Source: Puniceicoccaceae bacterium Marseille-Q1082
GTDB taxonomy: Bacteria > Verrucomicrobiota > Verrucomicrobiia > Opitutales > Intestinicryptomonadaceae
Reading direction: 5' to 3'
Assembly (NCBI GenBank): GCA_904424815.1
Contig: CAJGBI010000002.1
Span: 1 to 64,000, forward strand
Length of the DNA: 64,000 nucleotides
Numbering within the stretch: the stretch's first letter is position 1; each line of letters begins with the position of its first letter. This document shows, piece by piece, positions 1-64,000 of the stretch. A program made the translations under genes and the position numbers. The notes under the pieces are model-generated. The model searched no databases, had not been told where the DNA came from, and worked only from the letters and a program-made list of their open reading frames with translations.

Positions 1-77
1 GTGCGCCAGCCATTGAAGGGCTGCCCCCTTACGAAGATTGGCTTCGCCAATGCTTCTATCCCCTCCCCGTTCCCCAC

Positions 78-106
78 AAAAAACGAACCTCCCATAAGAG
101 GTTCGT
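78..106 (-). terminator. Intrinsic terminator downstream of hisF
   Basis: On the minus strand this reads ACGAACCTC, a 6-nt loop, then GAGGTTCGT and a run of T residues. The 9-bp stem is perfect. It lies about 140 bp past the hisF stop and recurs in all copies of the repeat at 61482-62193. Confidence 0.8.
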
Positions 107-145
107 CAGCACTTCCGGAGTTCGTTCTGAAAACCAAAGGTTCCC

Positions 146-275
146 GATTTGGCGCAATGCTTTTGGATGAAGAGCGAGTATTCGGGGAAAGCCGCCGGTG
201 GGAGCGTACATTAGTACGTGACCAGTGGCGGCTTTCCCCGAAACGGAGCTATTCGCCAAAAGCATTCGCCAAATC
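146..275. repeat. Long inverted repeat (hairpin) of copy A
   Basis: Arm 146-196 and arm 227-275 are reverse complements over most of their length. Both have GATTTGGCG(C)AATGCTTTTGG at the outside and CGGGGAAAGCCGCC at the inside. The 30-nt loop (197-226) contains its own small hairpin, GCGTAC/GTACGT. The outer part of arm 227-275 is also the last codons of hisF. Confidence 0.85.
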
Positions 276-1025
276 ACGGGCGGGGAGACCCGCGGCTTTC
301 ATCGCGTTCTTCGCCTGCTGTATGCTGTACGTCCCGAAATGGAAAATCGACGCCGCCAAAACCGCGCTCGCCCCGCCGAGCTTCACGGCGTCCACGAGGT
401 GCTGCAAATTGCCAGCCCCTCCCGAGGCGATTACGGGAATGGTCACGGCGTCGCTGACAGCCCTCGTAAGGGCGATGTCGTAGCCGTCTTTTGTGCCGTC
501 GCAGTCCATTGAGGTCAGGAGGATTTCTCCCGCGCCGCGCCGCTGCATTTCCCGCGCCCATTCAACGGCGTCGAGCGGAGTTTTGTTGCGGCCGCCGTGC
601 GTGTAGACTTTCCAGCCGCCGCCGTCGCGCTTCGCGTCGATGGCCACGACTATGCACTGGTTGCCGAACTTGGCGGAGGCGGCGGACACGAGTTCGGGGT
701 CAGACACGGCGGAGGTGTTGAGGGAAACTTTGTCCGCGCCCGCGCCGAGCATCAGCCTGATGTCTTCGAGCGTGCGGAGTCCGCCGCCGACGGTGAGCGG
801 CATAAAGCACTCGCTAGCGGTGCGCTCCACCACGTCGCGCATTATGGCGCGGTTGTCGCTGGAAGCGGTGATGTCGAGGAACACGAGCTCGTCCGCGCCC
901 TGGCGCTCGTAGGCTTTCGCCTGCTCCACGGGGTCGCCGGCGTCGACGAGGTTTACGAAGTTCACGCCTTTGACAACGCGCCCGCCGCATACGTCGAGGC
1001 ACGGAATTATTCTTACGCTCAGCAT
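249..1025 (-). CDS. hisF: Imidazole glycerol phosphate synthase cyclase subunit HisF
   Basis: HisF is the cyclase half of the HisHF enzyme. It converts PRFAR plus ammonia to IGP and AICAR in histidine biosynthesis, in the cytoplasm. The 258-residue protein is a typical length and shows the family (beta/alpha)8 barrel sequence throughout: [16 protein letters not shown] at the N terminus with the catalytic Asp, [20 protein letters not shown], the second catalytic Asp in [13 protein letters not shown], and [11 protein letters not shown]. The ATG at 1025 is 3 nt after the preceding gene's stop, so it is the last gene of a trpS-orf-hisF run. The C-terminal residues DLANAFGE lie past the usual HisF end and are encoded by the outer arm of the structured repeat. 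hisH and the other his genes are not in the window. Confidence 0.96.
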
Positions 1026-1028
1026 TTT

Positions 1029-2471
1029 TCAGAGTGGGAAGCTAAGGTTGAGTTCGAGCCTTTCCGACGGGCGCAGCACAAATGTCTCTCCGCCGTCGCT
1101 CGGGATTTCGTCGTTTTTGAGGACGGAAAATTCTATCGGGGCGTCGGCGTCGGCAAACACATGGCGCCATTTGCCTATCTCGACATACTCCATGGCGATC
1201 CCCCTGTCGGGCGAAAGCCCGCCACCGGAACCGCGCAGATACGGCTTGTTGCCGATTCCTATGAGCGCGTTTACCGTCACGGAAGCATCGCCCTTTGCGG
1301 GTTTTTGGGCCCTCGCGGGAGACTCGGGAAGCTCGAAGAGCGTCGGCGGTTCCGGCTCCGCGCCGCAAGATTCGCCCCGGGCCGAAGGCGAATCCGAAAA
1401 TTCAAAAAAACCGGCGTCCCCCTCCGGCTTTTGGGCGGGCGGCTCCGCCGCGGGAGTATCGCCGCCCGATGGAGCTTCGGAAGTTTCGGAAACCGGCGCG
1501 GAAGTTTCGGGAATGTCCGGCGCGGGCGGAACTTCGCCAGCCTCGAAAGCTATGCCGTCGGCGATTTTTTCGAACTCGCGCTTCACGGACTCGACCGTCG
1601 CGGGTTCAGGCGCAACCGCGGGCGCATTCCCTTCGGAAGGCGGGGATTCAGTCTTGGATATTGAGATAAATTTTTCGACGGAGCCCTTTGAATTTTCGGA
1701 GGCGGCGAGCGCGCGGGAGAGCATTCCGTCGGCGCGCGGAGCAACGGAGGGCTCGAACGGCGTTTCGCCGAAAATTTCGTCGTCTTCGCCGTCCGCGGGC
1801 TCCTCGCGCGGGTCGGGATTTTCGGCGAAAGCGGCCGCCGCGCTCTCGACGGCTTCGAGGCGCGATTTCAGCGAAAAAATTTCGTCGGCGAGCGAATCGG
1901 AAGACTCCGGAAGCAAATCCTTCAATATCGCGACGTCCGAGCAGAGCTCGGCGACTATTTTGTCTGAATCTTTCTGCGAACTCCGGCAGGCTTCGATTTC
2001 CGCCGCGGCGGAATCGAGGGACTCGCCGAGCCGCGACAGCTTTTCCTTCACGGCGGCGCGCACGTCGGAGGCGAGCTTTGCGAGCTCGTCGCGCGAGGCG
2101 AGGTACGGGATTTTTTCCGCAGCCTCCGCCGCCGCCCGCAAACGCTCCGGAAGCGGCTCCATGCGCTCCTCGATGTCCGCAATCATCATGCGCAGGGCGG
2201 CGAGCTCGTCGAAAATTATCCGCAGATCGTCCTGGACTTTCGCGTCGGCGGCGGCCTTTTCCTCGCGCGCGGCGTCTTTGAGCGACATGTAGTACGGCGC
2301 GAGGCACAGCAAGAGCCCGCCGAGCACCATCAGCGCGCACCAGAATACGGAGGGCGCCGAGAGCGGCTCTCCGGTATAGAGATTGGGAAGCGCCACGGCA
2401 AACACCGCGGCAAACATCAGCGCGTCGGCGGCGTAAACCGGCCACGCGGGAATTTTCGGCGAACTTTTCAT
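1029..2471 (-). CDS. Membrane-anchored coiled-coil protein of unknown function
   Basis: A 480-residue protein that I do not recognise. Near the N terminus are two predicted membrane segments (about residues 10-30 and 38-60). A long Ala/Glu/Leu-rich coiled-coil region (about 65-240) follows, then an acidic, Pro/Ser-rich low-complexity linker (about 250-395). The compact C-terminal domain includes IGIGNKPYLRGSGGG and EIGKWRHVF, ends near RPSERLELNLSF and looks beta-rich. The start is the ATG at 2471, 10 nt after trpS. A longer open frame reaches back into trpS but has no reason to be coding. It is co-directional with trpS and hisF. The layout suggests a membrane-tethered scaffold with a cytoplasmic sensor-like domain; that is inference only. 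Confidence 0.8.
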   Translation of the reverse strand: MKSSPKIPAWPVYAADALMFAAVFAVALPNLYTGEPLSAPSVFWCALMVLGGLLLCLAPYYMSLKDAAREEKAAADAKVQDDLRIIFDELAALRMMIADIEERMEPLPERLRAAAEAAEKIPYLASRDELAKLASDVRAAVKEKLSRLGESLDSAAAEIEACRSSQKDSDKIVAELCSDVAILKDLLPESSDSLADEIFSLKSRLEAVESAAAAFAENPDPREEPADGEDDEIFGETPFEPSVAPRADGMLSRALAASENSKGSVEKFISISKTESPPSEGNAPAVAPEPATVESVKREFEKIADGIAFEAGEVPPAPDIPETSAPVSETSEAPSGGDTPAAEPPAQKPEGDAGFFEFSDSPSARGESCGAEPEPPTLFELPESPARAQKPAKGDASVTVNALIGIGNKPYLRGSGGGLSPDRGIAMEYVEIGKWRHVFADADAPIEFSVLKNDEIPSDGGETFVLRPSERLELNLSFPL

Positions 2472-2481
2472 AAGAACTTTG

Positions 2482-3495
2482 TCATTTGCGCAAATCGAGA
2501 TAGCCGACTTTTCTGCGGACTTTCGACATCGTGCGGTTGACGCGCCTCTGGGCCCTCTCGGTGCCCGCGCGCAGGGCGTCCTCGACGGCGGACTTGTCGG
2601 CGCATATCTCGGCGTAGCGGCTGCGGACGGGTTCAAGGGCGGCTATCACGACATCCGCTACGGCCTTTTTGAAATCCCCGTATCCCCTGCCCTCGAATTC
2701 GGCCTCTATGGACTCCATGGAGCGCCCCGACAGCGAGCCCATAATCTGCATGAGGTTCGAGACGCCCGGCTTGTCCTTGGAACAGCGCACGCCGCCCTCG
2801 GAATCCGTCACCGCCGACATTATCTTTTTGCGCAGAACGTCGGGGGAATCCGTTATGTAAAGAGTGCCGTTCTGGTTGGGGTCGGACTTCGACATCTTGG
2901 AGTCGGGCGACTGCAATGACATCACGCGCGCCCCCGCCACGGGTATGAACGGCTCGGGCATTGTGAAAGTCGGCGAAAAGGCGTTGTTGAACTTTTGGGC
3001 GAGGTCGCGGGTGAGCTCGATATGCTGCTTCTGGTCCTCGCCGACGGGAACGAGGTCGGCGTTGTATATCAAAATGTCGCTCGCCATCAAAACGGGATAG
3101 TAGAGCAGCCCCGAATTCAGCGCGTCGCTGTGCTTGCGCGCTTTGTCCTTGTACTGCGTCATGCGCTCGAGCGCCCCGAGCGGGCACAGGCACCCGAGTA
3201 TCCACGCCAGATCCGCGTGCCCATACACGCCGCTCTGGACGAATAGGCTGCACTTTTGCGGGTCGAGCCCGCACGCCATGTACTGGGCGGCGCAGTCGTA
3301 CACGTTTTTGCGGAGCTCCGCGGGAACATAGGGAATGGTCATGGCGTGCATGTCCGCTATGCCGAAATAGCATTCGTAGTCTTGGGACATTTCCACCCAG
3401 TTCTTTACCGCGCCGAGATAGTTGCCGAGATGCAGCCTGCCCGTCGGCTGCGCGGCGGTGAGCACCACTTTTTTATTTTGCGATTCTTCGTTCAT
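2482..3495 (-). CDS. trpS: Tryptophanyl-tRNA synthetase
   Basis: A class I aminoacyl-tRNA synthetase that charges tRNA-Trp. The 337-residue length is normal for bacterial TrpS. The HIGH-type signature is GRLHLGNYLGAVKNW near residues 18-32, and the second signature is SKMSKSDPN near 200. Other family segments are FVQSGVYGHADLAWIL and VPVGEDQKQHIELTRDLA. The start is the ATG at 3495. It is first in a compact minus-strand run with the coiled-coil protein and hisF. No T-box or trp leader was seen in the short upstream region. Confidence 0.97.
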   Translation of the reverse strand: MNEESQNKKVVLTAAQPTGRLHLGNYLGAVKNWVEMSQDYECYFGIADMHAMTIPYVPAELRKNVYDCAAQYMACGLDPQKCSLFVQSGVYGHADLAWILGCLCPLGALERMTQYKDKARKHSDALNSGLLYYPVLMASDILIYNADLVPVGEDQKQHIELTRDLAQKFNNAFSPTFTMPEPFIPVAGARVMSLQSPDSKMSKSDPNQNGTLYITDSPDVLRKKIMSAVTDSEGGVRCSKDKPGVSNLMQIMGSLSGRSMESIEAEFEGRGYGDFKKAVADVVIAALEPVRSRYAEICADKSAVEDALRAGTERAQRRVNRTMSKVRRKVGYLDLRK

Positions 3496-3558
3496 TTACG
3501 GGACGCTATTTTTGCGCCGGCAGGGCTTGCGGGCAACACAAAAAACCGCGCGGCGCGC

Positions 3559-3589
3559 AAAAAAACGCGGGGGTTCTTCAGCCCCCGCG
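3559..3589 (-). terminator. Intrinsic terminator after PEP-CTERM gene 1
   Basis: Read on the minus strand: a GC-rich stem (CGCGGGGG with CCCCCGCG, 8-nt loop) followed by seven T residues. It lies about 55 bp past the stop of the gene at 3642-4784 and just ahead of trpS, so it separates the two transcripts. Confidence 0.85.
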
Positions 3590-3641
3590 CCGGATTTAAA
3601 GAGAATCGCCCCGACCGCCCCGCGCCGCGCGAAAGGTTTGG

Positions 3642-4784
3642 TCAGCGCCCTGCCCTTCCCCGAAGCGCGAAAGCGAGCGCAAACGCCCCGAGAGCGGCGG
3701 CGAACGCGGCGGGTTCGGGGACGGTCAAAACCAGCTCGTTGAGGTTGAGCTGCGCGTTCCACTCAAACGACCATTCGCCCGACAGAAGCCCGCCTTCGCC
3801 GTCATAGGCGGTAAGGGTCACATAAGTGTCCGCCGCCGGAATGTACAGGCGGTTGTCCTCAATCCAATAGTCGGAATTGCCTATAAAAAACGAGCCGTTA
3901 GAATAGTCGTAAAATACGGCTTCCACATTTTCGGCCTGCCATACGTTGTTGTTATCTTTTGTTGAAAAATTGTTTATTATCAGCCGCGAGCCGTTGGATA
4001 TTGAAAACTCCATTACACTGTTGGCGTTAAATTCCAGATTTTGTATTATATTGTCCGCAAAAACGTTCATTTTTACAGTGGTGCCGGTATTTGAATCTAT
4101 CGAAACGACGCGCAAATTTTCCAACAGATTTTCCCCGCGGAGATTCACAGTCATTTCCCCAGACGCGACCCTCAATTTCGGCGCGGAAATCCCGCCGCCG
4201 TAAATATCCCAAACGCCGTTTTGCGCGGAAAGGTGCATTGCGCCGCTGTCAAACGAGCCGTTTTCGTGAACCGTCAAATTGTCCACCCTGAAATAGGAAT
4301 CGACGCCCGCCGAAGGAATCACGGACACCGACCCCGCGAGATCCATATTGCCAATATGCACCGAAACCCCCCAATACGACGGGATATATCCCGTAAAAGT
4401 CAAAGATCCCATTTCGCCGATATTCACGGTTCCGGATCCGCCAACAACCGCCGCCCACCCGGAGGTAAAGGAATTCGGAGAGTCGACAATAAGCGTTCCG
4501 GCGGAATCTTTTGAGCCTATGTTTATGACGCCGTTATTCGTCAAGGTGCCCCATTCGTTTTGCCCGTATGTGACGGTCAATATACCCCCTCCGGAAATGT
4601 TCAGCACCCCGCTTTCGCCTATCTGGTAGGTGCCGCCCCATGTATTGCCGACGCTCTCGGAGCCGGTCAGGTCGTATTCCCCGCTCAGCGGCGAATCCGG
4701 AAGGGCAAGGGAGAATTTCGGCGAAACAAAAACCGCCGCCGCAAAAGACGCCAAACGAAAGAAAAAACAAATATCAGCTTTCAT
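3642..4784 (-). CDS. PEP-CTERM sorting-domain surface protein 1
   Basis: A 380-residue secreted protein. It has an N-terminal signal peptide (about residues 1-28). The middle is Gly/Asn/Ser-rich and beta-strand-rich, with autotransporter-like spacing (GVLNISGGG, GVINIGSKD, GTVNIGEMG). The C-terminal PEP-CTERM signal is VPEPAAFAAALGAFALAFAL followed by basic residues. PEP-CTERM proteins are sorted by an exosortase and usually linked to exopolysaccharide or biofilm matrix; no exosortase is in this window. It is a close paralogue of the next gene at 5135-6280 (shared YVTLTAYDG, GEW, RLYIP and LEFNANSV segments). The ATG at 4784 sits about 35 bp downstream of a TTGACA box. Confidence 0.85.
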   Translation of the reverse strand: MKADICFFFRLASFAAAVFVSPKFSLALPDSPLSGEYDLTGSESVGNTWGGTYQIGESGVLNISGGGILTVTYGQNEWGTLTNNGVINIGSKDSAGTLIVDSPNSFTSGWAAVVGGSGTVNIGEMGSLTFTGYIPSYWGVSVHIGNMDLAGSVSVIPSAGVDSYFRVDNLTVHENGSFDSGAMHLSAQNGVWDIYGGGISAPKLRVASGEMTVNLRGENLLENLRVVSIDSNTGTTVKMNVFADNIIQNLEFNANSVMEFSISNGSRLIINNFSTKDNNNVWQAENVEAVFYDYSNGSFFIGNSDYWIEDNRLYIPAADTYVTLTAYDGEGGLLSGEWSFEWNAQLNLNELVLTVPEPAAFAAALGAFALAFALRGRAGR

Positions 4785-4794
4785 AATAATTTAA

Positions 4795-4824
4795 CATAAA
4801 CGCGGGAGTGTTAAAAAATGTCAA
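4795..4824 (-). promoter_or_regulatory. Candidate promoter of PEP-CTERM gene 1
   Basis: TTGACA (4824-4819, minus strand) is followed by TTTTTTAACACTCCCGC and a weak AT-rich -10 region (TTTATG or TATGTT). The box and spacer match the region upstream of the paralogue at 6291-6319 almost base for base. The distance to the ATG is about 35 nt, which implies a very short 5' leader. Confidence 0.55.
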
Positions 4825-5070
4825 GCTTTTGAGCAATTTTTCAATAAAATTCCTCCAAACGCCCCGCCCGCCGGATTTTCCAACCCCCTTCGCGCATTTT
4901 TCCACCCCGTTTTAACAGCAAACCCGCGTTTTCGCCGCCGAAAATAGCAGCCCGCGCGCCCGTTTTCCGGCAGACGATAAAAATTCCGAACAAAATACCC
5001 GCCCGCCGCCGCTTGCCGCCGCCCCGCCCCTCAACGCAACGCAGGGGATTTTCCGGCCCGCCATTGCCCC
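4825..5070. other. Intergenic region, nothing further recognised
   Basis: Between the promoter of PEP-CTERM gene 1 and the terminator of gene 2. The sequence is GC-rich with poly-pyrimidine runs. I see no convincing gene, RNA or repeat. Confidence 0.5.
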
Positions 5071-5101
5071 AAAAAACGCTCCGGCGCAAACCGGAGCGCT
5101 T
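5071..5101 (-). terminator. Intrinsic terminator after PEP-CTERM gene 2
   Basis: On the minus strand: AGCGCTCCGG, loop, CCGGAGCG, then six T residues. It starts about 34 bp past the stop at 5135. Confidence 0.85.
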
Positions 5102-5134
5102 TCAGGAAAAGCCAATTTTAAAAACGGGCAGATA

Positions 5135-6280
5135 TTAGTCTCTTCGCCGCCGCGCGGCAAATGCAAGCGCGGACGCTCCCAATATCGCCGCAACTGCCGC
5201 GGGCTCCGGAACGGCGTTTAAAACGAGCCTGCCGCTCTCGCCGTTCCAATCATAAAACCATTCCCCCTGCAAAAGGTTGCCCCCGCCGTCGTAGGCTGTC
5301 AACGTCACATAGGTGTCGACCGAAGGAATATAAAGCCTGTTGCCCTCCACCCAGAGTTCGGAATCGCCCAAAATGAACGCGTCCGCGCGATAGTCGTAAA
5401 ACACGATTTCCGCGCCGGCAACCCCCGAAACCATATTCTTTGTCGTGAGGTCTCCGACCGTCAGAACCGCGCCGTCCGCTATTGAAAGTTCAAGGACGGA
5501 ATTGGCGTTAAATTCCAAAACCCTAAAAGAATTTTCGGCATATGCGTTTATCCTGAAATTGCTTCCGGTATCCGTGTCAAATGAAATGAGAGGCATGGCG
5601 CCCAGCGCATTTTCCGCGCGCAGATTTAACGTGAAACTCCCGCCGGTCACGCGCAGCCGGCCGGTGGACATCCCGCCGGAATAAAGGTCGTAAACGCCGC
5701 CGTCCGAAGTCTGCACGTCAAGGGCGCTTTCAAACGCCCCGCCATCGTAAAGGGAAAGGTTTTTCACGCAGAAATATGAACTGTTTGAATCCGGCGACAT
5801 TACGGATACCGTCCCTCTTATATTGAGCGTTCCGATGGTAAAAATGCCTCCCCAGTGCGAGGGATAGTCCCCCGATATTGAAAGGTCTCCCCTCGCGCCG
5901 ACGTTTACGGTTCCTCCGAAATTCACGATGTTCACCCATCCGTCGTTCGCGACAGGCTCGGCACTTGTCACGACCATTCTTCCGGCCTCGGCGTCGGAGC
6001 CTATGTTTATCGTTCCGTCGCCCGAAAGTGTTGAATAGTAGTTCTGGTTGTAGCTGACGATAAATGTCGCGCCGTCCCCCAAAACATTCAAGACGCCCCC
6101 GGGCACGATTTCATACGCCGCTCCCCACTCGCCGTGCACGGTCTCGCTTCCCGAAATAGTATACGCCTCGCCGAGGGGAGAAGACGGAAGCTCCGCATTT
6201 GCCGCCGGAATTGCGGCTATGACAAAAAACGCGGCGGCTGCCGAACGGAAACGCGGAAATAAAACGGAATATGTTTTCAT
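5135..6280 (-). CDS. PEP-CTERM sorting-domain surface protein 2
   Basis: A 381-residue secreted protein, paralogous to the neighbour at 3642-4784 along its whole length. It has a signal peptide ending near AIPAANA, a beta-rich repetitive body (GVLNVLGDG, GTINIGSDA, GTVNVGARG) and the C-terminal tail VPEPAAVAAILGASALAF with an Arg-rich end. The start was taken as the ATG at 6280 (MKTYSV), which gives a normal signal peptide and the same promoter-to-start spacing as the paralogue. An in-frame extension to 6319 would overlap the -35 box. It is probably cell-surface or matrix located. The ligand or role is unknown. Confidence 0.85.
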   Translation of the reverse strand: MKTYSVLFPRFRSAAAAFFVIAAIPAANAELPSSPLGEAYTISGSETVHGEWGAAYEIVPGGVLNVLGDGATFIVSYNQNYYSTLSGDGTINIGSDAEAGRMVVTSAEPVANDGWVNIVNFGGTVNVGARGDLSISGDYPSHWGGIFTIGTLNIRGTVSVMSPDSNSSYFCVKNLSLYDGGAFESALDVQTSDGGVYDLYSGGMSTGRLRVTGGSFTLNLRAENALGAMPLISFDTDTGSNFRINAYAENSFRVLEFNANSVLELSIADGAVLTVGDLTTKNMVSGVAGAEIVFYDYRADAFILGDSELWVEGNRLYIPSVDTYVTLTAYDGGGNLLQGEWFYDWNGESGRLVLNAVPEPAAVAAILGASALAFAARRRRD

Positions 6281-6290
6281 AGTAATTCGC

Positions 6291-6319
6291 GAGATAGCGG
6301 GAATGGTTAAAAATGTCAA
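6291..6319 (-). promoter_or_regulatory. Candidate promoter of PEP-CTERM gene 2
   Basis: TTGACA (6319-6314), a 17-nt spacer and TATCTC (6296-6291), 10 nt before the ATG at 6280. This implies a nearly leaderless mRNA. The -35 box and first part of the spacer match the upstream region of the paralogue. Confidence 0.6.
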
Positions 6320-6659
6320 GATATTAACAGCAACCGCTCCATAATTTTTTCCCCAATATGCCCTCCCTCCTATTTGCTTATTTTAAAATTTCTCTTACGG
6401 TTACACTGCATCGCAAAAAATTTTTCCACTCAAACCTCCGCGTTCGCCTGCGGATTTTTGCTTTCCACAAAACACGGGCTCTGCGCTTCCCGCGCCCGAC
6501 GGCGCGCCGCGAAAGCGGCAAAACCTTCGCAAGCCGCTCCCGCACCGCGGATTCAAAACTTCCGACCGCCGCGCGCGCAGCACCTCCAACAGCCCGCGTC
6601 CGGCGGGCCGCGCCAATAAAAAATTTGAAATCGCGGCAAAACCTGCGATTATATTTTGA
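6320..6659. other. Divergent intergenic region
   Basis: Separates the minus-strand PEP-CTERM gene from the plus-strand HAD gene. It is AT-rich near 6320-6420 and GC-rich after that. I see no further gene or structured RNA. Confidence 0.5.
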
Positions 6660-7343
6660 ATGGAAAAAATAATCGGAGCGCTTTTTGATTGGGACGGCGT
6701 CGTCGCGGATTCGGGAGCCGCCCACGAGGCGAGCTGGAAGGAGCTCGCCAAGCTCAACGGCCTGCCCCTGCCCGAAGGTTTTTTCAAATCGACTTTCGGC
6801 AAGCGCAATCTCGAAATCATAATGTACATTCTGCGCTGGACGCCCGACCCCTCCGAGGCGCAGAGGCTCTCCGACCAAAAGGAGGAAATCTACCGCGCGG
6901 GAATCGCAAAAAACGGGCTTCCGACAATCCGCGGGGCGGTCGCATTCGTCCGCGCGCTGAAATCCGCCGGCATACCGCGCGCAGTGGGTTCGTCCACCCC
7001 GCGCGAAAACCTCGAACAGGCGCTCAAAGCCCTCGGGATGGAGGGCGACTTCGACGCGCTCGTCACCTCCGAGGACGTGGAGCGCGGCAAACCCGCGCCG
7101 GACGTGTACATAAAGGCCGCCTGCCGCCTCGGGCTCGACCCGCGCGAATGCGCCGTATTCGAGGACTCCCTCGCGGGGGTAGTCGCGGCGGCGCGCGCGG
7201 GGGCGAAAAAAATCGCCCTGTCAACCACCAACCCGAAAGGCTTCTGGGAGGCGCGCGAAAACCCCGAGGAGAAACCGGACCTCGCAATCCCGGACTTCTC
7301 CGACTTTTCTCCGGAAAACCTGCGCAAAATATTCGCCGCCTGA
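6660..7343 (+). CDS. HAD-superfamily phosphatase / beta-phosphoglucomutase-like
   Basis: A 227-residue cytoplasmic HAD hydrolase. Motif I is FDWDGVVADS (nucleophile and acid/base Asp at about residues 10 and 12). Motif II is the SST near 104. Motif III is the Lys in ERGKPAPD near 141. Motif IV is VFEDSLAG near 160. The helical cap between motifs I and II is the type 1 (PGM-like) cap, so a sugar phosphate substrate is likely. The exact substrate cannot be read from the sequence. It ends 9 nt before uvrB and may be co-transcribed with it. Confidence 0.88.
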   Translation: MEKIIGALFDWDGVVADSGAAHEASWKELAKLNGLPLPEGFFKSTFGKRNLEIIMYILRWTPDPSEAQRLSDQKEEIYRAGIAKNGLPTIRGAVAFVRALKSAGIPRAVGSSTPRENLEQALKALGMEGDFDALVTSEDVERGKPAPDVYIKAACRLGLDPRECAVFEDSLAGVVAAARAGAKKIALSTTNPKGFWEARENPEEKPDLAIPDFSDFSPENLRKIFAA

Positions 7344-7352
7344 CGCCGCCAG

Positions 7353-9314
7353 ATGGAGGAAAAACTCTTCAAGCTCGCGAGCAAATACGCCCCCTCCGGA
7401 GACCAGCCGCAGGCGATAGACAAGCTGTGCGCGTCGATAGGCGCGGGGGCGAAATACACGACGCTCGTCGGCGTGACGGGCTCCGGCAAGACGTTTACGA
7501 TGGCGAACGTCGTCGCGCGCATGAACCGGCCGGCGCTCGTTATATCGCACAACAAGACGCTCGCCGCCCAGCTCTACGCCGAATTCAAAGAGTTCTTTCC
7601 CGAAAACGCGGTGGAGTATTTCGTAAGCTATTACGACTATTACCAGCCGGAGGCATACATCCCGCAGACCGACACTTACATTGAAAAAGACTCCTCCGTA
7701 AACGACGAGATCGAAAAGCTGCGCATATCGGCGGCGGGTTCGCTCGTCTCGCGCCGCGACGTGATAGTGATAGCGACCGTCTCATGCATATACGGGCTGG
7801 GCTCGCCGGACGACTTCCGAAAGATGATGGTGCCGCTGCGCCCGGGGCTTGCGATGAAGCGCGGCGAGCTCGTCGAGAGAATGGCCGACATCCACTATTC
7901 CCGCAACGACACGGCCTTCGAGCGCGGGCACTTCCGAGTCAGGGGCGACGTGGTGGACGTGTTCCCCGCGTACCTCGACACCGCGCTGAGGATAGAGTTC
8001 TTCGGCGACGAAATCGACGCACTTAAAAAGATCGACCCCGTAACGGGGACGCCCCAAGGCAGACTCGACAGGTTTGACCTCTACCCCGCCTCGGGATTCG
8101 TCACGCCCAAAGAGAGCATAGCCGCGGCGATCCCCAACATACGCGCGGAGCTCGAGGAGCGCGTTGCGGAATTCGAGCGGCAAAACAAGCTCATAGAGGC
8201 GCAGCGCATAAGAATGCGCACCGAGCAGGACATCGACATGCTCGCCGAGACGGGTTTTTGCACCGGCATTGAAAACTATTCGCGCCATCTGGCGGGGCGC
8301 CCCGCGGGCTCGCGCCCGTGGTGCCTGCTCGACTTCTTTCCCGAAGACGCGATCCTATTCATCGACGAAAGCCATGTCACCTACCCGCAAATCCGCGGCA
8401 TGTACAACGGCGACAGGGCGCGCAAAGAGCGGCTTATCGAATACGGGTTCAGGCTGCCGAGCGCGCTCGACAACAGGCCGCTGCGCCCTAACGAATTCGA
8501 CTCCCTCACGGGGCAGACGGTATTCGTATCCGCTACACCTTCCCCCTTCGAGCTCTCCGTGAGCGACGCCGTCGCCGAGCAGATAATCCGCCCAACCGGC
8601 CTGCTCGACCCCGAAATGATAGTCCGTCCGATCGCAGGGCAGGTGGAGGACTGCGCCGCGGAAATCAAGGCCGCCGCCGAAAGGGGCGAAAGGGTGTTCG
8701 TCACCACCCTTACAAAGCGCATGAGCGAGGAAATTTCCGACTTCCTGCGCGAGAGCGGCGTGCGCATAGAATACCTGCACTCCGACATCGACGCGATAGA
8801 GCGCGTGGAAATCCTGCGGCGGCTTCGCTCGGGCGACTTCGACGCCCTCGTCGGCGTCAACCTCCTGCGCGAGGGGCTCGACATTCCGGAAGTCTCGCTC
8901 GTCTGCATACTCGACGCCGACAAGGAGGGCTTCCTGCGCTCCGCCACAAGCCTGATCCAGACGGCGGGGCGCGCCGCGCGCCACGAGAGCGGGCGCGTGA
9001 TACTCTATGCCGACAACATGACGGGCTCGCTCAAAGCCGCGCTGGAAACGTGCGGGCGGCGCAGGCAAATCCAGAGGGAGTTCAACGAGCTCCACAAAAT
9101 AACGCCGCACAGCGTGACAAAGCCGATACAGCCGTCGCTGGCAAAACGTTCCGAGGCGAAAATCGACGTCTCAAAAAAATCGAAAGGCGAGCTCGAAAAA
9201 ATCATCGCGGAACTCAGCGACGAAATGCTGGAAGCCGCCGACAGGCTCGAGTTCGAGCGCGCCGCCCTCCTGAGGGACCAGATAAAATTCCTGCGCTCAA
9301 AGCGGGTTCATTAG
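7353..9314 (+). CDS. uvrB: Excinuclease ABC subunit B
   Basis: UvrB is the damage-verifying helicase-like subunit of nucleotide excision repair, which works with UvrA and UvrC. The 653 residues match the family. Walker A is GVTGSGKTFT (about 40-49), the Tyr-rich beta-hairpin is YYDYYQPEAYIPQTD near 90, the DEAD-like box is FIDESHVTYPQ near 330, motif V is GVNLLREGLDIPE and motif VI is QTAGRAAR. A C-terminal UVR domain for UvrC contact covers about the last 40 residues (EAADRLEFERAALLRDQIKF). The start ATG at 7353 lies 9 nt past the HAD gene. No LexA box was recognised nearby. Confidence 0.97.
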   Translation: MEEKLFKLASKYAPSGDQPQAIDKLCASIGAGAKYTTLVGVTGSGKTFTMANVVARMNRPALVISHNKTLAAQLYAEFKEFFPENAVEYFVSYYDYYQPEAYIPQTDTYIEKDSSVNDEIEKLRISAAGSLVSRRDVIVIATVSCIYGLGSPDDFRKMMVPLRPGLAMKRGELVERMADIHYSRNDTAFERGHFRVRGDVVDVFPAYLDTALRIEFFGDEIDALKKIDPVTGTPQGRLDRFDLYPASGFVTPKESIAAAIPNIRAELEERVAEFERQNKLIEAQRIRMRTEQDIDMLAETGFCTGIENYSRHLAGRPAGSRPWCLLDFFPEDAILFIDESHVTYPQIRGMYNGDRARKERLIEYGFRLPSALDNRPLRPNEFDSLTGQTVFVSATPSPFELSVSDAVAEQIIRPTGLLDPEMIVRPIAGQVEDCAAEIKAAAERGERVFVTTLTKRMSEEISDFLRESGVRIEYLHSDIDAIERVEILRRLRSGDFDALVGVNLLREGLDIPEVSLVCILDADKEGFLRSATSLIQTAGRAARHESGRVILYADNMTGSLKAALETCGRRRQIQREFNELHKITPHSVTKPIQPSLAKRSEAKIDVSKKSKGELEKIIAELSDEMLEAADRLEFERAALLRDQIKFLRSKRVH

Positions 9315-9419
9315 ATTTTCGGGCGATTTTTCATCCCCTTAAAAAACCAGCCCCGCGCGCCGCAGCCGGCGGAGGGCGCGTTTTACGCTTGCAATAGCCC
9401 GCGCCTTTGAAAAAATTGC

Positions 9420-10265
9420 ATGAATATGAAGAGGCTTTTTATAATACTGGCCGCGTTTGCCGCAGCCGCGCTGTCGGCGGCCGAAAAATTCGACCTGCAA
9501 AAGAAAACCGAGGCCGCCCAAAAGGGGGACGCCGAGGCGCAGAATGAAATAGGCGAATACTACGCCGACGGCGGCGGCGGGGACTTCGCCCCGAACTACG
9601 AACTCGCCGTGATGTGGTGGGAAACCGCCGCAAAAAACGGCAGCACCAAGGCGCTCACAAACCTCGGGGCGGCGCTCTTCGGCGGCAACGGGGTGCTCAC
9701 CGACGTGCCGAAGGCCGTGAAAATCTGGAACGAGGCCGCCAAGCGCGGCGACCCCGACGCCCAATTCTTCCTCGGGGCGGCGTACTGCAACGGCAAGGGA
9801 GTGCTGCGCGACGTGCAGACGGCCGTATTCTGGTGGGAGCGTTCCGCCAAACAGGGCAACCACCGCGCGCAAAACAACCTCGCGTTCGCCTACGCGCGCG
9901 GCGAGGGTGTCCCCCGCGACCTCAAAAGGGCGTTCGAGCTTTGGAAGGCCGCCGCCGAAAAGGGGAACCTCGTTGCGCAAACCTACCTCGGGCTCTGCTA
10001 CTTCACAGGAGACGGAACCGAGGTCGACCAGAAAAAGGCAGTGGCGATATGGACGAGCGCCGCGGAACACGGAAGCGTGGAGTCGATGCGGTATCTTGGA
10101 ATAGCCTATGCGTCCGGCAGAGGAATAAGGCAGGATAAAAACGCCGCCCTGCAATGCTTCATCCGCGCGGCGCAGCTCGGCGACGAGGAATCTCGCAAGG
10201 CCGCCGACAAGCTGCGGCTGGACTTGTCGATGGAAAAGGCGGAAAAAAATTCCGGCTCCAAATAG
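9420..10265 (+). CDS. Secreted Sel1-repeat (TPR-like) protein
   Basis: A 281-residue protein. A signal peptide (MNMKRLFIILAAFAAAALSA) precedes about six Sel1-like repeats of roughly 36 residues. Each has the pattern A-x-x-x-LG-x-x-Y-x-x-G-x-GV-x-x-D-x-x-KA-x-x-W-x-x-x-AA. Sel1 repeats form alpha-solenoids that bind proteins, so a periplasmic or envelope scaffold is likely. No catalytic domain is present. It stands alone between uvrB and the GH2 gene. A second in-frame ATG lies two codons in. Confidence 0.85.
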   Translation: MNMKRLFIILAAFAAAALSAAEKFDLQKKTEAAQKGDAEAQNEIGEYYADGGGGDFAPNYELAVMWWETAAKNGSTKALTNLGAALFGGNGVLTDVPKAVKIWNEAAKRGDPDAQFFLGAAYCNGKGVLRDVQTAVFWWERSAKQGNHRAQNNLAFAYARGEGVPRDLKRAFELWKAAAEKGNLVAQTYLGLCYFTGDGTEVDQKKAVAIWTSAAEHGSVESMRYLGIAYASGRGIRQDKNAALQCFIRAAQLGDEESRKAADKLRLDLSMEKAEKNSGSK

Positions 10266-10354
10266 ACAAGCCGCCGCGCGACGGAATCGTTTCTCGGCGG
10301 TTTTCCGCGCCGCGCAAATGGAATTTATTTTTCAACGCAAAATAGGAAACGCAT

Positions 10355-12769
10355 ATGATTGGGAAAATTGCTATACTCGCACTGGCGGCGTGCGCGCTCT
10401 CGCTGGGCGCGGCGGAAACTGAAAACTGGAACTTCGGCTGGAAGTTTTATTACGGGAAAAATCCGGACGCTTTCAAGAGGGACTTCGACGACTCCTCATG
10501 GAGAAAGCTCGACCTGCCGCACGACTACCAGATAGAACAGCCCTGGGCGGTCCCGTCCGAAGAGGAAATCAAAAAGAACGGCGGAGAGCTCAAAAACAGG
10601 GGGTTCAAACCCTATGGGGAAGGATGGTACCGCAAGGAATTCCGCGCGGATCCCGAATGGAGGGGGAAGCGGGTGATACTCGACTTTGAAGGCGTCATGA
10701 CGGTCTCCGACGTCTACGTAAACGGGCAAAAGGCGGCCTCCAACGAATACGGATACTCCGGATACGAGGCGGACATATCGAAATTTCTCGACTACGGCGG
10801 CCAAAATGTCGTGGCGGTATACTCCCGCGTTATGGGAGCGTCGAGATGGTACACCGGCGGCGGAATTTTCAGGGACGTGAAGCTCTCGATAAAAAATCCG
10901 GTGGCGGTAGCCCGCCACGGGCTATATATAACGACTCCGAAAGTCGGCGAAAAATCCGCGGCAGCCCGCGTCTTGGCGGAAGTCGAAAACGCCCTCGGTT
11001 CTCCGCGCAAAGTTTCGGTGAGGGCGGCGGTATTCGGGCCTGACGGCTCGGAAATCGCATCGGCGGAAAGGGAAATCGGTATTCCGGCAAACTCCGCCTC
11101 GACCGCCGAGTTTGAATTTGAAATAAAAAACCCGTCGCTGTGGTCGCCGGAAAATCCCGCGCTCTACTCGGCGGCCGCCGAAGTGAAAAGCGGCGGGAAG
11201 CTCCTCGACGCCCAAAGGGAAAATTTCGGCATAAGGAAAATAGAATTCACGCCGGAACGGGGCTTTCTGCTGAACGGCAAAAAAACCTTATTGAAAGGCG
11301 TCAACCTGCACCACGACCTCGGCGCGCTCGGGGCCGCCGCCTACGCCGCCGAATTGGAGCGCCGCATAAAGTTTTTGAAGTCCATAGGCGTAAACCACAT
11401 CAGAACCGCCCACAATCCGTTTTCGAAGTCGTTTCTCGACCTCGCCGACAAATACGGCATACTGGTGGTCGACGAACTCTTCGACAAATGGGACGACTGG
11501 TTCGTGGGAATGCGCAAGAAGTTTGACGAGGTCTGGCCGAATGCCGCCCGCGAGTTCATACGCCGCGACAGAAACCACCCGAGCGTCGTCATTTGGAGCC
11601 TCGGCAACGAGCTCAACAGGCAGACGCGGAATGACGAATACGGCGACTACGGGGTAACGATGTACAAAAAAATGCGCGACTTTTGCAAAAAATTCGACGC
11701 CACCCGCCCCTACACCGTCGCGCAGTTCCCCGCGCGCGAGGGCGGCATAAAAGACAGGGATGCCGGCTGGGAAACCTCCAAACCCGCGGAGCTCGCCTTC
11801 GCCACCGACATATCGGCGCAAAACTACACGTGGGGTTTTTTTGAAAAAGACGCGAAAAAATATCCCGAAATGATTTTCTACCAGAGCGAAGCGGGAACCT
11901 GGGCGTTGGGAGGAAATTATTTCGGAATGAACCTCGACAGGGTAGTCGGATTGGCATACTGGGGGGCGATAGGGTATCTCGGAGAATCGTTCGGCTGGCC
12001 GTCAAAGGGCTGGGGCGACAAGGCCTTCATCGACACCGCACTCAACCCGATGCCGCAGTGCTGGTGGGTAAAGGCGAATTTTTCGGAGGGCGAACCGGTC
12101 GTGCACATAGGGGTTTTGGAGGAGAAAAACGCCAGAGACAGGTTCGTATTTCACAACGGCGTGAATGTCGGCCTGATGCCCGAAACGGAAAATTGGAACA
12201 GGCCGGAGGGCTCGAAAGTTTCGGTTGCGGTCTACACGAACGCGGACGAGGCGGAACTCTTCCTCAACGGAAAGTCGCTCGGGACAAAAAAGAACACGCG
12301 CGGCAATCCGTTCAACAGGAACAAGATAATCTGGGAAAATATAGACTATGAAGCGGGCAAACTCAAAGCCGTCGCGCGGACCGGCGGCAAAACTGTCGGG
12401 GAATACAAAATAGAAACCGCCGGCGAGCCGTGCAAAATAGTGGCGACCGCCGAAAATCCCGACTGGAAGGCAGACGGCATGGATCTCCAACACATCGCGA
12501 TAAAGGCGGTAGATAAAAGGAGAAAAATCCATCCGCTCGCCTCGAACAAACTGAAATTCAAGGTTGAGGGCCCCGCTTCCCTCATAGGCGTCGACAACGG
12601 GGACATCAACAGCAATGAAATGCACACGGGCTGCGAACGCTCGCTCTACTGCGGCAGGGCGTTGGCAATTTTGCGCGCGGGCCTCTCCGCGGGAAAAGTA
12701 AAGCTCGTTATCGAGGGAGAGAACCTCCCGAAGAAAACCGTAATTTTAAGGCTAAACCCCGCAAAATAG
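10355..12769 (+). CDS. Secreted GH2-family glycosidase (beta-galactosidase type)
   Basis: An 804-residue exported glycoside hydrolase with a signal peptide (residues 1-20). The GH2 sugar-binding jelly roll covers about 25-180, an Ig-like domain about 190-290 and the TIM barrel about 295-590. The acid/base Glu419 sits in WSLGNELNR and the probable nucleophile Glu512 in YQSEAGTW. C-terminal Ig-like domains follow, of the kind found in Bacteroides-type GH2 enzymes. The family hydrolyses beta-galactosides, beta-glucuronides or beta-mannosides. Beta-galactosidase is the default guess, and the exact specificity is not fixed by sequence. An AGGA ribosome binding site precedes the ATG. It is a single gene with no transporter or regulator beside it. 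Confidence 0.9.
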   Translation: MIGKIAILALAACALSLGAAETENWNFGWKFYYGKNPDAFKRDFDDSSWRKLDLPHDYQIEQPWAVPSEEEIKKNGGELKNRGFKPYGEGWYRKEFRADPEWRGKRVILDFEGVMTVSDVYVNGQKAASNEYGYSGYEADISKFLDYGGQNVVAVYSRVMGASRWYTGGGIFRDVKLSIKNPVAVARHGLYITTPKVGEKSAAARVLAEVENALGSPRKVSVRAAVFGPDGSEIASAEREIGIPANSASTAEFEFEIKNPSLWSPENPALYSAAAEVKSGGKLLDAQRENFGIRKIEFTPERGFLLNGKKTLLKGVNLHHDLGALGAAAYAAELERRIKFLKSIGVNHIRTAHNPFSKSFLDLADKYGILVVDELFDKWDDWFVGMRKKFDEVWPNAAREFIRRDRNHPSVVIWSLGNELNRQTRNDEYGDYGVTMYKKMRDFCKKFDATRPYTVAQFPAREGGIKDRDAGWETSKPAELAFATDISAQNYTWGFFEKDAKKYPEMIFYQSEAGTWALGGNYFGMNLDRVVGLAYWGAIGYLGESFGWPSKGWGDKAFIDTALNPMPQCWWVKANFSEGEPVVHIGVLEEKNARDRFVFHNGVNVGLMPETENWNRPEGSKVSVAVYTNADEAELFLNGKSLGTKKNTRGNPFNRNKIIWENIDYEAGKLKAVARTGGKTVGEYKIETAGEPCKIVATAENPDWKADGMDLQHIAIKAVDKRRKIHPLASNKLKFKVEGPASLIGVDNGDINSNEMHTGCERSLYCGRALAILRAGLSAGKVKLVIEGENLPKKTVILRLNPAK

Positions 12770-13004
12770 AAAAGGGCGCATTCGGAAGGGGCGGGAAAAC
12801 GGAAGGCGGCGGAGAAACTTCACCCCTTCCGCCTCCGGCGTTCCTGCAAATTTTTCAAACCGGACGGGCGGAATTGAAAAACGAAAGGCATATGCCGGCG
12901 CTTCGCGCAAAATACCGCTCCGGCGCGCCCGCCCTCCGGAGGCAAAAGAGGGAGGGCGCTTTATTATTCTTGCGTTTTTCGGGCGGCGGAACTTTATTTG
13001 CCGA

Positions 13005-13901
13005 ATGAACTTCAATCTCCCCAAAGAACCCCTAATGACCGTCGAAGGGCTTCCCTTCAAAAGAGTCTCCAAGGGAAAAGTGCGCGAAAACTTCGACTTG
13101 GGCGACGAGCTCCTTATAGTCGCGACCGACCGCATATCCGCGTTCGACGTAATAATGCCCAACGGCGTGCCCGGCAAGGGCGTCCTGCTCACCATGATAA
13201 GCCTGTGGTGGTTTGAGCAGGCGGCGAAAATCATGCCCACGCACCTCGTCGAAAACCACGGCGAGCGCGTGCGCGGGCTGCTCAAAGACTTCCCGCAGCT
13301 GGTAGGGCGCTCGATGATAGTAAAAAAGCTCAACCCGATGCCGATAGAGGCCATCGTACGCGGGTACCTTGCCGGCAGCGGCTGGAAAGAGTACAAACAG
13401 ACGGGAAAGCTCTTTGAGTTCGAGCTCCCCGCGGGAATGAAGGAGAGCCAGAAACTCCCCGAACCGCTTTTCACGCCGACTACGAAAGCCGCCGAGGGGC
13501 ACGACATGCCGATTACCAACGCGGAATGCGAAAAGCTCCTGGGGAGCGACATCTTCGGGCGCATAAGGGACGCGAGCCTCGCGCTCTATGGGATGGGCGC
13601 GGAAAAGGCGCAGAGCTGCGGGATAATCCTCGCCGACACGAAATTTGAGTTCGGAACCGACTCCGACGGCAAAGTCTATTTGATAGACGAAGTTCTGACG
13701 CCCGACTCCTCGCGCTACTGGCCCGCCGACAAGTACGAAGTCGGCCGCTCCCAGCCCTCCTACGACAAGCAGTATGTGCGCGACTGGCTCGAAACGCTCG
13801 ACTGGAACAAGCAGGCTCCGGGCCCCGTTCTCCCGCCCGAAGTCGTGCAAAACACGGTAAAGTGCTATTCCGAGGCCCTCTCCAAGCTCATGGGGCAATA
13901 G
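13005..13901 (+). CDS. purC: Phosphoribosylaminoimidazole-succinocarboxamide synthase
   Basis: SAICAR synthase, which joins CAIR and aspartate with ATP in purine biosynthesis. The 298 residues match the longer, yeast Ade1-like form of the family. Seen are KGKVRENFDLGDELLIVATDR at the ATP site (split by positions 22-42), SAFDVIMPNGVPGKG, VRGYLAGSGWKEYK, and LIDEVLTPDSSRYWP with the magnesium/substrate site near 225-240. The start is the ATG at 13005. The gene stands alone. No purine riboswitch was seen in the 235 bp upstream. Confidence 0.96.
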   Translation: MNFNLPKEPLMTVEGLPFKRVSKGKVRENFDLGDELLIVATDRISAFDVIMPNGVPGKGVLLTMISLWWFEQAAKIMPTHLVENHGERVRGLLKDFPQLVGRSMIVKKLNPMPIEAIVRGYLAGSGWKEYKQTGKLFEFELPAGMKESQKLPEPLFTPTTKAAEGHDMPITNAECEKLLGSDIFGRIRDASLALYGMGAEKAQSCGIILADTKFEFGTDSDGKVYLIDEVLTPDSSRYWPADKYEVGRSQPSYDKQYVRDWLETLDWNKQAPGPVLPPEVVQNTVKCYSEALSKLMGQ

Positions 13902-14301
13902 GAAGGCGTTTTTCCAAAACGGGAAACCTCCCGTCCTCGGGGGCGCGCAATCCCCGCGCCCCGAGGGGGTTATGGCTGAGAAACCTCCTGCCCGCGGCGG
14001 GCCGCTCCATTTTTTTTTTGCAAACTCCGCAAAAAGCCCCCGCCTTCGTAAAAAACCGTTCCGCAGCAAACCGCGCCTGCGCCAGAAGGCAAGGCGCGCG
14101 GCAAATTTGAAATTCGCGGGGACCCGCCATCGGGCAAATGCGGATTCCGCGCGGCCGCCCGCAAGGGGCAAAACTTTGCGCGATCTAAAATTCGCAGCAA
14201 ACCGCGCCTGCGCCGGGATGAAAGCCGGCAAAAGCGGGCTCATTTTCGCGCCCCGCAACAAACTCCCGAAAAAAACAAAAATGTAAGAAGGGAGCGGGAG
14301 A
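13902..14301. other. Intergenic region between purC and rnpB
   Basis: Gene-free. Just after purC is a strong GC-rich hairpin (about 13935-13966, CCTCGGGG with CCCCGAGG) without a T-run. Further on is a 22-bp perfect direct repeat, listed separately. Past the rnpB 3' end the minus strand has a T-rich stretch (about 14283-14271) that may help end that RNA. Confidence 0.5.
14062..14214 (+). repeat. Pair of 22-bp direct repeats
   Basis: Two identical copies of a 22-bp sequence beginning CGCAGCAAACCGCGCCTGCG lie at 14062-14083 and 14193-14214, 131 bp apart. The flanks also resemble one another weakly. The function is unknown; they could be remains of a small duplication. Confidence 0.6.
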
Positions 14302-14669
14302 GAGAAAGTTGGGCTGTAAGCCGGATTCTGTAGTCCCCGAAGGAACCGGCATTCATTTATCTGCCCCCTTGGAAAGGGGCCCCCGCGAGGGGTGCGACAT
14401 ACCCAATGCGTTTGAACGAGCAGTTCCGCATCCTATGTTGTCTTGCACCGGATTGGGTTTTCAATGCCCGCGAAGATTGCTCCCGCGGCGGTGGGCTCTT
14501 ACCCCGCCTTTTCACCCTTGCCGCTCGCGCGGCGGTTTGTTTTCTGCTGCACTGTCCGTACGCGCGCCTTGCGGCGCGCGCCCCGCCCTTTCGGACGGAA
14601 TCCCGCTCTGTGGTGTCCGGACTTTCCTCCCGCGGACGAGCCGCGGGCGAATGCCCGCCCAAAATTCTC
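14302..14669 (-). ncRNA. rnpB: RNase P RNA (bacterial class A)
   Basis: The catalytic RNA of RNase P, which matures tRNA 5' ends. On the minus strand the 5' conserved block GAGGAAAGTCCGGACACC (from about 14628) and the 3' block ACAGAATCCGGCTTACAG (ending near 14314) are both present. These form the P4 core. The ends were set by the P1 helix: GAGAATTTTGGGC at 14669-14657 pairs with GCCCAACTTTCTC at 14314-14302. The length of about 368 nt is normal for class A. Terminal coordinates may be off by a few bases. Confidence 0.95.
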
Positions 14670-15144
14670 AAAGAACCCCCGTTTTCTGTATCGGCGGATT
14701 CGGAATTTCCGAAAGCCCCGCCCGATTTTCGCCGAAATTAAAGGGTTGCTGATTCGGATTGCAAGCGCAATCGCGCGCGCGGCGAAAATTTCGTCCGGAC
14801 TGTAAAATCGGGATTTTCCGGCCTAGGGCGAACAGCCCCGCGCTTTTCGCGCAGCTCCGCCCAAATCAGCCGCCGCCTCAAAACCGAAAAAACCGGACGG
14901 CGCAGCCGTCCGGAAAAGAAAATTCGCGCGCGATTGCGGAATGCGACAGGAAAGCCGGCTAAGCCGCGCCAGCCCGACGCCCCCCAGAGTTTCGCCCGTT
15001 GCCGGCGCCGCGGGAGAAAAAAAAGCGGTTTTTCTCCCCCCTCTATGCGCCCTGAAAATTCCGCACTCCTCTGGTCAGGCGGAAGCAAGCTATGGGATCA
15101 AAACCCCTCCCCGCCACACTTTCGGAATCGGCATCCGCCGCGCG
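14670..15144. other. Intergenic region between rnpB and metG
   Basis: Gene-free. It contains the terminator at 14887-14913 and a 10-bp A/T-rich hairpin (GGGAGAAAAA with TTTTTCTCCC, about 15012-15038). It may also hold the rnpB promoter on the minus strand, but no clear -35/-10 pair was assigned. Confidence 0.5.
14887..14913 (-). terminator. Intrinsic terminator between metG and rnpB
   Basis: On the minus strand: CCGGACGGC, short loop, GCCGTCCGG, then TTTTTT. It is about 230 bp past the metG stop, so the metG transcript would carry a long 3' UTR unless it ends earlier. Confidence 0.75.
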
Positions 15145-16677
15145 CTACTCTCCGATTCTCGGAAATAGAATTTCGGGGGCGGCAACCCGCGCGTTTTCAA
15201 GGCGCGCAGACCACTCGATATTGCCCTCGTACCTGTCTGCCCCGGGTTGTCCGAGAAGCGACAAGATTTTTTCGGACACCGAAGGCATGACCGGCGCGAG
15301 CAAAACCGCCGAAATGCGCAACGCCTCCGCCATGTTGGCGAGGGAGGTTTCGAGCCTGGCCCTGTCGGCGGGATCCACGCTCTTGGCGAGCTTCCACGGG
15401 GCGCGCTGCTCGGCGTACCTGTTTATCGCGCGGACAAAGGAAAAAATCTTTTCGAGGGCGATATGGAACTGCATTCCGTCGTTGAGTTCCAGAACCTCGG
15501 GAGCGGTCTCGGCGGCGAGGGCTTTGAGCGATTTCTCAAAATCCTCCTCGACGGACGCGGGCGCGACAACCCCGCCGCAGTAGCGTTTCAGCATGTTGAG
15601 CAGGCGGCTTACGAGATTGCCGAGGTCGTTGCCCAAATCGGAGGTGTAGCGGGTGGCGAACAAATCCATCGAGAAGTCGGAATCCTGCCCAACGTTCATC
15701 TCGCGCATCAGGAAGTAGCGGAACGGGTCGGCGCCGAACTTCTCCGCCAGGTCGAGCGGGTTTACGATGTTGCCGAGGCTCTTCGACATCTTTTCGCCCG
15801 ACGACATCCACCACCCGTGGACGAGCAGCGACTTCGGCAGCTCCGCCCCTATGGCTTTCAGCATAATCGGCCAGTAGACGGAGTGCGGCGGCACGAGAAT
15901 GTCCTTGCCGATGACGTGGAAGTCGGCGGGCCAGAATTTGGCAAATTCCTCCGTGCCGTAGCCGACGGCGGAAATGTAGTTTACGAGCGCGTCAAACCAC
16001 ACATAGGTGACGTAGTTTGAATCGAACGGCAGCTCTATGCCCCATTCGAGCCTCTCCTTCGGGCGCGAAATGCAGAGGTCGTTGAGCGGCTCTTTGAGGA
16101 ACTCCATAACCTGCTTGGCGCGGAAGCGCGGGTAGATGAAAGTCTCGTGGGTTTTGAGATATTCCACGAGCCACGGCTGGTAGGCGCCGAGCTTGAAAAA
16201 GTAGTTGCTCTCCGTAATCTCCACGACTTCGCCGAAAATCTCCGGCCACTTGCCGTCGACCTTGTCCTTCTCCTGCAAAAACTGCTCCTGGCGGGCGGAA
16301 TAAAACCCCCTGTACTCGGCCTTGTAGATTTCCCCGCGGTCGTAGAGGTCTTGGAGGATTTTTTGGACGACCGCCTTGTGCCGAGGCTGGGAAGTGCGGA
16401 TGTAGTCGTCGTTGGAGACGTTGAGGATTTTACAGAGGTTCTGGAACTTTTCAGCCTGCCTGTCGCAGAGAACAGACGGCTCGACGCCCTCGCGCCGCGC
16501 GCTCTGCTGCACCTTCTGCCCGTGCTCGTCGAGCCCCGTAAGGAAGTAGGTAGGTATCCCGCACATGCGCTTGTGGCGGACGACGACGTCGCTCAAAATC
16601 TTCTCGTAGGCGTGCCCGAGATGCGGGGAGCCGTTGGCATAGTCGATTGCGGTGGTGAGGTAGAAATTTTTGTCCAT
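15145..16677 (-). CDS. metG: Methionyl-tRNA synthetase
   Basis: A class I aminoacyl-tRNA synthetase for methionine. The 510 residues fit the short form, which lacks the C-terminal dimerisation domain. The HIGH region is YANGSPHLGHAYEKI (about 14-28) and the KMSKS loop is GEKMSKSLGN near 298-307. The connective-peptide region has no four-cysteine zinc knuckle, as in the MetG2-type enzymes. The anticodon-binding helical domain covers about 350-500 and includes LGNDLGNLVSRLL. The ATG at 16677 is divergent from the EEP lipoprotein gene. Confidence 0.96.
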   Translation of the reverse strand: MDKNFYLTTAIDYANGSPHLGHAYEKILSDVVVRHKRMCGIPTYFLTGLDEHGQKVQQSARREGVEPSVLCDRQAEKFQNLCKILNVSNDDYIRTSQPRHKAVVQKILQDLYDRGEIYKAEYRGFYSARQEQFLQEKDKVDGKWPEIFGEVVEITESNYFFKLGAYQPWLVEYLKTHETFIYPRFRAKQVMEFLKEPLNDLCISRPKERLEWGIELPFDSNYVTYVWFDALVNYISAVGYGTEEFAKFWPADFHVIGKDILVPPHSVYWPIMLKAIGAELPKSLLVHGWWMSSGEKMSKSLGNIVNPLDLAEKFGADPFRYFLMREMNVGQDSDFSMDLFATRYTSDLGNDLGNLVSRLLNMLKRYCGGVVAPASVEEDFEKSLKALAAETAPEVLELNDGMQFHIALEKIFSFVRAINRYAEQRAPWKLAKSVDPADRARLETSLANMAEALRISAVLLAPVMPSVSEKILSLLGQPGADRYEGNIEWSARLENARVAAPEILFPRIGE

Positions 16678-16753
16678 AAAAAAACCGATGCGCCAAGACT
16701 ACCGCAGACTCGCGCTTTGAAAAGCTTTTTTTCGGAACGGACAAAAATAAAAC

Positions 16754-16783
16754 TTGATTGCCGTTTAAACGGTTAAGTATCAT
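16754..16783 (+). promoter_or_regulatory. Promoter with a palindrome in the spacer
   Basis: TTGATT (16754-16759) and TATCAT (16778-16783) are 18 bp apart and lie 12 bp before the ATG at 16796. The spacer contains the perfect palindrome CCGTTTAAACGG (16761-16772), a plausible operator. No regulator gene is adjacent. Confidence 0.5.
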
Positions 16784-16795
16784 AACAAAAATACC

Positions 16796-17674
16796 ATGAA
16801 AAAAATAATAATCAAAATGTTTTTGGCCGCGGCCGCGGCGGTTTTGTTCGGATGCGCCTCGGCGGAAAAGGCGCCCACCCCCTTTACGGCGGCGACTTTC
16901 AACATAAAAAATTCGCCGGAACCGGAGGTCAACGCATGGGATTTGCGGCGCGACTCCGTGGCAAAGTTAATCAAAAAGCACGGATTCGACATATTCGGCA
17001 CGCAGGAAGGCCACTTTCACCAGCTCGACGACATAAGCGCGCGCACGGGCTTCAAATATGTCGGCAAAGGGCGCGAAGACGGGGCGAAAGGCGGGGAGAC
17101 TTCCGCCGTATTCTACAATCCCGCGCGCTTCGAGCTGCTCGACTCGGGCGACTTCTGGTTTGCGCCGACGCCCGACAAGCCCGTCAAAGGCTGGGACGCC
17201 GCGTGCAGGCGCATATGCTCGTGGGGGAAGTTCCGCGACCTCAAAACGGGCAAAAAATTCGCCTTTTTCAGCCTGCATTTCGACCACGTAGGAAAGAAAG
17301 CGCGCGCGGAGTCCGCAAGGCTGTTAGTCAAAAAAGTATCGGAAATTTCGGGGAACCTGCCGTTTCTTTGCGTCGGGGACTTTAACGCGACGCCTGATTC
17401 AGAGCCGATGAAAATCATATTCGCCGAAAAGTCGTTCAAAGACTCGCTTTCCGTTTTGCGCGGAGCGCCCAAATCCGCCGGCGGAACTTTCCACAATTTC
17501 ACAGGCAAGCCGAAACCCGACAGGATAGACTACATATTTGTATCCGACGGAGTCGACGTCATGGACTACGCCGTGATAAGGGATTCCGTCGCCGATCTCG
17601 GACTGCCCGCCACCCCTAAGGCCGCCTACCCGTCCGACCACTTCCCCGTGGCGGTCGACGCCGTTTTAAAATAG
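16796..17674 (+). CDS. Lipoprotein of the endonuclease/exonuclease/phosphatase family
   Basis: A 292-residue protein. A lipoprotein signal peptide ends at the lipobox LFGC (Cys about 19). The EEP fold (Mg-dependent phosphodiesterase/nuclease) follows: FNIKN near the first metal ligand, FGTQEGH with the catalytic Glu, SLHFDHVG, VGDFNATPDSEP with Asp/Asn, RIDYIF and the terminal SDHFPV with the Asp-His pair. All key residues are present, so it should be active. Likely substrates are extracellular phosphodiesters, DNA or phospholipid headgroups; the family does not let one choose. A terminator follows. Confidence 0.87.
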   Translation: MKKIIIKMFLAAAAAVLFGCASAEKAPTPFTAATFNIKNSPEPEVNAWDLRRDSVAKLIKKHGFDIFGTQEGHFHQLDDISARTGFKYVGKGREDGAKGGETSAVFYNPARFELLDSGDFWFAPTPDKPVKGWDAACRRICSWGKFRDLKTGKKFAFFSLHFDHVGKKARAESARLLVKKVSEISGNLPFLCVGDFNATPDSEPMKIIFAEKSFKDSLSVLRGAPKSAGGTFHNFTGKPKPDRIDYIFVSDGVDVMDYAVIRDSVADLGLPATPKAAYPSDHFPVAVDAVLK

Positions 17675-17691
17675 GGCTTGTACCCCGACCC

Positions 17692-17735
17692 CAGGGCGCG
17701 CCACCGGAAATGAGGGGCGCGCCCTGAAAATTTTT
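17692..17735 (+). terminator. Intrinsic terminator after the EEP lipoprotein gene
   Basis: An 11-bp perfect stem CAGGGCGCGCC/GGCGCGCCCTG is followed by AAAA and TTTTT. It lies 17 bp past the stop at 17674. Confidence 0.8.
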
Positions 17736-17827
17736 GTGGAAATCGCGCGGGAAAAGTGTTTTATTCCACCAATTATTTTTATAGGGGCGGACTGTCCGCC
17801 CGAATTTAAACGCTACATATTTTATTT

Positions 17828-18922
17828 ATGGCAACACTCAAATTTGCAGTTCTGCCCGGCGACGGAATCGGGCCCGAAGTTATGGAAGCCGCCCTCGGCG
17901 TGCTCAAAGCCGCGTGCGCAAAGGACGGCGACACGCTCTCCTACAAAGTCTGCGACGTGGGAGGGGCGGCCATAGACAGCTGCGGCAAGGCGCTTCCGGA
18001 ATCCACCGTTGAGGAATGCCGCAATTCCGACGCAATTCTCTTCGGCTCGGTCGGCGGCCCCAAGTGGGAAAAGCTCCCGCCCAACGAGCAGCCCGAGCGC
18101 GCCGCCCTCCTGCCGCTCCGCAAAATCTTCAAGCTGTTCGCCAACATACGCCCGGGGCTCCTCTATCCGCAGCTGGCGGACGCCTCGCCGCTCAAAACCG
18201 AGCGCATACCCGACGGAATCGACATCGTGTGCATACGCGAGCTCACCGGCGGCATATACTTCGGCGAAAAAAAGACTTTTGAAATCGACGGCGAACCCGC
18301 CGCGCGCGACGTGATGAGCTACCGCAAAAGCGAAATCGAGCGGATTGCGGACGTCGCGGGGAAAGCCGCAATGTCGAGGGGCAGGAAAGTCTGCTCCATA
18401 GACAAGGCAAACGTCCTCGAAACTTCGGTGCTCTGGCGCAAGACCGTGTCGGAATTTTTCGCCAAAAACTACCCCGAAGTCGCCCTGTCGCACATGTATG
18501 TTGACAACGCCGCCATGCAGCTGGCGCGCGACCCCAACCAGTTCGACGTGTTCTTCACAGAAAACATGTTCGGAGACATCCTCTCCGACGAAATGGCTGT
18601 GATCTGCGGGTCGCTCGGAATGCTGTGCAGCGCGTCGCTGGGGGTTGCGAAAAATTCGGCGGGCGAGAAATTCGGCCTGTACGAGCCCGCCGGCGGCACC
18701 GCGCCCGACATCGCCGGCAAAAAAATCGCCAACCCCTGCGCGCAGATACTTTCCGCCGCCCTCATGCTCCGCTACTCCTTCGGGAGGGCGGCGACCGCCG
18801 AAAGGATAGAAAAGGCGGTAAGGGACGCCGTATGCTCGGGCGTCCGCACGGGCGACATCGCCTTCGGCAAAAACGCCGTCTCGACGGACGAAATGGCAGC
18901 CGCTGTGGCGGAAAGGCTCTGA
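17828..18922 (+). CDS. leuB: 3-isopropylmalate dehydrogenase
   Basis: Oxidative decarboxylation of 3-isopropylmalate with NAD in leucine biosynthesis. It is 364 residues, the normal length. Seen are [12 protein letters not shown] at the N terminus, the Arg cluster [25 protein letters not shown] with the catalytic Tyr region, and [15 protein letters not shown] with the catalytic Lys. VDNAAMQL and [11 protein letters not shown] carry the Asp metal ligands, and GTAPDIAGK is the NAD-binding loop. leuA and leuCD are not in the window. The ATG at 17828 has no clear leader-peptide attenuator upstream. Confidence 0.96.
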
Positions 18923-19004
18923 CCCGCCCGCGGCGCCGCGGGGATTCGCCCCGCCGCCCGCCCCCAAAAACGCCCCGCGCGCCCGCGCCGAAAATTTTTG
19001 CGAA

Positions 19005-21680
<2,676 letters not shown>

Positions 21681-21713
21681 ACCGCGGGCGCAAGCCCCGC
21701 AACCCAAATCCAG

Positions 21714-24700
21714 ATGTATTTAAAACAGGTCAAGATAAACGGCTTCAAAAGCTTCGCCGACGAGACGACTATATCGCTCACCGACGGCATCACCTGCATA
21801 GTCGGGCCCAACGGCTGCGGCAAGAGCAACATAGTCGATTCCATACGCTGGGTTCTGGGCGAGCAGAGCGCGAAAGCCCTGCGCGGCGGCAAAATGCAGG
21901 ACGTGATATTCCAGGGCACGGAGTCGCGCAAGCCCCTGCAATTCTGCGAAGTCTCCCTGCTCTTCTCCGACTGCGAAAAGCAGCTCGGCACAAATTTCAA
22001 CGAGGTCGAAATCACCCGCAGGGTCTCGCGCGACGGCGGCAGCGGCTACTTCATCAACGGCAAGGCCGGAAGGCTGAAAGACATTCAAAACCTCTTCATG
22101 GACACGGGCATCGGGCGCGTTTCGTACTCGTTCATGGTCCAGGGGCAGATCGACCAGATTCTATCCTCCAACCCCGGGGAGAGGCGCGCGATTTTCGAAG
22201 AGGCGGCGGGAATAACCAAGTACAAGACCCAGCGGCGGGAGGCTCTGAACAAGCTCGCGCTAGTAGACCAGAACCTCGCGCGCGCAACCGACCGCATTGA
22301 GGAGATTTCGCGGCAGATAGGCACGCTCAAGCGGCAGGCGTCGAAGGCCCTGCGCTACAAGCGGCTCAGCCACCGCCTGCGCCACCTCGACCTCGCCCTG
22401 AACGCGAAAAACTACGCCGACCGAAGCGCGGAGCTCGCGCGCGACGCCGAGAATCTCAGGGAGATTTCCGCGAAGATATTTTCATTGTCGCAGAGGCTCG
22501 CCGAGGGCGAGGAAACCGCGGCGCGCATGCGCAGCGCGAGGGCTTCCGCCCTGTCCGAGCTCGAGGCCATGCGCCAGAGCGCCGCCGAAATCCGCTCCGA
22601 AAAAGAGCAGGCCGAGCGCAGTTCCGAATTTGCCGACGTCCGCAAGAAAGATTTGCGCGAGCGCCTCGGGCAGATAAAGTCGGAGCTCGAATCGCTCGCC
22701 GGCCAGCTCGCCGCGCTCGAAGGCAAGGCTGAGGGCGACGCGAAGGTCAAGCAGATGCAGCTCGAGCTCGTCATGGCAGACGACGAAATTTTCAAGCGCC
22801 AAAGCTCGGAGCTCGCGCAAATAGAAGACTCCATACGCGAGGCTGAAAACGCCCTTTCGCGCGCGCGGCAGGACGCGCTGATAAGCGAGGGCGCCATCGC
22901 GCGCCTGCGCTCCAACTGCACGTCGCTCGAGCTCGACCTGAAATCCTACCAGGTGCGCCACGCCGCGCTGTCGGACTCCATTTTCCAGATAGGCGAGGAA
23001 ACCGCCGCCCTCGAGCGGCGCGCGGCGGAGCTCGAATCCGCCCTCGAAGGAGCGAACGAAAGGCTCGGCGAAGCCGACGCCGACATAGCGGAGGCCCAGG
23101 CGAAAATCGACGAACTGCGCGGCCTCTACCGGAGCAGACAGGCGGAAATCCAGCAGGCCGACAGGCAGCTGGCGAGCAAGACGGCGCGCCTCGGCCTCCT
23201 CAACGACTTCCAGTCGCGCATGGAGGGGTTCTCCGAGGGAGTGAAATCCATAATGAAGGGCGCGCTCGGCGGCTGCCTGCCCGCGGACTCCGCAAAAATC
23301 GTAAGCCAGCACATCGAAGTCGAGGACGGCTGGACGTCCGCCTTTGAAACCCTCATGGGCCCCGCCCTCGACGCCGTAGCCCTGCCCGACTCTTCAAAGC
23401 TCCCGCAAATACTCTCGCAGTTGCGCGAACGCAATCTCGGGAAAGCGTGCTTCCAGCTGCCGGAAGCGGCGTTTGAAGCCCCCGAATCCCCCGTCCCGCC
23501 AAACGCCAAAAGGGCGGCGGACGCGGTGAGGAGCCAGTCGGAGGAAATCGCCGCCTACGCGCGCAACGCCGTGGCGGGCTGCTATTTCTGCGAGGACATT
23601 TCCGAATTTGCGAAATTCGCCGCCGAAAACGCAGATTTCAAATTCTTCTGCGCCGTATCGCGCGACGGCTCGATGCTCGACGCGCGCGGCGTCGTCTACG
23701 CCTCCACGGGCGAAAAGCGCGACACAGAAAGCAGCTTCATACTGCGCGCGCGGGAAATCAAAAGGCTCAAAGGCGAAATCGAGGGCGACAACGCCGCCCT
23801 CACTGACCTCAACGAGTCCGCGATGGCGATCCAGAGCGAAATGGACGCGGCGGAGGCGGAAATCGAAAACCGCAAAAACGCCGCAGCCGAAATAAGGCGT
23901 GAAATCGCCGCAATCAACGCCCAGACCGCCTCGGCGAACGCCCAGAAAGCGGAAAAGGAAAAGGATTTGCGGGCGAAGAACTCCGCCATGGCGGAGATGG
24001 AAAATTCGCGATTCGAAGCGCAGGACAGGCTGGAATCCGCCCAAAAGGCGCTCGCGGAAGCCGAAGCGGCGGAGGAGGCCGCAAAGCGCGCCGCCGCAGA
24101 GAGGGAAACCGAGCTCGCCGAGCTGCGCGAATCCAAAGACGCCCGCTATTCCGCGCTCTCGGAAACGCGGCTGGAGCTCGCCGCAAAAAAGTCGCGCCTC
24201 GAAAACCTCGAGCGCGGGCTCGGCGCGATAAGGGAACAGCAGGAGGAGGCGCGGACGGCGATAGAGCGCCGCACCATGGAGGCGGAATCCGTCGCGCGCC
24301 AAATAGAAAATTTCGACCGCGAAAACGCCGAGGAAAAAGCCCGCGCCGAATCGCTCGCCCAAAGGCTGGAAGAGTCTCTGGCGCAGATCGGGGAATTCCG
24401 CGCCAGGGCGGAGGAAACCGAAAGGGAGCTCTCCGAATGCGAATCCTCCATAGCCGCCCTGCGCGAGGAGCACATGCGCGCCTCGGCGGCAAAAAATGAA
24501 ATCGACGTGCGTTCCGCGGGCCTGAAATCCAAGCTCGACTACATTTCCGAGAGAATCCTCAACGACTACGAAACCGCCATATCCGCCGCCGACTGGAAGC
24601 GCGAGCTCTGGAAGGCCGACGAGGAGTTCGAGACCAAGATAAAGCTCGACGAGCTCGAGGACGGCGAAGTCCCCGCCAAGCCGAAAGCCAGGCGCGGAGA

Positions 24701-25430
24701 GCCCGGCGAAGAGGATCTGGCGGCGATGGATTCGACCGACTTCTCCGCCGTCGAAAGCGAAGTCCGCGAACTGCGCGAGCGCATAGGCGCCATGGGCGCG
24801 GTCAACCTCGTGGCGATAGAGGAATACGCCGAGCTCAAAGAGCGGTACGACTTCCTCAAATCCCAGACGGACGACCTCTGGACTTCCAAAAACGCCCTCA
24901 TTGCCGACATCGACGAAATCAACGCGACTTCGCAAAAGCTCTTTTCCGAAACTTTCGAGCAGATAAGAAAAAATTTCGCCTTCACCTTCGACAAAATTTT
25001 CGGCGGCGGCGCGGCGGACCTCAACCTCGTCGAGAGCGAAGACGTGCTCGACAGCGGCATAGAGATAGTCGCCCGCCCGCCGGGAACCGTGCTGAAAAGC
25101 CTGTCGCTGCTATCCGGCGGCCAGCGCACGATGACGGCGGTGTCGCTGCTGTTCGCAATCTACATGGTAAAGCCCAGCCCGTTCTGCGTGCTCGACGAGC
25201 TTGACGCGCCGCTCGACGACGCGAACATAGGCCGGTACACCGACATGCTCAAAGAGTTCACGCGCTACTCGCAGTTCCTCGTGATTTCGCACAACAAGCG
25301 CACGATGTCCGCCGCCGGGACGATATACGGGGTCACGATGCAGGAGCGCGGCGTCACGCGGCTGATTTCCATGCGCTTCAACCGCGAAAGCGGCGACGCG
25401 GAAGCCGCCGGCAATCCCCCGCAGCGGTAG
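21714..25430 (+). CDS. smc: Chromosome segregation ATPase SMC
   Basis: The condensin-like SMC protein that compacts and segregates the chromosome with ScpA/ScpB. It is 1238 residues. Walker A is GPNGCGKSNIVDSIRWVLGE (residues 31-50). A long coiled coil covers about 170-500. The hinge domain lies at about 505-660 with the GG-containing segment IMKGALGGCLPADS. A second coiled coil covers about 670-1000. The ABC signature LSGGQR and Walker B FCVLDELDAPLDD are in the last 110 residues. Neither scpA nor scpB is adjacent. The gene follows alaS with 33 nt between. Confidence 0.96.
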   Translation: MYLKQVKINGFKSFADETTISLTDGITCIVGPNGCGKSNIVDSIRWVLGEQSAKALRGGKMQDVIFQGTESRKPLQFCEVSLLFSDCEKQLGTNFNEVEITRRVSRDGGSGYFINGKAGRLKDIQNLFMDTGIGRVSYSFMVQGQIDQILSSNPGERRAIFEEAAGITKYKTQRREALNKLALVDQNLARATDRIEEISRQIGTLKRQASKALRYKRLSHRLRHLDLALNAKNYADRSAELARDAENLREISAKIFSLSQRLAEGEETAARMRSARASALSELEAMRQSAAEIRSEKEQAERSSEFADVRKKDLRERLGQIKSELESLAGQLAALEGKAEGDAKVKQMQLELVMADDEIFKRQSSELAQIEDSIREAENALSRARQDALISEGAIARLRSNCTSLELDLKSYQVRHAALSDSIFQIGEETAALERRAAELESALEGANERLGEADADIAEAQAKIDELRGLYRSRQAEIQQADRQLASKTARLGLLNDFQSRMEGFSEGVKSIMKGALGGCLPADSAKIVSQHIEVEDGWTSAFETLMGPALDAVALPDSSKLPQILSQLRERNLGKACFQLPEAAFEAPESPVPPNAKRAADAVRSQSEEIAAYARNAVAGCYFCEDISEFAKFAAENADFKFFCAVSRDGSMLDARGVVYASTGEKRDTESSFILRAREIKRLKGEIEGDNAALTDLNESAMAIQSEMDAAEAEIENRKNAAAEIRREIAAINAQTASANAQKAEKEKDLRAKNSAMAEMENSRFEAQDRLESAQKALAEAEAAEEAAKRAAAERETELAELRESKDARYSALSETRLELAAKKSRLENLERGLGAIREQQEEARTAIERRTMEAESVARQIENFDRENAEEKARAESLAQRLEESLAQIGEFRARAEETERELSECESSIAALREEHMRASAAKNEIDVRSAGLKSKLDYISERILNDYETAISAADWKRELWKADEEFETKIKLDELEDGEVPAKPKARRGEPGEEDLAAMDSTDFSAVESEVRELRERIGAMGAVNLVAIEEYAELKERYDFLKSQTDDLWTSKNALIADIDEINATSQKLFSETFEQIRKNFAFTFDKIFGGGAADLNLVESEDVLDSGIEIVARPPGTVLKSLSLLSGGQRTMTAVSLLFAIYMVKPSPFCVLDELDAPLDDANIGRYTDMLKEFTRYSQFLVISHNKRTMSAAGTIYGVTMQERGVTRLISMRFNRESGDAEAAGNPPQR

Positions 25431-25697
25431 CCGCCCCGCAGCGCGCATTCCAATTCGGCAAAGAAGCGCGGGGTTTCGGGATTTGCAATTCCCCTGCCCC
25501 GCTCCGCGGAACCCCGCGGGCTTTCGGCGTTTTCCCGTCAATGCGGGCGCGCCGGCATTGCGCCCGCCGCGGAAAATCCGCGCCGCCCGAAACCCGATTG
25601 ATAAAAACGTGCAATAAATTGAGAATGGCGCGCATTTACCGCGCGGCGCGTTCATGGTAGAATCCGGAGCGCAAAACAAACGCGAAAGGATTGCGCA

Positions 25698-26171
25698 ATG
25701 GAAGACATGAAAGGCAAAGTAGCCCTCGTCACGGGGGCGGCGCAGGGGATTGGGCTCGCGTGCGCCGAAGCGTTCGCCCGCGCCGGAGCGGTAGCGGTGC
25801 TCGCCGACATAAACAGGCCCGAAGAACAGGCGCGGAAACTCGCCGAATCGGGGCTGAAAGCGGAGGCCTTCGCCTGCGACGTATCGGACGCGGGGGAAGT
25901 GGAAAAAATGGTCGAATGGATAGCCGGAAAGTTCGGGCGCCTCGACGCGGCGCTCAACAACGCCGGAATACAAACCCCGCAGAAGCCGATGGCCGAAGAA
26001 ATCATGCGCCGAAACCCCTCCGCGAGGGAGGAATTTGTGCGCGACATTCCGATGGGGAGGCTCGGCCGCCCCGGGGAAATCGCCGAAGCCGTGCTGTGGC
26101 TCTGCGGCCCGGGCGCGAGTTTCGTGTCGGGGCATGCGCTGGTGGTCGACGGGGGCTTTACAATCCATTAG
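25698..26171 (+). pseudogene. Short-chain dehydrogenase with internal deletion
   Basis: A 157-residue reading frame starting at ATG 25698 behind an AAAGGA ribosome binding site. The N-terminal two fifths are a normal SDR Rossmann half: VTGAAQGIGLA cofactor loop, ADINRPEE, CDVSDAGEV and LNNAGIQTP. The frame then jumps directly to the C-terminal third: IPMGRLGRPGEIAEAVLWLC and GHALVVDGGF. About 90 residues that carry the catalytic Ser and Tyr-x-x-x-Lys in all classical SDRs are absent, so catalysis should be lost. The deletion kept the frame. Intact relatives are about 250 residues. The aldo/keto reductase follows after 14 nt, so the frame may persist for co-expression only. Confidence 0.8.
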
Positions 26172-26185
26172 AAAAGGGAAAATTT

Positions 26186-27349
<1,164 letters not shown>

Positions 27350-27361
27350 CCCCCGCCCCGA

Positions 27362-27397
27362 AGCCGCCGCCCGAAATTTCCGCTCGGCGGCTTTTTT
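27362..27397 (+). terminator. Intrinsic terminator after the aldo/keto reductase
   Basis: AGCCGCCG, a 15-nt loop, CGGCGGCT, then six T residues. It begins 12 nt past the stop at 27349. Confidence 0.85.
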
Positions 27398-27698
27398 ATC
27401 CGCTCCGCGCAAGCCGCAATCCGCCGCCGGCAAACGCAAATCCGAAGCGCGGCCCACCCGCGGCGATTTCCGCCCCCGCAATAATGCGACGCTCTGCGCC
27501 CTTAAAAATTCCAACATGAGTTTTCGGGAAAATCCGCCGCGCCTACGCCCCCTTCCCGCGGAGCCGCGCGCGGAATTGCCGGCGGGCTTATAAAATTTGC
27601 AAAATTCTCAAATTATTGCCCAAAACGCCCCAAAAAACCTTTTGCTCTTGCGCGCGGCGCGCGCGGATTTAACATTCGCAAAAAAACTCCAACCCCCA
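27398..27698. other. Intergenic region before the AraC gene
   Basis: No convincing gene or RNA. An in-frame extension of the AraC reading frame to 27597 crosses part of this stretch, but its residues do not resemble the family. Confidence 0.5.
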
Positions 27699-28574
27699 AT
27701 GGACGTCGCCGAACTGAACAGGATTTTAAAGGGAAAACTGCTCCGCAGAATGCCGAAAACCGGAGACTGCCCGCTCGGCTTCGGCGGGGCGGGAGTTTAC
27801 AGGCGCGACGAGTCCGACGTCGCGGAAAACTGCTTTTACCGGCCGCTCGTGACAGTCACCGTGCAGGGGGCTAAATGGTCCACCGTCGGCGGGGAAAAAT
27901 TCCGCCTGCGCGAAAACGAGTTTCTCGCCGCCGCGGTCGACATGCCCGCCCAGAACTATGTCGTCGGGGCGTCGAGAGAAAAGCCATTTCTCTCGATTTC
28001 GCTCGACTTGGACAGAAACGTAATTTCGGGGCTGCTCTCCGAATATCCGGAACTCGCGCCCAGCGGCGGCGAATGCAAGGGCGCGGAAACCGCAAAAATA
28101 GACGGCGGGCTTCTCGGCGCGTTTTTAAGGCTCTATGAACTCTCCGAAAACCCGCGCGAGGCAAAATTCATGGCGCCGATTCTAATCAGGGAAATCCACC
28201 TGCGCCTGCTCATGGGGCCGCTCGGCGGGCAAATCCGCGCAATCAACACGCCCGACACGTCGGGGCACAGAATTTCAAAGGCGATATCGTGGCTTAGGGC
28301 CAACTACAAGGAGCCGATCGAAATAGGCGGGCTTTCAAAATTGGCGGGAATGTCGCCCGCGTCTTTCCACCGGCACTTTAAAAAGGTCACCGAAATGAGC
28401 CCCCTGCAATACCGCAAGCGCCTGCGGCTGTACGAAGCGCGGCGCCTGATGCTCGCCGAAAACGAGACCGCCGCCGGCGCCGCCTACGCCGTCGGCTACG
28501 AGAGCCCCGCGCAGTTCAGCCGCGATTACAGAAGCGTCTTCGGCAATCCCCCAAAGCGCAGCCTCCGCCCCTGA
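27699..28574 (+). CDS. AraC-family regulator with AraC_N domain
   Basis: A 291-residue regulator from ATG 27699 (MDVAELNRIL). The N-terminal half is the AraC_N type cupin seen in E. coli YqhC-like proteins (about 20-170). Two helix-turn-helix motifs follow in the C-terminal 100 residues: IEIGGLSKLAGMSPASFHRH and AAYAVGYESPAQFSRDY. YqhC activates aldehyde/keto reductase genes in E. coli. Its position after an aldo/keto reductase and an SDR remnant fits a similar job here, though that is inference. An in-frame extension to 27597 was not used. Confidence 0.88.
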   Translation: MDVAELNRILKGKLLRRMPKTGDCPLGFGGAGVYRRDESDVAENCFYRPLVTVTVQGAKWSTVGGEKFRLRENEFLAAAVDMPAQNYVVGASREKPFLSISLDLDRNVISGLLSEYPELAPSGGECKGAETAKIDGGLLGAFLRLYELSENPREAKFMAPILIREIHLRLLMGPLGGQIRAINTPDTSGHRISKAISWLRANYKEPIEIGGLSKLAGMSPASFHRHFKKVTEMSPLQYRKRLRLYEARRLMLAENETAAGAAYAVGYESPAQFSRDYRSVFGNPPKRSLRP

Positions 28575-28677
28575 ATTTCCGCGCGCCCCGAATCTGGGGC
28601 GGCGGAGCTTCCGTCCCCCCTCCGCGCATCCGTCCCCCGCGCGTTGCCGGACTAAAAAAGGCAAAAACGACGCCCTT

Positions 28678-29346
28678 TCAGGGAAATATCCTGTCGATTA
28701 TCCCGCCGAGTACCGCCCGGACTTTGCCCGCCTCCCTCTCGCGGAACGCCTTCCAGCCCATCGCCCTAACGAGCGTCCTCTTGGAAATCTCAAACCTCAT
28801 AGTCTGGCCCGTTATTATCATGGCGGCGATTTTAGCGTCGCCGCCGCGCATTTTTCCGCCGGAGGCCATTTCGACGAGGCCCGCCACGAATTTGTCGTTC
28901 GGCTCCACAAGATTTTTATATATTTTGTCGAGCGTTTTGCCCCCGTAAAATTCCTCCCTCATCATTATGGACTCCACGTGCTTGAAGATTTCGTCCTTCT
29001 GGCTTTCGGCGCCCGCGCGCCAAAACATGTAGTCTTTGAGGAGGTTCTTAGCGCCCTCCTTCGAGGGATCTTTTTTCAAGGCGGCCATGCGCCGCTTGAA
29101 ATCCGCCTCGGCGTCCCTTATAAATTCGATTATCTGGCTGATGAGGGTATCGTAAAGGCCGGACTTGCCGCCAAAGTAATAGCTTATGGCGGAAATGTTG
29201 ATTTTGGCGCGCCGCGCGATTTCCCTCGTGCCCACCGAATTTGGGGAGTCCTTGCCGAATTCGACGAGGGCGGCGAGCAAAATCCGCGTCGGGGCGTCGA
29301 ATTCCCCTCCGCCGCCGTAATACTGTTTTAAGGCGTTTTTATGCAT
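28678..29346 (-). CDS. TetR/AcrR regulator, CecR-like (paralogue 2)
   Basis: A 222-residue TetR-family repressor from ATG 29346. The N-terminal HTH is TREIARRAKINISAISYYFG. A CecR-like (DUF1956) ligand domain follows. It resembles the efflux regulator at 40039-40704: both have ISYYFGGK right after the recognition helix, a REE(F/L)Y segment in the middle and a similar C-terminal plan. It is convergent with the AraC gene and lies downstream of a truncated adaptor gene. A promoter candidate lies at 29372-29400. It probably regulates, or once regulated, an RND pump whose genes are now largely missing here. Confidence 0.88.
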   Translation of the reverse strand: MHKNALKQYYGGGGEFDAPTRILLAALVEFGKDSPNSVGTREIARRAKINISAISYYFGGKSGLYDTLISQIIEFIRDAEADFKRRMAALKKDPSKEGAKNLLKDYMFWRAGAESQKDEIFKHVESIMMREEFYGGKTLDKIYKNLVEPNDKFVAGLVEMASGGKMRGGDAKIAAMIITGQTMRFEISKRTLVRAMGWKAFREREAGKVRAVLGGIIDRIFP

Positions 29347-29371
29347 GTCCGCAAACAGGGTCAATACTTGG

Positions 29372-29400
29372 ATTATCGGCGGGCGGGCTGGGGCGGTCAA
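29372..29400 (-). promoter_or_regulatory. Candidate promoter of TetR paralogue 2
   Basis: TTGACC (29400-29395) and GATAAT (29377-29372) have a 17-bp spacer, 26 nt before the ATG at 29346. The promoter directly abuts the end of the truncated adaptor frame. Confidence 0.6.
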
Positions 29401-29916
29401 TTACATTCTGCCGGCGCATTCCGCCCCGCCGGACTGCGCCCCTCCCCCGCGCGCAAGGGGGAAAACTGCGGCTAAAAACGTCCCGCCCCTACATGGCCGG
29501 CAGCAAATCTTTGAAATCGCGTTGGCATCGTACATGTTCTTCGCCCTTTCGAGGTTGTTCCGCGCGAGCGCAAGGCGCGCCTCTATCTCCTCGACGCCCG
29601 CCCTCGCCGCGGCGGCCTTCGCCAGGTACGGGCGGCGGTCTATCACAAACAGCAGGTCGCCCTCCTCAACGAGCTGGCCCTCGGAAAAGTTCACCTTTTC
29701 CAGGTATCCGTCAACCCGCGCCCTGACTTCCACGGACTTCACGGCCTCGATGCGAGCCGTAAAGTCGTCCCATATCTCGACGGGCCTCGATATGGGCGCG
29801 GCGACGTAAACTTCGTCGGGTTCGGAGACGGCTGCCGCGCGCCGGCCGTCGCCGCATCCGCCCAAAACCGCCGCGGCGGCGAGGGCCAACACAGCCTTTC
29901 TGCACTCTATTGCCAT
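29401..29916 (-). pseudogene. Truncated RND efflux membrane-fusion protein
   Basis: A 171-residue frame from ATG 29916. A lipoprotein signal ends in VLGGC. The body matches the intact adaptor at 38861-40018 through the barrel and lipoyl start: EIWDDFTARIEAVKSVEVRA, GYLEKVNFSEGQLVEEGDLL, FVIDRRPY, and NNLERAKNMYDANAISK (compare NLERAKGLLASNAISK). From about residue 136 (near 29507) the sequence turns into unrelated Cys/Gly-rich translation and stops. The second lipoyl half, beta-barrel and C-terminal domain are missing, and no RND or outer-membrane gene follows. It is read as the remnant of a second efflux operon. Confidence 0.85.
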
Positions 29917-29966
29917 AGCTTCTTCCTCTTAAACTCAAATGCGCCGCGGCGTGCGGCGCGCTTTTC

Positions 29967-29995
29967 AATCAAATGATTGATTGATTCAAATGATT
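29967..29995. promoter_or_regulatory. Candidate TetR operator, paralogue 2
   Basis: The perfect palindrome AATCAAATGATT (29967-29978) is followed by a related copy ATTCAAATGATT (29984-29995), 51 bp before the adaptor ATG. A TTGACC -35 box (minus strand) lies just beyond, so a bound repressor would cover the promoter. The layout mirrors the site at 40722-40746. Confidence 0.65.
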
Positions 29996-30097
29996 GATTT
30001 GTTTTTTGGGTCAAGCGTTTTTTTTGCGTTTTTTTCGCGAAAACGCGGAAACCCCTCCCCGCGGGCAAGTCGCGGCCATCGCGGGGAAAGCGCGCGC

Positions 30098-30132
30098 AAA
30101 AAAAACGCGGCGGGGCTCCCCCCAGCCGCGCG
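30098..30132 (-). terminator. Intrinsic terminator after the GlcG/DUF6485 pair
   Basis: On the minus strand a GC-rich hairpin (CGCGCGGC paired with GCCGCG) is followed by eight T residues. It starts about 28 bp past the stop at 30161. Confidence 0.7.
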
Positions 30133-30160
30133 CCGCCTGCGGAACGCGCCGCTGAAAGCC

Positions 30161-30412
30161 TCACCTGCCCCGCCTGCCCCCGCCCTCCAGCACGAGGCGC
30201 GCGAAATCCTCAAATCCGTCGCCCGCCCTCGAGCCGGAGCCCTCCACGGGGTTGAAGAAGCAGTTCGGGATTTCCCCAAGCCTCAAATTCTTCGCTATGC
30301 ACGGGGTGCATCCCGCCCCGCGCCTGCTCGGGTGGAGCGGACACGAGAGATTTTCGCACGTGCAAAATCCGGACGGGGCTTTTCCTCCGCCCCCGTTGCT
30401 ATCCGCGCCCAT
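30161..30412 (-). CDS. Small Cys-rich protein, DUF6485-like
   Basis: An 83-residue protein from ATG 30412 that overlaps the end of the GlcG gene by 14 nt. It has the DUF6485-type pattern of five or six cysteines: CTCENLSCPLH, GCTPCIAKNL, then PNCFFNP. This suggests a small metal-binding or disulphide fold. The overlap implies translational coupling to the GlcG-like protein. The function is unknown. The C-terminal Gly/Arg-rich end is probably unstructured. Confidence 0.72.
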   Translation of the reverse strand: MGADSNGGGGKAPSGFCTCENLSCPLHPSRRGAGCTPCIAKNLRLGEIPNCFFNPVEGSGSRAGDGFEDFARLVLEGGGRRGR

Positions 30413-30836
30413 TTGCGATTTTGTTGAAAACCTCAACCACGCGCTCGCCGATTTCCCTGTCCTGCGCCTCGTTGCCGCCGCCGACCCCGATGCCGCCGAC
30501 AACCTTGCCGCCTGCCGAAAGCGGGAACCCGCCCGCCACGAAAACTATGCGCGGGTCGGCGGAATTTATGCCGAAAAGCGGGCCGCCCTCCGCCGCGCAC
30601 TTTGCGAGCTCTCCGGTGGAAAGCCGCGCCACCGCCGCCGTGTGCGCCTTTGCCGGAACGAGCGTGGCGCTCAGGACGAGCGCGTCCCCGAACCTCCTGA
30701 ACATTCTCGGGAGCCCGTCCGCGTTGGCCACGGCAAAGCTTATGTCAATCCCGAGCTCCAGGCTCTTTTCCCGCGCCGCCCGGCAGAGGGCGTCGCACGT
30801 TTCGTCCGCAATGGAACCGTTTTCAATCGCATTCAT
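30399..30836 (-). CDS. GlcG/HbpS-family haem-degrading-domain protein
   Basis: A 145-residue single-domain protein from ATG 30836. Its GlcG/HbpS (PF03928) features are an N-terminal helix with ALCRAAREKSLELGI, then ISFAVANADG, LVLSATLVPAKAHTA, the Gly-rich FVAGGFPLSAGGKVVGGIGV and a C-terminal helix. The family includes haem-binding HbpS and ring-forming GlcG proteins. It is divergent from an HxlR regulator and overlaps the DUF6485 gene. A cytoplasmic location is likely, as there is no signal peptide with this start. An in-frame extension to 30968 is not supported. Confidence 0.85.
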   Translation of the reverse strand: MNAIENGSIADETCDALCRAAREKSLELGIDISFAVANADGLPRMFRRFGDALVLSATLVPAKAHTAAVARLSTGELAKCAAEGGPLFGINSADPRIVFVAGGFPLSAGGKVVGGIGVGGGNEAQDREIGERVVEVFNKIANGRG

Positions 30837-30978
30837 ATCTGTGTGTATCCCTTCCGTTCCGGCCGTTTTGAACTCGACCGGCGGAGGCATTTTAACATAC
30901 TTTCCGCACCGTGCAATATGGCGGCAAAAACAGGACGCTCGACGTACGAACGCAAAATAGATAGACACCGACTGCGGC

Positions 30979-31272
30979 GTGACCGTCTTTCAGGCGGTTG
31001 TCGGCGCGAAGTGGAAACCCTATCTCATCAGCTGCCTGACGAGGGGCATACGCCGCCCTTCGGAATTCCGGAAAGCCATCGCCGGCGCGGACAGGCGGGT
31101 GCTCGCAAAGCAGTTGAGGGAGCTCGAACAGACGGGTATAATACGCAAAAAAGTCTATCCGGTAATCCCGCAGAAAACGGAATGTTTCCTGACCGACTTA
31201 GGCGAATCAGTCGTGCCCGTCATAAGGGCGATGGACGACTGGGGAAACGCCCATAGGAGCGTCGTGGAATAA
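30979..31272 (+). CDS. HxlR-family transcriptional regulator
   Basis: A 97-residue winged-helix protein: GAKWKPYLISCLTRGIRRPS, then LAKQLRELEQTGII, TECFLTDLGE and a C-terminal dimer helix. HxlR/YodB/HypR proteins often sense redox stress through a conserved N-terminal Cys. Here the family Cys (in DCGVTVFQ) lies just before the only usable start, GTG 30979, and an in-frame TAG sits six codons upstream. The gene therefore either starts at GTG without that Cys, uses an unusual start, or has been damaged. It is divergent from the GlcG/DUF6485 pair and probably controls it. Confidence 0.75.
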   Translation: MTVFQAVVGAKWKPYLISCLTRGIRRPSEFRKAIAGADRRVLAKQLRELEQTGIIRKKVYPVIPQKTECFLTDLGESVVPVIRAMDDWGNAHRSVVE

Positions 31273-31278
31273 AGCCAT

Positions 31279-31320
31279 AAAAAAGCCCGCAATGCCTTGT
31301 TCAGGCGGGGCTTGCGGGTT
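31279..31320 (-). terminator. Intrinsic terminator after tRNA-Leu
   Basis: On the minus strand: CCCGCAA, a loop with an inner hairpin, TTGCGGG and a run of T residues. It lies between the tRNA 3' end and the HxlR stop. Confidence 0.7.
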
Positions 31321-31323
31321 AAG

Positions 31324-31405
31324 TGCTCAAGGAGGGACTCGAACCCTCATGCCGTGAAGCACACGAACCTGAATCGTGCGTGTCTACCAATTTCACCACT
31401 TGAGC
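31324..31405 (-). tRNA. tRNA-Leu (CAG anticodon)
   Basis: The 82-nt cloverleaf on the minus strand has acceptor GCTCAAG/CTTGAGC with discriminator A. The anticodon stem is CACGA/TCGTG with loop TTCAGGT, giving anticodon CAG. It has the long variable arm typical of leucine tRNA and T arm GAGGG-TTCGAGT-CCCTC. The 3' CCA is not encoded. Confidence 0.95.
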
Positions 31406-31514
31406 TTTTAAAGTCTGATAAAATGCTTTTCCGAGGCCGTTTTGTCAAGCGTCTTATTTTGCGCCGCCATCTTTTCGGCTTGCGTATGGTTTAAAACTTT
31501 TTTACATTTGCAAC

Positions 31515-33959
31515 ATGGTTTCAAAAAGCTTCGCCATCTTTTTCGCCTTTGCGGCGCCGATTTTCTTGGCCTCGGCGCAGGTTGTCGAGACCGTCCCCAA
31601 GCTTGCGGGAAAGTCGGTAGTGTGCGTCGTCCGCAACCAGTATCCGGTGGACCACCACAACACCGCCAACATTTTTCAAAAGGGAGAAATCAACCAGAGT
31701 TCGTGGAGAAAGGTTGCGGACGGAGGCTCGTCGCTAATAAAAATAGACTTCGACAGCTCGGGAAAGCCCAAGATCGAAACCCTGCTCTCCCTTCCCGAGG
31801 GAATCGTGCGCGATCCCGAAGTCTCGCCAGACGCCGCGCGCATCCTCTTTTCTATGCGCGAAAACTTCGACGATTCCTACGGTATATGCGAGCTCGACCT
31901 GCGCTCGCGCAAAATCAGGAGGCTCACGCGGCTCGCGGAAGTTTCGGACATCGACCCCGTGTACCTTCCGGACGGGGAGATCGCGTTCGCCTCCACGAGG
32001 GCGGCGAAATACTGCGGCTGCAACCGGCACATAATGTGCAACCTCTACAAGATGTCGCCGGACGGCTCAAACATCACGCAAATCGGCAATTCCATAGAGT
32101 TTGAAAGCACCCCCTCCGTGATGCGCGACGGCCGCATACTCTACACGAGGTGGGAGTATGTCGACCGCAATTTTTCCGGCGCGCAGGGGCTTTGGACGTG
32201 CAATCCCGACGGGACGCGCCACGCCCTCTACTGGGGGCAGGAGACAAAAAACCCCGCGCTGAACGGAGTCCAAATGCCGAATTCCTCGAAAGTGGCGGCA
32301 ATCCTTTCGTCGTGCCACGACGTCGCTTGGGGGGCGCTCGCCGTGATAGACAGAAACGTCGGAATCGAGGGAGAAAAATCGGTGGTAAAAATTTTCCCCG
32401 CCTCTGCGAGAAAGCTCATAGACAAGCCCGGCGACAAATTTGCGGACTCGATGAAGGCCGTAAAGCTGAAATACGAAGACCCCGAGCCCGTTTCCGAAAG
32501 CCTCCTGCTGGCTTCGCGCCAAAATTCGGAAAAATCCCCCGCAATGGGCCTGTATCTTGTCGACATTGAAAGCGGCGAGGAAATCCCCGTCGCAAAGGCG
32601 CCGGGAGAGAGGGGGATATTCGACGCCAAGCTCGTCGCCCCGAAGCCCGAGCCGCCGGCGGTCGCGCCGCAGCGCTCTTACGGCTCCGAACGCGCGCTAA
32701 TGTACGTCTCCAACGTCTATGAGGGAACGCATATGAAGGGCGTCAAGAAGGGGGGCATAAAATCGCTGCGCGTAATCTACAATCCCCCGAAGCTCTATTG
32801 GAGCTCGGGATACTGGGAAAACGAGGGCTCGCAGGCTCCGGCGATGAATTATGACGACTACGACGACAAGGTCATTCTCGGGACGGTGCCCGTCGAAAGC
32901 GACGGTTCCGCCTACTTCGAGGTTCCCTCCGAAAAATTCCTATACCTCCAGGCTCTCGACGAAAACGGCGACATGGTTCAGACAATGCGCAGCGGGGTCT
33001 CGGTTCTCCCGGGCGAAATATCGTCGTGCTCCGGCTGCCACGAATCCCGCAATTCGCCCCCTCCGCCGAGCTTGCAGCCGTCTATTGCGCTGAAGAGAAA
33101 GCCGAGCAAAATCCTTCCCGAGCCGCGCGGCGTCGCGGGCGCGGAACTCTCCTACATGAAGAACATCCAGCCTATTTTCGACAGGCACTGCGTGAAATGC
33201 CATGACTTCGGCGGCAGGGGCGCGGGAAAGATAATCCTCTGCGGCGACAGGGGGCTGGTGTTCAACCAGTCCTATTTGCAGCTGCATTCGAAGAAGGCTA
33301 TATCCGCGATAGGCGCGGGCCCCGACGCCGTGCAGGAGGCAAACTCGTGGGGCGCGAAACAAAGCCGAATAGTGAAGATGATCCGCGCGGGGCACAACGG
33401 CGTGAAGCTCGATAAAGGGGAATTTGCGGATTTGCGCGCGTGGATAGACGCCAACGCCCCATATTACCCGACGGAAGACTGCGCCTATCCGCAAAACCCG
33501 TCGGGGCGCTCGCCGCTGACTTTCGGGGAAATCCAGAGGCTCTTCGAGCTCGCCGAAAGCGGCGCGGAAAAATTCGGATATTCCAAAGAGGAAATCTCCG
33601 GACACGGCGCGCCGTTCGGAATATGGAAAGGCAATGTGATAAAAAACAGGATCGCGGCGCGCCTTTACCGCTACGAAGCCGTGTCGTTCGACCGTCCGGA
33701 GCTCTCGCCGATTTTAAAGGCAATCGAAGCCGGTTCTCCCGCGCGCGAAGAGGCGCTCGGGATAATACGCCGCGGCGCGGAGCGCCTCGCAAAAAAGCCG
33801 CGCGCCGACATGGACGGCTACGAATTTTCAGCCGACGCGAAATCAAAAAACAGGCGCTGGGAGGCGCTGCAAAGGCTCGAAAGCCTCGCGAGAAAGGCGA
33901 TTGAAAACGGGGAGAGCTTCCGCGACCCCGAGGCGCTCGAAGACTGCGCCGCCAAATAA
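31515..33959 (+). CDS. HzsA-related secreted dihaem protein
   Basis: An 814-residue exported protein with a signal peptide (residues 1-21). An N-terminal TolB-like beta-propeller region has repeats such as DPEVSPDAARILFSMR, DIDPVYLPDGEIAFASTR and TPSVMRDGRILYTRW. A middle domain resembles that of the hydrazine synthase alpha subunit. Two c-type haem sites follow: CSGCH near residue 512 and CVKCH near 562. This is the HzsA-related family found widely in Planctomycetes and Verrucomicrobia. It does not by itself mean anammox, since no HzsB, HzsC or HDH is present. It probably acts in periplasmic electron transfer. A bidirectional terminator separates it from the efflux operon. Confidence 0.8.
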   Translation: MVSKSFAIFFAFAAPIFLASAQVVETVPKLAGKSVVCVVRNQYPVDHHNTANIFQKGEINQSSWRKVADGGSSLIKIDFDSSGKPKIETLLSLPEGIVRDPEVSPDAARILFSMRENFDDSYGICELDLRSRKIRRLTRLAEVSDIDPVYLPDGEIAFASTRAAKYCGCNRHIMCNLYKMSPDGSNITQIGNSIEFESTPSVMRDGRILYTRWEYVDRNFSGAQGLWTCNPDGTRHALYWGQETKNPALNGVQMPNSSKVAAILSSCHDVAWGALAVIDRNVGIEGEKSVVKIFPASARKLIDKPGDKFADSMKAVKLKYEDPEPVSESLLLASRQNSEKSPAMGLYLVDIESGEEIPVAKAPGERGIFDAKLVAPKPEPPAVAPQRSYGSERALMYVSNVYEGTHMKGVKKGGIKSLRVIYNPPKLYWSSGYWENEGSQAPAMNYDDYDDKVILGTVPVESDGSAYFEVPSEKFLYLQALDENGDMVQTMRSGVSVLPGEISSCSGCHESRNSPPPPSLQPSIALKRKPSKILPEPRGVAGAELSYMKNIQPIFDRHCVKCHDFGGRGAGKIILCGDRGLVFNQSYLQLHSKKAISAIGAGPDAVQEANSWGAKQSRIVKMIRAGHNGVKLDKGEFADLRAWIDANAPYYPTEDCAYPQNPSGRSPLTFGEIQRLFELAESGAEKFGYSKEEISGHGAPFGIWKGNVIKNRIAARLYRYEAVSFDRPELSPILKAIEAGSPAREEALGIIRRGAERLAKKPRADMDGYEFSADAKSKNRRWEALQRLESLARKAIENGESFRDPEALEDCAAK

Positions 33960-34100
33960 AAAAGCCGCGCGCCGACGAAACCGCAAATGCGATTTTATAA
34001 AAAACGCCGCGGCGGGCGGCGGGGGAATCGAAAGACATTCAGGGCGATTGCTGGACGGCAGATGAGACATTCCCAAACCTCCGCCCCTGCGCCCGTCCCC

Positions 34101-34139
34101 AAAAAAAACGCGGTCCGAAATCTCCGGGCCGCGTTTTTG
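34101..34139. terminator. Bidirectional intrinsic terminator
   Basis: An A-run, ACGCGGTCCG, a short loop, CGGGCCGCGT and a T-run. The hairpin has A/T runs on both sides and lies between convergent genes ending at 33959 (plus) and 34180 (minus). Confidence 0.85.
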
Positions 34140-34179
34140 CCGCATTCCCTAACGCGCAAAGCGCGCGGAAATCTGCGGG

Positions 34180-35697
34180 CTACCCTTCCTCGCCGAGCGG
34201 CTTGGGCTTTTCCTTCGAGAGTTCGTACGGGTCGAGCAGGTCCGGGCGCAAAGCCTTTTCCTGGGCTTCGGGATCCGCGGACCAGCCGCCGCCGAGCGCC
34301 GATATGAGGTTGACGTACGCCTTGAACCTGTCGCCGCGCAGCGAAATTTGCGCGCGCTCGTTCGAAAGCGCAAGCCTCTGGGCATCGCTGACCGAGAAAT
34401 AGTCTATGTACCCTAGATCATACTGCTTCTGAGTCAAGTCCTGGACTTTCAGCGAGGCGTTCACAACATCCGTGCGCTTGTCGTATTCGCGTTTGAGGTA
34501 GTTTATCTGCGCGAGCGCGTTTTCGACCTCGCCAATGGCGTTGAGAACGGTATTCTTGTAGTTTTCAAGCGTCTCCTTGTGGGCGGCGAGGGCCACCTGC
34601 TTCTGCGCATAGATTCTGCCCGCCTGGAAAATCGGTATGTAAATCTGCGGGCTTATGCCCCACGCGAAGCTCGACGAGTTTATGAGCTTGTCGATCTTCT
34701 CCGCGGAGAGGCTCGTGTCGGCTGAGAACGAAACCGTCGGGAAATACGCCGCGTGCGCAGCGCCTATGCGCGCGTTTGCCGCGTACACCCTGCGCTCGGC
34801 CTGCGCGATGTCGGGCCTGCGCTCGAGCAGCTCCGAGGGAATTGCGGCGGGCAGGCGGGGCATCGCCTCCGGAAGCGGCGAGATTTTGAAGTCGAGCTTA
34901 GACGGAACAGTGCCCACGAGAATCGCGATGTCGTTCCTTGCGAGCGCCATCTGGCGCTCCACTGACGCGAGCTGCGCGGAGGCGTCGTACTCCTCCTGAA
35001 ACGCGCGCTGCATGTCCAGATCGCTTGCCTCGCCGTATTTCAGGCGGCGGGCGACGTACTGGGTCTGGTCCTTGCGCACTTTCACCGTGCGCTCCAACAG
35101 CTCTATTTCGGAGGAATACTGGCGTATCGAGAAATACAGGGTCGCCACCTGCGCCTGCATGAGCAGCATCAGGTTTTCGTACTCGTCCAGCGACGCCTGC
35201 GCGTCGGCGACGTCGGCGTCTATTATGCTGCGTATGCGCCCGAACAGGTCGAGGTCCCACGTCACGCCAAAGCCCGTCGCCCAGTTGTCGTAGGTGCCCG
35301 CGTAGGCGCCGCGCGTGTTCTTGGACGAACCGGTGCGCGAATACGACGCATTGCCGTTCAGCTGCGGGTACAGGTCGCTCTGGTCCATGAGGGCGGTCTC
35401 GCGCGCCTGCTCTACGCGCCAGAACGCGGCCTTGAGGCTCGGGCTGTTTTCGCGGCACATTTTCAGGAGGGCGTCGAGCTGCGGGTCGTTAAAGACCTTC
35501 CACCAGTCGCCCTTTGGCAGCGAATCCGCGGGCAGCGCGCTCTTCCAGAGATCCTCGTCGCGCGAGAAGTGCTCCTTCATAAGCTCCTCCTCCGCGATCT
35601 TGAAGCTCGGCTCCACGTAGTCCGGCCCGACCATGCAGCCCGCGAGCGCCAGCGCGGACGCCGCGAACGATGCGTTTAAGATTTTTCCTTGTTTCAT
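34180..35697 (-). CDS. RND efflux outer-membrane lipoprotein (OprM/NodT type)
   Basis: A 505-residue outer-membrane channel of a tripartite efflux pump. A lipoprotein signal ends at the lipobox ALAGC with MVGPDYVEP following, the classic start of OprM-like proteins. Two internally duplicated TolC-type coiled-coil/beta units follow (including RVEQARETALMDQSDLYPQL and QAERRVYAANARIGAAHAAY). It is last in the TetR-MFP-RND-OMF operon, 9 nt after the RND gene. The long acidic C-terminal tail (about 20 residues) is Pro/Lys/Glu-rich. Confidence 0.95.
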   Translation of the reverse strand: MKQGKILNASFAASALALAGCMVGPDYVEPSFKIAEEELMKEHFSRDEDLWKSALPADSLPKGDWWKVFNDPQLDALLKMCRENSPSLKAAFWRVEQARETALMDQSDLYPQLNGNASYSRTGSSKNTRGAYAGTYDNWATGFGVTWDLDLFGRIRSIIDADVADAQASLDEYENLMLLMQAQVATLYFSIRQYSSEIELLERTVKVRKDQTQYVARRLKYGEASDLDMQRAFQEEYDASAQLASVERQMALARNDIAILVGTVPSKLDFKISPLPEAMPRLPAAIPSELLERRPDIAQAERRVYAANARIGAAHAAYFPTVSFSADTSLSAEKIDKLINSSSFAWGISPQIYIPIFQAGRIYAQKQVALAAHKETLENYKNTVLNAIGEVENALAQINYLKREYDKRTDVVNASLKVQDLTQKQYDLGYIDYFSVSDAQRLALSNERAQISLRGDRFKAYVNLISALGGGWSADPEAQEKALRPDLLDPYELSKEKPKPLGEEG

Positions 35698-35706
35698 ATG
35701 TATGTA

Positions 35707-38700
35707 TTACTGCGCTTTGTAGTTTTTCCGGATGAGATAGAAGAACACCGGCGTGAATATGAGCCCCATGAACGTGACGCCTATCATTCCGTAGAACACC
35801 GAAGTCCCAAGCGCCTGGCGCAGCTCGGAGGCCGAACCGGTCGCGTAGGCGAGCGGCATGACACCGAGAATGAACGCGAACGACGTCATGAGAATCGGGC
35901 GCAGGCGGTTTTTGGACGCGTTGCTCACGCTCGAGACGATCTCTTCTCCCTTTTCCTGTCTTTGTTTTGCGAATTCGACTATAAGTATGGCGTTTTTACA
36001 CGCAAGCCCAATCAGCACGACGAACCCGATTTGCGTCATGATGTTGTTGTCCATGCCGCGCATCAAAACGCCGCAAAGGGCGAACAGAAGCACGAGCGGC
36101 ACCACGAGAATGACGGAAAGCGGCAGCCTCCAGCTCTCGTAGAGCGCGGCGAGCACGAGGTACACGAAGAGCACGCACATTGCGAAAATCACGACTGCCG
36201 TGTTGCCCACGCGCTTTTCCTGGAACGCCAAATCCGTCCACTCTATGCCCATGCCCGACGGCAGTGTCTCGGCGGCGATTTTTTCTATCGCGGCCATAGC
36301 CTGCCCCGTGCTGTACCCGGGAGTCAGGTTGCCCATGACCTCCGCGGCGGGATAGAGGTTGTAGCGCGTCACGCGCTCCGGGCCTATCGTGCGCCTGATG
36401 TTCGCGACGGAGCCGAGCGGCACGTTTACCCCGTGGACGTTGGGAACCTTGAGGTTGTATATGTCGGAGACGTCCGAGCGCTGGGAATCCTCCGCCTGCG
36501 CCATCACGCGGTAGACGCGGTTGAGGATGTTGAAGTCGTTGACGTAAACCGATCCGAGATTGTACTGCATGGTTTCAAATATCGAGCTGATCGGGACGCT
36601 CAGCTTCTGCGCCCTCTCGCGGTCGATATCCACATAGAGCTGCGGGGAGGATATTCGGTAGGTCGTAAAGGCGAGCGAGCTTTCCGGCGACTGCATCGCC
36701 TTTTCCGCTATGAGTTTTGTGTACTTTTCGACCGCCTCGATGCCGTGGGAAGTCCTGTCCTGCACCATGAGCTTGTAGTCTCCGCCCGCGCCTATGCCGT
36801 TTACGGCGGGCGGGGTGAGGACGAAGCACGACGCCTCGGGAACCTCCTTTTGCAGCACTCCGTAGAGCTGCGATATTATGCTGTCGAGGGAAATCCCCTT
36901 CTTTTCGCGCTCCGTCTTGGGCTCCAGTTTCAGGAAGGTGGCGCCCGCGTTGGAGGACTTGCCGTGGGTGGCGCCGTTTAGCCCGACGACAGACATGACG
37001 TCCTTTATCCCCTCCACTTTTTTTACGAGATCCTGGATCTTCCGCTGGACGGCGTCGGTGTGGGCGAACGTCAGCCCGTCGGGAAGCTGGGTGGTTATGA
37101 AGACATAGCCGGTGTCCTGCTTGGGGATAAAGCCCTTCGGGGTCGTCCTGAAGAGGTGCACCGTAAGCCCGAGCAGCGCGACATAAAGGATCATCACTAT
37201 CGCGGAGAATCTCACCAGCCCTTTGACAAACGAGCCGTATTTCTCGGACACCCATGAAAACGAAGCGTTGAATCCCTTAAAGAACCATCCCAAAAAGAAA
37301 TTCGAGATTCTCGTGAAGAGGTCGGGGTTTTCGTGGTGGCGGAGCATAATGGCGCATAGCGCGGGCGAGAGCGTCAGCGAAACTATGCCGGAAAGGATGG
37401 TGGAAACGGCGATAGTGAGGGCGAACTGGCGGTAAAACTGCCCCGATATTCCCTCTATGAACGCCGTGGGGACGAATACGCTCGAGAGCACGAAGACAAT
37501 GGCGATGAGCGCCCCCTGCACCTGCGTCATCGCCCTCTTGGTCGCCTCCTTTGCGTCGAGCCCGTCGCGCATGTTTCGCTCAACGTTCTCGACGACGACG
37601 ATCGCGTCGTCGACGACTATGCCGATGGCGAGCACCAGCCCGAACAGCGAAAGGTTGTTGAGCGAGAACCCGAACACGTCCATAAGCGCGAACGTGCCCA
37701 CCAGAGAAACCGGTATTGCGAACAGCGGAATTATTGCCGCCCTCCAGTTTTGAAGGAAGACCATGACAACCACGACAACCAGAATTATTGCCTCGAATAT
37801 CGTGTGGTATACGGCGTTGACGGAATCCTCTATGTAGGTGGTGTTGTCGAGGGCGACGTAGTAGTCGACTCCCGGGGGAAACTCCTTGCGCATTTCCTGC
37901 AGAGTGGCGTGCACGCGCTTTGCGGTGTCGAGCGCGTTGGAGCCCGGCAGCTGGTACACTGCCAACGCCATTGACGGCATTCCGTTGAGGTAAGAGTCGT
38001 CGGCGTATGTGTACGCGCCTATCTCGACGCGCGCGACATCCTTCAACTGGACGATCTTTCCGTCGTCGGTGTATTTTATGATGATGTTTTCAAACTCCTC
38101 GGGGCTTTGGAGGCGCCCCTGGGTGTTTATCATCAGCTCGTACGCGGCGTCCGGATTGGTAAATGGAGGCTGGTTGAGCTTTCCCGCTGCGACCTGCTTG
38201 TTCTGCTCGCGCAAGGCGGCGACGACCTGGGAAGCCGTCATATTGAAGTGCGAAAGCCTGTCCGGATTGAGCCATACGCGCATGCTGTATTCGCGCGCGC
38301 CGAAAATCTGTATGTCGCTGACGCCGTACACGCGCGCGAGCCTGTCCTTCATCTGCGTTATGGCGTAGTTTGTGAGGTACAGTTTGTCGCGGCTGCCGTC
38401 GGGCGAATAGAGGTTGGCGGCGACAAGCATGTCGGGCGAGCGCTTTCTGACGGTCACGCCTATGCTGCGCACTTCCTCTGGAAGCCGCGGCTCCGCCACG
38501 GCGATTCGGTTCTGGACGAGAACCTGCGCTGTGTCGATATTTGTTCCGACCTCGAAAGTCACTGTGATGGTTGCGGAGCCGTCGGCGTTGCACTGGCTCT
38601 GCATGTACATCATGTTTTCTACGCCGTTGATTTCCTGTTCGAGGGGGGCGATGGCGGTGTTCATGAGGATTTCCGGAGACGCCCCCGGGTAGTTCACCGT

Positions 38701-38841
38701 CACGGTGATCGACGGCGGAACGATGTCGGGATACTGCGATACCGGCAAACGCACATACCCGACTATGCCCACGAGGGTGATCACTATGGAGATCACCGCC
38801 GCGAAAATGGGCCTGTCTATGAAAAAGTGCGAAAATTTCAT
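35707..38841 (-). CDS. RND efflux permease, HAE1 (AcrB/MexB) type
   Basis: A 1044-residue inner-membrane proton-driven drug exporter with twelve predicted membrane helices and two large periplasmic loops (after TM1 and TM7). The N terminus FFIDRPIFAAVISIVITLVG and NYPGASPEI are diagnostic. TM4 has the proton-relay Asp pair in GIVVDDAIVVVENVERNM, and the C-terminal half has GLACKNAILIVEFAKQR. The length matches AcrB. It lies 19 nt after the adaptor gene and 9 nt before the outer-membrane gene. It should export hydrophobic toxicants, bile salts or antibiotics; the substrate cannot be told. Confidence 0.96.
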   Translation of the reverse strand: MKFSHFFIDRPIFAAVISIVITLVGIVGYVRLPVSQYPDIVPPSITVTVNYPGASPEILMNTAIAPLEQEINGVENMMYMQSQCNADGSATITVTFEVGTNIDTAQVLVQNRIAVAEPRLPEEVRSIGVTVRKRSPDMLVAANLYSPDGSRDKLYLTNYAITQMKDRLARVYGVSDIQIFGAREYSMRVWLNPDRLSHFNMTASQVVAALREQNKQVAAGKLNQPPFTNPDAAYELMINTQGRLQSPEEFENIIIKYTDDGKIVQLKDVARVEIGAYTYADDSYLNGMPSMALAVYQLPGSNALDTAKRVHATLQEMRKEFPPGVDYYVALDNTTYIEDSVNAVYHTIFEAIILVVVVVMVFLQNWRAAIIPLFAIPVSLVGTFALMDVFGFSLNNLSLFGLVLAIGIVVDDAIVVVENVERNMRDGLDAKEATKRAMTQVQGALIAIVFVLSSVFVPTAFIEGISGQFYRQFALTIAVSTILSGIVSLTLSPALCAIMLRHHENPDLFTRISNFFLGWFFKGFNASFSWVSEKYGSFVKGLVRFSAIVMILYVALLGLTVHLFRTTPKGFIPKQDTGYVFITTQLPDGLTFAHTDAVQRKIQDLVKKVEGIKDVMSVVGLNGATHGKSSNAGATFLKLEPKTEREKKGISLDSIISQLYGVLQKEVPEASCFVLTPPAVNGIGAGGDYKLMVQDRTSHGIEAVEKYTKLIAEKAMQSPESSLAFTTYRISSPQLYVDIDRERAQKLSVPISSIFETMQYNLGSVYVNDFNILNRVYRVMAQAEDSQRSDVSDIYNLKVPNVHGVNVPLGSVANIRRTIGPERVTRYNLYPAAEVMGNLTPGYSTGQAMAAIEKIAAETLPSGMGIEWTDLAFQEKRVGNTAVVIFAMCVLFVYLVLAALYESWRLPLSVILVVPLVLLFALCGVLMRGMDNNIMTQIGFVVLIGLACKNAILIVEFAKQRQEKGEEIVSSVSNASKNRLRPILMTSFAFILGVMPLAYATGSASELRQALGTSVFYGMIGVTFMGLIFTPVFFYLIRKNYKAQ

Positions 38842-38860
38842 GTTCGTTGCGGTTTTTGCG

Positions 38861-40018
38861 TTATTCGGCCTTGGCGGGCTTGGCGGAAACCTTCACCCCG
38901 GGAACCGCCCTCTGGAGCCCGACGAAAATCACGTCGTCGTTCTCGGTGACGCCCTCGAGTATCTCGCGGTATTTGCCGAAGAGCCTGCCTATTTTGACGG
39001 GGCGGTATTCGACAACCCCGTCCTTGTTGACGACGAGCACATAGCGGTTTATGAGGTCGGTGCCGATGATCTCCTCGGGCAGCACGAGGAACTCCTGCGC
39101 CTTTCCGCCGCGGATCTTTATCTTGCCGAACATGCCGGCGGCGAGGAAATGGTTGGGATTGGGAATGTCGGCGCGCATGGTGAGGCTCGAAGTCTGAGTT
39201 CCTATGCGGTTGTCGAAATAGGTGAGCTGGCCCTTGAACGGCTTGTCCTCCTCGCCCCAGAGTGTCATCTCGACGGGCGGGCCCTTGCGGTTTACGACGT
39301 CTATTTCGTCGAACAGCCCGCTCTTCCGGTAGCGCAGCATGTCGCGCTCGCTCGCCTCAAAATAGGCCTGAACGACGCCGCTATTGACTATCGTGGTGAG
39401 CAGCGTGGAGTCTGCGGTAATGAGGTTGCCGGGGTCGACCATGCGCTGCGAGACCTTTCCGGCTATGGGCGCGCGTATGTGCGTGTACTCGAGGTTCAGC
39501 TCGGCCTCGGTAAGGCGCGCCTGCGCGTTCAAGAGGTTGGCTTCGGCGCTCAAAACCTCCGCGTGGCGGGTGTCGTAAATTTCCTTGGAAATGGCGTTGG
39601 AAGCAAGCAGCCCCTTCGCGCGCTCGAGGTTTGTCTTGGCGAGCAGCAGGCGCGCCTCGACCTCCTTGACGGAAGCCTTGGCCGCCGCGAGAGCCGCCTC
39701 GTAGGGGCGCGGGTCTATTATAAAGAGCAGGTCGCCCTCCTTGACTATCTGGCCTTCCTTGAATAGAATCTTTTCGAGATAGCCGCTGACGCGCGAGCGG
39801 AGCTCAACAAACTGCAAAGGCTCGATTCTCGCGGTGTACTCGTCCCAAATTTCAAAGGTCTTCTTGGACGGCTTAGCCACCTGAACCTCGGGAGCGGGGC
39901 GCGCTACCTCCTGTCCGCCCTTGCCGCATCCCGAAAATGAGGCTGACACGGCGGCCGCGAGGGCAAGAGCCGAGAATTTTGCCAAGACGTTTCTGGTTTT
40001 TGTTTTATTCATATGCAT
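38861..40018 (-). CDS. RND efflux periplasmic adaptor (membrane-fusion protein)
   Basis: A 385-residue AcrA/MexA-type adaptor lipoprotein. The start was taken as ATG 40018 (an ATG at 40012 is equally possible). The longer frame to 40042 uses TTG and overlaps the tetR stop. The lipobox is in SFSGC. Barrel-sandwich halves are GYLEKILFKEGQIVKEGDLL and YTHIRAPIAGKVSQRMVDPG, with a coiled-coil hairpin between them, then the beta-barrel and membrane-proximal domains. It links the RND pump to the outer-membrane channel. The first 140 residues closely match the broken adaptor at 29401-29916. Confidence 0.94.
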   Translation of the reverse strand: MHMNKTKTRNVLAKFSALALAAAVSASFSGCGKGGQEVARPAPEVQVAKPSKKTFEIWDEYTARIEPLQFVELRSRVSGYLEKILFKEGQIVKEGDLLFIIDPRPYEAALAAAKASVKEVEARLLLAKTNLERAKGLLASNAISKEIYDTRHAEVLSAEANLLNAQARLTEAELNLEYTHIRAPIAGKVSQRMVDPGNLITADSTLLTTIVNSGVVQAYFEASERDMLRYRKSGLFDEIDVVNRKGPPVEMTLWGEEDKPFKGQLTYFDNRIGTQTSSLTMRADIPNPNHFLAAGMFGKIKIRGGKAQEFLVLPEEIIGTDLINRYVLVVNKDGVVEYRPVKIGRLFGKYREILEGVTENDDVIFVGLQRAVPGVKVSAKPAKAE

Positions 40019-40038
40019 GTCACTGATAAATTTAGATT

Positions 40039-40704
40039 TCAATTTGTGAATTTGTCGAAAAATTCGCCTATTATCTCCAAGACTTCGCCCGCCCTGTCGG
40101 AACCGACGTGCTCCCAGCCGGCGACTTTCTGGAAACCGACGCGGGACGAGTTGAAAATGTGAACCTGCCCCGCCATCATGTGGGCGGCAATCCTCGCCCT
40201 GTCGCCTGTCAGCGCCCCGCGGGAAGCTATGGATATGAGGTGGGCGAGCATTTCGAGTTCCGCGCGGAAGACGTCCACAAATGTTTCGAAAATCTGGGTC
40301 TGGTATAGCTCTTCGCGGGTGATTATCAGAATTATCGAGCGCAAAATGTGCTTTGGAATGCGGTCGGAGTAAAGCTTTGTGGCGAGAAAATCGAGTATGA
40401 GCTTTCGGGCCTCGCGGGGATCCCCGCTCTCCAAAACTTTCGCGAACCTGTCAAAATAAGGGCTGTTAAAAACTTTTATGAAATCGCGTATCTGGCGGGC
40501 GAGCTCCATGTAAAGCTCGTTTTTTCCGCCGAAATAGTAGCTTATTGCCGCATGGTTGAGATTGGCCTTTGCGGCGATCTCGCGCGTGCGCGCTCCCGCG
40601 AAAGACCTCATTCCGAATTCCTCGAGGGCGGCTTTGAATATGCGCGCCTTCGGGTCATCGCAACGCCCCTCGACAAGCTCGATTATGTAATTCTTTTCAG
40701 CCAT
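40039..40704 (-). CDS. TetR/AcrR repressor of the efflux operon
   Basis: A 221-residue TetR-family regulator from ATG 40704 (MAEKNYIIELV). The HTH is TREIAAKANLNHAAISYYFG, followed by a CecR-like (DUF1956) C-terminal ligand domain with ITREELYQTQIFETF. It is first in the operon, 20 nt before the adaptor, and downstream of a double palindrome at 40722-40746. It probably represses itself and the pump until an effector binds. It is a paralogue of the regulator at 28678-29346. Confidence 0.92.
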   Translation of the reverse strand: MAEKNYIIELVEGRCDDPKARIFKAALEEFGMRSFAGARTREIAAKANLNHAAISYYFGGKNELYMELARQIRDFIKVFNSPYFDRFAKVLESGDPREARKLILDFLATKLYSDRIPKHILRSIILIITREELYQTQIFETFVDVFRAELEMLAHLISIASRGALTGDRARIAAHMMAGQVHIFNSSRVGFQKVAGWEHVGSDRAGEVLEIIGEFFDKFTN

Positions 40705-40721
40705 TGAAAAAATTAACTTCC

Positions 40722-40746
40722 AACCAAATGGTTTAATCGTTTGGTT
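40722..40746. promoter_or_regulatory. Candidate TetR operator over the efflux promoter
   Basis: The perfect palindrome AACCAAATGGTT (40722-40733) is followed by the half-related copy AATCGTTTGGTT (40735-40746). A minus-strand TTGACA begins at 40750 and overlaps the outer copy. The site is 18 bp before the tetR ATG. The pattern AAyCAAATGrTT is shared with the site at 29967. Confidence 0.7.
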
Positions 40747-40750
40747 TGTC

Positions 40751-41095
40751 AAGCGTTTTCAAGAATTTTTCGGAAAAAAACACCGATTAAATCCGCCAAT
40801 CGGCGCATTAACGCGCGCCGCCGCGCGGCGAAAACCGCCCTTCGTCCCGCGGGCGGAGCCAACGGGCGATATGGCAAAATCCTGATTTTACGCAAAACCG
40901 CCGGAAATTAAAAAAAAACATCTCCACACCAAAACGCCGCCCGGGCAGCCTGAGGGTATCCAGACTATAAACGCGCGAAATAAAAAACGAATGCGCCCAC
41001 GACATTGCCTTTCCAAAACGCAAATTAAAACTTAGTACATTGATAATTTTACATAATTTTTACGACAGAAAAAAACGCGCTCTTCAATTGCATAC
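40751..41095. other. Intergenic region between the efflux operon and groEL
   Basis: About 345 bp without a convincing gene. The half next to 41095 is AT-rich. I see no structured RNA other than the terminator listed next. Confidence 0.5.
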
Positions 41096-41123
41096 AAAAA
41101 AAAAGCCCCCGCTTTGCGGAGGC
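41096..41123 (-). terminator. Intrinsic terminator downstream of groEL
   Basis: On the minus strand: GCCTCCGC, AAA loop, GCGGGGGC, then nine T residues. It is about 165 bp past the groEL stop. Confidence 0.85.
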
Positions 41124-41287
41124 AAATATTGCAGCAAGCCCTGCGGAACCTCGCATTCGCCCAAAATCCGGAGAACGGGAAGCCCGCGGATTTAGGGGAA
41201 AGCGAGAGATTTTCGGAACCCCGCCCCGTTCCGCGCGGCGGCGCGGCGGGTGCGGGAAATTTCCGAAAGTCGGCCTTGTGCGCGGAA

Positions 41288-42928
<1,641 letters not shown>

Positions 42929-42940
42929 TCAGTTTTAAAG

Positions 42941-43237
42941 TTATTTAAGGATGGCGACGATGTCGTCTTCGCGCAGGAGCATATACTTGTCGCCGTTGAG
43001 CGTCACTTCGGTGCCGCCGTACTTGGAGATGAGCACCCTGTCGCCGACTTTTACGTCGAAAGAGGAGCGCTTTCCGTCGTCGAGCGTGCGGCCGAGGCCG
43101 ACGGCGACAACCGTGGCTTCCTGCGATTTTTCCTTGGCGGAATCGGGGATTATGATGCCGCCCTTCACTTGTTCTTTTTCTTCGATTTGCTTGACGAGCA
43201 CTCTGTCGCCAAGGGGTTGGATGTTTACTTTTGCCAT
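42941..43237 (-). CDS. groES: Co-chaperonin GroES
   Basis: The 98-residue lid of the GroEL chamber. Seen are the N-terminal [14 protein letters not shown], the mobile loop [13 protein letters not shown] and [15 protein letters not shown]. The length is normal. It is the first gene of the groES-groEL pair. The promoter region (43238-43320) has AT-rich stretches but no repressor site that I can name. Confidence 0.97.
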
Positions 43238-43312
43238 AGTTTTTTGTGTTATTGTTTTTTCAATGGAAATTCAAACGTTCGGCCATACTCTCATATTTCC
43301 GGCCGCCTGCAA

Positions 43313-43354
43313 AGACAAAAGCTCCCCCTCCGGCGCTTTCCGCCGGAAGCGGGG
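43313..43354 (-). terminator. Probable terminator after dnaK
   Basis: A hairpin TCCGGCG/CGCCGGA with an extra CCCC/GGGG outer stem follows the dnaK stop on the minus strand. The T-rich tail (CTTTTGTCTTT) is imperfect, so termination may be partial. Confidence 0.5.
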
Positions 43355-43363
43355 CGGCCCCCG

Positions 43364-45313
43364 TCAGGAGGGCTTTTTGGAATTGTCGTCGTCAACGACC
43401 TCGAAGTCGGCGTCTACCGCGTCGTTCTTGGGGGTTTCGGCGGCCTGGCCCGCGCCTTGCGTCTGGGACTGCTGGGCGCCCGCCGATTGCGAGGCCTGCG
43501 CCGCCTCCTGGAAGAACTTCGCGGCCTGTTCGAGGAGCTTCGTAAGCTTTTCGCTCTCGGCTTTCAAGGCCTCCTTCGTGGCGTTGTTGTCCTTCAAAAG
43601 CTCCTGCGCCTTCTTGACGCCCTCTTCGAGTTCGCCCTTTATCTGCGCGGGGAGCTTTCCGCCGTTTTCCTTAATCTGCTTTTCGAGGCCGTAGGCCATG
43701 TTGTCGAGCTCGTTTCGGGCTTCGGCGGTCTCCTTGATTTTCGCGTCCTCGGCGGCGTGGAGTTCGGCCTCCTTGCGGAGCCTTTCGACCTCCTCCTTGC
43801 TGAGGCCGCTGGAATTTGTGATGGTGATTTTCTGCTCCTTGCCCGTGGACTTGTCCTTTGCGCTGACGTTGAGAATGCCGTTTGCGTCGATGTCGAAAGT
43901 GACCTCGATCTGCGGCAGGCCGCGCGGGGCGGGGGCGATGCCGTCGAGCCTGAAATTGCCGATGAGCTTGTTGTCCTTCGCCATCGGGCGCTCGCCCTGC
44001 AATACGCGGATGTCAACCGCCGTCTGGTTGTCGGCGTAGGTGGAGAAGAGCTGCGAGGCCTTCTTGGGAATGGTGGTGTTGCGCTCTATCATCGGGGTCG
44101 CCACTCCGCCGGCAGTCTCTATGGAGAGCGTCAGGGGAGTGACGTCGAGCAGCAGCACGTCGCGGACGTCGCCGAGCAGCACGCCGCCCTGAATGGCCGC
44201 GCCCCTGGCGACAACCTCGTCCGGATTGACGCCCTTGTGCGCCTCCTTGCCCGCGAGCTTGTCCGCGGTCTCGACGACCTTGGGCATGCGGGTCATGCCG
44301 CCAACGAGAACGAGCTCGTCGATGTCGGACTTGGAAAGGCCGGCGTCTTTGAGGCACGCCTCAAAGGGCTTTATGGTCTTTTCGACAAGCGGGTCGGTAA
44401 GCTGTTCGAGCTTCGAGCGCGTGAGCCTTACGTTCAAGTGCTTGGGGCCCGTGGCGTCGGCGGTGATGAACGGAAGGTTTATGTCGGTCTCCTGCGCGGA
44501 GGAAAGGGCAATCTTCGCCTTTTCGGACTCCTCTTTCAAACGCTGGAGCGCCATCGGGTCGTTGCGCAGGTCTATGCCGTTTTCCTTTTTGAAGTTGTCG
44601 ATGAGCCAGTCCATTATGGCCGCGTCGAAATTGTCGCCGCCGAGCTCCGTGTCGCCGTTGGTCGCCTTGACTTCAAACACGCCGTCACCGATTTCGAGAA
44701 TCGAAATATCGTATGTGCCGCCGCCAAGGTCGTAGACCGCGATGGTTTCGTCGTTCTTCTTGTCGAGCCCGTAGGCCAGCGACGCCGCGGTGGGCTCGTT
44801 TATGATTCTGCGCACGTTCAGACCCGCGATGGTGCCGGCATCCTTGGTCGCCTGCCTCTGCGCGTCGTTAAAGTATGCGGGAACCGTTATGACGGCCTCC
44901 GTGATGGGCTCGCCCAAATACGCCTCGGCGTCGGCCTTCAAATGCTGGAGAACCATCGCCGAAATCTGTTCAGGCGAAAAACGCTCCGTCTTGTCGCCTA
45001 CCTGGCACTCTATCATGGCGGCGCCGTTGGGGCCCTCCACGACTTTGTACGGAAGCTGCTTTGCGAGATTTTCAACCTCGGAGAATTTGCGGCCTATAAG
45101 CCTCTTGGCCGAGAAAATGGTGTTGCCCGGATTCGTGATGGCCTGGCGCTTGGCCGCCTGCCCCACGAGCCTCTCGCCGGACTTGGTGAAAGCCACGACA
45201 GACGGGGTTGTCCTTCCGCCTTCCCTGTTCGGGATAACGGTGCTCTCTCCGCCTTCCATGACCGCCATGCAAGAGTTCGTAGTTCCTAAATCTATTCCTA
45301 ATATTTTACTCAT
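43364..45313 (-). CDS. dnaK: Chaperone DnaK (Hsp70)
   Basis: A 649-residue Hsp70 from ATG 45313 ([18 protein letters not shown]). The nucleotide-binding domain has [36 protein letters not shown] and [10 protein letters not shown]. The substrate-binding domain starts after [16 protein letters not shown] helical lid and an acidic C-terminal tail ending in [10 protein letters not shown] follow. It works with DnaJ and GrpE, neither of which is adjacent. A longer frame reaching 45364 was rejected as upstream noise. It is co-directional with groES-groEL 126 bp downstream. Confidence 0.98.
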
Positions 45314-45807
45314 ATGCCATAAAGTGAAGCATTCGCCGTGCCAAAATTCGGAGAAATGCGGCAAATTGCAGCATTAGCATATTATTCAAACAGTTAATAA
45401 AAGACAAAAATTTCCGCGCGAATTTTCTCCCCCGCGCGCCGCAGCCCCGATGTCACACAATGTGCGACATTATGGCACATGCGGGCGCACACCGCCCGCG
45501 CAGGCGCAAAAAACCGCGGAAATCAGGCCGGCGAATCTCGCCGGAATTTATCCGGCTGAGCCCGGCATTTGCTCGCGCTATATTATATAGAGCCGCGCCG
45601 CAAAAAACTCCTTCCTACATTCCGGCGTTGCCGCGCGACTTAAAAAGGCAAATTTTCCGCAAGCTTGGCAGCTTCCTTTCCTCCGCGTCCACGCTGCGAT
45701 TCTCATTGCCGCTTGCAGCATATCGGCGTTCCCTTCGACGCTCCTCCCCATATATCTTGACAAAATCCGGCCGAGCCGAAAATATCGGCGGTCTAAAACG
45801 ATATACG
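45314..45807. other. Divergent dnaK-nadA intergenic region
   Basis: About 494 bp between the starts of dnaK (minus) and nadA (plus). It holds the palindrome at 45450-45470. The part near dnaK is AT-rich (45380-45420) and may hold its promoter. No gene is supported, although an open frame runs in from 45460 to nadA. Confidence 0.5.
45450..45470. promoter_or_regulatory. 21-bp near-perfect palindrome, candidate operator
   Basis: The core reads TGTCACACAATGTGCGACA (45451-45469), i.e. TGTC-R-CACA-W-TGTG-Y-GACA, and the flanking A/T also pair. Only one symmetric position pair is mismatched. It is 137 bp before dnaK and about 340 bp before nadA. It is not a CIRCE element. Which regulator binds it is unknown. 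Confidence 0.6.
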
Positions 45808-46962
45808 ATGCAAGCGATAGTTTTCCCGCCACTTGACAAATGCCCCGCGCCGGAGCTGACCGGCGTCCAAAAGCGGATTCTCGAAATGAAAGAACGGCGC
45901 GGCGCCGTGATACTCGCGCACAACTATGTATGCCGCGAGATTCAGGAAGTCGCGGACTATGTGGGAGACTCTCTCGGGCTGTCGAGAGAGGCCAGGAAAA
46001 CCGGCGCGAAAGTCATCGCGTTCGCAGGCGTGGACTTCATGGCGGAAACCGCCAAAATCCTCAACCCCGAAAAGACGGTGGTGCTGCCCGACCGCGCGGC
46101 GGGCTGCACGCTCGAAGAGCTTTGCGAGCCACTGGAGCTTGCCGCATTCAAGAAAAAGCACCCGCAAGCGATAGTGATTTCGTACATAAATTGCAGCGCG
46201 GGCGTAAAGGAGATCAGCGACATAATCTGCACGAGCGGCAACGCCCTCGAAATCGTAAGGCAGATTCCGCCGGAACAGGAGATAATATTCTGCCCCGACA
46301 GGCACCTGGGCTCCTGGATAATGGAGCAGACGGGGCGCAAAATGATTCTCTGGGACGGCTACTGTTGGGCGCACACGCAATACAAGGCAAGGGAGCTCGC
46401 CGACATAAAAAGGGCTTTCGACGGCGCGCCGCTCGTCTGCCACCCCGAATGCCCAAAGGAGGTGCGCGATGTCGCCGACTGCGTTTGCAGCACGGAAAAG
46501 ATGATAAAATTCTGCCGCGAAAATCCGTCGGACAAATTTATAATCGCAACCGTGGTGGAAATGGCGCACAGGCTGCGCCGCGAAATTCCGGACAAAACTT
46601 TCATAGCGGCGACCTCCTCCGGCAAGCCCGCCCAGCACTGCAAAAACATGCTGATGAACACGCCCGAAAAGCTCCTCAAATGCCTCGAAGACCTCGAGCC
46701 GAGAATCGAGCTGCCCAAAGACGTGATGGATCGCGCCCGCAAACCCATAGAGCGGATGCTTGAAATGTCCGAATCCGTCGGCCGCGCAGGTTCAGATTCC
46801 GCAAAAGGGCGTAGCCCCCGCCGGACGGAAACCGCGCCGGCAGCGCGCCCATTCAAAACCGCCGCTCCCCATCCGAAACCCGCGGCTCTGGCGGAGAACT
46901 TCAAAAAGCCAAGCCGATTCGGCGGCAATCCGGCCGCGCAGACAACGGGCGCGCCGCCTTAA
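45808..46962 (+). CDS. nadA: Quinolinate synthase A
   Basis: Makes quinolinate from iminoaspartate and DHAP with a [4Fe-4S] cluster, for NAD synthesis. The start is the ATG at 45808 (MQAIVFPPLDKCP). The first 320 residues are typical: VILAHNYVCREIQEVADYVG, VDFMAETAKILNPEKTVVLP, YINCSAGVKEISDIICTSGN, PDRHLGSWI, CHPECPKEVRDVAD, AATSSGKPAQHCKNM. Likely cluster ligands are the Cys residues in YINC, HPEC and QHC. The last 60 or so residues are a Ser/Pro/Ala-rich basic tail that relatives lack. nadB and nadC are not adjacent. Confidence 0.95.
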   Translation: MQAIVFPPLDKCPAPELTGVQKRILEMKERRGAVILAHNYVCREIQEVADYVGDSLGLSREARKTGAKVIAFAGVDFMAETAKILNPEKTVVLPDRAAGCTLEELCEPLELAAFKKKHPQAIVISYINCSAGVKEISDIICTSGNALEIVRQIPPEQEIIFCPDRHLGSWIMEQTGRKMILWDGYCWAHTQYKARELADIKRAFDGAPLVCHPECPKEVRDVADCVCSTEKMIKFCRENPSDKFIIATVVEMAHRLRREIPDKTFIAATSSGKPAQHCKNMLMNTPEKLLKCLEDLEPRIELPKDVMDRARKPIERMLEMSESVGRAGSDSAKGRSPRRTETAPAARPFKTAAPHPKPAALAENFKKPSRFGGNPAAQTTGAPP

Positions 46963-46987
46963 TGCAACGGAATCGGCGCGGCAATTC

Positions 46988-47974
46988 TCATTTTGCGCCC
47001 AGGGCGAACTTTGGGCACTTGCCGGGCTTGAATTTGTATTTTTCGTCCGAAGAGTCGTGGCACTTCGCGCACGAATTCGCGGCGGAATTTGAGTGCGGGT
47101 CGTGGCAGACGACACAGCTCATGCCCTCGTGGGCGCCCACGGGAGTGCGGTCGTCGGAGGTGCCGGCTTCGCGCGTCCAGTTAGGCGAATGGCAGTTATA
47201 GCAAAGCTTTGCGTTCGGATCCTGCGACACGCCGACTTCCCTCCCCTCCAGATATCGCTTCACCGACATGAGGCGGTCTGTCCTGAAATGCGCCCCGTCG
47301 GCGCGGGAATAGAACGACGTCCTGGGAACGGCGCACGCCGGAATCCTCGACTTTTCCCCGTTTTCAAAATTTGGGATTTTCGGCTTTTCGGAGTGGATTT
47401 GGTGGCACGCCATGCAGGGAATGGCTGGAAGCCCCCTCTGCTTTTCGTCCCTGATTTTCCAGCTTTCGCACTCCCCGTCGAGCGACATCAGGGAATGTAT
47501 GTTGCCGTCGTAAAACATGCCGTGGCAGCGGAGGCAGTCCCGGTACGGCTTTTCCTGCGAATTGTGGGCTTTGTCCTCAAATATGTTAGCGTAGGTTGTA
47601 GAGTGCGCCCCTTTCCGCCATTTTGCAAATTCGTCCTCATGGCATGCCGCGCAGCGCTCCATTATGTCGAGGCGCTGGCGCTCCGTCAGCTTTATGTCGG
47701 AATGCGACACGTCTTTCGAGAAATGCGAGAAAACCATTCCCGCCTTTTCCTTCAAGCTGTGCAGGCCGTTGGAAACCGCCGTCCCGTGGCACTCCGCGCA
47801 AGAGACTCCGGCGTGCGCCGAATTCTTCCACTTTTCGTGCGACGGCTTGATTTCATGGCACTGGACGCACGTGTATTCGGGATCGGCATAGTTCCATGCC
47901 GAGTACCCGCCGAACGCGAGCGCGCAGACCGCGGCGGCCGCCGCCAGATATGCCAAAGCCATTTTCCCGTTCAT
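46988..47974 (-). CDS. Octahaem c-type cytochrome, NapC/NirT-like N terminus
   Basis: A 328-residue membrane-anchored or exported multihaem cytochrome. One N-terminal hydrophobic helix (about residues 5-26) is followed by eight CxxCH motifs: CVQCH, CAECH, CAACH, CLRCH, CMACH, CYNCH, CVVCH and CAKCH. The start overlaps the GMC oxidoreductase stop by 4 nt (ATGA), so the two are translationally coupled. It probably takes electrons from the GMC enzyme and passes them to a periplasmic or quinone acceptor. Classical gluconate dehydrogenases use a trihaem cytochrome here, so eight haems are unusual for the operon type. Confidence 0.85.
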   Translation of the reverse strand: MNGKMALAYLAAAAAVCALAFGGYSAWNYADPEYTCVQCHEIKPSHEKWKNSAHAGVSCAECHGTAVSNGLHSLKEKAGMVFSHFSKDVSHSDIKLTERQRLDIMERCAACHEDEFAKWRKGAHSTTYANIFEDKAHNSQEKPYRDCLRCHGMFYDGNIHSLMSLDGECESWKIRDEKQRGLPAIPCMACHQIHSEKPKIPNFENGEKSRIPACAVPRTSFYSRADGAHFRTDRLMSVKRYLEGREVGVSQDPNAKLCYNCHSPNWTREAGTSDDRTPVGAHEGMSCVVCHDPHSNSAANSCAKCHDSSDEKYKFKPGKCPKFALGAK

Positions 47975-49608
47975 GCCGGAACCCTCCCGAAAGCCCTGGC
48001 GACTTTTTCGCCCGTGCGGAATGCGAGCGCCATTACGGTCAGGACGGGGTTAAACCCGCCGTTGTTGACGTGCACGGCGGCGTCGCCTATGAACACGTTT
48101 TCCGTCCCCCAAATCTTGCAGTTGGGATCTACGACGGAATATTTCGGGTTGTCCCCCATTCTGCACGAGCCCGCCTGGTGCTGCCCTCCGGCGTTGCAGT
48201 ACGACAGGTTCGGCTTGTCGCCGACCTTCCACACGGTTTTGGCGCCCGCCTCCCGCAGCACCGACTCCGCGGCGTCGGTCATTATTTTCGCCTGGACGGC
48301 GGTGAGCGGATGCTTGCCGCCCTGCGAGGATAGCATGGGAATTCCGAAAGCGTCCCTGCGCGTCTTGTGCAGCACTATGCGCGCCTCGTACATCGGAATT
48401 TCCTGGACGGGGCCGTGCAGTTGGAGCATCCGCCTGTAATTTTCCCTCTGGTACCTCTTGTGCTCGGCGCCCCATCTCGGGGAATTTGGCGGCCTTATCC
48501 TCGACCTCGCCCACGGCAGGGTGTAAAATTCGGAGCACAGCACCCCCGCGAAAATCTTGCGGTCGGGGAGGTGGTTGAAATCCGAAAACGCCACCGTAGC
48601 CCCGGGGCCCATTTCGGAGGACACGTCGCGGTCGAACAGCCCGAACGCCCCGCAGTAATGGTGGGAGTTCGCGCACCGGCCGACCATGTCGGAATTGTTG
48701 CCGAGCCCCTCCTTGAACATGTCGGACTTGGACATCAGAAGAAGCTTTGCGGTGCCGGACGAACCCGCCGCCGAAACGACGGCGTCGGCGGGCTGGAAAT
48801 GGGAATTCCGGTCGAGATCGAAATACCTGACGCCGACCGCCCTGCGGCCTTCCATAACGATTTCGTACGCTATCGAGCCGGTGCGGACTTCGCAGTTGCC
48901 TGTCCGCATGGCGACGGGGATCACCGTGTTCTGCGTGCCGTTTTTCGCGTCGCACGGGCAGATGTAGCCGCAGCATGTGTGGTTGCGCAGGCACGCCGCC
49001 CTGCCGTTGTACCGCACGGAATTGCGCAGCATGGGTATCGGATACGGGTGGAAGCCGAGGCGCTTCATCGCCGGTATGAGAATCTCCCTGTCCTCCCTGT
49101 TGTGCTCGAATGCCGGCATGGGGAAGTCCCTTTTGCGCGGCGGGGCGAACGGATTGTCGCGCTGGTCGCCCGACACGCCGACCTCGTACTCCGCCTGTTC
49201 GTAATAGGGCTCGAGCTCGTCGTAGGTTATGGGCCAGTCGGCGAGGGCGGAATCCTTTATATTCGGATAGAGAGTGCACAGCTTGAAATCCTGCGGCATG
49301 AACCTCCACGCCATCGCGCCGTATGTCACCGTTCCGGAGCCCACGCACGCGGCGTTGAGAAAATGGTCGTGCAGCCACGGCTTTTCGGCGTTTGAAAACT
49401 TGCGCCTGTCGAGGGTGTGAAGGGGCCTGATTGCGTGCGTGCGCTGGTTTATGAGCTCGTCGTTGGGAGAGTCGTCGTAGTCGGGCCACTGGCCGCGCTC
49501 GAGGATTACGCATTTTAACCCCGCGGAGGCGAGCTGCTTGGCGACTATTCCGCCGCCCGCGCCCGCGCCGACCACCACGGCGTCGACTTTTTCGTGCCTG
49601 GTCTCCAT
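47971..49608 (-). CDS. GMC-family oxidoreductase (gluconate/glucoside dehydrogenase alpha-like)
   Basis: A 545-residue FAD enzyme. The N-terminal dinucleotide fold is VVVGAGAGGGIVAKQ, followed by LERG, the FAD-contact region GSGTVTYGAMAW and a Cys-rich loop CCGYICPCDAKNG (about residues 218-230). That loop recalls the iron-sulphur ligand loop of FAD-dependent gluconate and fructose dehydrogenases. The catalytic C-terminal end has His in QHQAGSCRMG and Asn in HVNNGGFNPV. There is no signal peptide of its own; it should hitch-hike with the Tat-type subunit encoded 3 nt upstream. Likely substrates are sugars, sugar acids or glycosides. Confidence 0.88.
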   Translation of the reverse strand: METRHEKVDAVVVGAGAGGGIVAKQLASAGLKCVILERGQWPDYDDSPNDELINQRTHAIRPLHTLDRRKFSNAEKPWLHDHFLNAACVGSGTVTYGAMAWRFMPQDFKLCTLYPNIKDSALADWPITYDELEPYYEQAEYEVGVSGDQRDNPFAPPRKRDFPMPAFEHNREDREILIPAMKRLGFHPYPIPMLRNSVRYNGRAACLRNHTCCGYICPCDAKNGTQNTVIPVAMRTGNCEVRTGSIAYEIVMEGRRAVGVRYFDLDRNSHFQPADAVVSAAGSSGTAKLLLMSKSDMFKEGLGNNSDMVGRCANSHHYCGAFGLFDRDVSSEMGPGATVAFSDFNHLPDRKIFAGVLCSEFYTLPWARSRIRPPNSPRWGAEHKRYQRENYRRMLQLHGPVQEIPMYEARIVLHKTRRDAFGIPMLSSQGGKHPLTAVQAKIMTDAAESVLREAGAKTVWKVGDKPNLSYCNAGGQHQAGSCRMGDNPKYSVVDPNCKIWGTENVFIGDAAVHVNNGGFNPVLTVMALAFRTGEKVARAFGRVPA

Positions 49609-49611
49609 ATT

Positions 49612-50151
49612 CTAACGGGCTTCGTACCTGTTTTGCCCCAGAACATGCGGCATGTCCAGCCCGCACATTCTGTACGACATATAGTCCTTGTTTCCGCCGT
49701 GGCGCGGCGGGCCGTAGAAACCCTGCATGGAGCGCGTCAGCAGCTCCCCGAAGAATCCGCGCTGGTCGGAGCCCTCCCAGTCCTCGTGCGCGAGCTTGCC
49801 CGCCTCCATCTTTTTCAGGAAACCGGTCTGGACGTCAAACTCGAGGTTTTGGAAATCTTTTGAGTAGAGGCGGCGGGAAGCCTTCTGAATGGCCGCAATA
49901 CCCTTTTTGTAGGTCGGCAGCATTTCCGGATAATATTTTCCCGCCCAATTTTCAATATAGTTGACGACGCCCGCGTCCGTCGCCCCGCCCCACTGGTCGT
50001 CGGCGGGGATAATCTGCTCCGCGACGGCGACGAGGCACTCGCGCTCGGAGTCGGTGAAAATTTTTCCCTTTCCGGATGCCGAACACCCGCATATCGCGAT
50101 GCCCGCGCCCGCCGCGGCGGACACTTTTAAAAACTCTCTTCTCGTTGCCAT
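49612..50151 (-). CDS. Tat-exported gluconate 2-dehydrogenase subunit 3-like protein
   Basis: A 179-residue small subunit from ATG 50151. The twin-arginine signal is ATRREFLKVSAAAGAGIAI with a Cys just after, possibly a Tat lipoprotein. The body has the subunit-3 pattern: LVAVAEQIIPADDQWGGATDAG, VVNYIENWAG, and FFGELLTRSMQGFYGPPRHGG with MSYRMCGLD near the end. In this family the small subunit carries the FAD subunit through the Tat pore. It is first in the subunit 3-GMC-cytochrome operon. The ISL3 element sits about 100 bp upstream and may have altered its promoter. Confidence 0.87.
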   Translation of the reverse strand: MATRREFLKVSAAAGAGIAICGCSASGKGKIFTDSERECLVAVAEQIIPADDQWGGATDAGVVNYIENWAGKYYPEMLPTYKKGIAAIQKASRRLYSKDFQNLEFDVQTGFLKKMEAGKLAHEDWEGSDQRGFFGELLTRSMQGFYGPPRHGGNKDYMSYRMCGLDMPHVLGQNRYEAR

Positions 50152-50252
50152 TTTCGCTGTAATATATTGCTTAGTTGAAAACAAATATAAGCTTTTCGCG
50201 GAGCCTGCGCAAGCAATAAATCGATTGAGAAAGCAAAATCGCCACGATTCCC

Positions 50253-51551
50253 CGCTCTACGTCAAAGATTGTGGAATGGGAGAAAAAAAAGAGGGCAAAG
50301 AGAATAAAAAATGTTCTACAATGCCCAATGTGTTAATCAAGGGTTATAAGATACTCAGGACGGTAAGAGTTAGTCAAGACTTTTCGCTTGCGGAAGTTGA
50401 GCATAAGCAGTCGGGTATACCCGACTGCTTATGTGGGTCGCATCGTTTGATTCATTACGATTCCTACTGGCGTTATATTAAGCACGTCTCTGAAAACGGA
50501 GCTATTTATCATCTCAAGGTAAAATGCAAGCGTTACAAGTGTCTCGATTGCGGAAGGGTCTTTCGCGAAAGGCTTGAGGGAGTAAGGCCTTACGCTCGTC
50601 ACTCGGAGAGGTTCAAAAACAGGCTCGTAAGTGAATACGCTCGGAACGTTTGCAATAAGGCTATTGCTCGGATTTACCGCATATCTGCAAGCACGGTTGA
50701 GCGGGCAATCCACAGTAGGTACGAGCAAAAGCTCAAAGAGCAAATCAACTATCCTTGTCCTGAAATTATAGGAATAGACGAGCACACAATCCACAAGGGT
50801 TACAAGTTTGCGACTACGATAGCCGACTTATCGCACCACAGGGTATACGATGTTATTAAAGGGAAGAGACATAGCGATATAGAAGCCACGCTAATGTCGT
50901 ACAAAGGCAGGGAAAATGTGAAGGTAGTGTGCATGGATTTATCGAGCGGATATCGAAGTATCGTAAGGAGATGTTTTCCGAGGGCGAAGATAGTAGCGGA
51001 TAGGTTTCATGTGATACGATTAGTGCTCAACCACTTTATGGAATTTTGCAAGAGTGCGCAGGAAGAAGTAAAGTGGAAGAGATCGATTACTTATCCTTTG
51101 CGGAAAAGGAGAGAGAGGCTAAAAGCGCAAGAGATGGAGCGGCTTAAAAGCTTTTTTAGGGGAAATCCGGCAATAGAGCTTGCGTACGAATTTAAGGAGC
51201 GATTATGCGGACTATTGAATAAAAAGAGTCAGACGGCAAAGCAATGCAGGGATAACATAAGAAAGTTAAAGGAAATGATGAAGATAATGAAATACGAAGC
51301 GCCGACAGAGTTTGGGAAGCTTGCGGAAACGATAAGCGAATGGTTTGCGCCGATAATAAGAATGTGGAGATTTACAAAAAATAACGGAATAACGGAGGGC
51401 TTCCACCGCAAGATGAAGTTGATACAACGCAGAGCCTATGGATACAGAAACTTTGAAAATTACAGACTGAGAGTCCTCGTGGAATGCGGGGTGAATCTAT
51501 GAAAGGCAAATCTAAAAAATCAACCTATTCCACAACCTTTGGTGTTGACCC
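50253..51551 (+). mobile_element. ISL3-family insertion sequence
   Basis: A complete element of about 1299 bp. The 28-bp terminal inverted repeats match at about 21 positions: left end CGCTCTACGTCAAAGATTGT, right end (reverse complement) GGGTCAACACCAAAGGTTGT, both continuing GGAAT-R-GG. It is flanked by an 8-bp direct repeat CGATTCCC (50245-50252 and 51552-51559), the duplication size known for ISL3. One intact transposase fills it. Base composition is visibly more AT-rich than the neighbours, which suggests recent arrival. It lies upstream of the GMC operon and downstream of tRNA-Pro on the opposite strand. Confidence 0.93.
50321..51502 (+). CDS. ISL3-family transposase
   Basis: A 393-residue transposase counted from ATG 50321; an in-frame ATG at 50276 lies inside the left inverted repeat. 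It has an N-terminal zinc-finger/HTH region (CLCGSHRLIHYDSYWRYIKH, KCKRYKCLDCGRVF). The DDE catalytic domain shows Asp in EIIGIDEHTIHKGYKF, Asp in VVCMDLSSGYRSIV and Glu in NNGITEGFHRKMK, with the family segment ADRFHVIRLV. The frame is open to the end, so it should be active. Confidence 0.93.
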   Translation: MPNVLIKGYKILRTVRVSQDFSLAEVEHKQSGIPDCLCGSHRLIHYDSYWRYIKHVSENGAIYHLKVKCKRYKCLDCGRVFRERLEGVRPYARHSERFKNRLVSEYARNVCNKAIARIYRISASTVERAIHSRYEQKLKEQINYPCPEIIGIDEHTIHKGYKFATTIADLSHHRVYDVIKGKRHSDIEATLMSYKGRENVKVVCMDLSSGYRSIVRRCFPRAKIVADRFHVIRLVLNHFMEFCKSAQEEVKWKRSITYPLRKRRERLKAQEMERLKSFFRGNPAIELAYEFKERLCGLLNKKSQTAKQCRDNIRKLKEMMKIMKYEAPTEFGKLAETISEWFAPIIRMWRFTKNNGITEGFHRKMKLIQRRAYGYRNFENYRLRVLVECGVNL

Positions 51552-51591
51552 CGATTCCCGCCTTTGGCGGAAACAAAACGCCCGAGTGAAC

Positions 51592-51631
51592 AAAAAATAA
51601 AAAATCCGCAAGAACGCGAGTTTTTGCGGAT
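51592..51631 (-). terminator. Intrinsic terminator after tRNA-Pro (GGG)
   Basis: On the minus strand: ATCCGCAA, loop, TTGCGGAT, then a long T-rich run. It starts 9 nt beyond the tRNA 3' end. Confidence 0.8.
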
Positions 51632-51639
51632 AAAAATGG

Positions 51640-51713
51640 TCGGGCCGCCGAGGATCGAACTCGGGACCTCTTGCACCCCATGCAAGCGCGCTCCCAGACT
51701 GCGCTACGGCCCG
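51640..51713 (-). tRNA. tRNA-Pro (GGG anticodon)
   Basis: The 74-nt cloverleaf has acceptor CGGGCCG/CGGCCCG with discriminator A. The anticodon stem is CTTGC/GCAAG with loop ATGGGGT, giving anticodon GGG. The T arm is CCGAG-TTCGATC-CTCGG. CCA is not encoded. Confidence 0.95.
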
Positions 51714-51796
51714 AAAATTAAGTAATTGACGCTACCCGTTCCCCGCCGTTTGGCAAGCTTTTTTTTGCGCTTTCCGCGATTTGCCCCCAAACACCC

Positions 51797-52543
51797 CTAC
51801 AATTTCGACTTTTCCATCAGCCTGCGCGCCTCTTCGAGCTGGCGGCGCGCCGTGGCTTTCAGCGGCGAGTCTTCGGGAATTTCCGGATACATGCGCTCCA
51901 TCGCCTTCACCGCCTCGGCGAATTTGCCGTTGCGCATCAGCAGCGCGGCGTACCGGCGCAAAATGTACACGGGGGCGTCCTTTTTAGCCGCCATTTTTGC
52001 ATAGCACTCCTCCGCCGTCGCGTAGTCGTCGAGGTTAGCCATTGCTATCGACGCCTTTTGGATAAGCAGGCTTTCGTCGTCGGGGAAAATTTTTAGCCCG
52101 CGGTCGGCGAACTTTATCCCGTCGCGGCCGTAGCGGGCTTTCAACAGCCGCAGAGCCTCGGAAAGCTCTCCGCCATTTCCGCCGCCCGCCAGCTTCCAGT
52201 GGGGGTAGTCGAAGGCGACGATGGCCGCGGCGTCACGCCAGAACTGCTTCATGTGCGGGTCGAGGGCGACGGCGAGCTCCATGGAGGCCGTGCACGCCGG
52301 AATGTCTTTCCGCGTCCAGTCCACATAGCTCTTTATCCAAGCGAAGTCCGCCGCGAGCGACGCATACCCGCCGAGCACCTCGAACACCGCCCCCGCGCCC
52401 ACAGCCGCCCTCACGGTTTCCGGAGATTCCGAAACCGGCATGGGGCGTCCCGCAAGTCTTTCGAGCGGGCCGAGGCAAAGCCCCGCAACCGCGAATGCGG
52501 CCGCGAAAACCGCCCAGAGCCGCGCAGTGTCCAGAAGCCCCAT
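51797..52543 (-). CDS. Membrane-anchored TPR protein of an ABC operon
   Basis: A 248-residue protein from ATG 52543. An N-terminal membrane anchor (about residues 7-30) is followed by a helical solenoid with TPR-like repeats: LKIFPDDESLLIQKASIAMA, DYATAEECYAKMAAK, YAALLMRNGKFAEAVKAMER. The last repeat ends in PEDSPLKATARRQLEEAR. It starts 2 nt after the permease stop and is third in an ATPase-permease-TPR operon. It probably serves as an accessory or scaffold of the transporter. A much longer upstream frame lies inside the permease gene and was rejected. Confidence 0.82.
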   Translation of the reverse strand: MGLLDTARLWAVFAAAFAVAGLCLGPLERLAGRPMPVSESPETVRAAVGAGAVFEVLGGYASLAADFAWIKSYVDWTRKDIPACTASMELAVALDPHMKQFWRDAAAIVAFDYPHWKLAGGGNGGELSEALRLLKARYGRDGIKFADRGLKIFPDDESLLIQKASIAMANLDDYATAEECYAKMAAKKDAPVYILRRYAALLMRNGKFAEAVKAMERMYPEIPEDSPLKATARRQLEEARRLMEKSKL

Positions 52544-52545
52544 AG

Positions 52546-53328
52546 CTAAAATTCCCTCTTTGTAAACGCCCACGCCGAAAGGGCGAGACATACCGCCGAA
52601 TAGGCCGCCGCATACGCGAACGCCGCGAGCGACGCCCCTGTGTCGACCGCGCCGAACGCAAAGGCTTCGGATGCGTTGAAAACTTTCAAATTGGGGAAAA
52701 TCACCGCGGAGAGATCCCCCATAAAGGTTTTCGGCGCCCCGAGCGCGTCGCTTATCCCGCCCATCGAGCATATCGCCACAATCCCGAGAGACACGGCGAC
52801 AGAAAAGAGCAGCGAGGTCGAGACCGAGCACACCAGGGCGGACACGGAAGCTATCGCGCAGAGCTTGGCCCATTGTATCGCGGCAAAGACGGCTATGCCC
52901 GCGTAGTTCGGCGAGATCCCCCCCGCGGCGGCGGGCGCGGAGCCCGAAGCCAGCGCTATCATCGCGCACCCGCAGGCGGACACCACCGCGCAGAACAGCG
53001 CGAGGGCCGCGAACGCCCCGCCAGCCTTGCCGCACGCGAAGCCGAGCCTCCCGACGGGCTTGGAGAGCAGCGTTATCGCGGTGCGGTTTTCAAATTCCGA
53101 ATGGAAGAGCTGGCATGTCGCCACGATCGCTATTATTGAGCCGAAAAATCCGAGCGCGCCCGAGGTGAAGTCGAACACGAATTTCAGCCGCTCGTGCCCG
53201 AGGTCGAGCTTCAAAAAATAGTTTGACGACGCCACCAGCCCCAGAGCGACGAGCGCGAGCAGCAAAATCAGCTTTTGCCGCAGAGCCTCCCGAAAAGTGT
53301 TTGCGGATATTATGTATGCGCGCCTCAT
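52546..53328 (-). CDS. ABC-2 type transporter permease
   Basis: A 260-residue membrane protein with about six hydrophobic segments. An N-terminal amphipathic start (SANTFREALRQKLILLLALV) and the conserved FHSEFENRTAITLLSKPVGR segment are characteristic of ABC-2 permeases of the ABC-type efflux group. The start overlaps the ATPase stop by 4 nt (ATGA). It forms the membrane part of a transporter with the gene at 53325-54152. The substrate is unknown. Confidence 0.87.
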   Translation of the reverse strand: MRRAYIISANTFREALRQKLILLLALVALGLVASSNYFLKLDLGHERLKFVFDFTSGALGFFGSIIAIVATCQLFHSEFENRTAITLLSKPVGRLGFACGKAGGAFAALALFCAVVSACGCAMIALASGSAPAAAGGISPNYAGIAVFAAIQWAKLCAIASVSALVCSVSTSLLFSVAVSLGIVAICSMGGISDALGAPKTFMGDLSAVIFPNLKVFNASEAFAFGAVDTGASLAAFAYAAAYSAVCLALSAWAFTKREF

Positions 53329-54152
53329 TTCCTTGCGATGCTCCTGAAAAATTCGTCAAGCTTGATTTTTGCGGGCGAGAGCTTGGCGCCCTTCGCGCCC
53401 GCGGACTCGGCCGCTTCGAGAACGCGCCCGGGGGATTCAGACGAAAACGAGAGCTCGTACCCTCCCTTTATTTCCAGCAGCTCCGACGTCCTGCCCGCCG
53501 CCGCCACGCTTCCGCGCGACATTATGGCTATCCTGTCGCAGAGTTTTTCTATCTCCCCCATTATGTGCGACGAAAGCAGTATGGTTTTGCCCTCGCCTTT
53601 CAGCCGCAGGATTATATTGCACAAATCGTCGGCGCCGACCGGGTCGAGGCCGGAAGCGGGCTCGTCGAGCACGAGAAGCCTGGGGTTGTGGACTATCGCC
53701 TGCGCGAGCCCCGCGCGCTGTGTCATTCCCTTGGAATATAGCGCGAGCCTCCTGTCCGCGGCGTCGTCGAGCCCCACCGTGTTAAGCGCCCTCATCGCCG
53801 CGGCTTTCGCCTCGGCGGTCTTCATTCCGCAGAGCTTGGCGTAAAATACCGTGAGCTCGAATCCCGTCAGAAACCTGTAAAAATAGGGCGACTCCGGAAG
53901 ATACCCCATTTGCGCCCGCGCCGCCCTCGAGAGCTTCTGCCCGAAGACAAGGCATTCGCCCGAGCTCTGCCTTATGAGCCCCGTTATTATTTTGATCGCG
54001 GTGCTCTTGCCCGCGCCGTTTGCGCCGAGCAGCCCGAATATCTCGCCGGATTCGACGGAGAACGTCGCGCCGTCAAGGGCGGCTATCGCCCGCGAGCGGA
54101 TTCCGCTGCCGTAATATTTTTTCAGGTTTTTTACTGTGATGGCTTCGGACAT
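53325..54152 (-). CDS. ABC transporter ATP-binding protein
   Basis: A 275-residue ATPase. Walker A is LGANGAGKSTAIKIITGL, the Q-loop region is MGYLPESPYFYRFLTG, a divergent signature is LYSKGMTQRAGLAQAI, Walker B is LLVLDEPASGLDP, and SSHIMGEIEKLCDR carries the switch His. The signature Ser-Lys-Gly-Met variant is common in ABC-2 exporters. A C-terminal DrrA-like domain has the segment ELSFSSESPGRVL. It is first of three overlapping or closely packed genes. Confidence 0.93.
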   Translation of the reverse strand: MSEAITVKNLKKYYGSGIRSRAIAALDGATFSVESGEIFGLLGANGAGKSTAIKIITGLIRQSSGECLVFGQKLSRAARAQMGYLPESPYFYRFLTGFELTVFYAKLCGMKTAEAKAAAMRALNTVGLDDAADRRLALYSKGMTQRAGLAQAIVHNPRLLVLDEPASGLDPVGADDLCNIILRLKGEGKTILLSSHIMGEIEKLCDRIAIMSRGSVAAAGRTSELLEIKGGYELSFSSESPGRVLEAAESAGAKGAKLSPAKIKLDEFFRSIARK

Positions 54153-54188
54153 TTTTTATTGCGAAAACGGGGAAACTGGCGCGCGGCG

Positions 54189-54470
54189 TCAGGCTCTTAT
54201 TGTGAATCCGGAAAATTTCGAGTCGCAGAAATCCTCGCGCTCTTCCGACGAGCGGATGAAGTCCGCCATCGACTCCGCGAGCCTGTCGGCGAACGCGCGC
54301 ACCTCCTCCTTTTCGCCCTTGGCGCAGAGCCGAACCCTGCCGTCGTCGAGGTTTTCGACGTATCCGCACACGTCGTACCCCTTGGCGATCTCCGCGGCCT
54401 TCCAGCGAAATCCCACGCCCTGGACGCGGCCGGAGTACCAGACCTGCAATCGGTAATTTTGAGAATTCAT
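54189..54470 (-). CDS. acyP: Acylphosphatase
   Basis: A 93-residue enzyme that hydrolyses acyl phosphates. The catalytic Arg is in SGRVQGVGFRWKA (about residues 14-26), and the Asn is in GYVENLDDGRVRL near 37-49. The small alpha/beta fold length is typical. It lies 36 nt upstream of the ABC ATPase on the same strand and may share its transcript. Confidence 0.94.
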   Translation of the reverse strand: MNSQNYRLQVWYSGRVQGVGFRWKAAEIAKGYDVCGYVENLDDGRVRLCAKGEKEEVRAFADRLAESMADFIRSSEEREDFCDSKFSGFTIRA

Positions 54471-54671
54471 ACGCGCCTTTTATATTGCGGAATGTCGCGC
54501 GGGCAACAAATAAGTTAAATTTTCGGGGCAAATCCGCCGATACATACTGCGGCGCCGCCGGCGGCAAAAAGTTCCGCGGCGGCGAGCTTTTAAATTGAAA
54601 TTCTGGAACCGATATGATTTTCTGTCGGCCAACCCATTTAAAAGGAAATTTCAACACATTCTGACAAAAAT

Positions 54672-55418
54672 ATGAAAACCAAAAAGACAATAACCGCAAT
54701 ATGCGCGGGCCTTATGGCGCTCGCGTCCGCCTCCACATCCATGGCCGAAACCAAAGAAGACTATATAAAGACTTTTGGAATGATCATGTTTGAACGCAAC
54801 GGACTGCTCGAACTCGAATTTACCCCTGAGGAATTCGACGCGTTCGTCGCCGGCATGAAGGCGGTAAACGAATCCAAAAAGCTGCCCGACGACATCCAGG
54901 CTACGGGCGCGAAAGCTTTTGAATTCCTCCGCGCGCGCGCCGAGGCCAATGCCGCGAAGGCCGCCGAAAAGGCGACCGCCCAGGCCGCGGAATTCTGGAA
55001 AGAACTCGAAAAGAAGGAGGGCATTGAAAAGTCGCCCACGGGGCTTGCCATCGAAATCATCCAGAAGGGCGACGCCAAGCTCCCCTCCGAAAACTCGAAC
55101 GTCGTTGTGAAGTACACAGGCAAACTCGTGGACGGGACGGTCTTCGACAGCACCGACAAGCACGGCGGGAAGCCCGCGGAGTTCAACCTCGCGCGCGTAA
55201 TCGCCGGATTCAGGGAAGGCCTGCAAAAGATCGGCAAGGGCGGCAAGGCGCGCCTCTACATTCCCGCCAAGCTCGGCTACGGCAACCAGGCGCTCCCGGG
55301 CATTCCCCCGAATTCGACGCTTATATTCGACGTCGAGATGGTGGATGTTGATCCCGCCGCTCCCGCACCCGCAACGCCCGAAGCGGCTCCCGCTCCCTCG
55401 GCTCCCGCAGCAAAATAG
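54672..55418 (+). CDS. Exported FKBP-type peptidyl-prolyl isomerase (FkpA/Mip-like)
   Basis: A 248-residue envelope protein with a signal peptide ending in SASTSMA (residues 1-25). The FKBP_N dimerisation helices cover about 30-115. The FKBP domain covers about 120-222: VVVKYTGKLVDGTVFDST, FNLARVIAGFREGLQKIG, ARLYIPAKLGYGNQALPGIP, TLIFDVEMVDV. An Ala/Pro-rich tail of about 25 residues ends the protein. It should catalyse proline isomerisation in the periplasm. A strong terminator follows. Confidence 0.94.
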   Translation: MKTKKTITAICAGLMALASASTSMAETKEDYIKTFGMIMFERNGLLELEFTPEEFDAFVAGMKAVNESKKLPDDIQATGAKAFEFLRARAEANAAKAAEKATAQAAEFWKELEKKEGIEKSPTGLAIEIIQKGDAKLPSENSNVVVKYTGKLVDGTVFDSTDKHGGKPAEFNLARVIAGFREGLQKIGKGGKARLYIPAKLGYGNQALPGIPPNSTLIFDVEMVDVDPAAPAPATPEAAPAPSAPAAK

Positions 55419-55437
55419 CGCCGGAAATTTCCTCAAA

Positions 55438-55467
55438 ATCCCGAACCGCGCGGTTCGGGATTTTTTT
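55438..55467 (+). terminator. Intrinsic terminator after the FKBP gene
   Basis: ATCCCGAACC, a 4-nt loop, GGTTCGGGAT and seven T residues. The stem is perfect. Confidence 0.92.
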
Positions 55468-55653
55468 GCGCCCCAAATTTCCGAGCCCAAAACGGCTATT
55501 TTTCCCTGCTTTCGAGAAAACGCGGGGATGCGAATGGCGGGCGGAGCCCGCCCGAAAGCAAAATGCGGCAACTAACAAGACTCTCCTTGCGCCCCGCATT
55601 TTCAAATGAGTAATTGACAATCCGCGCCCAATCGGCTGAAATGTCCTGAAAAT

Positions 55654-55728
<75 letters not shown>

Positions 55729-55891
55729 CGGCATTTGCGCGTCCCGCCGGCAATTTCTCCATTCGGCGGCGCGCGTTGATTGCAGCCGAATTGCCAAACG
55801 CGTCTCCGGGCTGTCGTTGCCCGCCAATCCAAATTGCGCCGTTTTAATTTGCGGCGGTATCGAAACGCGGCGGAAAAATCTTTTGGCGCCC

Positions 55892-57514
55892 CTATTCCCG
55901 CACAGTCCAGACGGCAGTAGTCACCGAGCGCGGCGCGAGCTCCACGCAGCCGGATTCGGGGGAGAATTTCACGAGGGCGAGGTCGCTTCTATCGTCAGTC
56001 TTGTACACTCCGGAAAGCTTTGCTCCGGAAGATTTGAGGCTGACTTTTGCGGCGACTTCCCCGTGCTTGAAATTGACGAACACCGCTACGATTTTCCCGC
56101 CGTCGGGCGACGCGTAGGCGCTCGCTATGACGCCGTCCAGGTCTTCCGCGCCTTCAAGCGACACCCTTTCGTACCCGGGCCTTATGAAGAAAGAATAATT
56201 GCCGAGCGCCCACAACAGCTTGTTCGGGCGCATCTCGCGGCCCTTTTTGGCGTCCTCCACAAACCCCTCGGCGTCGATGAGCGCGCATATGCCGTCGCGC
56301 AGCTCCGTCGCAACCCAATAACTCCAACTGCGCGCCCCGCCGAATACGAGGTCGGCGTATATGATTTTCGCCATGTGCAGGGCGGTCTGCATGTCGGCGT
56401 AGTTTTTGGTCTTCCAGTCCGCGGTGAATCCGTCGAGCTTTTTCGGGTCGGCGTAGAAGCCGAGAAAACACCACTCTGTCTGGTGGAATTCCACTCCGTA
56501 TTTTTGCGCCTCCTTGGCAGCCCTTTCGCGCACTTCCCGCAGCTGCCCGTTCTTCAAATGCGTGTGGTAGCTGTGCGCGCCGATCTGCCGCGCGAGGGTT
56601 TTCAGGTCGCCGATATAGTCTTTGCTCGCGGGGTCGAAAAACGCGTAGAGCTGGTTGAAGGCGGCGTCCTCTTTGGAATTCGGATTGTCCTTTTGAAACC
56701 TCTCGCTGCCATAGATGTTTTGAATGGAATCGGCTTCGGGGAGAAATATTTTCGTTTCCAACCCGCGCTTTTGAATCGACTTGTCGAGCTCGACGGCAAG
56801 CCGCTTTATCTCGGGATTCAGCCACGGGGTGCCCTCCTGTATGTCAGTCGTCCACTTCCATGACGGCTCGTTTACGGGGCTTATGTATTTTATATTGTAC
56901 CCGCTGTCGGAGAGGCGTTTTGCAACCTCGGCGAGGTATTCGGCAAAGTCGTCGTAGCAATCTTCTTTGAGGTTTGATCGGAAGTCCGGTTCGGTTTTAT
57001 GGTAGCTCGAATTTTTCGTCATGCCGATGGGCGGCGTATTTGAAAAGAGGAGGAAATTTTCGCATCCATGCTCCTTCGCCTTTTCCATAAAGTACCGCAG
57101 CCCCGGGCAGCGGGCCATGTCGATTTTGCCGCTTTCGGGGTCGATGAAGCTCCGCGCCCCCCTCCACGGAAATTTTATCGGCGACTCGTCTCCCTCGAGC
57201 GATCCCCCGCCGAGATTCACGCGCCAAAGCGACAGCCCTATGCCTTCCGGATTTCCCGCCCCGTCGAATTTCTGCGAAAACAGCAGGCGCGCCGCCTTCT
57301 CCTTCAAAAGATCCTCCCAATAGTCTCCGACATACTGGGTGCTCCATGCGTCGCTCGCGCCGAAGTATTCGATTTTTTGAAATTTTTTACCAGGGTCTAT
57401 TTCCACCCCGATGGAGTCCCCTCCTCCGGCTGACAAGAGCATGGCAGGCATGCACGCGGCCGCCGCGAACGGCAGAATTTTACCCCAACTTCCCAATTTG
57501 GCATTCATAAGCAT
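55892..57514 (-). CDS. Secreted GH30-family glycosidase
   Basis: A 540-residue exported glycoside hydrolase with a signal peptide (about residues 1-28). The GH30 (beta/alpha)8 barrel has acid/base Glu216 in ISPVNEPSWKW and nucleophile Glu347 in FHQTEWCFLG. The N-terminal FGASDAWSTQYVG is the typical first barrel strand. A side beta-domain follows (last 90 residues, ending APRSVTTAVWTVRE). Family activities include endo-beta-1,6-galactanase, glucuronoxylanase and beta-glucosylceramidase. The FGASDAW start is closest to the galactanase-like group, but that is a weak call. It stands alone on the minus strand. Confidence 0.88.
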   Translation of the reverse strand: MLMNAKLGSWGKILPFAAAACMPAMLLSAGGGDSIGVEIDPGKKFQKIEYFGASDAWSTQYVGDYWEDLLKEKAARLLFSQKFDGAGNPEGIGLSLWRVNLGGGSLEGDESPIKFPWRGARSFIDPESGKIDMARCPGLRYFMEKAKEHGCENFLLFSNTPPIGMTKNSSYHKTEPDFRSNLKEDCYDDFAEYLAEVAKRLSDSGYNIKYISPVNEPSWKWTTDIQEGTPWLNPEIKRLAVELDKSIQKRGLETKIFLPEADSIQNIYGSERFQKDNPNSKEDAAFNQLYAFFDPASKDYIGDLKTLARQIGAHSYHTHLKNGQLREVRERAAKEAQKYGVEFHQTEWCFLGFYADPKKLDGFTADWKTKNYADMQTALHMAKIIYADLVFGGARSWSYWVATELRDGICALIDAEGFVEDAKKGREMRPNKLLWALGNYSFFIRPGYERVSLEGAEDLDGVIASAYASPDGGKIVAVFVNFKHGEVAAKVSLKSSGAKLSGVYKTDDRSDLALVKFSPESGCVELAPRSVTTAVWTVRE

Positions 57515-57673
57515 AATGCGGCTACCATAAACAATCTCTCCGCCGCGCGCAAGAAATTATCCCGCCTGCCCCGGCGGCGCGCAAAATCCGCAAGCCCGAC
57601 TTGTCGGCGCGCAAAAACTGCGGCGTTTTTTTTGGAAAAATTCCTTCAAAGCCGTCGGATTTTCCAGGCGCGC

Positions 57674-57700
57674 AAAAAAAGCTCCCGCAATGCGGGAGCT
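57674..57700 (-). terminator. Intrinsic terminator after ferritin
   Basis: On the minus strand: AGCTCCCGCA, TTGCGGGAGCT overlapping at the loop, then seven T residues. It is 47 bp past the ferritin stop. Confidence 0.88.
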
Positions 57701-57746
57701 TTCTTTGCGTTAGCGTCCGGCGCGCCATGCGCGCGCGGTGTTCCGG

Positions 57747-58244
57747 CTATTCGGCGCGCTTGCCGGCCCAGCTGTCTACGCCCATGACGAGTTTTTTGTC
57801 GTCGCCGGCGAATTCAAGGGCGCGGACGAATTGGAAAGTGTTGTTTTCCTCCTCGACCTGCTCTTTGAGGAACCACGCGAGGAAATCGCAGGTCACCCTG
57901 TCCTTGTCCTCCTCGGCGGCGTCGCAGATTTTTTCAATCTGGGCGGTCACTTTCAGCTCGTGCTCGTAGGCGGCTTTGAAGCCGTCGAGCGGCGAGGCGA
58001 AAACGTCGGTTTCGGGCTTCCGGATATCCGAAGCCTTGAACTGCACCCCCCTTTCTACGAGATATTCGTAGATCTTGTCCGCGTGCTCCATTTCCTCTTT
58101 GGCCTGCATGCGCATCCATTTTGCGACGCCCTGGTACGGCGTAAGCCTCATGCTCGCGCTTATGGCGAAGTATATGTGGGCGGCGTACAGTTCGTTGTAA
58201 AACTGCTCGTTTAGCAGATCCGACACTCTCTTGGTTATTTTCAT
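57747..58244 (-). CDS. Non-haem ferritin
   Basis: A 165-residue iron-storage protein of the bacterial FtnA type. The four-helix bundle has ferroxidase ligands in NEQFYNELYAAHIYFAISA (Glu17 and neighbours), KEEMEHADKIYEYL (Glu-x-x-His) and KEQVEEENNTF (Glu and Gln in the later helices). It oxidises and stores iron in a 24-mer. The single gene has its own terminator. Confidence 0.95.
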   Translation of the reverse strand: MKITKRVSDLLNEQFYNELYAAHIYFAISASMRLTPYQGVAKWMRMQAKEEMEHADKIYEYLVERGVQFKASDIRKPETDVFASPLDGFKAAYEHELKVTAQIEKICDAAEEDKDRVTCDFLAWFLKEQVEEENNTFQFVRALEFAGDDKKLVMGVDSWAGKRAE

Positions 58245-58355
58245 GATTATTCCTTTTTTTGCGTAAAATTATACGGATTATAGTTGTATATTAATGATTG
58301 AAGGCGGCGGCGAAAGTCAAGAAAAGATTGAGAAATCCGGAAAGCCTTGGAAGCG

Positions 58356-58967
58356 CTACAAGGGCTTTTCCGGAGCGGCGCTCCTGTCCAAAAATATCGA
58401 GAGCGTCCTGCTGCACACATTGAGCCTGCGGGAGATTTCCGACTTGCTCAGGCCCGCGCGGATATAGCTTTCTATCAGTTCTTCTTTGCCGGAGAGCTTC
58501 AGCCTCTTGGCGCTGCTTCCCTTCGGCCTGCCGAGCGGCAGCCCGTCGGCCCTGCGGCGGGCGAGCGCCTCCTTGGTGCGCTGGGATATCAAGTTGCGCT
58601 CGATCTCCGCCGACAGGCCGAACGCAAACGCCAGAACCTTGGAATTTATGTTGTCGCCAAGCTCGTAGTTTTCCTTGATGGCTATTATCTTTACGAGGCG
58701 CTCCATGCAAAAGTTCAAAATCCCCATAATCTGCATGAGGTTGCGCCCGAGCCTCGAGATTTCCGACACAACCACGGTGTCGCCCCGCCCGAGCTTTTCC
58801 AGGAGTTCGCCGAGCTTGCGGTCGCCGAGCGCCTTGCGAGAGCTCACCGTCTCGTCAACCCACTTGTCGATTTTCATTCCCCTGTTCTCCGCGTAGGAAG
58901 AGATTTCAAAATACTGGTTTTTAGTGGTCTGTCTGTCGCTGCTGACGCGTATGTAGGCGTAAATCAT
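58356..58967 (-). CDS. Serine recombinase, Mpi-like DNA invertase
   Basis: A 203-residue resolvase/invertase. The catalytic N terminus IYAYIRVSSDRQTTKNQYFE has the Arg and Ser of the family (Ser9/Ser10). Further marks are GDTVVVSEISRLGRN, the long helix with FGLSAEIERNLISQRTKEAL, and a C-terminal helix-turn-helix (GLSKSEISRRLNVCSRTL). The layout is that of the Mpi family, known in Bacteroides for flipping many promoters. No invertible segment with matched inverted repeats was found next to it. It may act elsewhere in the genome. Confidence 0.88.
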   Translation of the reverse strand: MIYAYIRVSSDRQTTKNQYFEISSYAENRGMKIDKWVDETVSSRKALGDRKLGELLEKLGRGDTVVVSEISRLGRNLMQIMGILNFCMERLVKIIAIKENYELGDNINSKVLAFAFGLSAEIERNLISQRTKEALARRRADGLPLGRPKGSSAKRLKLSGKEELIESYIRAGLSKSEISRRLNVCSRTLSIFLDRSAAPEKPL

Positions 58968-59205
58968 GTGTAAAATGTCCGTTCAAATATGCGTTGCATC
59001 CCCGGGAAGGCTTGGCGGGCGGGCGCAATCCCGCGATTATTGCACAACGCTTAAATGTTAAGCCGCATTTCGGCAATTTTTTATGCCCGGGCGCGCGGGC
59101 GAAAAAAACGCGGGCAGGAATAGGCAATTTTTTGAAAGTAATATGTATTTACCGCGCGCGGGCAAAGGGATAAAATCAAACCGCAAAAAAAAGAAAGGAT
59201 CGCTT

Positions 59206-60198
59206 ATGAACAGAAAGGAATTCATCAAGGGAACTCTAATGGCGGCAGTCGCCGCGGCCGCCCCCGCAAGGGGATTTTCGGAGGCGATTTCAAAAGTCGG
59301 GGCAAACAGGCCCAAGGTCTATTTTACGAAAGACATATCTCCCCGCGGACTGCTTGCGGCATACAAGGCGCTCGGCTTCGACGCGCGCGGAAAGGTGGCG
59401 GTGAAATTCCACTCGGGCGAACCCGGGGGGCATAATTTTCTGACGCCCGACTTCATAAAGCCCGTAGTAGACTGCGTCCGCGGGACGCTCGTGGAATGCA
59501 ACACCGCATATCCGGGCAGGCGGAATACGACCGAAAAACACGCCAAGGCGATAGAGGAGCACGGCTTCCCGAAAATCGCGCCAGTTGACATAATGGACGC
59601 CGACGCAGACATGGAGCTTCCGGTGCCAAACGGCTTGCAGATAAAAAAGAATTTCGTGGGAAAGCACTTTGCGGGCTACGACTCCGTGGTGGTGCTCTCG
59701 CACTTCAAAGGCCACCAGATGGGAGGTTTCGGAGGCGCGCTAAAAAACATTTCCATAGGGATCGCCTCGTCGCACGGCAAGGCCTACATCCACGGGGCCG
59801 GCGACCCGAACCATATGTGGGACTGCGAGCAGAACAAGTTTCTCGAATCCATGGCGGACGCGTGCAAGTCGGTTGTGGATTTCAAGAAGGGCGCGCTGGC
59901 GTACGTGAGCGCAATGAAAAACCTTTCGATAGACTGCGACTGCAACAACCACCCCGCCGCCCCCGAAATGGCCGACATCGGCATTCTCGCCTCGCTCGAC
60001 CCCGTCGCCCTCGACCAGGCCTGCGTGGATTTGGTCTACGCCTCAAAAGACCCGGGCAAAGCCTCTCTCATAAGGCGGATGGAGTCCAAGAACGCCGTCC
60101 ACATTCTCGAAGCCGCCGAAAGGCTCGGGATAGGCTCGCGCAAATATTCGCTCGTCGGGCTCGACGGATCGGAACTCAACGCGGGGGACGTAGCGTGA
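59206..60198 (+). CDS. DUF362-domain protein with Tat-like signal
   Basis: A 330-residue protein from ATG 59206, behind a GAAAGGA ribosome binding site. The N terminus NRKEFIKGTLMAAVAAAAPA is a Tat-like export signal (Arg-Lys variant). The DUF362 body includes VAVKFHSGEPGGHNFLTPDF, NTAYPGRRNTTEKH, VLSHFKGHQMGGFGGALKN, SIDCDCNNHPAAPEM and LASLDPVALDQACVDLVY. The family is often associated with iron-sulphur redox modules, but its activity is not established. It is first of three overlapping genes (4-nt overlap with the next). Confidence 0.85.
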   Translation: MNRKEFIKGTLMAAVAAAAPARGFSEAISKVGANRPKVYFTKDISPRGLLAAYKALGFDARGKVAVKFHSGEPGGHNFLTPDFIKPVVDCVRGTLVECNTAYPGRRNTTEKHAKAIEEHGFPKIAPVDIMDADADMELPVPNGLQIKKNFVGKHFAGYDSVVVLSHFKGHQMGGFGGALKNISIGIASSHGKAYIHGAGDPNHMWDCEQNKFLESMADACKSVVDFKKGALAYVSAMKNLSIDCDCNNHPAAPEMADIGILASLDPVALDQACVDLVYASKDPGKASLIRRMESKNAVHILEAAERLGIGSRKYSLVGLDGSELNAGDVA

Positions 60199-60770
60199 AC
60201 AGGTCGGATTTTTTGAAGGCGATTCTGCCGATTGCCGCTGTCTCGGCGTTTGCGGAAACTGCTCCCGCGCGCAAAACCGCCGTCGTGTTTTACTCGTGGA
60301 GCGGAAACACGCGCGAGTTCGCGCGCGCCATAGGAGAGGCGACCGGCGCTGACGTGTTCGAGCTCGAGCCCAAGACAAAGTACTCCGACAGCTACAGCGT
60401 CGTCGTCAAACAGGCCAAGCGCGAGCTCGAAGAACAGTACAAACCGCCGCTTAACTCCATTCCCGACGTGTCCAAATACGCTGCCGTGTTTTTGGGTACT
60501 CCGAACTGGTGGGGCACCATGTCGTCGCCCGTGAGGACTTTTGTAGCGTCCGGCGCGCTCGACGGAAAGCGGATTATCCCGTTTATCACCCACAGGGGCA
60601 GCCGCTGGGGAAATTTTCCGGCGGACCTTAAAAAGGCGTGCCCGAAATCCGAAATCGCGGATGGCATGGTACTCTGGGGCGATTCCGTAAAAAAAACCTC
60701 CGCGCGGCGCGACATTGCCGCATGGGCGAAAAAAATCCGCCGTATAATTTTTTTTAAATACAGACTATGA
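60195..60770 (+). CDS. Flavodoxin-family protein with export-like N terminus
   Basis: A 191-residue protein using GTG 60195, which overlaps the DUF362 stop (GTGA). The N-terminal MNRSDFLKAILPIAAVSAFA resembles a signal sequence. The flavodoxin fold follows: the FMN phosphate loop is FYSWSGNTREFA, and the second FMN loop region is LGTPNWWGTMSSPV. PFITHRGSRWGNF precedes the C-terminal helix. It is probably an FMN-binding electron carrier or quinone reductase-like protein working with its neighbours. Confidence 0.84.
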   Translation: MNRSDFLKAILPIAAVSAFAETAPARKTAVVFYSWSGNTREFARAIGEATGADVFELEPKTKYSDSYSVVVKQAKRELEEQYKPPLNSIPDVSKYAAVFLGTPNWWGTMSSPVRTFVASGALDGKRIIPFITHRGSRWGNFPADLKKACPKSEIADGMVLWGDSVKKTSARRDIAAWAKKIRRIIFFKYRL

Positions 60771-61309
60771 AATCCAAAAAAATTCTGGTAATTTCCTCGA
60801 GCCCGAGGCGCAAAGGAAACTCCGACGCCATGTGCGACGAATTCGTAAGGGGCGCGCTCGACGCCGGACATTCCGCCGAAAAAATCTTTTTGGGAGACCT
60901 GAAAATCGGCTATTGTAGGGGATGCGAAACGTGCAGCCACCTGCGCAAGCCGTGCCCGCAAAAGGACGACGCGGCGAAAGTGATAAGCGCAATGATCTCT
61001 TCCGACGCCATAGTTCTCGCCACCCCCGCCTATTTCTATACGATGAGCGCACAGCTCAAAACCCTGATAGACAGGTGCTGCGGAGACTACGAAAAAATGT
61101 CCGGAAAGGAGTTTTATTTCATAATAACCGCGGCGGATTCCGAGCGCGAAAATATGGAGAGGGTGGTGTCGTCGCTGAACGGATTTCTCGACTGCCTCGA
61201 CAACCCGAGCCTCAAAGGCGTTATAATGGGCCTTGGGGTATGGCACGCGGGCGAAATCAAAGGCTCTCCGGCGCTGAAAGAAGCATACGACGCCGGATTC
61301 AAAGCATAA
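60767..61309 (+). CDS. Flavodoxin-family NADPH-dependent FMN reductase
   Basis: A 180-residue cytoplasmic oxidoreductase that overlaps the preceding gene by 4 nt (ATGA). Family marks are ISSSPRRKGNSDAMCDEF (FMN phosphate site), YCRGCETC with paired cysteines as in iron-sulphur flavoprotein relatives, and TPAYFYTMSAQLKTLIDR. WHAGEIKGSPALKEAY is at the end. The stop at 61307-61309 is immediately followed by the structured repeat. It is likely a flavin reductase feeding or sharing electrons with the exported flavodoxin and DUF362 protein. Confidence 0.87.
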   Translation: MKSKKILVISSSPRRKGNSDAMCDEFVRGALDAGHSAEKIFLGDLKIGYCRGCETCSHLRKPCPQKDDAAKVISAMISSDAIVLATPAYFYTMSAQLKTLIDRCCGDYEKMSGKEFYFIITAADSERENMERVVSSLNGFLDCLDNPSLKGVIMGLGVWHAGEIKGSPALKEAYDAGFKA

Positions 61310-61310
61310 T

Positions 61311-61442
61311 GATTTGGCGAATGCTTTTGGGCTAAAAACGAGTTGCTGCGCGATAACGGCGACTTTCGCGTATGTTTAATACGCTTCAACCCGCCGTTTC
61401 GCTTGCGCCCCGTTTTTAGCTCCAAAATCATTGCGCCAAATC
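61311..61442. repeat. Long inverted repeat (hairpin) of copy B
   Basis: The 51-nt arms pair with few mismatches: GATTTGGCGAATGCTTTTGG with its partner CCAAAATCATTGCGCCAAAT, then GCTAAAAACG with CGTTTTTAGC, ending CGGCG/CGCCG. The 30-nt loop holds GCGTA/TACGC. Arm and loop lengths are the same as in copy A although the inner stem sequence differs. Confidence 0.85.
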
Positions 61443-62200
61443 GGATACCCTTGGTTTTCGGAACGAACTCCGGAAGTGTTAACGAACCTCTCATGGGAGG
61501 TTCGTTTTTTTGTGGGTGACGGATAACTGTTGACTCTCGCGTATGCCAATACGCTTCAACCCGCCGTTTCGCTTGCGCCCCGTTTTTAGCTCCAAAATCA
61601 TTGCGCCAAATCGGGAACCTGCTGTTTTCGGAACGAACTCCGGAAGTGCTGACGAACTTCTCATGGGAGGTTCGTTTTTTTTGTGGGGAACGAATAACGG
61701 CGACTTTCGCGTATGTTTAATACGCTTCAACCCGCCGTTTCGCTTGCGCCCCGTTTTTAGCTCCAAAATCATTGCGCCAAATCGGGGAAGCTTGGTTTTT
61801 CGGAACGAACTCCGGAAGTGCTAACGAATCTCTCATGGGAGGTTCGTTTTTTTGTTGGATAACGGATAACGGCGACTTTCGCGTATGTTTAATACGCTTC
61901 AACCCTTTGTTTCGCTTGCGCCCCGTTTTTAGCTCCAAAATCATTGCGCCAAATCGGGGAAGCTTGGTTTTTCGGAACGAACTCCGGAAGTGCTAACGAA
62001 TCTCTCATGGGAGGTTCGTTTTTTTGTTGGATAACGGATAACGGCGACTTTCGCGTATGTTTAATACGCTTCAACCCTTTGTTCGCTTGCGCCCCGTTTT
62101 TAGCTCCAAAATCATTGCGCCAAATCGGGGAAGCTTAGGTTTGGGGAGAACGAACTCCGGAAGTGTTGACGAACCTCTCATGGGAGGTTTTTTGTGGGAA
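61353..62200 (+). repeat. Tandem array of five ~171-bp units
   Basis: Units begin with ATAACGGCGACTTTCGCG (or a close variant) at 61353, 61523, 61694, 61866 and 62038, giving spacings of 170, 171, 172 and 172 bp. Each holds the loop, the right arm, GAACGAACTCCGGAAGTG and a terminator hairpin. Only the first unit has a left arm. Units 4 and 5 share a CCCTTTGTT variant, so the array has diverged since duplication. The terminators are at 61482, 61652, 61824, 61996 and 62172, and wobble pairs keep the stems in units 2-4. Confidence 0.9.
61482..61511 (+). terminator. Intrinsic terminator of the flavodoxin operon (first of five)
   Basis: ACGAACCTC, TCATGG loop, GAGGTTCGT, then seven T residues. 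Four similar hairpins follow at about 171-bp steps. The last (62172-62193) has a shortened stem. Confidence 0.85.
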
Positions 62201-62340
62201 TTGAAAATGGGATAGAAGCATTGGTGGAGCCAATCTTCACAAGAGAGCGCCTTAAATGGAAATGCGCCCGAGCGCGGCAAATTCCTTTTCTTTATGTATA
62301 TTATTGAAACATTCGTTTTTTTTGTATTATCCTCTCGATT

Positions 62341-64000
62341 ATGAAAAAATTTGATGTTTTTTACCGCGGCAGTTTCGCCGGAATTGGAATTTTGGCGGCC
62401 GCCATTTTTACGGGGGCTTGCGCTTCGGATTCCGGAAGCGGGGATATTTCCTCGCCTTCTCAAAACAGGAAAAGCTCCGTTTCTCCGAAAGTGGCGGGCG
62501 CCGTTTCAGACGCGATGCATTTCCCCTGTGAAGACGGTTCGGTAAAATTTTCGGGCGTCCTCGGCGGCGAGCTTGACGCCTCAATGAAGGGCGACATGCT
62601 TTCGTGGGATGTGGACGACCTCGTCCGCCCGTTCAAGACGCGCCCCGAGAACAAACTGTGGCAGATTGAATTCTGGGGCAAATGGTTTACCTCCGCCGCG
62701 CTCGCATATTCCTACGAGCCTTCCGGGCAACTCGACAAAATCCTAAAATACGCCGCTTCCGAACTCCTGAAAACCCAGGCCGCGGACGGCTCCATCACCA
62801 CCTACAAGAAGGGCGCGGAATTTTCCGGCTGGGATATTTGGGGGCGCAAGTACGTACTGTTAGGATTGCTCGCCGAATACGCCAGAACGGGCGATGCCGG
62901 CGTCCTCGACGCCGCAAAAAAACACGCCGACAACATAATGGCATCCGTCGGCGAAGGCAAAAAAATCGGCAATATTTGCGAAATCGGGATGTGGCAGGGA
63001 ATGGCGTCGTCGAGCCTCTTAGAACCCATGGTTCTGCTATACAAATATACCGGCGACAAAAAATACCTCGACTATTCCGAATGGATAGTCTCCTGCTGGG
63101 CAAAGGACAACCCCAAGCCGGATCTCGTCTCAAAAGCCCTCGCCGGAACTTATGTCGTTGACATGTTCGCCAAGCCCAAAAAGGGAGCGAAGGAATATAT
63201 GGACGGCGGGCTGTCGAAATCGTATGAAATGATGTCGTGCTACGAGGGACTGCTCGAGCTATACAGAATCACCGGCAATGAAAAGTACAAGCGGGCGGCC
63301 GTCAACGCCGCCAAGGCGATCGCCGAACGCGAAATCACCGTACTCGGCTCCGGCTCCATCTGGGAGCGGTGGACGGACGGCAAATTTTGCCAGCAGGAGG
63401 ATTCCGAACATTGGATGGAAACCTGCGTGAGCGCCACGTGGATAAAGTTCTGCGCGCAGCTGCTGCGCCTCACGGGAGACCCGTCCTACGCCGACGGCAT
63501 AGAGCTCGCCGCCTACAACGCCCTCGCCGCCGCCCAGCGCGCCGACGGAAAATGGTGGGCGCATTACAGCCGCATGAAGGGCGTCAGAACTCCCGCGCCC
63601 GAACAATCGGGAATGCACATGAATTGCTGCGTTGCCAGCGGCCCGCGCGCCCTGTTTCTGCTCCCGAAAATCGCCTATATGTCCGGAAGGGGAAATTCGG
63701 TCTACGTAAACCTCTACGAAAACGGATTCGGGAAAGTCGGCGTTCCGTCCGTCGACGGGAAAGTGACGCTGAAAGTATCGGGAGTGGATTTCGGCGCGGA
63801 AAAGCTGCGCGCAAAAATCTTGCTCGAAATGCCCGGGGGGCTGCATACATTCAGCGTCTGCCTGAGAATCCCGTCGTGGAGCAAAAAGACGGAAATTTCA
63901 GTGAACGGGCAAAAGGCGGCCTCCCCCGACGCGGGAATATACGCGGTTTTGAAACGCGACTGGAAGAGCGGCGACGAAATAGAAATAGAGTTCGATTCCC
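62341..64000 (+). CDS. GH127 beta-L-arabinofuranosidase-like lipoprotein (partial at window edge)
   Basis: Starts at ATG 62341 and is still open at the last base, so about 553 codons are visible. A lipoprotein signal ends near FTGAC. An alpha/alpha-barrel follows. The GH127 zinc-cysteine site is complete: Glu360 and Cys362 in WMETCVSATW, and Cys429-Cys430 in MNCCVASGPR, where one Cys is the nucleophile in characterised members. Glu342 in IWERW is a candidate acid/base. C-terminal beta-sandwich sequence begins near 63650. It removes beta-L-arabinofuranose from plant glycoproteins or similar glycans. The structured repeat ends 79 bp upstream. Confidence 0.88.
   Translation, partial: MKKFDVFYRGSFAGIGILAAAIFTGACASDSGSGDISSPSQNRKSSVSPKVAGAVSDAMHFPCEDGSVKFSGVLGGELDASMKGDMLSWDVDDLVRPFKTRPENKLWQIEFWGKWFTSAALAYSYEPSGQLDKILKYAASELLKTQAADGSITTYKKGAEFSGWDIWGRKYVLLGLLAEYARTGDAGVLDAAKKHADNIMASVGEGKKIGNICEIGMWQGMASSSLLEPMVLLYKYTGDKKYLDYSEWIVSCWAKDNPKPDLVSKALAGTYVVDMFAKPKKGAKEYMDGGLSKSYEMMSCYEGLLELYRITGNEKYKRAAVNAAKAIAEREITVLGSGSIWERWTDGKFCQQEDSEHWMETCVSATWIKFCAQLLRLTGDPSYADGIELAAYNALAAAQRADGKWWAHYSRMKGVRTPAPEQSGMHMNCCVASGPRALFLLPKIAYMSGRGNSVYVNLYENGFGKVGVPSVDGKVTLKVSGVDFGAEKLRAKILLEMPGGLHTFSVCLRIPSWSKKTEISVNGQKAASPDAGIYAVLKRDWKSGDEIEIEFDS

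Follow-up and report, generated by a model that had tools for sequence, protein, structure and literature searches.

A dispersed hairpin at stop codons of a Verrucomicrobiota genome, probably akin to the ERIC elements of enterobacteria

INTRODUCTION

What kind of element are the two long hairpins that stand about 61 kb apart in one contig of Puniceicoccaceae bacterium Marseille-Q1082, each beginning where a gene of its own strand ends, hisF in the case of copy A and an open reading frame (ORF) of 180 amino acids in that of copy B? The DNA analysed around them, called the window, is 64,000 nt long and corresponds to C2:1-64000 of the source genome (labelled G000; 2,696,975 bases on 3 contigs, 96% complete). 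The passages on ERIC sequences in the literature consulted describe 127-bp MITE-like elements of Enterobacteriaceae and Vibrionaceae with TA ends, effects on mRNA and a mover given as unknown (PMC2229807, PMC2759123, PMC10969869), which are mostly intergenic and sometimes fused to the C-termini of proteins (PMC2759123). Here we compare the hairpins of the window with this and other known systems, determine how they are distributed within and beyond the source genome, and weigh the ways in which they could have spread.

RESULTS AND DISCUSSION

Two hairpin loci in the window

The features of the two loci are as follows.

1-77, minus strand: tail of copy A with small palindromes, reaching the first base of contig C2
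78-106, minus strand: intrinsic-terminator-like stem-loop and T-run of copy A
146-275, minus strand: hairpin of copy A, 130 nt, from folding and extraction; model match at 150-270 on the plus strand, which folds better
249-1025, minus strand: hisF, its last eight codons (DLANAFGE) and TAG stop lying within the copy A element (stop offset +24); end coordinates computed from the stop offset and the profile match
60767-61309, plus strand: ORF of 180 amino acids 5' of copy B, stop TAA at 61307-61309
61311-61442, plus strand: full hairpin of copy B, 132 nt, inner-stem class 4
61352-62189, plus strand: tandem array of copy B, period 172, 4.9 copies
61481-61506, plus strand: first terminator-like site of the array
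61651-61676, 61823-61848 and 61995-62020, plus strand: further terminator-like sites of the array, with a degenerate fifth near 62169
62190-62262, plus strand: tail of copy B with a small hairpin, within the match of the copy A query at C2:62105-62259

The architecture proposed in the initial annotation is present at both loci: behind a long near-perfect hairpin (275-146 on the minus strand in copy A, 61311-61442 on the plus strand in copy B) come a spacer, a stem with T-run that resembles an intrinsic terminator, and a tail. Fold z-scores are -7.6 for 1-276 on the minus strand and -7.2 for 61312-61520, and 0 of 200 shuffles folded as well in either case. The stretch 61311-62262 comprises one full hairpin and the tandem array (4.9 x 172 bp), the later units of which keep the tip, the 3' half of the hairpin, the spacer and the terminator and lack the outer 5' arm. 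The four terminator-like sites of the array compare with 2.2 (sd 1.6) in shuffles.

At copy A, the NCBIfam profile TIGR00735 matches residues 1-250 of the 258 residues of HisF over its full length (1-254 of 254), and the final eight residues, DLANAFGE, are encoded by the element. Copy B begins directly after the stop codon of the 180-residue ORF (TAA-T-GATTTGG), the product of which we take to be FMN-reductase-like. A search of the window with Rfam 15 gave only an RNase P and two tRNAs above the gathering score and no match at the element; the RNase P is of the bacterial class A (14301-14666, minus strand) and the tRNAs lie at 31324-31405 (minus strand) and 55654-55728 (plus strand). At 18 related loci Rfam matched rRNA, tRNA, riboswitches and one sRNA family, none of them at the tips.

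Copies across the source genome

Two copies had been described initially, and the genome holds far more. DNA searches with the two copies as queries gave 112 and 179 matches, among them fragments and reversed arms; grouped by place, these put the repeat at about 40 places in the 2.70-Mb genome. This count is a lower bound because a copy with other outer arms (C1:1336730-1336849, L326), apparently the first of a tandem pair, turned up later and by model search alone; given this copy, the genome may hold a second sub-family. The copy number may also be underestimated since copies sit at or near contig ends, e.g. at 1-275 (the start of C2) and near C1:1765816, about 5 kb from the end.

By script, 33 hairpins were extracted, of which 32 measure 127-132 nt, in line with the ~127 bp of ERIC, and one with an insert measures 206 nt. 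Their outer arms are nearly constant, as noted initially for the two copies, and the inner stems differ and still pair; at 80% identity the inner stems fall into nine groups, which we read as about five classes. Repeated units are found at seven of the eight class-4 loci. A T immediately precedes the element in 27 of the 33 hairpins, and 15 of the 33 lie between convergent genes according to a crude ORF call. In 25 of the 33 copies the hairpin has a terminator no more than 120 nt away, and the other 8 have an alternative tail; since a terminator thus usually comes after the hairpin, a copy brings a ready-made 3' end. Further nested palindromic modules occur in the arrays at C1:1462537-1463671, C1:1548400-1549571 and C2:367655-368700. 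One such module splits the 3' arm, and a similar-looking module is seen at locus L094 of genome G018.

The constant length of hairpins whose two arms change together had been taken as an argument for selection on the fold. Taken alone it does not carry that conclusion: one template-switching event during replication is enough to rewrite an arm from its partner, and such events are reported to form and to mend stems in one step (PMC8794818). A better argument for recognition or selection comes from the parts of the hairpin that do not pair, which are described below.

Relation to ERIC

On the gene strand, the tip of copy A reads GTCACGTAC-loop-GTACGCTCC, and on the same strand the ERIC tip, which is known from the ERIC primers and is seen at the E. 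coli locus L294, reads GTCACTTAC-loop-GTAAGCTCC. The loop letters of the two tips are identical, whereas the stems differ and yet are paired. As in ERIC, IRU and RU-1, the element is an imperfect palindrome of about 125 nt with a tip of the form GTCA-stem-loop-stem-CTCC (for ERIC as given in the description in PMC2759123). Scanning genome contigs for the G-type tip gave at least 118 stretches, and a looser pattern with 158 matches was discarded in favour of the strict one, as chance matches were visible among them. By our estimate about 120 exact tip matches are expected by chance in 257 Gb, and the first set of loci was picked by the tip pattern; therefore, the number of tip matches proves nothing, and the evidence lies in the arms. 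For 121 distinct tip matches with 50-nt flanks, the mean folding energy was -41.2 kcal/mol with their own arms vs -26.6 kcal/mol with arms swapped between loci, and in 79 of the 121 the own arms were better than all 20 swaps.

We took the 60 best-folding of 100 loci, aligned 50 of them (alignment A1, with neither the source genome nor Enterobacteriaceae) and built the covariance model R1 from this alignment. R1 matches copy A (43.5 bits, E 2.6e-8) as well as two E. coli ERICs, L294 (27.8 bits, E 1.1e-4) and L295 (20.1 bits, E 0.007), so that one model trained on neither recognises both; it also matches elements in G015, G018, G030 and G033. A second alignment, A2, comprises 121 matches at E<=0.001 from 95 loci, including enterobacteria and the two E. 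coli loci and again excluding the source genome. The model built on it, R2, scores copy A at 69.5 bits (E 1.1e-15) and finds classes 1, 2/3 and 5 of the source genome. Among 36 further loci from genome contigs outside A2, three of which (L222, L234 and L247) had been in A1, 34 match R2 at E<=0.01, and in 28 of these the match covers 77 or more of the 121 positions; L188 and L194 are without an R2 match. By these model matches copy A is ERIC-like, which revises the initial view that no known family fits. Copy B is matched by neither R1 nor R2 at E<=10, and its class 4 was not found by R2; its arms, downstream module and position suggest that it belongs to the same family.

The covariation score of A2 (121 rows) is 0.413, compared with 0.151 (sd 0.006) after shuffling; 0 of 500 shuffles reach the observed value, and controls in which the partners were slid by 1 to 3 columns stay at or below 0.165. 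The structured, covarying repeat family suspected from the window is thus borne out. The 32 pairs taken from A2 were selected and counted on one and the same data set, with shuffles and slides as the only controls, and related rows can score above shuffles; within this frame 75.7% of cells pair vs 56.9% in shuffles. Two-sided changes occur in all 24 pairs of the five arm helices. Two other measures lie near the shuffle level (further pair types 109 vs 111.5; pairs with two-sided changes 28 vs 25.6), the share of paired cells is just 57% in helix 1 and 53% in helix 5, and little variation is seen in the tip helices, as the search pattern fixed the tip. A first structure from MAFFT and RNAalifold retained 8 tip pairs alone because the inner stems were misaligned, and was replaced by the pairs of the R1-fitted alignment. 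In A1 and A2, unpaired motifs are kept across distant bacteria with fixed geometry, on the folding strand GGAGY/RTGACC and CAAGG/CAACGC.

Host range

At E<=0.001, R2 finds the element in 13 of 54 relatives including the source genome, and in two of 14 genomes of the genus (G000 and G008); at E<=1e-4 it is found in 7 of 145 genomes drawn over the phylum, the source genome included. Both runs used stricter filters that lose weak matches. Among the positive relatives, G015, G018, G030 and G033 had contributed rows to A2, and G008, G017, G023, G040, G041, G047, G048 and G049 had not. Of 177 genomes of the order, five contain the strict tip (G030 81, G033 73, G000 15, G015 4 and G049 1), and the reversed tip, used as control, gave zero matches in all 177.

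Beyond the enterobacteria, isolates of Lysinibacillus, Sporosarcina, Alteribacillus, Alicyclobacillus, Siminovitchia, Porphyromonas and Desulfovibrio are matched by the models, as are metagenome-assembled genomes labelled Clostridia, Bacteroidales, Alphaproteobacteria, Coriobacteriales, Lentisphaerae, Desulfobacterales and Vampirovibrio, the contigs of which can be misbinned; many of the named records are members of the training sets. With its presence in the source genome and, by model, in records labelled Clostridia, Bacteroidales, Lysinibacillus and others, the element exceeds the host range of Enterobacteriaceae and Vibrionaceae stated for ERIC in the relevant part of PMC10969869. In the open-access full texts searched we found no paper that puts ERIC-like elements outside Gammaproteobacteria. 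A viral collection contained three stretches with the exact tip pattern. Two contigs called viral (L284 and L285) give full-length model matches of 67-84 bits and may be prophage or host flanks. Carriage by phages or plasmids was dismissed, as no DNA match to copy A was found among them.

Position and polarity at gene ends

Taking for each hairpin of the source genome the stop of the longest upstream frame, we found that 29 of the 33 start at an in-frame gene end. The stop lies within 4 nt of the first base of the element in 22 of the 33, 16 of them of the type T/GA, and 24 nt inside the element (as TAG) in seven; offsets of +22, -17, -48 and -64 occur once each. From this position it follows that the element supplies either the end of the stop codon (T/GA) or an eight-codon tail with its TAG. 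Seven proteins, among them HisF, CoaD and Asd, share such an element-encoded C-terminal tail of approximately (D)LANAFGE; the corresponding loci are 249-275 (minus strand), C1:316950, C1:847397, C1:1078089, C1:1690324, C2:675510 and C2:775844. Of the 33 genes preceding the element, the seven whose proteins were scanned (CoaD, L19, HisG, Asd, HisF, class II aldolase and GdhA) are complete, as all extend to within two positions of the end of an NCBIfam profile. An empty site is seen at guaA, which ends ATxGARTGGGAA/TAA or TAG in 11 of 11 genus relatives with a full match (two of the 14 genomes gave none) and reads ATAGAATGGGAA/TGATTTGGCG in the source genome; at this locus R2 finds the element in the source genome and in none of the 11 relatives. 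The initial annotation had listed a palindromic mobile element among its options, and near-identical copies, the patchy distribution over hosts and the empty guaA site indeed suggest that the element is mobile.

Outside the source genome the same polarity usually recurs. The loci from L100 upward comprise 168 strict tips, some places being counted twice and eight or so coming from the source genome; 44 lie within a called ORF and 23 at an edge, which leaves 101 with a called neighbour on both sides. In 73 of these 101 the neighbour on the gene-strand side points toward the element, with median distances from gene end to tip centre of 64 and 63.5 nt, while the distances on the opposite side are broad (medians 156-192). 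Where an ORF end lies upstream of the tip, the stop falls 50-59 nt before it in 47 of 93 cases and 40-49 nt before it in 11. Two E. coli ERICs were examined as well: the one beside cusC in strain BL21 lies 9 nt from the cusC stop with the same polarity, and the second lies 57 nt from the stop of psuT, the nearest gene end of that polarity. Among 19 R2 matches in nine other genomes, an ORF of at least 100 codons ends within 25 nt of the model start in four (two each in G008 and G018, one of the latter having been part of A2) and 47-114 nt upstream in three; for the other 12 the stretch examined contains no such ORF end. The placement is thus strong in several lineages and is no rule of the family. 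The element also follows a sucD-like gene in two different families, at L098 (G018) and L259 (G030); we take both genes to be sucD from their C-terminal sequence.

In 119 of 121 outside matches and in 32 of 33 hairpins of the source genome, it is the strand antisense to the gene side that folds better, as expected if the mismatches are G-U and G-A on that strand and not A-C and C-U. This bias fits an RNA of the antisense strand or a single DNA strand, and the data choose neither. In the source genome, then, the element sits mostly at the stop codon in one polarity, with the better-folding strand antisense and usually a terminator next to it.

Could the hairpin be a 3'-untranslated-region RNA, kept because its fold in the transcript sets the formation of the mRNA 3' end or its stability? 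An effect of ERIC on mRNA 3' ends or stability is reported for Yersinia (De Gregorio 2005, as cited in the passages of PMC2229807 and PMC10969869 on this point), and the placement directly after stops, the terminator within 120 nt and the conserved unpaired motifs all agree with such a role. However, it is the strand antisense to the gene that folds better, and near-identical copies together with the guaA site empty in relatives need mobility anyway. We therefore consider an RNA of this kind, taken as the whole explanation, somewhat doubtful.

Inverted copies of coding ends and the search for a mover

In 80 stop-adjacent elements (11 from the source genome) we compared the last 30 coding bases and the stop with the 3' flank, allowing one mismatch. 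At least 11 complementary nucleotides were found in 10 of the 80, against an expectation of 0.6 from swaps, and 13 or more in five, against an expectation of 0. The clearest case is L259 in G030 with 19 nt, followed by L135 and L186 with 15 nt each and L217 with 13 nt; L192 is the tenth of the ten. These ten runs have to be read with the caveat that at L111, L118 and probably L155 the reading frame runs on into the element and that the two copies of L170 have a common end, which they may carry themselves. A few 3' arms thus hold an inverted copy of the coding end of their host gene. Selection on an RNA alone would not predict such copies, which further weakens the argument made initially for selection on the fold.

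Candidate enzymes were sought by their domains. Y1_Tnp gave no match in G000, G015, G018, G030 and G033 (controls positive in 5 of 14 genomes), DDE_3 none in G000, G015, G018 and G030 and one in G033 (controls positive in 3 of 14), and RVT_1 none in G000, G015, G030 and G033 and two in G018 (controls positive in 3 of 14). RAYT, IS630-like and RVT_1 enzymes were rejected as movers since they were not found in the source genome. Therefore, a mover outside these families or the host's own replication is favoured.

These searches bear on the possibility that the element is a MITE mobilised in trans by a known type of transposase, either IS630-like with a TA target or RAYT/Y1 as for REP sequences. 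ERICs are indeed described as MITE-like, with TA ends and TA duplications, in the corresponding section of PMC2759123, and the one DDE_3 match in G033 would fit; but with neither Y1_Tnp nor DDE_3 in the four other genomes we regard this route as unlikely. Improbable, in our opinion, is an RNA copied back by a reverse transcriptase, in which the antisense strand would be the RNA and a nicked sense strand would prime the cDNA at the gene end: strand asymmetry and polarity to the gene fit target-primed synthesis and the inverted target copies fit a fold-back of the cDNA, but RVT_1 gave no match in four of the five genomes, with matches only in G018.

A further comparison concerns the attC sites of integrons, the folded strand of which is antisense to the gene and has unpaired bases and a variable inner part, the site lying after the stop and carrying the core motif RYYYAAC / GTTRRRY. 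The element shares with attC the folded antisense strand, the unpaired bases, the variable inner part and the position after the stop, and attC-like sites, recombined by an integrase as a folded bottom strand right after the stop, would account for the polarity, the unpaired motifs and the gene-end position; yet they are highly improbable here, because the RYYYAAC/GTTRRRY pair is not conserved at the ends of A1 (50 sequences), for which reason attC identity was rejected, and because the genes checked are scattered housekeeping genes and form no cassette array.

A branch of ERIC-like hairpins

Taken together, the element is probably the branch, in this genome, of a group of dispersed, non-autonomous DNA hairpins akin to ERIC (IRU, RU-1), a group whose hosts extend well past the enterobacteria. 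The family consists of many dispersed copies of a hairpin of fixed geometry with two conserved motifs that lack Watson-Crick pairing. It differs from the ERICs of enterobacteria in its host range, in its other outer and inner arms, in the strong gene-end placement in the source genome, in the attached terminator and in the tandem arrays. REP/BIME sequences, which are moved by RAYT, are likewise dispersed extragenic palindromes in mosaic arrays, but they measure 20-40 bp (according to the section on REPs in PMC3733652) as against 130 nt here, and the five genomes searched gave no Y1_Tnp match. QMITE2 of Coxiella, too, is reported to lie mainly in 3' untranslated regions (PMC10969869).

If the element is such a mobile hairpin, each copy would give the gene a new 3' untranslated region while costing it little: landing at a stop codon with its own terminator, it would supersede the old 3' end. 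How it moves we can address only tentatively, and we are less sure of this part; one possibility is that the element spreads as a single-stranded hairpin by template switching. The 3' end of the sense strand at a gene terminus would copy the element by template switching, and the new strand would then fold back and copy the gene end; this fold-back copying would leave the inverted coding-sequence copies seen in some 3' arms. More speculative still, and in our view rather unlikely as a whole, is the general conjecture of a pan-bacterial class of mobile hairpins, with ERICs as its enterobacterial end, whose members sit at stop codons in fixed polarity, have no dedicated transposase and move by self-primed template switching, in the course of which the target gene's end enters the element as an inverted repeat.

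ERIC repeats have long been used for typing without their mode of movement having been settled, and a 2024 review still assigns them to two families of Gammaproteobacteria (PMC10969869). Here, ERIC-like hairpins were found in many bacterial groups, often right at the stop codons of ordinary genes and in a fixed orientation. If this hairpin of fixed geometry does span many phyla, often at gene ends with a single polarity, the question of what moves ERIC can be asked of many genomes: candidate enzymes can be removed by their absence, as here for three families in a few hosts, and the inverted coding-sequence copies provide a concrete footprint for testing mechanisms.
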